Shown: positions 1 to 38,955 of the stretch, piece by piece | How positions within the stretch are numbered: the first letter of the stretch is position 1 | Layout: each line of letters starts with the position of its first letter | Virus record (IMG/VR): IMGVR_UViG_3300007539_000057 | Span: 1 to 38,955 of that record | Reading direction: 5' to 3' (one strand) | DNA: 38,955 nt | Source: a virus | Position numbers and translations under genes: made by a program | The notes under the pieces: generated by a model | Seen by the model: the letters and a program-made list of their open reading frames with translations, nothing else | Databases searched by the model: none | What the model was told of the DNA's origin: nothing

Positions 1-1167
1 TAAATCTGGGGTTACAGTAGCACCATCAGAAAGTGTACCGATCTCAGCAACAGCACCAGCCTGAGCAGTAATGATGCCTGAGGCGTTGAGAACGCCGGTT
101 ACATCAACACCGCTGCTAGTGGTCTTTAATTTTTCGGAACCGTTGTAGTAAAGATTTACATCACCATTTTCATCACCATCTATCATATTTTCGCTACCAG
201 CAGCGTTTAAAACTCTAAACGCACTGGTTTGAAGAATAAGTTGTCCAGTTCCAGAATCTTCAATTTTTGAATTAGATCCATCGTGATAAATCTGCAGGTC
301 AGTACCAGTGCCAAACGCAGCCTTAGCATTATCATTGAACTTTAGCCTGTTTTCTGAATAATCCCATACTACATCATAGTTAGCACCGACAATATCAATA
401 TCACCGCCGCTAAAGTGGGCAGCCCCATCAACATCAAGACTGTCGCATTGGACCTCGCCAGTTACGTCAATTCCGTCTGATTTGGTTGCAAGCTTGGCAG
501 AGTTGTTGTTGTAAAGAGTGACTGCTCCGCCGTCCACTCCCTGAATTATATTCTTGTTATCGGCAGAGTTTTTAACTAAAAAGTCGGTAGCATGTAGTTC
601 TAAATTACCAGTACCACTATCTCTAATAATGGAACGAATGCCGGTGTGGAAAATCTCTAGGTCATCACCAGTGCCCAGCAGGATCTTGTCGTTGTCCTGT
701 AGGTCTAGGTTAGCGTGAAGAGTAACGTTACCAGTAATATCAGCAGCACCGTCAACATCAAGACTGTCGCATTGGACCTCGCCAGTTACGTCAATTCCGT
801 CTGTTTTGGTTGTAAATTTTAAGGCGTTGTCAAAATATAGTTCTACAGCAGAATCATCATAACATACAATATTATTTTCTCCAGACTTAGACTGAATATG
901 GATATCACCACCTACGTCTCCACCAATATTACCTCGTAAATAAAGATTACCTGTAGTGTTGTCTATGTAACTGTTAGAACCATCGTGATAAATCTCTAGG
1001 TCATTACCAGTTCCAAACTGAGATTTATTGTTATCACCAAGCCTAGTATTACCATCAATATCTAATTTTGTGCCAGGTGATGTTGAATTAACACCTATAT
1101 TATTATTACTATCTACTGTAAAAGTAGATGCATTAACTAATTTTGATAAACTCCGTGCCCTTGTCAT
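1..1167 (-). CDS. Tail fibre protein, C-terminus cut by window edge
   Basis: The frame is open from the ATG at 1167 to base 1, giving 389 codons with no stop, so the C-terminus lies outside the window. The protein starts MTRARSLSKLVNAST and is built from fibre-type beta repeats. Units such as GTGDDLEIFHTG and GTGTDLQIYHDGSNS alternate with SDGIDVTGEVQCDSLDVDGA, which occurs twice from nearly identical DNA. The last visible residues, AGAVAEIGTLSDGATVTPDL, match the start of the C-terminal cap of the 618-aa fibre at 5871-7727, so I infer that only a cap domain of under about 100 residues is missing. The start is chosen because a late promoter box lies 19 nt upstream. The role as a trimeric side-fibre or receptor-binding protein is inferred from the repeat type; the receptor is unknown. 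Confidence 0.85.
   Translation of the reverse strand, partial: MTRARSLSKLVNASTFTVDSNNNIGVNSTSPGTKLDIDGNTRLGDNNKSQFGTGNDLEIYHDGSNSYIDNTTGNLYLRGNIGGDVGGDIHIQSKSGENNIVCYDDSAVELYFDNALKFTTKTDGIDVTGEVQCDSLDVDGAADITGNVTLHANLDLQDNDKILLGTGDDLEIFHTGIRSIIRDSGTGNLELHATDFLVKNSADNKNIIQGVDGGAVTLYNNNSAKLATKSDGIDVTGEVQCDSLDVDGAAHFSGGDIDIVGANYDVVWDYSENRLKFNDNAKAAFGTGTDLQIYHDGSNSKIEDSGTGQLILQTSAFRVLNAAGSENMIDGDENGDVNLYYNGSEKLKTTSSGVDVTGVLNASGIITAQAGAVAEIGTLSDGATVTPDL
428..479. repeat. 52-bp direct repeat, copy 1
   Basis: This stretch is identical to 752-803. Both copies are in frame inside the truncated fibre gene and encode GIDVTGEVQCDSLDVDG. Similarity continues for a few bases on both sides. Confidence 0.9.
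752..803. repeat. 52-bp direct repeat, copy 2
   Basis: Second copy of the 428-479 repeat, 324 bp (108 codons) away. It marks an internal duplication of a fibre shaft unit. Confidence 0.9.
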
Positions 1168-1186
1168 TGCACAACTTCTTTCTAGT

Positions 1187-1194
1187 TATTTATC
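1187..1194 (-). promoter_or_regulatory. Late promoter box GATAAATA
   Basis: Reads GATAAATA on the minus strand, a 7/8 match to the T4 late -10 box TATAAATA, 19 nt before the ATG at 1167. It lies in the 67-nt gap after the 688-aa gene. Confidence 0.6.
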
Positions 1195-1234
1195 TTTATA
1201 AGTTCGCCGTTTTTTAGGGTTCTCTTAATTAAGA

Positions 1235-3301
1235 TTATCCTTCAAGCGCAGTAAGTCTTGCCTCAAGGGAGGAGTTTTGTGTTTCTAAAGTTTCAATTTT
1301 TGTAATCGCCTCTTGCAACGCAGCCGTTAATAAGGGCACAAGTTTTGATTGATCAATGCCTTGATAGACAGGGTTGTTGTCATCATCGACTTCGTTGTGC
1401 GTTCCAGTAATAGCTTCAGGAACAACCGTTTGCGCTTCGTGAGCAAGAAAACCATCAACTGTCGTATCAGCATCAGCGATAAAGTTGAAACGTTTGGGCG
1501 CTAGTTGCTTGACGCGAGTAATACCGTCAGCAATGTCAACGACGTTTTCTTTAAGACGATAGTCAGAAGAAGTGTTAAACACAGTAGCACTGGTACTAAC
1601 AGTAATACTGCCTACAACACTACCACTTCTCCTAAACTCATGAACTGTTCCATCGCTATTTCTATTTACAAAATAACCAGCCCCACCTGCCCTAGAGGCA
1701 AAGAACGCACCACCATTTGCACCAAGATTTTCAAAAGCGCAACCTAATGTTGTGTTATTTAAACCAGGTGTTTGTGTTGTATCCTGACCTAACAGCAAGT
1801 GACCACCAGAAGTAATCCGCATTGCTTCATTAAATGTCGCAGAATCCTGAACTCTAAAAGCTAGATCAGTTTTCTGACTTCCGGGACTAATTGCAGTAAT
1901 AGAGGCGTATCCTGAGCCAGAGGACCTTGCTCCAAATAAAATTTCACCAGCAGTGCAACCTGCTGTAGTGGACATATTGAAAATTCTTACAGCGCCAAGT
2001 TCTGGTGACTGGTTTGCTACATTGTAAACGGTATTATCAGTGTACTCGACATCAATAGCACGATCTGGTGAAGACTTATTAACGCCAATATAACCAGCAG
2101 AAGTTATACGCATCCTCGTGCCGCCGCCAGAGAGAAAGCGCAGTTGATTTTCAGAGTGACCGTAATTTATTCCACCCGCATATGCCTGAGCACCAGAAGT
2201 TCCATCAGCAAAGTAAATAGCAGCCTGATCGGAGCTGCCTGTATAGATAGTGATTCCCCGATTTCCTGACGCAGATCCAATAACCAAATCATCAGCACCA
2301 GCGTCAAAACTACCTGGAGTATCGTTTGCAATTGACAACCGACCGCTTGAGTCCAGTTGCATTCTTTCAGCGCCATTAAGGTAAAAACGCAATGGATCGG
2401 TTCCGTTTACCCTTAAATAAGCAGCAGAGGAATTTTTATAAATTACATAATCGTCTGAGTCTGCTGTATCTCCATTATCTTGCAGTCGAATAGCAGCGCC
2501 TTCACCTGATGGACCTTTAATGTGAAGAGTTCTTTGACTACCAAAATTATTGGGTGTAACACCCAGACCCATGTCACCAGCAGAATCTATGCGAAGTTTT
2601 TCTGCTCCGCCTGTTGCCAGAGCAATCATTCCACCACTAGATGTTGCATCGAGAGTATGAATCGCACCTTTGTAAACTCCATTGTCTGCACTTCTAAATT
2701 GCAGACCACGAATTCCACCATCTTGCGATGCTCCCATTTCTGCATAAGCACCGGCAGAATCTGTTCTTTTTACAGTTAATAATCTATCTGGATTATCAGT
2801 TCCGATGCCAACCAGACCAGCAGAAGTTATACGAAGTGCTTCACCACCACTGGTGTGGAAAGCCATTGCATCATCAGTATGAATATAACGAATAATACCA
2901 CGTTGGTTAGCATCATTAGTATCATTAAACATGATACTACCATCATGTGCAGTGCCAGACCTAATCGTTAAACCTTGATGTCCTGTTCCAAAAATAACTA
3001 AGTCGTCTGCATTGCCATTAAAATTATCTGGGTCATCAGTTCCAATACCAATCAAACCATTAGATAATATACGAAGTCTCTCACTACCAGCAGTTTCTAC
3101 TGTAAATGTATCAGCAGCAGGAAATCTAATCGCAGTGTTAGTATCGCCAGTATGGATTATCTTGTCTGCGATTGATACATCACCACCAACGTCAAGTTTT
3201 ACGGTTGGTTGAGTACTACCAATACCTACACGGTTATTATCATCGTCAATCTTAAATACATTTTCATCGCCTAATTCTGCGATTTGTACTGCCCTAGTCA
3301 T
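1235..3301 (-). CDS. Tail fibre protein with C-terminal S74 self-cleaving chaperone domain
   Basis: 688 aa. The body has many fibre repeats of the type LRITSAGLVGIGTDNPDRLL, characteristic of phage tail fibres. The last 110 residues form an intramolecular chaperone (peptidase S74) domain. It starts at S579-D580 in the motif SDYRLKENVV, continues through APKRFNFIAD and GFLAHEAQTVVPEAITG, and ends in a coiled coil (KIETLETQNSSLEARLTAL). In this family the chaperone trimerises the fibre and then cuts itself off just before the serine, so mature fibre should end near residue 578. It is the only fibre in this window with such a domain. A late promoter box lies 21 nt upstream. No strong Shine-Dalgarno sequence is visible. 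The host receptor cannot be read from the sequence. Confidence 0.92.
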   Translation of the reverse strand: MTRAVQIAELGDENVFKIDDDNNRVGIGSTQPTVKLDVGGDVSIADKIIHTGDTNTAIRFPAADTFTVETAGSERLRILSNGLIGIGTDDPDNFNGNADDLVIFGTGHQGLTIRSGTAHDGSIMFNDTNDANQRGIIRYIHTDDAMAFHTSGGEALRITSAGLVGIGTDNPDRLLTVKRTDSAGAYAEMGASQDGGIRGLQFRSADNGVYKGAIHTLDATSSGGMIALATGGAEKLRIDSAGDMGLGVTPNNFGSQRTLHIKGPSGEGAAIRLQDNGDTADSDDYVIYKNSSAAYLRVNGTDPLRFYLNGAERMQLDSSGRLSIANDTPGSFDAGADDLVIGSASGNRGITIYTGSSDQAAIYFADGTSGAQAYAGGINYGHSENQLRFLSGGGTRMRITSAGYIGVNKSSPDRAIDVEYTDNTVYNVANQSPELGAVRIFNMSTTAGCTAGEILFGARSSGSGYASITAISPGSQKTDLAFRVQDSATFNEAMRITSGGHLLLGQDTTQTPGLNNTTLGCAFENLGANGGAFFASRAGGAGYFVNRNSDGTVHEFRRSGSVVGSITVSTSATVFNTSSDYRLKENVVDIADGITRVKQLAPKRFNFIADADTTVDGFLAHEAQTVVPEAITGTHNEVDDDNNPVYQGIDQSKLVPLLTAALQEAITKIETLETQNSSLEARLTALEG
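3071..3171. repeat. 101-bp segment shared with another fibre gene, copy 1
   Basis: Aligns without gaps to 6996-7096 in the 618-aa fibre gene, with about 90 of 101 bases identical. Both encode an ADKI(I/V)HTGDTNTAIRFP module; nearly all base differences are silent. Confidence 0.85.
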
Positions 3302-3322
3302 TATGCCAAGTACTTTTCAAAT

Positions 3323-3330
3323 TATTTATG
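3323..3330 (-). promoter_or_regulatory. Late promoter box CATAAATA
   Basis: Minus-strand CATAAATA, 21 nt before the ATG of the S74 fibre at 3301, in the 60-nt gap after the 163-aa gene. Confidence 0.6.
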
Positions 3331-3361
3331 TCTGGATAGATGACATGATTTGTAAGTGAGT

Positions 3362-3853
3362 TTATGGTGCTGTTGGCCAGGTGAAAGAATGTGGGAAACC
3401 TTCCGCGTTGGGAATATCACGCAGTGCTTGACGATATGTCTGCCATGCTGTTTTCTTTTCTGTTGTTAATTGACAGTCAGTCAAAACAGTCCAATCACAA
3501 GCAGCAAGACGTGCATCACGGTCTTTTCTTACTGTTTCACTAACTTTACTGTCAATTCTGGCACGATATGCAGTTTGTTGTTCTGCAGCAGTTTCTCCAC
3601 CTTCAATGTCAGTAAAGACTGGACCTACGACATACTTAGTGAACCACTGTCCATCAATCTCTTCGACGCCATCATAAACACTGGTTTCGTAAGGACCGCT
3701 TATAGAAGCTTGAGGACCATTCAGCACTGCGTCGTATCCAAAACTGTCAAGCACAAGATTATTGATCTGCTTTGGAAAAGCAGTTCTAGGGTGTAAAGAT
3801 TTAAATTCGCTGATTGTGATGACAGCGCCTGTAGTGCGATTGCGTATTAACAT
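3362..3853 (-). CDS. Tail assembly chaperone-like protein (Phage_tail_APC type)
   Basis: 163 aa. The C-terminal third, from about residue 110, has the pattern RDARLAACDWTVLTDCQLT, then WQTYRQALRDI and GFPHSFTWPTAP. This is the signature of the phage tail assembly chaperone domain (Phage_tail_APC) that commonly sits beside fibre genes. The N-terminal part (MLIRNRTTGAVITISEFKSL) is not recognised but resembles leaders of similar cyanophage proteins. It probably helps fold or mount one of the neighbouring fibres and may not be part of the virion; this is inferred from the domain and its position between two fibre genes. The leader to the start is 42 nt, long for this window, and contains a five-codon ORF. 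Confidence 0.82.
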   Translation of the reverse strand: MLIRNRTTGAVITISEFKSLHPRTAFPKQINNLVLDSFGYDAVLNGPQASISGPYETSVYDGVEEIDGQWFTKYVVGPVFTDIEGGETAAEQQTAYRARIDSKVSETVRKDRDARLAACDWTVLTDCQLTTEKKTAWQTYRQALRDIPNAEGFPHSFTWPTAP

Positions 3854-3895
3854 AATTATTCTGCGATATTCATGTAAGAAAAGTGCCTTAATTAG

Positions 3896-3903
3896 TATTT
3901 ATG
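3896..3903 (-). promoter_or_regulatory. Late promoter box CATAAATA
   Basis: Minus-strand CATAAATA immediately after the stop codon of the 656-aa gene (stop at 3904-3906) and 42 nt before the ATG at 3853. Confidence 0.6.
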
Positions 3904-5874
3904 TCAAGCGATAGCAAGGAAGATGTAGTTGCCGCCACTGGCGTTGAGGGCGGCAGGCGCTGATGAGGTCACCGTAAATCCAGAATTTAACGGATCAATG
4001 TAGTCAGTGTTTGTGACTTGGTTAGCATTAACATTAAACCTAGCATATGGGTCATTGCCGGCAATGATGCCACGAACAGAATCCCACCAATACCAATCAC
4101 CTGTACTATCTGTGCGCTTGATAAGTATAAATCGAGCGCCTGCGGTGAAGCCACAATCAACGTCTACGTTATTACCTGTTCCGGAGTAGCTGCCTACTTT
4201 TGATATTCCGTCAAGGGTTGCAAAGAGGTAGGCTATGTAATTATTGCTGCTTCCATTGATGGCGGTGTCAGACCCAATGTAAAAAACAGAAGAAGTTGCC
4301 GCTGAGGTGCTATTGAATGCACTTACACCAGTACTTAAACCAGAACTTTGATCTAATCTAATCCCTGTATTGGTTCCGAAGATACCAGTGTATTGAGACC
4401 ACCAACCATCGGCATTTGTTCTTCTTTTCGTGATCAATAGTTCTGGTGTAACTGTTAAGTTATGGCTAATGGCACGATTGCTAGTGCCATCCCCTGCCCA
4501 AGCCACCATATCAAAGAACCCTGGAGCACGTTTCAATGAAAATCCTGCAAAACTGTGACCATTCAGGTTAAATGAACTATCACTACCTATTTTAACGGCA
4601 CCATCCTCCCTAAACTCTAGAACGCCTTGAGCAGCGGTGTATTCAGCATCTGTAGCACTGGTAACAAGAGGTTTAGATCTGCCTCTCAAAATATCAATAA
4701 AATGAGGTGTAGTTCCAATACTCAACCCTTGTACGTGCATTAAATCGGGTGCAAATGGAACGGTTAAAGCTTGAGATGAACTATTACCTGACCATTGAAA
4801 TGCTTTAAACACATCCGTTCCAGCCTCGGGCGGTTTATGCGGACGGCGGATTGCGATGTAGATGAAGTTATCATTAGTAGCACCACTAACGTGATGGTCA
4901 AATCCAGTTGGTTTTGGCGAAAATCTGTTATAACCTTCTTCATCATCAGCAGTATTTGCGAAAAGCCTTTTGCCCTCATCGATACCAGACTGAGTACCAG
5001 CGCCACGCATAATGTCAGCTATCTCCCAATTTTGACCTGAGTCATCATATTGTTTTGTAATCAAAAATTGAGGTTCAAACCCAATGTTAACGAAGTTATT
5101 GGGACTGCTTGCTCCTACAAAAGTTCCACATTTAATAATCGCCTCGTCACTATCCGTACCAAACGATTGATCATCGTGAGCGAAAATGTAGGCAACATAT
5201 GTTTCACCATTAGTGTTCACACGAGCATGCGTACCTACTGAAAAAACAGTGGATGTTGGTTCTGTGTCATTCCATATCGTCGATAAGGTTGCCGCAGACG
5301 AAAGGTTGGAGCCATTAAGCTGTACGTATTTGGTAGCTCCAAGACTTCTATGCCAACAAGTCCAATCCTCAGTATTACTAGTTCTTTTCACAATGATAAA
5401 TCCAGGCGTACTGCCAATACTATGAGAAATGGTCCGATTACTACCGTTTCCGGTCCAAGTTACGATATCAAAAAATCCTGGGCACTTGCGAAAAGTCCAG
5501 GAGCAATAACTACCATCACCATTGCCATTAAATTGTGCATTATTGCCACCTAAAGTAAACCCATCACTGTTGAAAGAAGTCGGACCATAGGGTGCGTCTG
5601 TGTAATCAGCATTGCTTACATTCGTTTGTAGTGCGTCGTAATATGACCCAGTTTTTCCTCTTTCAGAATCATGAATCATATGATTCTCATTCGCGACCTC
5701 TCTAGCCTTAGTCCATACCATTCCACCTTCACCCGCTAAATCAATTCCATTCGTGATCGTTTGCGTGCTTCCAGTGCCATCCCACAAGTCAACACTGAAT
5801 ACATCATCAACATATAAAGGATCACCTCCTGATCCAGAAGCACCAAGAAGTGTGTTAGTATGAAATAAACTCAT
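3904..5874 (-). CDS. Fibre or adhesin protein with repeated DUF7483-type modules
   Basis: 656 aa. It contains at least two copies of a module starting PGFFD(I/M)V(T/A)W(T/A)G(N/D)G, followed by ISH and then (I/L)I(V/T)KR with many Trp residues, near residues 130 and 455. The same module type occurs at the C-terminus of the 1880-aa protein. It resembles what I recall as the DUF7483 family of marine phage structural proteins; the family name is from memory. The N-terminus (MSLFHTNTLLGASGSGGDPL) begins directly with a short linker. The ATG overlaps the stop of the upstream 618-aa fibre as ATGA and no separate Shine-Dalgarno sequence is seen, so translation is probably coupled. The aromatic modules may bind glycans, but this is inference. 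Confidence 0.88.
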   Translation of the reverse strand: MSLFHTNTLLGASGSGGDPLYVDDVFSVDLWDGTGSTQTITNGIDLAGEGGMVWTKAREVANENHMIHDSERGKTGSYYDALQTNVSNADYTDAPYGPTSFNSDGFTLGGNNAQFNGNGDGSYCSWTFRKCPGFFDIVTWTGNGSNRTISHSIGSTPGFIIVKRTSNTEDWTCWHRSLGATKYVQLNGSNLSSAATLSTIWNDTEPTSTVFSVGTHARVNTNGETYVAYIFAHDDQSFGTDSDEAIIKCGTFVGASSPNNFVNIGFEPQFLITKQYDDSGQNWEIADIMRGAGTQSGIDEGKRLFANTADDEEGYNRFSPKPTGFDHHVSGATNDNFIYIAIRRPHKPPEAGTDVFKAFQWSGNSSSQALTVPFAPDLMHVQGLSIGTTPHFIDILRGRSKPLVTSATDAEYTAAQGVLEFREDGAVKIGSDSSFNLNGHSFAGFSLKRAPGFFDMVAWAGDGTSNRAISHNLTVTPELLITKRRTNADGWWSQYTGIFGTNTGIRLDQSSGLSTGVSAFNSTSAATSSVFYIGSDTAINGSSNNYIAYLFATLDGISKVGSYSGTGNNVDVDCGFTAGARFILIKRTDSTGDWYWWDSVRGIIAGNDPYARFNVNANQVTNTDYIDPLNSGFTVTSSAPAALNASGGNYIFLAIA

Positions 5875-7727
5875 GAATATGCAAGGGTAACAACACAGTG
5901 AATAGAACTAGAAGTGCGAACGAAATAATCTAATCTGTCCACACTTGAAGCCGCAGTTGAAAGCGTGGGTGCGGTCCCGCCAGCAAAGTCATACTGGTTT
6001 CCAAAAGTTATGGTTCTGGATCCAGTTCCATCTTGAATTAAGAAAATTGAACCCGATTGACCTGCAGTTAGGTTGCTTGGATTTGCCAAGGTGACATTAT
6101 GTCCAAGCGTTAAGGTGAAGTTGCAGCTGGCAGCAAAATCAGGAGTGACCGTAGATGCACTTGTAAGTGTATCAATTTCAGCAATCGCACCTGCCTTAGC
6201 AGTGATTCGTTGACTTGAGTCAATTCGCATCGCCTCTGTTGGTGACTCTGCGCTGGCTGCAGTCGTGTTGAATGTGAGCGCAGACGGTTTGCTAGTACTC
6301 GCATGATCAGCATCTGCAATCACTTCTATACGAGCACATTCGTCGTAGTTGCCATCTGAATCATTGCCATACCAACGAATGCGACCAATAGAATCATTTG
6401 CTGCAGTCGTCGTATCGTTTCTAGCTAAAGCAAGTCTTGCGCCTCCGGTTGATAAAACTTGGAGCAAAGTATCTGAACCACCGTCAAAAGCACTCGTGGC
6501 TCCAACAAGCAACCGCCCAGAGCTGTCGATTGTTGCTCGAACATAGTTAGCAGTACCAAGCTTTAAAGTATCTCCATCATGGTTATATTCAATAATTCCA
6601 CGATATTCAGCATCTCCAGACGTCCCGTCAGAAAAATAGATATTGCCTCTATTTGCAGTCCCGCTACGAATAGTCATTCCAGTATGACCTGAAGTAGCAA
6701 TAGTTAAATCATCGGCATTTGCTTCACCTTCAGTCGTCGTGCCCAGGAGCAACCGACCACTTGCGTCTATGCGAAGTCTTTCTGTATTATTTGTATCAAA
6801 ACGCATCGCACCGTTTTCACGGTTAAGTAACTGCGTCTCACCACTTGTAAAATGTAATAATTCAAATCCATTACCAGCAGTACCACCAGAAGTGTTGTTA
6901 GTGATTTGAATAACACCTTCAGAAGCACTACCACTGACAGTTAATTGTCTTCCTGGACTATCAGTATTGACACCGACAAAACCACTTGAATTAACACGAA
7001 GTCTCTCACTACCAGCAGTTTCTACCGTAAACGTATCAGCAGCAGGGAATCTAATTGCAGTATTAGTATCACCAGTATGAACAATCTTATCAGCGACATC
7101 TATATCACCCAGTAATGACACACCTGTGCTAGTAGCAGAAAGCATCGTTATAGATGCATCTTTATCAATAACATCAAAATTATCAGCTTGTATTCTTACC
7201 TTACCAGAATTTCTGGTATCTTTGACGACGCTATTTGTCCCGTCATGAAATACCTGCATCTCAAGATCAGTTCCAGATCTCAATTTGCCGCTATCATTTG
7301 GAATTTGTATTCCTGATCTTGCAGTAACAACACCAACAGAATCGACGTTGGTTACATCTTCATATGTTAATGAACCACCAACAGATACATTTCCTGATGC
7401 AGTAAGATCTCCAGTAAGAGTTAAATTACCATTGATTGTTTGAGATGCTTCATTTGCATGGATTGCTTCATCAACTCTAAAGGTATCAAAGACTTGAAAC
7501 TCAAGACTATCATTATTGTTCGCTGCAGTTAGCAAAGTAACAGTCGCACCATCATTCGCAGTGAAGTCTGCTCCATTTACAAGTCTTACACCATTACGAA
7601 AAACTGCAAGTTGATTGATGCGATAACCACCAGTGACTGTAAACAGAGTTTGATCTGCTGTTGCAGTTACACTGATGATCTTAGACGCAACATTATTTGT
7701 TAATGTTATAGGATTGCCTATTGCCAT
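5871..7727 (-). CDS. Tail fibre protein with N-terminal attachment region and C-terminal cap
   Basis: 618 aa. The N-terminal 120 residues (YRINQLAVFRNGVRLVNGAD, then LEFQVFDTFRV) resemble the virion-attachment region common in cyanophage fibres; a similar YFDIFINGVKMIEGSDYT occurs near residue 45 of the 731-aa protein. The shaft has repeats such as LRIDASGRLLLGTTTEG. The last 100 residues (AIAEIDTLTSASTVTPDF, then TAGQSGSIFLIQDGTGSRTI) form a cap shared with the truncated fibre at 1-1167 and, more distantly, with the end of the 1973-aa protein. A late promoter box lies 18 nt before the start. Its TGA stop overlaps the next ATG. The fibre role is inferred from repeats and context; no enzymatic motif is seen. 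Confidence 0.9.
   Translation of the reverse strand: MAIGNPITLTNNVASKIISVTATADQTLFTVTGGYRINQLAVFRNGVRLVNGADFTANDGATVTLLTAANNNDSLEFQVFDTFRVDEAIHANEASQTINGNLTLTGDLTASGNVSVGGSLTYEDVTNVDSVGVVTARSGIQIPNDSGKLRSGTDLEMQVFHDGTNSVVKDTRNSGKVRIQADNFDVIDKDASITMLSATSTGVSLLGDIDVADKIVHTGDTNTAIRFPAADTFTVETAGSERLRVNSSGFVGVNTDSPGRQLTVSGSASEGVIQITNNTSGGTAGNGFELLHFTSGETQLLNRENGAMRFDTNNTERLRIDASGRLLLGTTTEGEANADDLTIATSGHTGMTIRSGTANRGNIYFSDGTSGDAEYRGIIEYNHDGDTLKLGTANYVRATIDSSGRLLVGATSAFDGGSDTLLQVLSTGGARLALARNDTTTAANDSIGRIRWYGNDSDGNYDECARIEVIADADHASTSKPSALTFNTTAASAESPTEAMRIDSSQRITAKAGAIAEIDTLTSASTVTPDFAASCNFTLTLGHNVTLANPSNLTAGQSGSIFLIQDGTGSRTITFGNQYDFAGGTAPTLSTAASSVDRLDYFVRTSSSIHCVVTLAYS
6996..7096. repeat. 101-bp segment shared with another fibre gene, copy 2
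   Basis: Partner of 3071-3171. The copies differ by only one amino acid (Ile/Val), although about eleven bases differ. Confidence 0.85.
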
Positions 7728-7745
7728 CGCATTCTACTTTTTAGT

Positions 7746-7753
7746 TATTTATG
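7746..7753 (-). promoter_or_regulatory. Late promoter box CATAAATA
   Basis: Minus-strand CATAAATA directly after the stop codon at 7754-7756 and 18 nt before the ATG at 7727. Confidence 0.62.
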
Positions 7754-10700
7754 TTAGCGGGCATTAGCACCCCCACCAAACAAGTCAACTGTTGGTGCTT
7801 CTGCCCAGGCACAATAGATGTAAGTATAACCGGCATTCCATTTGCTTTGGCTGTTGCGAATCTTGAAACCGTTAGACAAGAAGTCAACGTAGTTACTGGT
7901 TGAAGAATCTTCCTGTCCATTAGTGTCAGGTTTTAGTACTTTACCAGCAGGATTAAATTTATTTCTTTGATTATCATGAACTACCCAATTACCAGATGCA
8001 TCAATATTTTTCACCCATAAAATTGAGGGACGAAAACCTAATTCTACGTAGGGACCATTATCATCAGAATTTCCTTCGTAACTGCCAAATTTCTGCAGTC
8101 CGGGGATTTCTGCCCACATATACAAAATATAATCATCACCATTATAATTTAAAGATTGTTGACTATTGGGAGTTGTTGCATTAGAAACTGTTATTATTGA
8201 TGTTGTTGGAGCAACACCCCCCCAAGGTCTTACATTATTTGTATTTGGTGCGGCATCAGTTGTATTTAAATAAAGCGCATTTCTATAATAATCATAACCA
8301 GATGGTTCAAATTTGTGATGAAGAACACTCCAATTATGACTTTTATCTAAATTTTTTGCTATCACAAATGCTGGCACTTTACCCATATTGTGAGAAAGTT
8401 GTTGCTCCGAACCAGCATTTGAACCTGTACTGTTCCCTGTATATTTTAGGATTGAAAATCCGTTTTTTGTATTCACGGAAGCACCTGTAAGATTTCCTGA
8501 TGTTAATCCTGCAGCAGTTGTTGTTGCATAACCTACATCATCAATATAGTAGTTATTTACTGGTGCTGGTCCACATGCGGTATTTGTTACTACAGTTCCA
8601 TTAATTTCAAAAGCAAATACCAAAACATAACTGTTAGTATTGTAACTAGATCCAGCACTACCTTCTTTAGTCCAAGTAACACTTTGTATATCTGTTATAT
8701 AATTAGTTCCACTTGAATAGACATCGTGCCATACTCTAAGATTAGTGTTTACAGTTATATTTACTGTTCCTCCACTATGTACAACTGTTAATGTTCCTCC
8801 ACTTCCCCCATTTGCATATCTTGTTGCATGTATTCTAAAACTTGTAACCGAATTTGCTTCTGTCCAGTTAGTGGGAGACCAAGTTAGTGATGGATCAGGT
8901 AATGCATATGTATTTACACTTCCATCAAATAGATTATCATATGAACCTTCTCCAGAATATACATTTCCTGTCATTCTCGTAGTACATCTCAGATCAGGAT
9001 CAAGGTTTCCACCAGCCTTCCAGCACCAACTAACATAATCATCACCGTCTTTATTTACTAACCATCCACCTCCACCTGAATCATCTTTCAGAGTAAAACC
9101 GTTAAAATCAAATTTGGTTAACGTGCGATCATAAGAAGTTCCATCATTTGATTTGTTTACTGCATTAGGATAAAGATACTGATAAGCACCTCTAACAGTA
9201 TCAAAAAGCATATGGTTTTCAGTTGAGTCTCTATTCTTAATCCACACTAAATCTGGTTTTGCATTAAATTTAAGATCACTAATGGACTTTGTACCTCCAT
9301 TACCAATGTAAGTAGTAATACCAACATACTGATCAGGACGAGCAATCACAGTCTCTGGACGTGTATTAGCAGCATTCATTGGTTGGAAACCATCTGGTGG
9401 TGGGAACTTAAAGGTTCTTTGACCAGCATTAAGGATATAGCCAGTAAAATCAGCGGCATTCGCCCAATCATTTACAAATAAAACCCACGACTTATTTGAC
9501 TGCATTGTGTGTGGAAAAGTTCCAATGCTAGTGCCATTTTTGTAGAACGTTACTTGCGGTGTATCACAATCAATGGCAATTCCAATAGTGTCATTCTCAT
9601 CAAATCCATAAGAAGACTGATAAGTGTTATTGGTGTCGCCACTGCCGGTGCCAATAGTTCCTCTGATTACACTACTATTGGAGTCGATAGACAACGCTCC
9701 ATCAGCACGGAATATATCTTGACCAGTGTAGTTAGCGGCAGAATCAGTCGGAACAATACCAATGTAGTTGTAATTGGTATTGTGACTCATTGTCCCTTCA
9801 AAACTGATTTCACAGTAATACTTGCCACTACTTACCGGAATCGTGCTAAGTGTATATCCATAACCCGAGTTTATCGCATTAGCAGTAAGGTTTCCATCGC
9901 TTGTAGTGACTATACCTCTATTGGTCAAGGGGTTCCAAGTAGCATAACCAGTCTCTTGTCCACGAACTGTGTTGATATCAGTGTTGAATGGGTTGAAGTT
10001 GGTTGCTGTTACGTTTCCGACTGCAATTGGACCTCTATCTACCAGTAAACTGTCATCCACTTCCCATGCACTTACATATGGACCAACAGCACTAGCACCT
10101 GTTGTCCATGTAATACTAGTGATTGGACTGGTTACATTAGATGTGACATCATAATACTGTGCTCCTGCATTCAAAACTGTAAGATCATAACTACCACCAT
10201 CCCAATTGAAAGTGATTGTGCCAGTAGATCCACTACCTTGGGCACGCACTCTTAATTTAGAAGAAAATGCTAAACCACCTGGTATTGTCCAGTTGACATT
10301 AGATGAATCTCCAGCAAGATAAGCACTAACCTCACTAGAATCAAACATCTTATCTTTTGAATAAGTGGCATTATAGTCACTTCCAGACACTTGCAATGTA
10401 TATTGCTGACCAGTTCCAGGAAATACAGCAGCCTCAGTTGCAGATGTATTTGACTGACAACACAGAAGTTTTGTGTTGGTTACATTTGTGAGTGGTGCAG
10501 ATGGTGGTGTGAAGTTTGATGTGTAGAGTGCCGATTGAACTACACGGAGATTAGAGATGATACCTGTAAGTTCTGAACTTCCAACAGTTGAATCATCACC
10601 AATATACAAAGTACTGGCATCAAAATCAACTGAAACTGTTCCGTAATCTTTATCTAATTTTCCATCAATATAAACTTTAAGATTATTGCTACTTCTAACT

Positions 10701-13396
10701 GCTGCAACGTGGTGCCACCCAGATTTAACTACATTTAGATCTCCTCCCGATGCTCCATTTGATTCCCAATTGACTCTAATTCCATCACTATCTTTTATTA
10801 TGACTAATGAACCTGTATTATTATTTTGTCCTAATGAAAACACTCTTGAATCAACAGTGCTATCGGAATATATAAAAAATTCAACGGTAAAATCATTAGT
10901 TCTAATCATACTTCCAGCACTTGATACAGTGAGACTAGTACCAGAAGAACCATCAAAACTCACAGCACCTTCAGTAATCTTGGTGAGTTTAGAACTACCA
11001 CTTACACCTGATGGAGTGTCTGGGAGAATATCTGGGTTGGTTGCAGGAACTACAAAGTCACTGGTGTATTTTGCTACTCCTTTGTAAACACGGAAGTCTT
11101 GAATGTATCCTACCCAAAGATATGATGTGCTAAAATATCCACCAATAGCAAGATATGTTCCACTATAATTCCTTGAATCTGAAATTGTTGTAGCATCCTG
11201 AATTCCATTTACAAATAGTTTTGTAGTTCCAGAATCACGAACCACTGCCAAGTGAACCCACTTGTCTGTAATAACTGATGTGGACATTGGTGTCGCAGTA
11301 TCATTCGCATATATTCTGTATTTACTGTCATCATGCGCCTGCAAGGTTATAGAGTTTGAATTTGAAGGATTCAGTCCACCAGAGTTTGTTGATATTTGAA
11401 AAATGCCATCATTACTATCAGCATTAGAAGTTTGATAAACCCAACACTCAACAGTAAAATCACCAGTACCAAATGATAAATCAGAACTACTACTACTCAA
11501 ATAATCACCAGTACCATCAAATTCAAAACTACCAGCATAAAAGTTGCTCTGCTCATTTGCTGCAGCAGCATCACCATTTGATGTTACTGACTTATTTGTC
11601 ATGGTGCAGGCAATAGAAGCACATACATCATTATTGACACCAACTAACGGAGATGCAAAAACGATATTTGATGCATATTGATCTGCTAACTTCTCATTTG
11701 TGGTGATACCTGTGATATCAGCTCCCATCCCAGAGTGAGACGTACAATAATAATATAAGGTATTTGGAGCATCATGCGGAACAGTAATGGTTGTTGCTGC
11801 ACCTGTGATTGCTGCTACACCATTTGTATACTCTGATCCACCACCATGACTTCCGTTACTAGTCGCAGAAAATCTAAATGGGTGTGATGATACTGTGCTA
11901 TCAGATGTATCAAAGGTATATGTTGCACCACGAATTAATCCTGTAACTGTATCTTGCTTAACTCCATCAATATAATACTTGTTTCCACCACCATCATTAT
12001 AGACAGTGACAGCATATCCTACATTCTGCTTACTTCCAAATACACCAACTCCTGCATGTGTTCCACCTGGAGTTGTATTCAGAATGGGTTTTGCACCTGT
12101 TGATTTATCAAGTTCTACTGAACCACCAAAGTTTACTGGTGTCCAGTTGTTTCCATTGTTAAACTTATCTTCTACAATTGGTGAGTTTCCATCAAACGGA
12201 AGATAAAACGAATTTCCACCAGTATTGAAAGTATCTCTTACTAAATTCTGAACATGAAAAGAACCAGTATCAAAAGTTGGAAGAGTTGCTGATGATAATT
12301 TTCCAGCACTTGTGGGATTAGCAGTGCTAGCATTAGCACAGAATACAAACATGTTTCCACCATCAATACCAAGATCTTTACCTATTGTATAGGGTGAATA
12401 TGAAGAACTGGTTGAATATCTCCATTGATTCCACTCACCAGCACTTGAATTATATGATGCGGCATTGAACCAATTATCACCTTCACTAGTATCATAATAA
12501 AAAACTCTAGTGGTTGTGCCTCCACTACCGTCATCAAAAGATGCAGTATCAGTCCATACTGGATAATCTGGTGAATTGGCTCCACCACCACTATTTGCAT
12601 ATCCACCATCATTGAATACTAGATAGCAATATTCATTGCTTACAGTTACACCACCATTTCCACGATCTGTAGCATTAGCAACTACATCAGCAACACTAGT
12701 ATATAAAGTTGCTGAAGAATACCACTTTGGATTAGTAAAAGTTCTCTTAGGAAATTCTACTTTTTTAGGTTTCCAAGTATTTGTGAGTGGATCAGTGAAT
12801 CCAAAATATTCAGGTCCAAGTGCTTGACCATCTATGAAATATACATTGGAAAGATGTCCATCATACCAAACACTAGTAGCACCTGCTTGATTTCTACCTG
12901 CACCTACTTGATGTAATATACCATTATTATTGACCAGAAACTCAAAGTTTTCTGTAATTGTAGGAAGATTGGATATTAATTGTTCTGCTCCATTGACATA
13001 TAATTTATCTCTATCAGAAGCAGCAGCAGTGGTATCTACTGCCATAACAATGTGATACCAGGAAGTATCCCTGAAAAATGCACTTGTTGGAATTACCCAA
13101 GTTCCAGGGTTTCCACCTGTATTGTGCCTAATATATACGGATAAAGGATTAATTTCAAACGATAATTGTAAATATCCTACGTCGCCAGAGGCTGATCCTG
13201 CACTAAACAATACAGGATATGCTGCAAGTTCACTACGTTTTGTCCAACAAGAAAAAGTAAATGTTCTTCTATTACCTCTATAACTTGGAGTTTTTTTTAA
13301 AAATTGTTCGTTATCATCATTAAACCTCAAACTGCCGTCAATAACCTGAGCACCTGATGCACTATCAGGGGTGATAACGTGTGCTATTCCTGCCAT
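7754..13396 (-). CDS. Giant multidomain adhesin: LamG, cupredoxin-like, SPRY-like and DUF7483-type modules
   Basis: 1880 aa. Apparent order: a LamG/concanavalin-like jellyroll at about 14-210; an unassigned region; a cupredoxin-like segment at about 445-565 with H505, C551, H554 and M557 (motif YYYCTSHSGMGA); a second LamG at about 610-790 (FTVECWVYQTSN, WVHLAVVRDSG); a third at about 815-985 (FTVEFFIYSDS, WHHVAAVRSS); a SPRY-like region at about 1150-1330 (GKYYCEISFEG, VTFYKNGTSIGTFPHT); and Trp-rich DUF7483-type modules to the end. LamG and SPRY folds usually bind glycans or proteins, so host-surface recognition is the likely role. No signal peptide or membrane segment is seen. The start has a good GAGAGG Shine-Dalgarno sequence in the 11-nt gap after the 731-aa gene. 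An eight-A run occurs near codon 33. Confidence 0.9.
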   Translation of the reverse strand: MAGIAHVITPDSASGAQVIDGSLRFNDDNEQFLKKTPSYRGNRRTFTFSCWTKRSELAAYPVLFSAGSASGDVGYLQLSFEINPLSVYIRHNTGGNPGTWVIPTSAFFRDTSWYHIVMAVDTTAAASDRDKLYVNGAEQLISNLPTITENFEFLVNNNGILHQVGAGRNQAGATSVWYDGHLSNVYFIDGQALGPEYFGFTDPLTNTWKPKKVEFPKRTFTNPKWYSSATLYTSVADVVANATDRGNGGVTVSNEYCYLVFNDGGYANSGGGANSPDYPVWTDTASFDDGSGGTTTRVFYYDTSEGDNWFNAASYNSSAGEWNQWRYSTSSSYSPYTIGKDLGIDGGNMFVFCANASTANPTSAGKLSSATLPTFDTGSFHVQNLVRDTFNTGGNSFYLPFDGNSPIVEDKFNNGNNWTPVNFGGSVELDKSTGAKPILNTTPGGTHAGVGVFGSKQNVGYAVTVYNDGGGNKYYIDGVKQDTVTGLIRGATYTFDTSDSTVSSHPFRFSATSNGSHGGGSEYTNGVAAITGAATTITVPHDAPNTLYYYCTSHSGMGADITGITTNEKLADQYASNIVFASPLVGVNNDVCASIACTMTNKSVTSNGDAAAANEQSNFYAGSFEFDGTGDYLSSSSSDLSFGTGDFTVECWVYQTSNADSNDGIFQISTNSGGLNPSNSNSITLQAHDDSKYRIYANDTATPMSTSVITDKWVHLAVVRDSGTTKLFVNGIQDATTISDSRNYSGTYLAIGGYFSTSYLWVGYIQDFRVYKGVAKYTSDFVVPATNPDILPDTPSGVSGSSKLTKITEGAVSFDGSSGTSLTVSSAGSMIRTNDFTVEFFIYSDSTVDSRVFSLGQNNNTGSLVIIKDSDGIRVNWESNGASGGDLNVVKSGWHHVAAVRSSNNLKVYIDGKLDKDYGTVSVDFDASTLYIGDDSTVGSSELTGIISNLRVVQSALYTSNFTPPSAPLTNVTNTKLLCCQSNTSATEAAVFPGTGQQYTLQVSGSDYNATYSKDKMFDSSEVSAYLAGDSSNVNWTIPGGLAFSSKLRVRAQGSGSTGTITFNWDGGSYDLTVLNAGAQYYDVTSNVTSPITSITWTTGASAVGPYVSAWEVDDSLLVDRGPIAVGNVTATNFNPFNTDINTVRGQETGYATWNPLTNRGIVTTSDGNLTANAINSGYGYTLSTIPVSSGKYYCEISFEGTMSHNTNYNYIGIVPTDSAANYTGQDIFRADGALSIDSNSSVIRGTIGTGSGDTNNTYQSSYGFDENDTIGIAIDCDTPQVTFYKNGTSIGTFPHTMQSNKSWVLFVNDWANAADFTGYILNAGQRTFKFPPPDGFQPMNAANTRPETVIARPDQYVGITTYIGNGGTKSISDLKFNAKPDLVWIKNRDSTENHMLFDTVRGAYQYLYPNAVNKSNDGTSYDRTLTKFDFNGFTLKDDSGGGGWLVNKDGDDYVSWCWKAGGNLDPDLRCTTRMTGNVYSGEGSYDNLFDGSVNTYALPDPSLTWSPTNWTEANSVTSFRIHATRYANGGSGGTLTVVHSGGTVNITVNTNLRVWHDVYSSGTNYITDIQSVTWTKEGSAGSSYNTNSYVLVFAFEINGTVVTNTACGPAPVNNYYIDDVGYATTTAAGLTSGNLTGASVNTKNGFSILKYTGNSTGSNAGSEQQLSHNMGKVPAFVIAKNLDKSHNWSVLHHKFEPSGYDYYRNALYLNTTDAAPNTNNVRPWGGVAPTTSIITVSNATTPNSQQSLNYNGDDYILYMWAEIPGLQKFGSYEGNSDDNGPYVELGFRPSILWVKNIDASGNWVVHDNQRNKFNPAGKVLKPDTNGQEDSSTSNYVDFLSNGFKIRNSQSKWNAGYTYIYCAWAEAPTVDLFGGGANAR

Positions 13397-13407
13397 TTAT
13401 CTACCTC

Positions 13408-15603
13408 TCAACTAAAGTTTACAGAAGCACCCGCAAGTAGTTGTGTGCAACCTGCTCCTACAGAATCATGTACGGTGAAAGAAATTAAACTAATCGCACC
13501 ATCTGCTGTTGGTAATGATGGTGCTGATCCTGATGGGAACAAGAAGTATGTGCTGAATCCAACAGTTGCAATACCAGAGTTTACAATACGAATTGTATGT
13601 GATTCTCCCTCTGTTCCTGAACCACTTGATGTGATTGTAGTGATACCAGTTGCAGTAATCTTATGATCTACTGCTGTACCAAGACGAACTGCGGTAACAA
13701 TACCAGATGAAGTAAATGCCTCTGTAGTAATACCACCAGAAGTATCCTGCCATGAAGGAGCACTTGCGGAACCATTAGAAGTTAATACCTGACCTGATGT
13801 TCCGTAGTTAGCACCACCAAGACCAATTTGTCCTGATGTAGCAATACGAACTTTTTCAGCTCCATTTACTTGGAATATAACATTATTATTATCAGAACTA
13901 CCAAACTTTGCATCACCACCAACATTACTAAAGAATCCAGCATTAGAATTAGTTACAACTAAACTCCCTGCTGCAATTGTTCCTGGTGTTGCTGATAATG
14001 CACCTACTGAAGTTGTTCCATCAGAAAGGATACGAAGTTTTTCATTACCTTCTGCAAAAAAAACAAAATCTGAGATATTAGAAGCAACATACTTACTTCC
14101 AATGTGCCAGTCAGCATCAAAATTTCTAAAATGTGCCAACGACAAACTACCAGCAGTATTATTAGAATTTTCAATTCTTATACCATCGCTACCCCAGTTG
14201 CCGCTGGTGCCACCAGAAAGCGATGTAGCAGAATTGTCAGTCTTTAAATGAAGTTTGTAGTATGGAGAATTTTCCCCGATGCCAACATTACCAGCAGAAC
14301 TTATACGAAGTCTCTCTGCTGGAACGGCAGAAGTAGTGCCTGTGTAAAATGTTAATCTACCAGGGACGAAACCACCATTTGGAGTACCATCAACTTCGCC
14401 AAGCATAAAAGCTGCGTCAGCAAAGTCAGTTCCATCGTCTCCTCTAAAAACAAGAGAACCTAAACGATCTCCAGATGCTACAACTGTTCCAGGTGATTTG
14501 GTTGTTGCTCTGGATCTTTGAAGATCAAGGACTGGACCCTCGCTAGCTGTGGTTCCGTTGAATCCTGTGAATGATCCCCCACCAAATTGATCAGTAGTAG
14601 CAACGGCAAATGCCTGTCCAAGACGAATTAAATTACTATGACTAGTCGCTCCCAATAACAACCGACCATTTGAGTCTATGCGAAGCCTTTCCGTTAGACC
14701 ACCACCAGCTGGTTGAGTTGCAAATTGAATATATGCATCATCTAAGGCAGATTCACGTTTTACGGCAAGTAATGCTACACTGTCTGTAGCATTTTCAAAT
14801 AGGAACTGACCAATAATGCCATCATTAGTGCCTTGGACTGGTTGTCTATTGAATGTAACTGTTGCTTCTTTACTACTCTCACCTTTTAATTCAAGAAGAG
14901 TTCCTGGAGCCATGGTGTTGACACCAATTAGACCAGTTTTAGTAATGTTGATGACTTCAGTTGCACCAGCACCTTCATAAAGTCTTAGATTAGTTGGACT
15001 CTCGCCTGCACCGCCATTATGTGGAATAAATCTCCACTGCGCTCCATTAGATCCTGTTCTAGTTGCATTTGATATATTAACTCCGTCATTTCCACTAACT
15101 TCAAGATTTCCTGTTGGAAGGATGGTTCCAATACCTACATTCTTTGTAGTATGAATACCTGAGGCGTTTGTAGACCACGTTCCACCAGCACCGGCACCAC
15201 CACCACCACCAGATATAGCAATATCAACTGTAGTGCCATTAAGTAAAAATGTATTTCCAGTGCCTACAAAATTAAGATTATTTGCATTCCCAATAAGTGA
15301 TCCAGCAGATAAAATACCAACTTTTCCATCAACTAAATTAAATGCTTTATATGCGACACCTTCAATTACATCACCACTAGTTACTCCACCATTTAATACT
15401 GAGAAAGTAAGTCCATTCGTGGAAGTATAATCACTTCCTTCTATCATCTTTACACCATTAATAAAGATATCAAAGTATCCTACAGTATAACCAGATGAAA
15501 AAGTGAAGTCAGTCGTAACTCCAGTGGGTGAAAAAGTTTGTCTCGCTACTATGACCGATGAGTCACTAGGTGCTCTTCCAATATAACCGTTTCTATCTGC
15601 CAT
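13408..15603 (-). CDS. Tail fibre protein
   Basis: 731 aa. The N-terminus (MADRNGYIGRAPSDSSVIVA) followed by YFDIFINGVKMIEGSDYT is the kind of attachment domain found on cyanophage fibres. The shaft contains repeats LRIDSNGRLLLGATSHS, LRISSAGNVGIGENSP and KVRIATSGQIGLGGA. The C-terminal 85 residues (HTIRIVNSGIATVGFSTYFL to GAGCTQLLAGASVNFS) look like a compact beta cap. The start overlaps the stop of the 188-aa gene by one base (TAATG), which suggests coupled translation and a joint function, for instance a shared tip. No catalytic motif or S74 domain is seen. The fibre assignment is strong; the receptor is unknown. Confidence 0.9.
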   Translation of the reverse strand: MADRNGYIGRAPSDSSVIVARQTFSPTGVTTDFTFSSGYTVGYFDIFINGVKMIEGSDYTSTNGLTFSVLNGGVTSGDVIEGVAYKAFNLVDGKVGILSAGSLIGNANNLNFVGTGNTFLLNGTTVDIAISGGGGGAGAGGTWSTNASGIHTTKNVGIGTILPTGNLEVSGNDGVNISNATRTGSNGAQWRFIPHNGGAGESPTNLRLYEGAGATEVINITKTGLIGVNTMAPGTLLELKGESSKEATVTFNRQPVQGTNDGIIGQFLFENATDSVALLAVKRESALDDAYIQFATQPAGGGLTERLRIDSNGRLLLGATSHSNLIRLGQAFAVATTDQFGGGSFTGFNGTTASEGPVLDLQRSRATTKSPGTVVASGDRLGSLVFRGDDGTDFADAAFMLGEVDGTPNGGFVPGRLTFYTGTTSAVPAERLRISSAGNVGIGENSPYYKLHLKTDNSATSLSGGTSGNWGSDGIRIENSNNTAGSLSLAHFRNFDADWHIGSKYVASNISDFVFFAEGNEKLRILSDGTTSVGALSATPGTIAAGSLVVTNSNAGFFSNVGGDAKFGSSDNNNVIFQVNGAEKVRIATSGQIGLGGANYGTSGQVLTSNGSASAPSWQDTSGGITTEAFTSSGIVTAVRLGTAVDHKITATGITTITSSGSGTEGESHTIRIVNSGIATVGFSTYFLFPSGSAPSLPTADGAISLISFTVHDSVGAGCTQLLAGASVNFS

Positions 15604-16169
15604 TAGTTAACTCCTGTCAGGATGCTCAGGCTGACATCTATTGCGTCAGTTGTATCGCAATAAACCTTTAACTCATCTCCGCCTTCCAATAGAGTTTTAC
15701 CAGTATCCGAAATAACAAAAGAACTTCCACTAGGAACAGGAATCTTGCTCGCTATTGCAACTGACCCCGTAGAAGTAACCCCAACACTGGTATCATACAT
15801 TTCAACACTGAGATTTACACTACCATTTGTATTATTTGCAAACGTTCCACCAATTATGATACTCTTCGTTGCAGAGGGTGAGGTAAATGCTGTCGTTGGA
15901 CCAAGAAATCTAACAACTTGACTAGATGCTGATGAGGTATTAGTAGAATTTTTATCGGTGAAAACCGTTCCCACACCACCTGATACTGGACTGGTTGAGA
16001 CAACTTTAGTTCCAGCAATAAAGTTTGGATTATCAACCAGGAAAGAAACGCCAATACCAGTAAGTGCCGTAACTGTAATCGCAGTGCTTGCTGCGGCTAC
16101 GGTGCTTCCACTATAACTAGTTACAACTCCCACAGCTCTAACTACTTGATTTTGAAAAACTTCTGCCAT
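15603..16169 (-). CDS. Small virion structural protein
   Basis: 188 aa, rich in Ser, Thr and Val, with a C-terminal half typical of beta-sandwich tail proteins: VNLSVEMYDTSV, then IPVPSGSSFVISDTGKTLLE, then GGDELKVYC and IDVSLSILTG. Similar endings occur in small phage proteins that decorate the baseplate or fibres. It starts MAEVFQNQVVRAVGVVT after an AAGGAAAG Shine-Dalgarno sequence, with a late promoter box 20 nt upstream. Its stop overlaps the start of the 731-aa fibre, so the two are probably made together. No precise function is recognised. Confidence 0.82.
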   Translation of the reverse strand: MAEVFQNQVVRAVGVVTSYSGSTVAAASTAITVTALTGIGVSFLVDNPNFIAGTKVVSTSPVSGGVGTVFTDKNSTNTSSASSQVVRFLGPTTAFTSPSATKSIIIGGTFANNTNGSVNLSVEMYDTSVGVTSTGSVAIASKIPVPSGSSFVISDTGKTLLEGGDELKVYCDTTDAIDVSLSILTGVN

Positions 16170-16189
16170 CTTTCCTTATGTGTTAAGAG

Positions 16190-16197
16190 TATTTATT
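16190..16197 (-). promoter_or_regulatory. Late promoter box AATAAATA
   Basis: Minus-strand AATAAATA, four bases after the stop of the 229-aa gene and 20 nt before the ATG at 16169. Confidence 0.6.
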
Positions 16198-16200
16198 AAA

Positions 16201-16890
16201 TTAACCGCCAAGTGCGATTGCAAGTCCAAGTGATACACTTGGTTGAACGTTTACGGTTGCTACACCAGTTGGAGTAGCAGAACCAGCGGCAACTGTAACA
16301 GTCGCATTGGTCGCTGTGAAGTCAACCATAGTAATGCCAGATCCAATAGTTGTTCCACCAGAGGCAATTCCAATAGTTGCTGTTAAATTTGTAGCAGTAC
16401 CAGTTAAGTTGGAACCATCACCAGTAAATGATGTTGCAGTAACAACACCAGCAATATTTACATCATCAAGTTCTGTGTGTCCGTCTACATCTAATGCACC
16501 ACTAACTGTCAGATCATTGACGTTAACATCACTAAGGTTAAGATCACCAGTGACACGCACGTCACCACGAACATAAAGTGCCGTGACACCTGTACTAACA
16601 GGACCACGGACTTCTAAAGCATAAGCAGGAACTGATGTTCCAACACCAACCATGTTGGTGGAGTTGCTGACATAAAAAACGCTACCAGATGCTCCTACTT
16701 GGATATCCTTTGTAAACGTAGAGAATCCAGTAACTTGGAGATCAGTAGCACCAATTCCACCTCTTACATCTAAGGTGAGAGATGGTTGGGTAGAACCAAT
16801 ACCGACATTTTTGGTAGAAGCATTTGCCAGAATTACATCTGTTGCTACTTCTAATCCATTTTTGACAACAAAATTTTTATTGACTGCCAT
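16201..16890 (-). CDS. Small tail fibre-like protein
   Basis: 229 aa. It starts MAVNKNFVVKNGLEVATDVI and carries fibre repeats (KNVGIGSTQPSLTLDVRGGI, VGVGTSVPAYALEVRG). The TSFTGDGSNLTG motif near residue 155 is also found in the 1973-aa protein as TTFRGDGSNLTN. The short length and Ala/Gly/Val-rich C-terminus suggest a small accessory fibre or a connector between baseplate and a larger fibre; this is inference. The Shine-Dalgarno sequence is GGGGGAG, and a perfect TATAAATA box lies 33 nt upstream of the start. Confidence 0.87.
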   Translation of the reverse strand: MAVNKNFVVKNGLEVATDVILANASTKNVGIGSTQPSLTLDVRGGIGATDLQVTGFSTFTKDIQVGASGSVFYVSNSTNMVGVGTSVPAYALEVRGPVSTGVTALYVRGDVRVTGDLNLSDVNVNDLTVSGALDVDGHTELDDVNIAGVVTATSFTGDGSNLTGTATNLTATIGIASGGTTIGSGITMVDFTATNATVTVAAGSATPTGVATVNVQPSVSLGLAIALGG

Positions 16891-16923
16891 TCGGGTTCAC
16901 TCTCCCCCGTGATTACTTTTTAT

Positions 16924-16931
16924 TATTTATA
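16924..16931 (-). promoter_or_regulatory. Late promoter box TATAAATA (perfect)
   Basis: An exact T4 late -10 box on the minus strand, in the 45-nt gap between the 906-aa and 229-aa genes and 33 nt before the ATG at 16890. Confidence 0.7.
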
Positions 16932-16935
16932 CAAC

Positions 16936-19656
16936 CTAATCAATTCCTTCAACTGTGAATGATCTTACATATGTGTTAAAACCATTAGTTTTTCTAAACC
17001 AAATTCTCCACTGAGTGTCACTACTAGAAACTTTCTCCACTTTTGCAGGTCCTGATGTATCAACTCCACTGCCTCCACCTGAAGTTGTACTTGATATGTT
17101 GCTAACAATTATACTACTATAAGGTTTATTCATAGTAATAATATAATGTTTAAGATTCGTAGATGTGCCAACCTGTTGATCAGGAGAACCTGGGGATTCG
17201 GCTTTTGCGAATACTATTGCTCCAGAGTATTCAAAGAAAGTATTAGTATCTGTAACATTATTAAAGGTATGATTTAGATTTCCAATTTTAATAGGTTCAG
17301 CAAATCTAATTACAACTCTAGCATTTTCATTACTACCACCAAGTTGAGTGCTAATAATAGATATAGATCCATCAGTATATCCTGATCCACCGCCACCCGC
17401 ACCAGAATTTAGTGAACTTCCACCATCACCACCAACTGCACCAGCACCACCATTTCCACGTCCAGTGTTTTCTGGAATTCCCACTCCCTTATTTTGAATA
17501 ATATTATATCCTGATTTATATCCACGATCAATTTCGGCAGTATTTGATACTTCAGTTCCGTCAGCAATTCTAAACTTGATTGTGCCCAAATCTTCGCAAG
17601 GTGATTTTCCTTGTTGTCTCCAATATACACCTCTGGTGCATGGTCTTACTCTACCACCAGAACTTCCACTATTCCAACCATCTGGTGCGATAGCAGTTTC
17701 CTGTGGAACCATAGAACTAAACACACCGTTTTCTGGCAATGTTCCTGCTGTAATTAAATCTCCACCACTAGATCCACTACCCAGTCCATTTTGTCCCGCA
17801 ATACCTATTCCACCACCAAATCCACCATTATTACTACTGCCAGCATCTCCACCACCACCAACACATGCAATTAAAGTTGCTTTTCTATAGAAAAATGGAG
17901 TATTAATTGACTCAATCAATCCAGCAATTACGTATTCAACATTTTTTTCTAATGTAAGTCTAAATCTTGAAAATCCACCCTCACCGCCAGAAAATGAACC
18001 AGAGTTGGACCCTTTTCCTCCATATAAATCCATCTCTACATCAATATCTCTGTCTGGACAGTAAAAACTATACAAACTATTAAATGATCCTAATGTGGGG
18101 TCTCCTGTAAATGTTGTAAACTCATGCTCTCCATTGAATAAATCTATAGTGCTTAAATTAGCAGTGTCTGTTCCATTTATTCCTTCAATATTAAGTAAAT
18201 ATTGTTCTGCGTTCTCCCGCACAACAAAATTTGCTGTGGTACTAATTCCTGGAGTATTAGTTGCAACTAAACTGGATACCTTGCAAGAAACAGTCTGAAT
18301 TCCAACTTGATCTGAGGTTAATGTTAATGTTGGAGTATTTGAACCAGATATAATTGTATTTCTAGTTAAAGTAGTATCAACTGCAACTTTTCCAGTGTAA
18401 GAAATACTAATATACCCATTAGTACTTACTCCCCATCCGTCATATGCAAAATCAGCAGTTCTTGTATCAAATCCACTTGCCCCACCATTTCCATCTCTAT
18501 TATTACCACCATCACCATGACCACCATAATTAGATGGAGTTGCACCACCACCTCCACCGCCGCCACCGCTCACTCCATCACCTCCTGGTTTTGGTGAACT
18601 AGTACTATTTGACATTGCATCTCTCGCTCTACCAAAACCTAATCCACCCCCTCTATCGTTTGATGGTCCTAGAGATCCTCCACCACCACCGCCGCCAGCG
18701 GATACAATGGTATACCTTCCTAAAGTTTCGTCATATACAGCACTGGCACCTCCGCCGCCGCCACCACCACCGCCGCCGCCGCGAGCTGGGACATCACCAG
18801 AACCACCAGCAGCATAACTACTAGCACCACCAAGACCACCATTACTGCCTACAGAAGAATTTCCTCTTCTTCCGACTTGAAATCTTAGAGTTCTTGTTAT
18901 GGTTTCTCCAGAAGCATATGGAAGTCTTCCAGCTCTACCAAAATGCCCCCCTCTAGTAGATCCAGTACCGCCGCCACCACCAGCAATAGTTATTGTTATA
19001 TCCCGTGCATCAATTAAATCAAGTGTTGCATCTGAATCATAACTAAATGATTGAAATCCTTCTTCTAATGCTGTTGAACCAATAGTCTCAGTCACTGTTC
19101 CATCAGATACCTCACTGCCATTAAGTGACCACTGATATGTGACATCACCATATGTTTCATCAGTTAATCCTGCATCAATTGTAAAAGTTCTGCTTTGATT
19201 TACTATTGTTTCTGTGGTACTTGGTTGTGCTATGATTTCAATTAACGGATCAACTGTAATCGTTGCAATTCCGGAATTTATGGGTTCATTAATTGCATTA
19301 CCAGTTCCCTTTAATTCACTATCATATTCATTAGTTGCATTATAATCTGCTTCAAGGTAAAACTTTCTACCATTATCACCTGGACTTGTTAAATTAGAAA
19401 TTGTAAGAGTAGTGGTTCCAGATCCACTAATATTTGATCCATCACTTAATGCGCCAACATTAACCTCATACCATTGATAATCAATACTACCAATAGATGA
19501 TGGTGATGTTGTTGCCCACGAAACTGTTGCTATTCCTGATAATGTAACCGAACCAGTGACTGTACTACCAACCCCCACTGGGTTTTCTAAAAATGAGAGT
19601 ACAGGTCCATTTAACTCTAGATCTGTTGGAAGACCTCTGTAGAAAATATTTTCCAT
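16936..19656 (-). CDS. Polyglycine-rich adhesin with Ig-like N-terminal domains
   Basis: 906 aa. The first 200 residues contain two Ig-like segments (IDYQWYEVNVGALSDGSNIS with TLTISNLTSP; VTYQWSLNGSEVSDGT). Residues about 225-410 are extremely glycine-rich, including 11 consecutive Gly (codons at 18748-18780) and several runs of 6-8. A second Gly-rich block at about 545-780 contains the Cys-bearing stretch RPCTRGVYWRQQGKSPCEDL. The C-terminal 130 residues return to a beta-rich domain (WRIWFRKTNGFNTYVRSF). Gly-rich blocks of this kind occur in phage adhesins such as T2/T6 gp38, where a polyglycine sandwich displays variable host-binding loops; homology to gp38 is not claimed, only a similar design. 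The start follows the 1973-aa stop by 6 nt without a Shine-Dalgarno sequence, so translation is probably coupled. Confidence 0.88.
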   Translation of the reverse strand: MENIFYRGLPTDLELNGPVLSFLENPVGVGSTVTGSVTLSGIATVSWATTSPSSIGSIDYQWYEVNVGALSDGSNISGSGTTTLTISNLTSPGDNGRKFYLEADYNATNEYDSELKGTGNAINEPINSGIATITVDPLIEIIAQPSTTETIVNQSRTFTIDAGLTDETYGDVTYQWSLNGSEVSDGTVTETIGSTALEEGFQSFSYDSDATLDLIDARDITITIAGGGGGTGSTRGGHFGRAGRLPYASGETITRTLRFQVGRRGNSSVGSNGGLGGASSYAAGGSGDVPARGGGGGGGGGGGASAVYDETLGRYTIVSAGGGGGGGSLGPSNDRGGGLGFGRARDAMSNSTSSPKPGGDGVSGGGGGGGGATPSNYGGHGDGGNNRDGNGGASGFDTRTADFAYDGWGVSTNGYISISYTGKVAVDTTLTRNTIISGSNTPTLTLTSDQVGIQTVSCKVSSLVATNTPGISTTANFVVRENAEQYLLNIEGINGTDTANLSTIDLFNGEHEFTTFTGDPTLGSFNSLYSFYCPDRDIDVEMDLYGGKGSNSGSFSGGEGGFSRFRLTLEKNVEYVIAGLIESINTPFFYRKATLIACVGGGGDAGSSNNGGFGGGIGIAGQNGLGSGSSGGDLITAGTLPENGVFSSMVPQETAIAPDGWNSGSSGGRVRPCTRGVYWRQQGKSPCEDLGTIKFRIADGTEVSNTAEIDRGYKSGYNIIQNKGVGIPENTGRGNGGAGAVGGDGGSSLNSGAGGGGSGYTDGSISIISTQLGGSNENARVVIRFAEPIKIGNLNHTFNNVTDTNTFFEYSGAIVFAKAESPGSPDQQVGTSTNLKHYIITMNKPYSSIIVSNISSTTSGGGSGVDTSGPAKVEKVSSSDTQWRIWFRKTNGFNTYVRSFTVEGID
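18748..18780. repeat. Glycine-codon trinucleotide tract
   Basis: Eleven successive GGN codons on the minus strand (GGC, GGT and GGA), inside the Gly-rich block of the 906-aa adhesin. It is a GC-rich microsatellite in an otherwise AT-rich region. Confidence 0.9.
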
Positions 19657-19662
19657 TTGTTA

Positions 19663-22600
19663 TCAGTTCAGGAAGTTTTGACCACTTACAACGCCATATA
19701 GACCAGATGTTGTCGGATTTGAACCATCAAAAATCTTGAATGAATAAATGTCAGTTCTACTTGCGGTTGTCGTAACTTGTGGCACAACATTTCCTGGCCA
19801 ATAGACTGGAATTGTGGAACCACCAGTGGTCTTAAATGTATCTATACCAACAGAGCGACTGCCTGTTGCATCCTGCTCAACTCTTAATGTAAATGAGGTT
19901 GCTTGAATTGGTAAATTAGTCAAAGTAAATTGCGTAATATCCGAAGTAGCAGTACAAATGAATGTCTGAGCCTGTGAAAGATCAACCGTAACAACATTAG
20001 ATGAGATATCAAGATACTTAACTCTCTCAGAGTAAGTCTTGAAGAGTGTATGTCCATCAATATCAAGTGTTGCCTGAGGCGTGGTGGAGTTAATACCGAC
20101 AGATCCAACACCAACTGAATTTGATGATGTAATGATTGTTCCACCAGTTCCAACATTTAGTGTTCCGATAGTTGCAATACCAACATTTATTCTACCAGTT
20201 GAACTATTATCAAGATCATAATCTGATGCAGTAAGAACACCAACAACTATCGCATCTTTAGTCGTGACTATACCGGTAAAAGTACCCTGCCCATGAACTA
20301 ATAAAGTTGTGCTTCTACCAGCACCGGCATTTTCATGAATATCACCAACTGTTAAGTTAACACTAGTTACAGATGTTCCGATACCAACAGATCCGAGAGA
20401 AGTATTATAAAGAATACCTCCATCGTTTGTCCAACCAGCAGCAGATACATTAATATTCGTTAGATTTGAACCATCACCGCGGAAAGTTGTTCCAGTAATA
20501 ACTCCAGCATTAATATTGCCACCAATATTGACATCCCCAAAGACGTGCAGTTTATATCCATTGGCAGTTGTACCAATACCAACTCCGTCTCCATCGACTG
20601 AAAGTTGAGTTGTTCCAGCACCAATTTTAAATGTTGCTTCACCAGGTCCGGTAGTTCCAACACCAACCTTATTAAATACCATGACGTTGGAATCAGTTTC
20701 TAAACTGATAGCACCAAAACGACGCCAATCATTTTGAACACTGTATATCCAACCAACATAATCGCCATCAGTCGGATTAGCATTGTATACTAAATCACCT
20801 GGGTTACCAGACAATGTTGGAGTTGCAATACCAACAGTATATTTTCTAGATACTGTTGCGTCTCCTTGTAAGAATAGTGAGTTAGATTCAACACCCTTGG
20901 GTGAATTAATCGTCAGTTTATTGTTAACAATAATGGGTCCATTAAATTTAGAGATAACCTTGTTATCTGGACCACCCTCAACTTTAATCGATCTTGAGAA
21001 TACACCTTCTACAGGTTCAATAACATTAAGATTTGGAAGTTCTGCAATATCTTCACCCTCTATAGTTTCTACAGGAGTGTCAAAAATTTCTTCTCTACCA
21101 GTGATTGTACTAAGACGTTTATTACCAGAATATGAAATACCCTTATCATTCATTCCAGTATAGAAGTTAATTCCACCATCTCTTTTACCAGACTGTGATA
21201 ACAGTTCTTCATCAACAGAAATAGCACGATCATGTTTATCTGGGAATGCAGTAGAGTAATTACCAGGTCCAAATCCTACGTACTCAAATGTATGTCCTGA
21301 AGCACGAATAATTGAGTGTCTTCTAAGTTCAATAGGTTCAATTCTTACTCTTCTAATTACAGAGTTGATTACATGAGAAGTTGCTTTTGATCCAAGAATA
21401 CCACGGAATACAGTAACTGGATTTGAACCAGTTGTTGTGGTCTTGACTCTCATTATCTCACTATTAATCATTAAGTAATCACCAATATTAATGTCAAGAT
21501 CACCTATTGACTGTATTGAAATTTGATCAGTTGTAGCATTTACAATTGCCGACGATATTGTGGTGGTAATTCCAGCATAGGTTGGAATCATGCGTCCAGA
21601 CAAGTTTTCATTTTCAACGGTAATATTACCATCATTAGAAGTGAATCCCTCAGGAAGAGCAAAAATAGTTCCAGAGGCGGATGGAGCTAAAGTGCTAACA
21701 CCAAGTTGAACTTCAAATGAAGTGAGAGAATTAATTTTAGTGACAATGAATGAACCATTATATTGAGTCTGATCTGCTCCAGCAATTCTTACTTTTCTAT
21801 CAACAGATAATCCATGTCTATTATGTGTGGTCACGGTAGCGATACCAGACACACCTGTATATGTAAAGGTATTGACATTGATTACTTCGCCAGTTACATA
21901 GAAATACGCATCTGATGTTAAAGTAGCACCGATTGATCCCGATATCTTATCTGCTGAGATGGATGATGCTGCCGCGACACTAACTGTAGTGGCAGATCCA
22001 ATTGCAACATCAGTAATCCTATAAAGTTGATTATAATCGGAGTAGGAATCGGATTTCACTCCAACCATTCTTATGGTATCACCTACATTATTATAAATTT
22101 TACTAACTTGAACCACTGCTTGAGAGAATGATCCAGTAGTAGTAACCCCAACAACGTTCATTGTGTTGCCAATACCATATGCGGAACCACCGTCCATGAC
22201 TTTCACGGCAGTGATAGTTCCACTTGCATTAACAGTTAGTTTTGCTGTTGCATGTTTTCCCGTAACAGAGGCACCAATTGATACCAATTTAGCATTGTAA
22301 ATATCTCCTGCAGATCCAGATCCATATCCCGCACCACCATCTACGATAGAAAGTTGAGTAACTCTATTCAGACCATGATCATACTGAGTGTGTATAGTAT
22401 GAGCAACACCAGTTGCTGATGATATATCAGTAATTCCTATACCAATATTTTTATCATCATTTATTTTGTTAACAGTCTCTTTTGTAACACTTTTTCTTGG
22501 GTCATCAGTTTCAACGAGACCAATTAAACTAGATGTTGCAAAACAAGTTGCGGCATCTGGGTCAGAGACAGGATTATCTCTACTTGTTTGTGGAAAAAGT

Positions 22601-25584
22601 TCTTTAACTGGTTGAGAATATTGATCGCCAGTAAATGGGGAAACGGTTGGAGAATTTGATGCATTAAGAACACTTACATAGTAAACACCATCTTGCTCTC
22701 CATTGATATATTTTTGAGCTTCCGACAGTCTATAAACATAGTAAGTATTAGAATACTTTTTACGTTCAAAGTAAGGAAGTGATGTCGTTCTTGTATCAAC
22801 ATCATTCGTAAACGTTCCTGGGTCGGTGGTCAATCCAACTGTAAAGGTTTTTGAACTAGAAATACCTGTCACACTAAAATGTCTATTAAATCCTAGATTT
22901 TGTGTGCCTGTAGAGTTATTTGTACTTGTAATATTTTTTATAGCAACTAATGATCCAACTGAAAGGTTGTGTGGCAGTTCAGTGTCAATGATAGCACTAG
23001 ATCCATCCCAACTAGCACCAGATATAAATCTAAAATTTCTTTGTTGATTTACATTCGTAAGAGAACCACTTCCAAAATAGGTTTGAATCTCTGAATCAGT
23101 TGAACCTATGGACGTATTAGATTCCTGAATAATGAATCCTTCAATAGGTGGTCGTGCTGCAGCACCAGAATTTTGTGGGATAACGTATCTCATTCTATAA
23201 GTTCTATCAATAGAAGATCTTGTATCAGATTTTCTATTGATAAATGTTCTTGGTGTGGCTTGACCAAGTGAAGTTGTGCCTAAACTTACAATGGTTGGAT
23301 AGATACTATTTTCTGTTGATGCGGTAGCTACCTTAATATACCATTGAGAATTAGTGGAATCATATTGAACTGGATGTCCAATATCTCCAGAATTTTTATC
23401 AGATACTCTACTTACAACCTTAAGTGATCCACCTTTTTCGTTAATCGTAAGAGGTGTTCCATTTATAGCATCATTAAGAGTTTTTGCAAGTTTAATATTT
23501 GTATTAGTTGTGATACCAGATCCAGTAGTGATCGCAAAAGCAACAACATTAGCAGTCAGTCCATCGGGAAGTTGTCCGGTGTCACTTAGTACACGAACGG
23601 ATTCTCCATTAATAAAATTATGTGCTCCGGTTAAGGTAATAACATTAGCATTACTACCGTCACTAAATGCACCGATACTATTAACACCTGCTATTCTTTT
23701 TACATCAAATACTTTTTCTGCGCTAGACTCAGGACTATCAGTATTGTCAGGCATAACAATACGAGCAGAATATTCGGTGACAATACCTGCTTGAGAAATT
23801 AAAACTCTTAGTTGATCATTAGTTCTTGCACCTACCCTAAATCCCTCTAAAACATTTTCTGGTGGTGCATCAACGTTTGTTTTATCAAGTAAATAAAGAT
23901 TTCCTGTGGATCCAACACCAGCAACTCTATCTGTTTTTGTAACATCAATAGATTCAAATTCAATAGAGGATTCTGTAAGTGGAATCTGTTTTGGTGGAAT
24001 AATATGAGTAATATATCCTTGATTATCTTGAGTAAACGCATCTGTTCTAAATCCAACAGAGGTAAGAGCATTTGCACCAAAGTTAGAGTTAGAGTTTGTT
24101 AAGGATATGTCACCACCATTCTCAGTAACAAAGTGTTCTGCAAATCCGATTGCAAAGATAGAAACTGCTTGGATGAAGGAATTATTTGATACCTTTACAT
24201 GAAAGTTTCTATAAGATGGTTTATATCTTGCCTTTGAATTGTTACTTAAAGTTTCATTTCCAGCAACTGTGCTATCATCATAAGTTCCAGTTGGTGGAGA
24301 ACTTTCATTATATTTAACAAAAGCATTATCATCCTTCTGCAATCCAATACCGGTAAATTGTGCAACAACCATTGATCTAAATCCAGTTGCTTTAGCACCA
24401 TCTGCCTCCATTCCACACATACCAAAAACAGATCTCAATGAGATGTTAAAAATATATGGAGATGCGGAAGTAACAGTATCAGATGACAATGATAAAGTTG
24501 ATCCAGCTACCGTTGGCAGTGGATTTGATGGAGCATTTTGAGTTTGATATTTAATTTCAGTGCTTGATGTTTTTTCTGATACAACAAACTGCCCATTAAA
24601 TCCAGATGCTGATATGCCCTCAATACGGAAAGGGGTATCTACGTCGAGACCAGATACTGCAGATGATGTTGTGACCGTGATTACATTACTAGCAGTAGTT
24701 CCGTCACCAGCTTTAATACTGGAAATGCCTACACTTTGACCTGTTGATCCAACAATACGAAACTCATCAATCTTGGGTTGAATATCAACACCCGCAGATG
24801 GATAATCTGGCTCAATAGGACGACCAGAAGATTGACCATATACGAGACCAACTTTCTCATAGTACATGTCCAGATCTGTTCTGGTGCTGGAGTATGTCAT
24901 AAAAGCATCATCAATGCTTACATTATTCACACCGTCTGCATATTCAAAACAAGTTAGTTTATGGTGTGAAAAATTTGGTACAAAAGTATTTGAGGTATAA
25001 TCTTTATATACAACACCATTAGGATCACCATCAAATAAACTAAACTGCCATATATAACAACCACCAGTTACTCTGAATACAGCAGATCTGGCAATATTAT
25101 CGTTTTGAGGATCTGGAACATATTTTGGACGAATTTTAGTTTTTCTTAAATCAAGACCAACAATCGATGTTCCTCTTGGAAGAATCACCCCTCCATTTAT
25201 ACTATTAAGTTTATATAATTCATTATTAGGTGATTCCAGATTTAAATTAGATGTTAAATCTAAAGGTGGAAGATCATTTGAAGTTGTTCCATCCCTTAGT
25301 CTGTAATTATTTGAACCATCTGGTATAAATCCAGGTCTATTGTCTACAAAATGCTCCCCCGGATACAATAAGATTGTAGTATTAGCAAATCTATCGTTAT
25401 TAAGTCCCCTTTGATATGAAAATCTGGCAGATTCTATCAACGCACGTTGAATCGTTTTAAAGGGACGAGTCAATGAATTACCTTTATTTTCGATACTATC
25501 TGTGGCGTCTAAACTATTCGGATCAACGTAAAGAATAGTACCGCGAGTAGATTTCAGAAAATTATCTAATCTGGAAAGACCCAT
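19663..25584 (-). CDS. Very large virion structural protein, beta-helix-like N-terminus and fibre-like C-terminus
   Basis: 1973 aa. The N-terminus (MGLSRLDNFLKSTRGTILYV, then RPFKTIQRALIESARFSYQR and NTTILLYPGEH) has the pattern of a right-handed beta-helix or pectin-lyase-like fold and is shared, as far as I recall, by very large cyanophage structural proteins. The middle has many fibronectin-like or beta-sandwich stretches. From about residue 1620 it turns fibre-like, with GVGIGTTANGYKLHVFGDVN and TTFRGDGSNLTN. The last 110 residues resemble the 618-aa fibre cap (FTLRVEQDATGSRSVGID). It is probably a baseplate-anchored hub for side fibres, inferred from size and domain mix; a polysaccharide-cleaving role for the beta-helix cannot be excluded. 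It has its own late box 29 nt upstream, just beyond a terminator. Confidence 0.9.
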   Translation of the reverse strand: MGLSRLDNFLKSTRGTILYVDPNSLDATDSIENKGNSLTRPFKTIQRALIESARFSYQRGLNNDRFANTTILLYPGEHFVDNRPGFIPDGSNNYRLRDGTTSNDLPPLDLTSNLNLESPNNELYKLNSINGGVILPRGTSIVGLDLRKTKIRPKYVPDPQNDNIARSAVFRVTGGCYIWQFSLFDGDPNGVVYKDYTSNTFVPNFSHHKLTCFEYADGVNNVSIDDAFMTYSSTRTDLDMYYEKVGLVYGQSSGRPIEPDYPSAGVDIQPKIDEFRIVGSTGQSVGISSIKAGDGTTASNVITVTTSSAVSGLDVDTPFRIEGISASGFNGQFVVSEKTSSTEIKYQTQNAPSNPLPTVAGSTLSLSSDTVTSASPYIFNISLRSVFGMCGMEADGAKATGFRSMVVAQFTGIGLQKDDNAFVKYNESSPPTGTYDDSTVAGNETLSNNSKARYKPSYRNFHVKVSNNSFIQAVSIFAIGFAEHFVTENGGDISLTNSNSNFGANALTSVGFRTDAFTQDNQGYITHIIPPKQIPLTESSIEFESIDVTKTDRVAGVGSTGNLYLLDKTNVDAPPENVLEGFRVGARTNDQLRVLISQAGIVTEYSARIVMPDNTDSPESSAEKVFDVKRIAGVNSIGAFSDGSNANVITLTGAHNFINGESVRVLSDTGQLPDGLTANVVAFAITTGSGITTNTNIKLAKTLNDAINGTPLTINEKGGSLKVVSRVSDKNSGDIGHPVQYDSTNSQWYIKVATASTENSIYPTIVSLGTTSLGQATPRTFINRKSDTRSSIDRTYRMRYVIPQNSGAAARPPIEGFIIQESNTSIGSTDSEIQTYFGSGSLTNVNQQRNFRFISGASWDGSSAIIDTELPHNLSVGSLVAIKNITSTNNSTGTQNLGFNRHFSVTGISSSKTFTVGLTTDPGTFTNDVDTRTTSLPYFERKKYSNTYYVYRLSEAQKYINGEQDGVYYVSVLNASNSPTVSPFTGDQYSQPVKELFPQTSRDNPVSDPDAATCFATSSLIGLVETDDPRKSVTKETVNKINDDKNIGIGITDISSATGVAHTIHTQYDHGLNRVTQLSIVDGGAGYGSGSAGDIYNAKLVSIGASVTGKHATAKLTVNASGTITAVKVMDGGSAYGIGNTMNVVGVTTTGSFSQAVVQVSKIYNNVGDTIRMVGVKSDSYSDYNQLYRITDVAIGSATTVSVAAASSISADKISGSIGATLTSDAYFYVTGEVINVNTFTYTGVSGIATVTTHNRHGLSVDRKVRIAGADQTQYNGSFIVTKINSLTSFEVQLGVSTLAPSASGTIFALPEGFTSNDGNITVENENLSGRMIPTYAGITTTISSAIVNATTDQISIQSIGDLDINIGDYLMINSEIMRVKTTTTGSNPVTVFRGILGSKATSHVINSVIRRVRIEPIELRRHSIIRASGHTFEYVGFGPGNYSTAFPDKHDRAISVDEELLSQSGKRDGGINFYTGMNDKGISYSGNKRLSTITGREEIFDTPVETIEGEDIAELPNLNVIEPVEGVFSRSIKVEGGPDNKVISKFNGPIIVNNKLTINSPKGVESNSLFLQGDATVSRKYTVGIATPTLSGNPGDLVYNANPTDGDYVGWIYSVQNDWRRFGAISLETDSNVMVFNKVGVGTTGPGEATFKIGAGTTQLSVDGDGVGIGTTANGYKLHVFGDVNIGGNINAGVITGTTFRGDGSNLTNINVSAAGWTNDGGILYNTSLGSVGIGTSVTSVNLTVGDIHENAGAGRSTTLLVHGQGTFTGIVTTKDAIVVGVLTASDYDLDNSSTGRINVGIATIGTLNVGTGGTIITSSNSVGVGSVGINSTTPQATLDIDGHTLFKTYSERVKYLDISSNVVTVDLSQAQTFICTATSDITQFTLTNLPIQATSFTLRVEQDATGSRSVGIDTFKTTGGSTIPVYWPGNVVPQVTTTASRTDIYSFKIFDGSNPTTSGLYGVVSGQNFLN

Positions 25585-25613
25585 CTTATTACACTATAAG
25601 TTCTGTTATGGAT

Positions 25614-25621
25614 TATTTATC
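25614..25621 (-). promoter_or_regulatory. Late promoter box GATAAATA
   Basis: Minus-strand GATAAATA, 29 nt before the ATG at 25584 and just downstream of the terminator at 25627-25661. It would start the 25-kb fibre block. Confidence 0.65.
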
Positions 25622-25626
25622 AAACG

Positions 25627-25661
25627 AAAAAAGGGCAACCCTATGTAGGGGTCGCCCTTTT
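25627..25661 (-). terminator. Rho-independent terminator
   Basis: An inverted repeat with an AAAAGGGC/GCCCTTTT outer stem and an inner CCCT/AGGG stem around a four-base loop, followed on the minus strand by six T. It lies 25 bases after the stop of the 56-aa ORF and closes the small-gene/tRNA cassette. The T-tract fits minus-strand transcription. Confidence 0.85.
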
Positions 25662-25686
25662 CGCACTTCCTTCACACCTTTATATA

Positions 25687-25857
25687 TTATCCTTCTTTTA
25701 ACTCATTGTCAAGTATATATTCAACGGTTTTTGCAACATCATTCATGGCACAACGAAGTTCTTTTTGACCTCCCGTGTGTTGAGTCATAATTGTAGTTTC
25801 TGTCAATGACCAACGCCATTCTTCCATCTTGTCATTATACCATAAATTTATAACCAT
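25687..25857 (-). CDS. Small hypothetical protein (56 aa), overlapping start
   Basis: Reads MVINLWYNDKMEEWRWSLTE, continues through GGQKELRCAMNDVAKTVEYI and ends LDNELKEG before TAA. Its ATG overlaps the stop of the 90-aa gene by one base (TAATG), which supports real coupled translation. It fills the space up to the terminator exactly and has a balanced composition. I do not recognise a domain; the WRW stretch and Asn/Asp-rich amphipathic C-terminus resemble small conserved cyanophage proteins of unknown function. Confidence 0.72.
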   Translation of the reverse strand: MVINLWYNDKMEEWRWSLTETTIMTQHTGGQKELRCAMNDVAKTVEYILDNELKEG

Positions 25858-26129
25858 TAGTCTACAGGCAACAATTCTGGATTTTCTAATTCTAGATCAT
25901 ACACTAATGGATTGCATTCTTCCATCATAAGGTACATGGCAGATTTATACAGATCCTCAGCAGTCAATCTCGGATGAGAATTTGCTAGTTGTATTACACT
26001 TGGATTTTGTCTAGCTACTTCTGGGAGTTCATCAAAGGTAAATGGAATGTTTTGAATCAAATATAATAATACAAGATGTTCTCCCTCATGATCGTACCAA
26101 GCATACTTTGTGTCTATATGGTATTTCAT
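25857..26129 (-). CDS. Conserved-type small hypothetical protein (90 aa)
   Basis: Starts MKYHIDTKYAWYDHEGEHLV and ends LELENPELLPVD. The frame stays open upstream to an ATG at 26201, but that would translate the 3' part of tRNA-Leu, so I chose the ATG at 26129, 22 nt after a TCTAAATA box. It is acidic and probably soluble, with no membrane segment and no recognised motif. It is followed by a one-base overlap with the 56-aa ORF. Function unknown; the family resembles small proteins I recall from T4-like cyanophages. Confidence 0.8.
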   Translation of the reverse strand: MKYHIDTKYAWYDHEGEHLVLLYLIQNIPFTFDELPEVARQNPSVIQLANSHPRLTAEDLYKSAMYLMMEECNPLVYDLELENPELLPVD

Positions 26130-26151
26130 GGGTTTATAGTGTACCCCAATA

Positions 26152-26159
26152 TATTTAGA
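26152..26159 (-). promoter_or_regulatory. Possible late promoter box TCTAAATA
   Basis: Minus-strand TCTAAATA, two bases past the 3' end of tRNA-Leu and 22 nt before the 90-aa start. It shares the TAAATA core with the other late boxes but differs in the first two positions. Confidence 0.45.
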
Positions 26160-26160
26160 A

Positions 26161-26244
26161 TAGGAGCGGGGGGACTTGAACCCCCACGAGATAATTCTCA
26201 ACAGATTTTAAGTCTGGTGCGTCTACCGATTCCGCCACGCTCCC
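26161..26244 (-). tRNA. trnL-UAA: tRNA-Leu (anticodon UAA)
   Basis: 84-nt class II tRNA. The acceptor strand GGGAGCG pairs with CGCTCCT (G1-U72 wobble) and is followed by discriminator A. The D arm contains TGGCGGAATCGGTAGACGC, the anticodon arm is CAGACTTAAAATCTG with anticodon TAA, a long variable arm follows, and the T arm has GGGTTCAAGTCC. No CCA is encoded, so it would be added by the host enzyme. It reads UUA (and UUG by wobble), leucine codons more frequent in an AT-rich phage than in a GC-richer Synechococcus host; the translational-boost role is inference. Confidence 0.96.
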
Positions 26245-26250
26245 AAGGAA

Positions 26251-26307
26251 TCACTCCTCCCAAGTAGGAGGGTGAAATGTACAATATTCGTTAAATGTAA
26301 TCTTCAT
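26251..26307 (-). CDS. Possible 18-aa peptide ORF before the tRNA
   Basis: ATG at 26307, four bases after the stop of the 60-aa gene, encodes MKITFNEYCTFHPPTWEE and stops at 26251, seven bases before the tRNA 5' end. Its end overlaps a small hairpin (CCTCC/GGAGG). The gap is otherwise empty. This may be a real micro-gene, the remnant of one, or just leader sequence for tRNA processing. Confidence 0.25.
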   Translation of the reverse strand: MKITFNEYCTFHPPTWEE

Positions 26308-26311
26308 TTCT

Positions 26312-26494
26312 TTATTTGTCAGACCTGCGTTTTTTGCTGCTTTTGGAAGATTCCACTTCGCAGTGAATAACATTTCCATAGATTGACGGGTTTCTGGTCT
26401 CATAGTCGTAGCACTCTAGTATTTCTTTATAAAACCCCTCAGGGTAAATTTTTGCCGGAATTTTTTTTGCGACTTTTTTGAAATTGAAAGTCAT
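26312..26494 (-). CDS. Small basic hypothetical protein (60 aa)
   Basis: Starts MTFNFKKVAKKIPAKIYPEG and ends in a basic Ser/Lys/Arg tail (SSKSSKKRRSDK). The ATG follows a strong GAGGA Shine-Dalgarno sequence that overlaps the upstream gene's stop, with 6 nt between genes, so the start is well supported. The high charge at both ends hints at nucleic-acid or ribosome contact, but no domain is recognised. It is part of the small-gene cassette with tRNA-Leu. An eight-A run lies near codon 8. Confidence 0.7.
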   Translation of the reverse strand: MTFNFKKVAKKIPAKIYPEGFYKEILECYDYETRNPSIYGNVIHCEVESSKSSKKRRSDK

Positions 26495-26500
26495 TTTTCC

Positions 26501-26683
26501 TCAGAGGGGGTCAGCATACGCCAGTGTATCTTCGTCAAGGTTGTCACGGCATAACTCAAGAACTGCCATGAATTGATCCACTGTATCGCAGTCCACGACA
26601 CGCTCTTCCCCTTCATTAGAATATAGGAAGAACTTACGCTTCACAGGATCAACAACACACCGGGTCAGGTACTCGTCTTGCAT
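26501..26683 (-). CDS. Small acidic hypothetical protein (60 aa)
   Basis: Starts MQDEYLTRCVVDPVKRKFFL, continues YSNEGEERVVDCDTVDQFM and ends DEDTLAYADPL. I recall similar short proteins of unknown function in T4-like cyanophages, but no domain name. It is the first gene after a sigma70-like promoter (26707-26735), with a leader of roughly 17 nt. No strong Shine-Dalgarno sequence is seen. It is the lead gene of the small cassette. Confidence 0.8.
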   Translation of the reverse strand: MQDEYLTRCVVDPVKRKFFLYSNEGEERVVDCDTVDQFMAVLELCRDNLDEDTLAYADPL

Positions 26684-26706
26684 GGGGTTCGTTTGATTAC
26701 CTGTTT

Positions 26707-26735
26707 ATTATAATACGGTCAGGGAGCAGCGTCAA
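26707..26735 (-). promoter_or_regulatory. Sigma70-like promoter (TTGACG, 17 nt, TATAAT)
   Basis: On the minus strand a -35 box TTGACG (26730-26735) and a -10 box TATAAT (26707-26712) are separated by exactly 17 bases. The predicted start site near 26700 lies about 17 nt before the ATG at 26683. The -35 box is inside the end of the 209-aa gene, whose stop falls in the spacer. Confidence 0.75.
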
Positions 26736-27348
26736 CATCTTGTTCCACTTCCAGCACTGGCACGTCTTTACGCATGGCATAGACTGTATAAAAACAATCA
26801 ATATTAGATCCACTTCCCGATTTAATTTTAACTTTTCTACCCCACTCAATTTTTTCAACAATAAGATCTTGAGATGATCCAATTTGCGTAAGAGTTACTG
26901 TTATTGTTTCTGGGTCTACAAGACCCATCCAGTAATCTGGAAGTTCAATTACAGTTTCATTTGTTAATCTTCCACGAACATAAACACCTAGCTCCGGTCC
27001 CTCTAAACAACCGTGAAGAAGTCTTTTGTTCTTCTTAGTTGGATGAGGTATATCAAAAAATTTAGATTCAGAACTAAAATTATTTGCATTAATAGTATTT
27101 GCATTAATAGTAAGAGATCCTTTTCCACTATCACCACTACCAGCTAATGTGTCATTGACTTGAATGGCATTAATTTGTGCTTTCTTGTGGTAATACGGTT
27201 CACAAGCATCATCTGGATAATCATCTTCACTTTTATTGCCATACCAAATATATTCAAAGTCAGTCATTGGTATTCCCCAACCACCGACGTGTTTGCTACA
27301 GTCTTGACTTCTTGGGGATGGAATAAACTTTTGTGCTGAATCTGTCAT
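26719..27348 (-). CDS. Virion structural protein, paralogue 2 of tandem pair
   Basis: 209 aa. Residues about 100-195 form a beta-rich module: FDIPHPTKKNKRLLHGCLEG, VYVRGRLTNETVIELPDYWM, then ITVTLTQIGSSQDLIVEKI. The pattern (F-I-HP, EGPE, VY-RG, ELP-Y, LT-IG) matches a C-terminal module I recall in many bacterial and phage fibre-like proteins, often near S74 domains. The neighbouring 253-aa protein has the same module. The N-terminal segment SQDCSKHVGG to SEDDYPDDACEPYY echoes the C-terminal tail of that paralogue. The Shine-Dalgarno sequence is GGAG, overlapping the end of the upstream stop. It is probably a tail decoration or baseplate component; exact place unknown. Confidence 0.87.
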   Translation of the reverse strand: MTDSAQKFIPSPRSQDCSKHVGGWGIPMTDFEYIWYGNKSEDDYPDDACEPYYHKKAQINAIQVNDTLAGSGDSGKGSLTINANTINANNFSSESKFFDIPHPTKKNKRLLHGCLEGPELGVYVRGRLTNETVIELPDYWMGLVDPETITVTLTQIGSSQDLIVEKIEWGRKVKIKSGSGSNIDCFYTVYAMRKDVPVLEVEQDVDAAP

Positions 27349-27359
27349 AATCTAATCTC

Positions 27360-28121
27360 CTAAACTTTTCCTGATTGTAAGTATTGATTGTTGTCTCCTG
27401 GATAATCCTCAGGAGATGTTCCCTCATACTCTGATATGTTTCTTTCGCAATCTTGCCTTTCACCATATACATGATAGAAACAATTAATTGGCATACCTCC
27501 ACGAGACTGAAGATATACTTTTTCTTCGTCAATTCTCTTTACTATTACGTCTTGATGGGCACCGATAGGAGTAAGATTGACAGTGATTGTAGTCCAATCA
27601 ACAAGATCTTTCCAATATAATGGTAACACAATCTCAGTTTTGTTTATTACTCTACCCCTACAATATACGTCAGCACTCGGTGCCTCAGGGGCAACATATC
27701 TAAGTCTCCACCCTTTTTTTGATGGATGCTCAATGTCAAAATCTTTCTTTGCTGCCAAGACATTGCCCTTATAATCAAAGACAGATAATCCAGAAACAGT
27801 TCCTCCTGCCTGAATTCTAAAATTTACATCAAGATTGCCAAGAACACCTAAGTTAGGAGAAATAATCGCACTATATGGATTACTCAATCCCAACGGAAGC
27901 GCACCTGGTGCAAATGGAGGTGGGGCATCAGAGTTTGCAAGAGGCCCTACATTTAGTCCAGCAAAAGGTGTAGGAAAATGAGTTGGTTGGCCGATAACTA
28001 CTGGACCCTCAATCATCGCAGACCCGTTGAATCTAGTAGCACCTTCACCGGTGGCTGGACAGATGCCCGTACCTACTTTTAACTGTCCACCGATATTTAC
28101 GTCGTCCAAATTAAATGACAT
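27360..28121 (-). CDS. Virion structural protein, paralogue 1 of tandem pair
   Basis: 253 aa. The N-terminal half starts MSFNLDDVNIGGQLKVGTGI and has fibre-like repeats and a Pro/Gly-rich stretch (SDAPPPFAPGALPLGLSNP). Residues about 130-230 carry the module FDIEHPSKKGWRLRYVAPEA, VYCRGRVINKTEIVLPLYW, ITVNLTPIGAHQDVIVKRI, paralogous to the 209-aa protein. It ends with RQDCERNISEYEGTSPEDYP, similar to the start of the downstream paralogue. The Shine-Dalgarno sequence TAGGAG overlaps the stop of the 207-aa gene. A structural role is likely; attachment site unknown. Confidence 0.87.
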   Translation of the reverse strand: MSFNLDDVNIGGQLKVGTGICPATGEGATRFNGSAMIEGPVVIGQPTHFPTPFAGLNVGPLANSDAPPPFAPGALPLGLSNPYSAIISPNLGVLGNLDVNFRIQAGGTVSGLSVFDYKGNVLAAKKDFDIEHPSKKGWRLRYVAPEAPSADVYCRGRVINKTEIVLPLYWKDLVDWTTITVNLTPIGAHQDVIVKRIDEEKVYLQSRGGMPINCFYHVYGERQDCERNISEYEGTSPEDYPGDNNQYLQSGKV

Positions 28122-28129
28122 ATATTCTC

Positions 28130-28753
28130 CTATGCTTGATTACATTGTTGTTGAAATCTTTGACCACCGACTTTAGAGTCCTTAATTGCTACCGCATCAG
28201 TAACTCCACGAATAATTGATGAGTACAATTTAAGGCAACTATTTGAACAGATATCAGTAACACCAGAAGAAACTATTTTTGTTTTTACTTTGGAGTTCAT
28301 GACAATTTTACTAGAATCCAAACTAATGGTTTCTGTTGCCTCAAGCACTATATTGCCCTCACTATTGTCACCAACAGCAACTAATTCAATACTATTTGCT
28401 TGTAATCTTATTTTACCATTAGTTGCAATAATGTCAATATTGCCATTCTTGGCATTAATCATACAAGTATCATCATCTTTCTTCCGATTACTTCCACACT
28501 CAACTTGAAAGTTTCCAGGACACATTGATGTAGTCCAACCGTTTCTTTCGCCATCTTTATCCATGGAAAAGAAATGTTCGCCATCAGATCCACGAAGCAT
28601 CACATCAGATATTACAGATGATTCTCTATCAATATGTCCGAATGTAATTGACCCATGATCATTAGAATATTTGACTGTAGTATAAGTCTTTTTTAAATTA
28701 TTACCCTCAGATCCTCGATCAAGTGATCTTTTACTATTACCAGTTGTTGGCAT
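28130..28753 (-). CDS. Beta-repeat virion protein, possible baseplate spike
   Basis: 207 aa. Residues about 95-180 are short beta repeats (NAKNGNIDIIATNGKIRLQA, NSIELVAVGD, GNIVLEATETISLDSSKIV). This is the pattern of the intertwined beta-helix or prism at the C-terminus of T4 gp5 and VgrG spikes. The N-terminal part contains SITFGHIDRESSVISDVMLR and GEHFFSMDKDGERNGW. The 520-aa gp5-like protein nearby shows no such region, so this protein could be a separate spike; this is inference. It could instead be another fibre accessory. A GTTAAATA box lies 23 nt before the start. Confidence 0.83.
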   Translation of the reverse strand: MPTTGNSKRSLDRGSEGNNLKKTYTTVKYSNDHGSITFGHIDRESSVISDVMLRGSDGEHFFSMDKDGERNGWTTSMCPGNFQVECGSNRKKDDDTCMINAKNGNIDIIATNGKIRLQANSIELVAVGDNSEGNIVLEATETISLDSSKIVMNSKVKTKIVSSGVTDICSNSCLKLYSSIIRGVTDAVAIKDSKVGGQRFQQQCNQA

Positions 28754-28776
28754 TTTTTGGAATCAAGTGTGTGAAC

Positions 28777-28784
28777 TATTTAAC
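28777..28784 (-). promoter_or_regulatory. Possible late promoter box GTTAAATA
   Basis: Minus-strand GTTAAATA, three bases after the stop of the 1548-aa gene and 23 nt before the ATG at 28753. Core TAAATA is kept and the first two bases diverge. Confidence 0.45.
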
Positions 28785-28787
28785 ACC

Positions 28788-31700
28788 TCAAATTAGATTA
28801 TCTGGGGTGTTGGGTATATCGAGACGTGGATCATTACTAGTAATGTCCGTACCCTGTCTGAGAATTGCGGATGCTCTAGTTGTAACTTGACCATCGATGC
28901 TTTCCTGAAGAGTTGCATACACCTGCACCAAATCACCAGTGGTTTCATATATACCAGCATAAAGTATGCCATCTTTAGAGAAAGTGGAACCGTAATATGG
29001 TTTTCCATTGACGTAACCAGTCTGTTTAAGTCCAACTAAATCTGTCACCTGAAGCAATTGATCGTCAGGCAAGACAAGCTCTGGAACAATAACAGGTTCA
29101 AATACCGGTCTTCCTCTAAATCCCAACCCTGTATCAGATGGCAATGTGATGTTTGGATAATCAGTAAATCCATAGTAAGAAACTGGTTCAATACCTTCTA
29201 TCTGACCAAAAGGTCCGAACCTTGGCGTAACTGGTTTACCATCAATAAAAATTAAATCATCTGGACCATAGTTAATTCCTGGAGCTGTTGGAATAATATC
29301 TTTTAATACTAAAGTAACTGGTGGACCCGATGATGGGGTAGATGGATATCCATTGCCAGGTTCTAATGGAATGATATCTGTCACGACACCTTGTCCCTCA
29401 ATTATTTTTGGACATGGTGGTGGAATAAGAACAGCAGATGCACAGAGTGGATTAGTTGTCCATGGAGGAGTTGAAACAACAACTTCAATATCTTTGAAAA
29501 TCTTAAGAGCAAATCCCGTAGGGTTTGTATTAAATGTTAGTCCAAATCCCGTGTCATCCAACAACACAACTGTTACTTCATATTTTCCAGCACTAACTTC
29601 TGCAAATCTGCTTATTGCTTCTCCCCTAAAAGATCTTGACTCAACAATTTCTTGATTGTTAATGAATAATCTTCCCACAAAATCAGATTGAAATTTAATC
29701 TCATATCTACCACTTTCAGGAAAATCTACATTAGTCCATGTAAAAGTTTTATCTCCTGCTAAGTTTGGATTTGGCAAATCGAGTGGTGGTAAAAAAGGAG
29801 ATACATTATTACGATTCATAAAATCACTCCAATTTTTATTGTTATGATTGAATAATGGAGGTCCGGAGTAAGTCACGCCACTGATATTTTTTCCAGACTC
29901 AACTCCAGTTCTAACAGATGATTTAGAGGAACCTTTAACGGTTATAGTTTTTGTAACTCCCCCTCTTCTTTTATAAACCTTAAAACTTTCACTACCTCCT
30001 CTTCCACTTGAACGGAGAGAAAAATCTCTCTCCCACACTGTTCCGCCGACTTCGATATCAGTAATTGCTAATCCAGATACTCTAGGAATATCATCATATC
30101 TCATTTCAATAGTGATTTTTCCACTACCATCATACAAAAGTTTTTTGCCATCTTGAGAAAATCTAGCATTATTAGTGGAAGATTTGATTTCAAATCTAGC
30201 ATTCTCATCAAATTTTGGATTAATATCATCATCAATCACAACTAAAGTATCCGATGTACGGAGTAAACCAGAATTCGCAGACATACCACGATATGAAATT
30301 AAAAGTTCTGATGTGGACAAAGAATCAACAGTAGTAGTTGGTTTAATCCAATCTTGTGTGCTAAAAATTTTTTTCTTAATTGTCTTTGAGTTTTCCTGTC
30401 TAAAGTTTTCAACTTCGACCTTAATAGTATGCTTACCCTCGGTCAATCTTACTGTTTCTATTTTTGGTGATGGATTTTTAAATCCTTTAAGTTTATATAC
30501 TTCTTGATTATCAATTAAAATTCTTCCAGCATTATCAGCAGTGCCTTTAATACCATAAAATCCATCATATGGTATATCAAGTGTCCAAGTATTATCATAA
30601 ATTATCCCACCACCACCATCACTATTGAGTGTGCTAAGTGGAGGCAGAGGTGATAATGCAAATCTATTAGTAAATTTACTCCATGCAGGATGATTTACAG
30701 GCCACCATTTTTTTTGTCCACCTGGAAATCTAGTTGACCATATTGGATTTTTGGGACACCTACCCTCAGCAATAGGCACTGGTTCTTGTGGAATCGGTGG
30801 TAATGGTGCATCAATTGTAAACGCTGCTCCCATTGGGTTTTCATTAAACGATTTAGGAGATACTCTAGTCAATTCAACTTCAGCAGCTTCGATATTAATT
30901 GCAAGTGCCATCGGGTTTACACCCTTGATAAATGAAGGCTGTTGATTTTTTATCCTAGTAATAGAGAGATCTGCATTTTCATCAAATCCATTATCAATAT
31001 CATCATCATACTGAATAGTAGCACCATTATTTTTTAATATAGAACCAGTAGAACTTGATGATCCCACCGATCTAACAAGATATTCTCTTCCGGCTTCAAA
31101 TATTGCACTACCAGTAATTAATTCTTTTTCTTTAATTCTACTCCCCGTTCTAGATCTTTTTAACTCTATAAAATCATTGGGAGGTATTCCTATTCTAATT
31201 TCACTCGCAAAAACACCAGATACTCTAGGGTTATCATTTGTTCTTAATTTAAAAGTAATTTCTGCTGATCCTGAACCATCAACCTTTAAGTAATCATTAT
31301 TATCTCGTTTAATAAATCTAGCGGTGATGTTATTTGATTTTGGTTTACCGCTTCCATCAAATGCGAATCTTCCTCCTGGTTTTTGATATAACTCTGCCTT
31401 TACTTTATAACTTCCTTTATTAAAAAACTTAGTGTATGAGCTTTTACCGGTTCCTTTATTTGAATTTCCAATAAACCCATTTTTTTCTATTACTTGATCG
31501 CCAATTGTTAATTTTACTCTATCATCAACCTCCACATCAATTTTATAATTACCCGTTGCAGGAAAATTAATATTATTCCAGATGATTTCATGTGTTCCTG
31601 CATATGGATTATCATCTAATGGTTTATTTGTATTAAATGGACAGATACCATAATCATTTAAAAATCCACCACGACCATAAACGTTTGTTCTCCATAATTT

Positions 31701-33434
31701 TCTATTCGCTTTATTAATAAAATCTACAGTACTAAAAATAGTACCAATTGACTGTGCTTCAATAGATTTTTGTGATTGCTGCTGAGCAGGTGACTTTTCT
31801 GAAGGTGTAGAACTTACACCAGTTACATTGATTGTTTTTGTAACTCCCCCTCTTCTTTTATAAACCTTAAAACTTTCACTACCTCCTCTTCCACTTGTAC
31901 GTAAAGAAAAATCTCTTTCCCAAACTGTACCACCAACTTCAATATCAGTAATTGCTAATCCAGATACTCTAGGAATATCATCATATCTCATCTCGATAGT
32001 TATTTTACCACTTCCACTATACAAAATTTTTCTACCGTCTTCTGAAAATTTCGCGTTAACAGTGGATGACTTGATTTCAAACCTAGCATTCTCATCAAAT
32101 TTTGGATTAATGTCATCATCAATTCTAACAAGAGTGTCTGATTCACGACGTAATCCAGATCCCTCTGACATTCCACGATATGAAATTAAAAGTTCTTCAA
32201 TAGATGTGCCAGTGTTAGAAGGAGGTTTTACTCTAACAGTTTCTTTAAATGGGTAATTTAAAAGATCAACTTTAATTTTATGAACACCCTCTTGAATTGT
32301 TTTTTTGAGAACATCCTGTGGTTGTATATTACGTGCATTTAATCCACCAAATCTTCCTGTTTGAATAAGAAGTTCATTATCCAGATATAATTTACCAACA
32401 TTGTCAGCCATACCACGAAAAACATATTCTCCAGTATAAGGAAAATTTTCTTCCCATTCCATCGTTGCAACACGTCCAGCATAATCACTACCAGGCGCAT
32501 TTGACTCTGGAGCGGGAGAAACTGCATACTTGTTCATCCAGTCAGACCAACCAAAGTCGTCTTTAATGCCAAGTCTTTTTCTTCTTTCCCTATATCCTTT
32601 ATCTGTTACTTGATGAATAACTCTAGATGTCTTATCTCCAAAAGTCACCGTTAATGGTTTTTCTTTCCTAGTGCTCCAAAATGGATTGATACCTTGACTT
32701 AAAAAATCTTGGTATTTTTGTATTTCAACTTGAATTGGATCCTGTGCTAGAGTTGCAAATAAATTGGGATCCCATTTTCCTAAATTATTACCATCGGGTC
32801 CAAATCTATCGCCGTATCCAGACAGTTCTGTCCCGTCAGGAGTAAAGTCATATATCTCAAAATCTTCTATTTGATCAAAATACTCTACAGTTGGTGGAAG
32901 TTCTCCAATGACGGTCCTGATTACAGCACCAGATCCTCTTTTACAAGTATCAACAAGTTTTGCTTTTGGTTCATAACGATATCCAAATCCACCTGATATA
33001 ACCCTAACAGCTAGTAGAGATCCATCTCTACCAAAAATAGGAGATCCTACAGCACCAACTCCACCACCACCGCTTAAGTATAATCTACCTCTACATCCAT
33101 CATCATATGCACTAATTGATTGAGTTTCAATTGAATCTCCGGAACCGGATTTTGTAGTAAAAGGTGCTCTTTCATTTGGTTGTAACCCCTGAATACCTTC
33201 ACAACCATTACTATCAACATTCAAATCTTCAGGAGTTAATGCATTAACCTCATTAATTGTTAGATATCTTGTTCTATCTCTGTTTGTAAAAATAAAAACA
33301 GTCCCCGGATTGAGGGCAGCATACTTATTAGCTTCAAGCACACTAACGTTTTGGACATAACCAGCATCAGGGTCAATATATCCAACACGAATGTCTTTCT
33401 TAGTAGCAGGTCCAAAGATATTAAAAGATGACAT
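28788..33434 (-). CDS. Large virion structural protein with PA14-like modules and an internal duplication
   Basis: 1548 aa. Residues about 300-390 (YTGEYVFRGMADNVGKLYLD), 590-680, 915-1010 (YDGFYGIKGTADNAGRILID) and 1185-1290 (ESGRYEIKFQSDFVGRLFIN) look like PA14-type beta-sandwich modules, a fold that often binds carbohydrate. Two other stretches, about 413-533 and 1042-1162, are near-identical copies (KITIEMRYDDIPRVSGLAIT, SLR(T/S)SGRGGSESFKVYKRR). A more divergent third version lies around residues 720-800 (DNDYLKVDGSGSAEITFKLR). The C-terminus has Pro-rich linkers. It resembles a large cyanophage structural protein family I recall without a function name. It probably decorates baseplate or tail. 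A late box overlaps the gp5 stop 34 nt upstream. Confidence 0.9.
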   Translation of the reverse strand: MSSFNIFGPATKKDIRVGYIDPDAGYVQNVSVLEANKYAALNPGTVFIFTNRDRTRYLTINEVNALTPEDLNVDSNGCEGIQGLQPNERAPFTTKSGSGDSIETQSISAYDDGCRGRLYLSGGGGVGAVGSPIFGRDGSLLAVRVISGGFGYRYEPKAKLVDTCKRGSGAVIRTVIGELPPTVEYFDQIEDFEIYDFTPDGTELSGYGDRFGPDGNNLGKWDPNLFATLAQDPIQVEIQKYQDFLSQGINPFWSTRKEKPLTVTFGDKTSRVIHQVTDKGYRERRKRLGIKDDFGWSDWMNKYAVSPAPESNAPGSDYAGRVATMEWEENFPYTGEYVFRGMADNVGKLYLDNELLIQTGRFGGLNARNIQPQDVLKKTIQEGVHKIKVDLLNYPFKETVRVKPPSNTGTSIEELLISYRGMSEGSGLRRESDTLVRIDDDINPKFDENARFEIKSSTVNAKFSEDGRKILYSGSGKITIEMRYDDIPRVSGLAITDIEVGGTVWERDFSLRTSGRGGSESFKVYKRRGGVTKTINVTGVSSTPSEKSPAQQQSQKSIEAQSIGTIFSTVDFINKANRKLWRTNVYGRGGFLNDYGICPFNTNKPLDDNPYAGTHEIIWNNINFPATGNYKIDVEVDDRVKLTIGDQVIEKNGFIGNSNKGTGKSSYTKFFNKGSYKVKAELYQKPGGRFAFDGSGKPKSNNITARFIKRDNNDYLKVDGSGSAEITFKLRTNDNPRVSGVFASEIRIGIPPNDFIELKRSRTGSRIKEKELITGSAIFEAGREYLVRSVGSSSSTGSILKNNGATIQYDDDIDNGFDENADLSITRIKNQQPSFIKGVNPMALAINIEAAEVELTRVSPKSFNENPMGAAFTIDAPLPPIPQEPVPIAEGRCPKNPIWSTRFPGGQKKWWPVNHPAWSKFTNRFALSPLPPLSTLNSDGGGGIIYDNTWTLDIPYDGFYGIKGTADNAGRILIDNQEVYKLKGFKNPSPKIETVRLTEGKHTIKVEVENFRQENSKTIKKKIFSTQDWIKPTTTVDSLSTSELLISYRGMSANSGLLRTSDTLVVIDDDINPKFDENARFEIKSSTNNARFSQDGKKLLYDGSGKITIEMRYDDIPRVSGLAITDIEVGGTVWERDFSLRSSGRGGSESFKVYKRRGGVTKTITVKGSSKSSVRTGVESGKNISGVTYSGPPLFNHNNKNWSDFMNRNNVSPFLPPLDLPNPNLAGDKTFTWTNVDFPESGRYEIKFQSDFVGRLFINNQEIVESRSFRGEAISRFAEVSAGKYEVTVVLLDDTGFGLTFNTNPTGFALKIFKDIEVVVSTPPWTTNPLCASAVLIPPPCPKIIEGQGVVTDIIPLEPGNGYPSTPSSGPPVTLVLKDIIPTAPGINYGPDDLIFIDGKPVTPRFGPFGQIEGIEPVSYYGFTDYPNITLPSDTGLGFRGRPVFEPVIVPELVLPDDQLLQVTDLVGLKQTGYVNGKPYYGSTFSKDGILYAGIYETTGDLVQVYATLQESIDGQVTTRASAILRQGTDITSNDPRLDIPNTPDNLI
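29947..30309. repeat. 363-bp direct repeat, copy 2 (in coding order)
   Basis: Aligns without gaps to 31834-32196 within the 1548-aa gene, in the same reading frame, and encodes a 121-aa module. Many stretches of 20-30 bases are identical, and most other differences are at third positions. Confidence 0.9.
31834..32196. repeat. 363-bp direct repeat, copy 1 (in coding order)
   Basis: Partner of 29947-30309, offset by 1887 bp (629 codons). Confidence 0.9.
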
Positions 33435-33468
33435 GCGTTTCTATACTACACTCTCATATCCGTAATGA

Positions 33469-33476
33469 TATTTATT
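33469..33476 (-). promoter_or_regulatory. Late promoter box AATAAATA
   Basis: Minus-strand AATAAATA overlapping the gp5 stop codon (33475-33477), 34 nt before the ATG of the 1548-aa gene. Confidence 0.6.
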
Positions 33477-35037
33477 AATCAATTTCAAGTCCAGAAGTTT
33501 GATTATTTACATCTGCTGTTGCTCTAGTTGGTTCAACATACGGTATTTGTTTTGCTCCTTCAACGGACTCCACAGACTCTGTCTTATCATCAATAGATTT
33601 AGAACTTGGTGCTTGAGCATCCGGTTGAGAATCTCCCGCAGAGCAGAAAGTATAGAAATCTGATTGTGCTATGTTTGGTTTTATCTCACATCCAAAAAGA
33701 CTAAGATTAATATTAGTGAAGGATAATGCAGAAGTTACACTACCACCAATATCTGGAATTAAATTTTTAATATCAGGAAAGGATCCAGTAATTCCTGCAA
33801 GGGTATCATTAATATCTTCCAAATAAAAATTTAAATTGCTGACAGCATTGTTATTAGCAGAGTCTATTTCTGGTTTTGCTGATTTAAGAACACGGGCAGT
33901 AATTGATTCTGCAGAACACATGGGAACATTTGGATTTGTTACAGCGTCAATGGAATTACTGTTTTCATCCTCACCTTTTGATGCTCTATCTCTTGCTTGT
34001 CTTTCAAGCGTAGGAATATCAATAGCATCACTTAATGCAGATAATACCATTCCAGGGAGACCATTAGTCAGTTTTGAGTATAAGCAACGAATTAAATCAG
34101 TGAGGATCTCTTTCATATCGGCAAACTGATATCTTAAGCTAGATGGAAGAGCCGCAACGACTAAATTCATAGCTTTATTCATAACTTTCAATACATATTC
34201 TAAAATTTTGTCAAAAATAACTTTCATATATTTCGCAATTTCTTGCGAAAAACTTTGTACCACATTTTGAATATCACTAATGGTATTGGTAACAGCGTCT
34301 GCATAACTTGTGATTGACTGAAGATATGAATCAATTTTAACAGTTAAGTTTTCAATTGCTGTTTGAATTCCCTTAATTGCTGATGGAACTAACTCTGCAG
34401 GATCTGCTTTCATCAGTACAATTTTTTCTTTGCACTTTGCTGAACGTTTTGTATCAGCAGCAGTTATTTGGTGGACTGCATCAGCATTTTCATTTGCAGC
34501 ACCAGGAGATCCAGGTTGAATGACACTCTTGTCCTCATCAGGTGGAACCTCTCTTGCAGTTCCAGATTTAGCAACAGCACCATCTGCATATCCAGATGTT
34601 GCTAAGGTTCCAGGAGTAGTATTGGTGACTCTATTGGTTCCGATTTTTTGATTTAATTTTGTCTGGGAGTTATTACCAAGAACTCCCATGATAACAGGAA
34701 CTTGTTGATCTTGACCATCAAGGAAGAAACCAAACACCATGTTTCCCTGACGGAGATTTGGTGTTTGACTTGCATTAGTTTGTCCACCACCAGCAGTGAT
34801 GGGATACATGACATTTGCCCATGGTAATTGATCATCTGGGATTGTCTCTTGTCCCTGATCATGAAGACCAATGATTCTTACTTTGTATCTTCTTCCCCAA
34901 CCAGGTACACTATTCTTGTCCGAATATTTTGCCGAACTAATATTATCTCTCCATGTAGAGTCATCAGCTATCTGACCAACCCACCATAAAAAGTTTGTTC
35001 CAAGAAACCCAGGATTAAATAGTGTACTTGCTTCCAT
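33475..35037 (-). CDS. gp5: Baseplate hub protein, gp5-like (OB-fold, no lysozyme seen)
   Basis: 520 aa. The N-terminal 130 residues (NFLWWVGQIADDSTWRDNIS, RRYKVRIIGLHDQGQE, FGFFLDGQDQQVPVIMGVLG) match the OB-fold of T4 gp5/gpV-type hub proteins. Residues about 195-330 are largely alpha-helical (IKGIQTAIENLTVKIDSYLQ). I see no T4-lysozyme-like motif and no beta-helix repeats, unlike T4 gp5, which has both. Cyanophage homologues are often annotated as hub and tail lysozyme; here the lysozyme label is not supported. Its ATG overlaps the CP12-like stop (TGATG) with no clear Shine-Dalgarno sequence, so translation likely depends on the upstream gene. It is the central spike platform of the contractile tail. 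Confidence 0.85.
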   Translation of the reverse strand: MEASTLFNPGFLGTNFLWWVGQIADDSTWRDNISSAKYSDKNSVPGWGRRYKVRIIGLHDQGQETIPDDQLPWANVMYPITAGGGQTNASQTPNLRQGNMVFGFFLDGQDQQVPVIMGVLGNNSQTKLNQKIGTNRVTNTTPGTLATSGYADGAVAKSGTAREVPPDEDKSVIQPGSPGAANENADAVHQITAADTKRSAKCKEKIVLMKADPAELVPSAIKGIQTAIENLTVKIDSYLQSITSYADAVTNTISDIQNVVQSFSQEIAKYMKVIFDKILEYVLKVMNKAMNLVVAALPSSLRYQFADMKEILTDLIRCLYSKLTNGLPGMVLSALSDAIDIPTLERQARDRASKGEDENSNSIDAVTNPNVPMCSAESITARVLKSAKPEIDSANNNAVSNLNFYLEDINDTLAGITGSFPDIKNLIPDIGGSVTSALSFTNINLSLFGCEIKPNIAQSDFYTFCSAGDSQPDAQAPSSKSIDDKTESVESVEGAKQIPYVEPTRATADVNNQTSGLEID

Positions 35038-35264
35038 CAGTCGTCATAAACCAAACACTCAGGTTCAGATGGATTTTGATCGCAGAAAAGTTCTAGGAAA
35101 GTAGGGTCATGATGATCTCCTGCTTCTATTTCTTTTTTGTGATGTTCTACGTATTCTTCCAACTCTCTCAATTCTCCCTCGACATGACGACGCATTTGTG
35201 GATTAGTCGTCGGATCTCTAAGGATTTCTTTGTCCTTTTCAATATGCTTTTCGATGCTTTCCAT
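35037..35264 (-). CDS. cp12: CP12-like Calvin-cycle regulatory protein
   Basis: 75 aa. The C-terminus DPTFLELFCDQNPSEPECLV ending YDD carries the CP12 signature: two cysteines (C61, C70) flanking a Pro-containing loop and a terminal Y-D-D. In CP12 this end binds GAPDH and, when the disulfide forms, helps hold GAPDH and phosphoribulokinase in an inactive complex, lowering Calvin-cycle flux. The N-terminus (MESIEKHIEKDKEIL) and middle LRELEEYVEHH fit the marine picocyanobacterial type that lacks the N-terminal cysteine pair. cp12 is a known cyanophage auxiliary metabolic gene. Its place inside the hub operon is notable: 11 nt after the 453-aa gene and overlapping the gp5 start. No strong Shine-Dalgarno sequence. 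Confidence 0.82.
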   Translation of the reverse strand: MESIEKHIEKDKEILRDPTTNPQMRRHVEGELRELEEYVEHHKKEIEAGDHHDPTFLELFCDQNPSEPECLVYDD

Positions 35265-35275
35265 TTGTTAACTTG

Positions 35276-36637
35276 CTAGTTTGCTATGCTGGATTTACTT
35301 GGTCTTCCAGTCTTTCCAAATGAATCTCTTGCTAAAGAAAGTTTAGTAAAAGTTCCTTCGGTTACATGAATGTAATGTGTAAGCTCTGCTATAATATATA
35401 GTCCGCTATTTTGCTTACTAGTATTCTCTACTCTCTCCTCCTCAAGTTGTGGTACATCCAAGTATACCATGTCAGCAGCACTTAGGGAGAAATCTCCGGG
35501 AATCGTGACAGTTGCCATAGAAGAAAAGAATTGATTATATCTCATGATAGACTGATTTAAAATATCTTTGTACTCAAAATTTTCTTCATCCGATTTTTCT
35601 ATCTGTTGATTTGTATCACCTGTTGGCAAAGTTCCCTTATCAAGAAGATTATAGGTCGTTCGAGTAAATTCTTTTTTATCACCTTCGTTATTAAACTCAT
35701 CATTTAGTTTAGGTAACTTCTTACCAGCAAGTTTTAATTCATCCTCTGTAAGTGCTGCATTTGGTGTAACTACCTCATAGTATGTGGTAAATGGATCAAA
35801 CAATATAGTCCTTGTTGAATATGCTCCCATTTTCAATTTATTTTGCACATTAACATTGCTATCTTTACTATACTGCAATGCTTTCAGATCATAACCCTCA
35901 GGAATTCCTACTGTTTCATTGAAAATAATTGATTTTTTCTGTTCCTGAGAGAATAGACTATCGATGGATTTAAAATGAAATCCTTTTGATGTCTCATAGA
36001 AGAAATATCCTGCACTTGTTCCCTTTTTTTGATTTTTCGCAGAGATTGCTTTTCTAGACAACCAGTTAATAATGTAAAATGGTTTCTTATTATTGCCAAT
36101 GTAATTAAAATTGTTTAGTGTCTCATCTATATCACTTACATCTTTTTTGGTTTTAAGTCCTATACTATTCCCTTCAGTCAATAATTGTTTAACGTGATCT
36201 GATATCTTTCCATCATATCTTTTTGTAACTCTTGTTTTTTCGTTACGAATAAACTCTGCAGAAACAAGATCTAATTTGATTTGCGTCTTTCTAGTGTCAT
36301 CGGCAATGGGAGTTACTTTGTTTACATACATCACCAACTCTGGTTTATCTCCAATAGTTATTTCATTATTATCCTCAAACTTCAATAATACTTTTTCTTG
36401 CCCTACAATAGGTAGACCCTCTAATATACTTTCTTTAATACTATCAGAAGTATTGATACCAGTGTCTGTGAAAGTAATTGTGGCTCTTAAAGTATCACTT
36501 AATATACTTTCAAAATATGCAATAGATATTAAACCACCAACTAAATTTGCCTGCTTACTGGGATCCTCGTTAGAAGTAATTAATATTGTTTTTGGTATAG
36601 AAGGAGTAGAAGACCTTAATGTTACTTCGTTTGACAT
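35276..36637 (-). CDS. Baseplate hub-like structural protein (possibly gp27-like)
   Basis: 453 aa. The layout fits a hub-ring protein: an early beta domain (FESILSDTLRATITFTDTGI, LEGLPIVGQEKVLLKFED, LVMYVNKVTPIADD), a central domain (GKISDHVKQLLTEG, KPFYIINWLSRKAISA, YFFYETSKGFHFKSID), and a C-terminal beta domain (MATVTIPGDFSLSAADMVYL, LYIIAELTHYIHVTEGTFT). This resembles the T4 gp27 / VgrG N-terminal hub family, and its position two genes before gp5 agrees. The assignment rests on pattern and context, not clear identity. The Shine-Dalgarno sequence is GAGGTAAT; a late box overlaps the upstream stop 20 nt before the start. Confidence 0.82.
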   Translation of the reverse strand: MSNEVTLRSSTPSIPKTILITSNEDPSKQANLVGGLISIAYFESILSDTLRATITFTDTGINTSDSIKESILEGLPIVGQEKVLLKFEDNNEITIGDKPELVMYVNKVTPIADDTRKTQIKLDLVSAEFIRNEKTRVTKRYDGKISDHVKQLLTEGNSIGLKTKKDVSDIDETLNNFNYIGNNKKPFYIINWLSRKAISAKNQKKGTSAGYFFYETSKGFHFKSIDSLFSQEQKKSIIFNETVGIPEGYDLKALQYSKDSNVNVQNKLKMGAYSTRTILFDPFTTYYEVVTPNAALTEDELKLAGKKLPKLNDEFNNEGDKKEFTRTTYNLLDKGTLPTGDTNQQIEKSDEENFEYKDILNQSIMRYNQFFSSMATVTIPGDFSLSAADMVYLDVPQLEEERVENTSKQNSGLYIIAELTHYIHVTEGTFTKLSLARDSFGKTGRPSKSSIAN

Positions 36638-36657
36638 TTGATATTACCTCGTATCTC

Positions 36658-36665
36658 TATTTAAC
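36658..36665 (-). promoter_or_regulatory. Possible late promoter box GTTAAATA
   Basis: Minus-strand GTTAAATA overlapping the stop codon of the 652-aa gene (36661-36663) and 20 nt before the ATG at 36637. It would drive the 453-aa gene, cp12 and gp5. Confidence 0.45.
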
Positions 36666-38619
36666 TCATTGCATATAGACCAGCAGTCGGATCAGATTCA
36701 CTGGCAACAGGGATCATAATTGGTGCCCGTGATTTATCTTTAGATCGAGACATATCTCCAATGATTTGATTTCTATTCACAATTACAGTTTGAACACCGC
36801 CTTGCTCATATGAAGCATAATTTGCGAGGATTTTCAATGCCTCTTCACCATCTGCTTTATTGAGTGCTCCCAGGAATCCTGGTAATTTGCTTTCAATTGC
36901 CATGAATGAGTCTGAATCCAAGACAAATTCAGGACTACCTAAATTTGCAAAGAGTCCCTTGCCAATAACACCACCTTTATCTCTTACTTCAATATGCATA
37001 TGCTCTGGGTGTCCGTGTGCTCCAGGACCATTTTTACCAGTTTGATCTGCTATACCCCAACTATCATGTATGAGTAGTTTATTACCCATATTTCCATTAT
37101 TATAAATGGAATCCAAAACACTACGATATCTTGCTTTAGAATCTTCAAGAGTTCCTCTCCAATCTGTTACATCTATTGCTCTACCCTCATAGTGACCACG
37201 ACCACTATGGACATCAGAGACCGTTCCTTTCCCTGGAGTATATGAACCACCAGATGCTGTTGGATTTTTAGTAAAGTCTGGATGTTCTGCAACAGAGAAT
37301 CCTTTATTAATAAGATCTTTTCCAATAGTAACAATATTATTACTACTACTTTTAATATTTAATGCCCCATTTGAGGTAGGTTGACCACCTCCAGTTGCAG
37401 CAGGGTCTGTAATTGGTTTATCAATTTCTTCAATTTCAACGGGTTTCTTCTTATCAAAGAACGTATCGTATAACCACTTACCAGCCAAATCACCGGCAAG
37501 ACCACCAAGAGCACCACCTACAATATTTCCACCGACTGGTAAAATTGATCCTGCCGTAGCACCAAGAGCACCAAAAATTGTAGCACCAATCGCAGCAAAT
37601 GCAGCTCTACCTATAGGTTCTTTGAATACAAAATAGTTTAATGCAAAGTCAATTAATCCACCAATAATTGGTATTCTTTTTACAATAGGACTAATAAAAT
37701 TCTTTAAAATTTTTAGTCCTGCTTTAGTCCCACCCTTTCCAAATAATTTAACTGCTGCATTTCTTGATAATTTTGCTGCAGTGGATCTACCTGCACTTCC
37801 ACCAAATTTTTTTACAGCATCTTTTCCAAATTTCTTTATTGCAGCATCTCTACCGAAACGTTGAGCGTATCTTCTTACTGCTCCTGGTTTGATACCCTTA
37901 GGAAGACCACCAGGTTTACCTGAAAAAGCATCGGATTTTAATTTACTGCTTGTTGCAGCAACGGTCATCCCTAAAATTGCTATTAGATTAAACGTTTTAT
38001 TGAGGTTCGACATGACCCCCTCAAAAGTCTCCGCTGCACCCTCTCCAAAATTATCTTTCAGAAATCCTTCAGTTGCATCATACGCATCTTGTCCCCACTT
38101 TAGAAACGTACCTGCAGCATCCACTACACCAATAATCAAATCAGCAACAATTTCAATTCCAGATCCAATAATATTTCCAATCATTTCCAATTGAGGAGCA
38201 AAATCAACTAACTTTTGAAGAATAAATCCAGTAATAATTGATGAAATGAACTGTTTTATTCGATCAAAGAAACTTAGTTGAGGGAGTTGAAGTCCTCCCC
38301 CCTCTTTTTTCTCCTCTTTCGTTTTTTTCTTTTCTAATCTATCTTCCTGTTTTTGTCTTTTTTGTTCTTCAAGATCCATGAGTTTAGCTCTGGATCTTGC
38401 TTTTTCTTCAGCAAGAGTGCCTTTAAGAACACCATCAATTTTTACTACTTTACTGTAAATTTCAACAAGAATATTGGATTCTGATTTAGTTGATTTTCCG
38501 GGTGCCACGGGAGACAATGATCTATACGCAGGAATCATAGTGCTTTTAGGTCTTACCGTCATAGCAGATCTTCTACTATTTGATCTTGATCCTCCTCCTA
38601 GTAACGCTGGTAATGCCAT
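36661..38619 (-). CDS. Hub or tape-measure-like protein with C-terminal M15/LAS-type peptidase domain
   Basis: 652 aa. Residues about 65-110 are a charged coiled coil (EEQKRQKQEDRLEKKKTKEE). Residues 115-190 and about 340-385 are hydrophobic or glycine-zipper segments (AAIGATIFGALGATAGSI, GGNIVGGALGGLAGDLAGKW), as in tape-measure-type proteins that contact the inner membrane. The region from about 465 shows the LAS zinc-peptidase pattern HxxGxAxD (H476, G479, A481, D483 in GHYEGRAIDV) and ExxH (E539, H542 in PEHMHIEVRD). H476, D483 and H542 are the expected zinc ligands and E539 the expected catalytic base. The likely role is cutting peptidoglycan cross-links at injection. The start lies 6 nt after the upstream stop. 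Confidence 0.85.
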   Translation of the reverse strand: MALPALLGGGSRSNSRRSAMTVRPKSTMIPAYRSLSPVAPGKSTKSESNILVEIYSKVVKIDGVLKGTLAEEKARSRAKLMDLEEQKRQKQEDRLEKKKTKEEKKEGGGLQLPQLSFFDRIKQFISSIITGFILQKLVDFAPQLEMIGNIIGSGIEIVADLIIGVVDAAGTFLKWGQDAYDATEGFLKDNFGEGAAETFEGVMSNLNKTFNLIAILGMTVAATSSKLKSDAFSGKPGGLPKGIKPGAVRRYAQRFGRDAAIKKFGKDAVKKFGGSAGRSTAAKLSRNAAVKLFGKGGTKAGLKILKNFISPIVKRIPIIGGLIDFALNYFVFKEPIGRAAFAAIGATIFGALGATAGSILPVGGNIVGGALGGLAGDLAGKWLYDTFFDKKKPVEIEEIDKPITDPAATGGGQPTSNGALNIKSSSNNIVTIGKDLINKGFSVAEHPDFTKNPTASGGSYTPGKGTVSDVHSGRGHYEGRAIDVTDWRGTLEDSKARYRSVLDSIYNNGNMGNKLLIHDSWGIADQTGKNGPGAHGHPEHMHIEVRDKGGVIGKGLFANLGSPEFVLDSDSFMAIESKLPGFLGALNKADGEEALKILANYASYEQGGVQTVIVNRNQIIGDMSRSKDKSRAPIMIPVASESDPTAGLYAMS

Positions 38620-38625
38620 GTCTTA

Positions 38626-38955
38626 TTACGAAATTCCTAAAACAGTGACTTTTGACATATCTCTTGGTGCTGATGGTATCACTGGCACGTAAGAAACAGT
38701 TTCAGAGATTGGAGTTTTTTGACTGGCAGACTGTTCAGTGCTATTTGTAACCTCAACTTTTGGAGGTGCAATGATTGGTGGGGGTGGTGGTGATGGTAAT
38801 TTAGATGCTGATCCAAGAGTTGCCGTGGATCTACCAGACATCATTTTATTTTGTGCTTTCATGATTTTAGCAAGGAAACCTAATCCAGTAGGATCAGATC
38901 CACCACTCTTACTTACAGATGATCCACTACTACCTGAACTTGAACTAGCAGTATA
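38626..38955 (-). CDS. Structural protein, N-terminus cut by window edge
   Basis: The frame is open from base 38955 to the TAA at 38626-38628, giving 109 residues of C-terminus. The internal ATG at 38862 is not a convincing start because the frame stays open upstream with matching composition (YTASSSSGSSGSSVSKSGGS, then GLGFLAKIMKAQNKMMSG). It is low-complexity: a Ser/Gly linker, then a Pro-rich stretch (KLPSPPPPPIIAPPKVEV), ending SAPRDMSKVTVLGIS. This looks like a flexible tail of a larger virion protein of the hub cluster. No domain is recognised. Confidence 0.7.
   Translation of the reverse strand, partial: YTASSSSGSSGSSVSKSGGSDPTGLGFLAKIMKAQNKMMSGRSTATLGSASKLPSPPPPPIIAPPKVEVTNSTEQSASQKTPISETVSYVPVIPSAPRDMSKVTVLGIS

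Follow-up and report, generated by a model that had tools for sequence, protein, structure and literature searches.

Cupredoxins are old, well-known proteins, and members of the plastocyanin/azurin/amicyanin family (PF00127) are mostly free-standing electron carriers. Amicyanin, in which the ligand loop has the spacing C-x2-H-x2-M, is the free-standing electron acceptor of methylamine dehydrogenase; the ligand loop of rusticyanin is longer than that of the viral domain described here. Metal sites of another kind occur in tail fibres: for T4 gp37 and marine phage fibres, iron binding at HxH motifs has been reported or proposed (PMC11705849). The site that we describe is also in a tail fibre, but it differs from the HxH motifs, which are not cupredoxins, in residues, fold and predicted metal. 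The open-access literature that we searched held nothing relevant on a cupredoxin, plastocyanin-like or copper-binding domain in phage fibres, and we found no description, in Pfam, the PDB or searchable open-access literature, of a cupredoxin that is widespread in virion fibres and retains its site intact. The C-terminal region of insect Knickkopf, considered as a region described as plastocyanin-like, was dropped, the paper containing no such statement.

Location of the domain in the fibre

We analysed a stretch of 38,955 nucleotides (IMG/VR virus record IMGVR_UViG_3300007539_000057, positions 1 to 38,955), referred to here as the window. An initial annotation had proposed an amicyanin-like copper site inside a giant fibre protein, in the interval 11600-12070. 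The features concerned are as follows.

7754..13396, minus strand: 1880-aa multidomain tail fibre/adhesin ORF containing the cupredoxin domain (LamG, SPRY and DUF7483 domains; PHROG virion structural and tail fibre families)
12833..13273, minus strand: LamG (ConA-like lectin) domain 1, residues 42-188 (Pfam PF13385)
11714..12022, minus strand: cupredoxin domain, about residues 459-561, modelled as 11693-12025 (AlphaFold2 pLDDT 89.4; top-50 PDB matches; HMM 135 bits)
11882..11884, minus strand: H505, first His ligand, in HPF (position check, PF00127 pairing, conservation)
11744..11746, minus strand: C551, Cys ligand, in YYYC (same three lines of evidence)
11735..11737, minus strand: H554, second His ligand (same three lines of evidence)
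11726..11728, minus strand: M557, axial Met ligand (same three lines of evidence)
11078..11518, minus strand: LamG domain 2, residues 627-773, the first domain past the cupredoxin (Pfam PF13385)
10526..10942, minus strand: LamG domain 3, residues 819-957 (Pfam PF13385)
9503..9685, minus strand: SPRY-like domain, residues 1238-1298 (Pfam PF00622)
7793..9337, minus strand: DUF7483 tail-fibre region, residues 1354-1868 (Pfam PF24299)

Codon coordinates place H505, C551, H554 and M557 exactly where they had been claimed, with C551 46 residues on from H505 as originally counted, and the domain proper falls within the proposed interval. The C-x2-H-x2-M loop, with its amicyanin spacing, occurs once in the 1880 residues against 0.0017 occurrences expected from composition, which, together with the conservation of the ligands across viral copies (below), rules out a chance motif. 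We also considered H517 (in SHGGG) as an extra ligand and rejected it, as several family members in the alignment lack it. Our reading, which we consider probable, is that fibre residues ~459-561 form a true cupredoxin with a complete type-1-like ligand set, serving as a metal-stabilised adhesion bead between LamG domains.

By Pfam, the cupredoxin lies between residues 231-445, which have no Pfam match, and LamG domain 2. Searches against PHROGs identified the whole protein as a virion structural/tail fibre protein, and the isolated cupredoxin domain matched baseplate-wedge/tail-fibre-connector and tail-fibre families. The neighbouring fibre ORF (19663-25584) aligns from end to end with the tail fibre of Synechococcus phage S-SM2 at 70% identity, which marks the window as a cyanomyovirus-type structural region; judged by sequence, its source is a cyanophage-like marine virus. 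In S-SM2 itself (L427 10882-12242), the genes immediately after the fibre cluster encode a 2OG-Fe(II) oxygenase and a ferrochelatase. Elsewhere in the window, ORF 3904-5874 has the C-terminal families phrog_19943 and phrog_24898 in common with fibre residues 1135-1868, which suggests that neighbouring fibres share modules, and the adjoining ORFs 26719-27348 and 27360-28121, both of which match PHROG families 28536 and 17490, look like tandem paralogues.

Predicted fold and structural matches

We modelled the window domain with AlphaFold2, using an alignment (A1) that comprised 47 viral-contig domains, and obtained a mean pLDDT of 89.4 and a pTM of 0.82. In the model, H48 (H505) immediately precedes strand 50-53, C94 (C551) ends strand 90-94, and H97 and M100 lie in the loop preceding strand 102-104. 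A His just before a middle strand, with Cys, His and Met in the loop that joins the final two strands, is in this predicted structure the cupredoxin arrangement; the model ranges and the pairing with cellular domains (below) thus put the type 1 copper-site series His...Cys-x(n)-His-x(n)-Met in the right secondary-structure positions. The initial annotation would have yielded to a fold that held the four residues far apart, and at the level of strands and loops the model gave no such fold.

In a Foldseek search of the PDB, a nitrite-reductase cupredoxin domain and rusticyanin came first (E 4e-4 to 1e-3, probability 1.0), and the best 50 matches were for the most part copper proteins, with amicyanin low among them at rank 49. 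With VIA-align, the model matched rusticyanin at Z 9.5 (95 residues, 2.5 Å) and the nitrite-reductase cupredoxin domain at Z 9.2, values that are moderate by themselves because unmatched models typically reach Z 7-8; the best 50 VIA-align rows were all cupredoxin proteins (rusticyanin, the nitrite-reductase cupredoxin domain and small laccases). A second model, built separately from an alignment of a divergent viral subfamily that also included four first-family members (A3), reached a pLDDT of 94.1, with Z 11.7 to the nitrite-reductase cupredoxin domain and Z 10.5 to rusticyanin. The fold assignment is convincing because the matches all belong to one functional class and the second model agrees. 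We conclude from both models and their PDB matches that the fibre carries a cupredoxin-type Greek-key beta-sandwich, as first proposed. The best structural matches, rusticyanin (2cal) and the N-terminal cupredoxin domain of Hyphomicrobium denitrificans nitrite reductase (2dv6), are both known redox proteins and have 16-23% identity to the viral domains. Sub-threshold Pfam matches of the window domain to CBM_4_9 and to the purple acid phosphatase N-domain were discarded, the structure search favouring cupredoxins. A sequence search of the PDB with the domain reached plastocyanin only at E 1.1 and returned no solved phage homologue.

The label 'amicyanin-like' needs narrowing. It holds for the spacing of the ligand loop, which the viral domain shares with amicyanin in length only, whereas among solved folds rusticyanin and the nitrite-reductase domain come nearest, and by sequence the closest family is PF25489; the viral domain is, moreover, embedded in a fibre, in contrast to free-standing amicyanin.

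Sequence relation to cellular families

We compared A1 with 30 cellular PF00127 (plastocyanin/azurin) domains using hhalign and obtained a score of 32.2 (probability 75%, E 2.4e-5), against at most 15.7 in 60 column shuffles and a background score of 15.5 for fn3, tried as a control beta-sandwich. The alignment paired the ligands H-H, C-C, H-H and M-M, and cellular members with an identical C-x2-H-x2-M loop were seen among the aligned domains. When the four ligand columns were masked, the score fell to 13.4, at background; the sequence link to classical cupredoxins therefore rests on the site itself. Ten of the 47 A1 members matched Pfam Copper-bind (PF00127) weakly (best E 0.0014), the best E for any member scanned being 0.0012, and the window domain did not exceed the gathering cut-off of that family in a Pfam scan. 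Thus the viral domain has the fold, ligand set and ligand order of PF00127 but differs from it in being one bead of an 1880-aa fibre, in having Pro after the first His and in scoring beneath the Pfam cut-off. PF13473 (Cupredoxin_1) gave no hhalign signal with the window family and a weak one with the second subfamily.

The strongest sequence relation was to PF25489 ('At5g54830-like domain'), with hhalign E values of 2.6e-18 for A1 and 9.4e-22 for A3 and the same ligand pairing as with PF00127; the PF25489 and PF00127 profiles match each other at 93% probability. The window domain is not above the PF25489 gathering cut-off, beneath which most viral members score; a few relatives do match (best E 3.6e-6). 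PF25489 shares the first His and C-x2-H-x2-M with the viral domain, within the motif YYxCxNHxxMGG, but has Asp rather than Pro after that His, and it occurs in cellular proteins (gammaproteobacterial secreted/lipoprotein-like ORFs) with other partner regions, whereas the viral domain occurs in virion fibres. Nothing in the name of the entry points to copper. Gammaproteobacterial genomes (L436-L447) encode secreted/lipoprotein-like proteins with PF25489 in which H and C-x2-H-x2-M are intact, and one of these proteins also weakly matches YfdX.

Electron-transfer cupredoxins and copper oxidase domains have this ligand set and fold, and the fibre might accordingly carry a redox-active site that accepts or donates electrons, or one that would react with superoxide, with peroxide or with a redox partner on the host surface. 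We regard this as unlikely, because only a mononuclear type-1-like site is visible, Pfam found no partner redox domain in the ORF and no partner is known.

Conservation of the four ligands

We scored the four ligands in 304 complete unique viral copies, in which they rank 1-4 in conservation, at 98.7-99.0% each. All four are kept in 300 copies, and the other four copies have NSNL, DCHL, MDQA and HSDT in their place. No single-ligand loss was observed where 12.6 would be expected under independence, and there were four multiple losses against 0.2 expected, figures that are descriptive only, since the copies share ancestry. In L054, an interrupted fifth copy likewise retains none of the four. 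The spacing from the first His to Cys ranges from 41 to 56 residues across copies, with H, C, H and M nonetheless constant, and Pro follows the first His in 295 of 304 copies, where plastocyanin and azurin commonly have Asn.

For most loci the fetch pattern contained some of the motif, so that conservation is overstated except in a motif-blind set, whose own pattern spans neither the ligand His nor C-H-M. In the motif-blind set, the four ligands are intact in 57 of the 58 scorable copies (one further fragment could not be scored), and the one exception has lost both H and M; two copies have THG and THQ replacing HP, with the His retained. Alignment of viral homologues, the check recommended at the outset, thus returned the proposed residues as the four most conserved columns. 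Among isolates found by tblastn, full-length copies with all four ligands occur in HTVC028P, Baldr, P-SSM2 (two copies), MED4-213, S-TIM54, S-TIM61, S-B68, 023Pt_psg01, S-ShM2 gp9 and S-RIM2 gp9.

These data bear on whether the cupredoxin fold has been reused as an adhesive beta-sandwich alone, metal-free and with the four residues as relics. The placement of the domain amid lectin-like modules fits such a reading, as do L051 copy 1, L060, L054 and L062, in which the ligands are lost and the fold is apparently kept. We nevertheless judge it quite unlikely, since the four residues outrank the core residues of the domain in conservation and are lost only in combination.

Nature and role of the site

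Ligand identity and homology indicate that the domain very probably binds copper in the virion. It would be a mononuclear cupredoxin serving as one bead of the virion adhesion device, most likely as a surface-contact module stabilised by metal; the part in adhesion is inferred from the neighbouring domains and annotations. Because the fibre protein would fold in the cytoplasm, copper would be loaded outside the cell, after lysis or at the host surface.

The sequence does not reveal the identity of the metal, and cupredoxin sites can bind zinc in vitro. That the site holds zinc or iron, or acts through a free cysteine, is nonetheless very unlikely: in a cupredoxin fold, Cys-His-His-Met in which the Met is axial is the classic combination for copper, and a disulfide role would not need the conserved His and Met. 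Least likely of all is a copper Ferrojan/Trojan horse, in which copper on the virion would attract or bind host receptors for metal uptake. The analogy is with the iron reported or proposed to be held at HxH motifs in marine phage fibres and T4 gp37 (PMC11705849); the cupredoxin domain is common in proteins of those kinds, but we found no link to a copper-uptake receptor.

We thus favour a metal-stabilised adhesion bead, and ocean phages may carry copper on the parts of the virion that touch the host. If so, phage adsorption would hinge on trace copper, virions would join the marine copper ligand pool, and the debated idea of iron in tail fibres would have a copper counterpart. Whether these are working blue-copper domains, many per virion, with copper needed for attachment or for host-surface redox, is more speculative; they would then form an undescribed class of virion metalloprotein, a possibility that we entertain tentatively.

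Distribution among viruses

Cyanophages and pelagiphages are among the most abundant marine viruses. The domain, a recurring and hitherto unannotated one that can now be labelled, was recovered from at least 320 phage records with an E threshold of 1e-3 and from 372 with a threshold of 10. The records are almost exclusively of Synechococcus and Prochlorococcus phages, plus pelagiphages, and one scan found the domain in at least 589 viral stretches. The mention in the initial annotation of similar segments in marine viral sequences is borne out by these counts. The carriers are fibres of cyanomyoviruses and pelagiphages, gp9-type baseplate wedge-tail fibre connectors and other virion structural proteins, with one to three copies per ORF. 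The gp9-type connectors of the cyanomyoviruses S-ShM2 (L342 1335-2279) and S-RIM2 (L343 1095-2327) terminate in the cupredoxin, with H, C, H and M intact.

A close relative of the window virus (L003 2-715) encodes, upstream of its fibre gene, another cupredoxin of divergent sequence (HPFYIKT...YYNCSVHSAM), a counterpart of which was not detected in the window. A search of BFVD brought in numerous structural proteins of cyanophages, along with a small number of 'beta-sandwich' proteins of giant viruses. The latter, A0A481Z6J5, A0A481Z7Q7 and A0A481YVH3, are predicted 'beta-sandwich proteins' of Pithovirus/Marseillevirus relatives and resemble the model at Foldseek E values of about 1e-5 to 3e-7.
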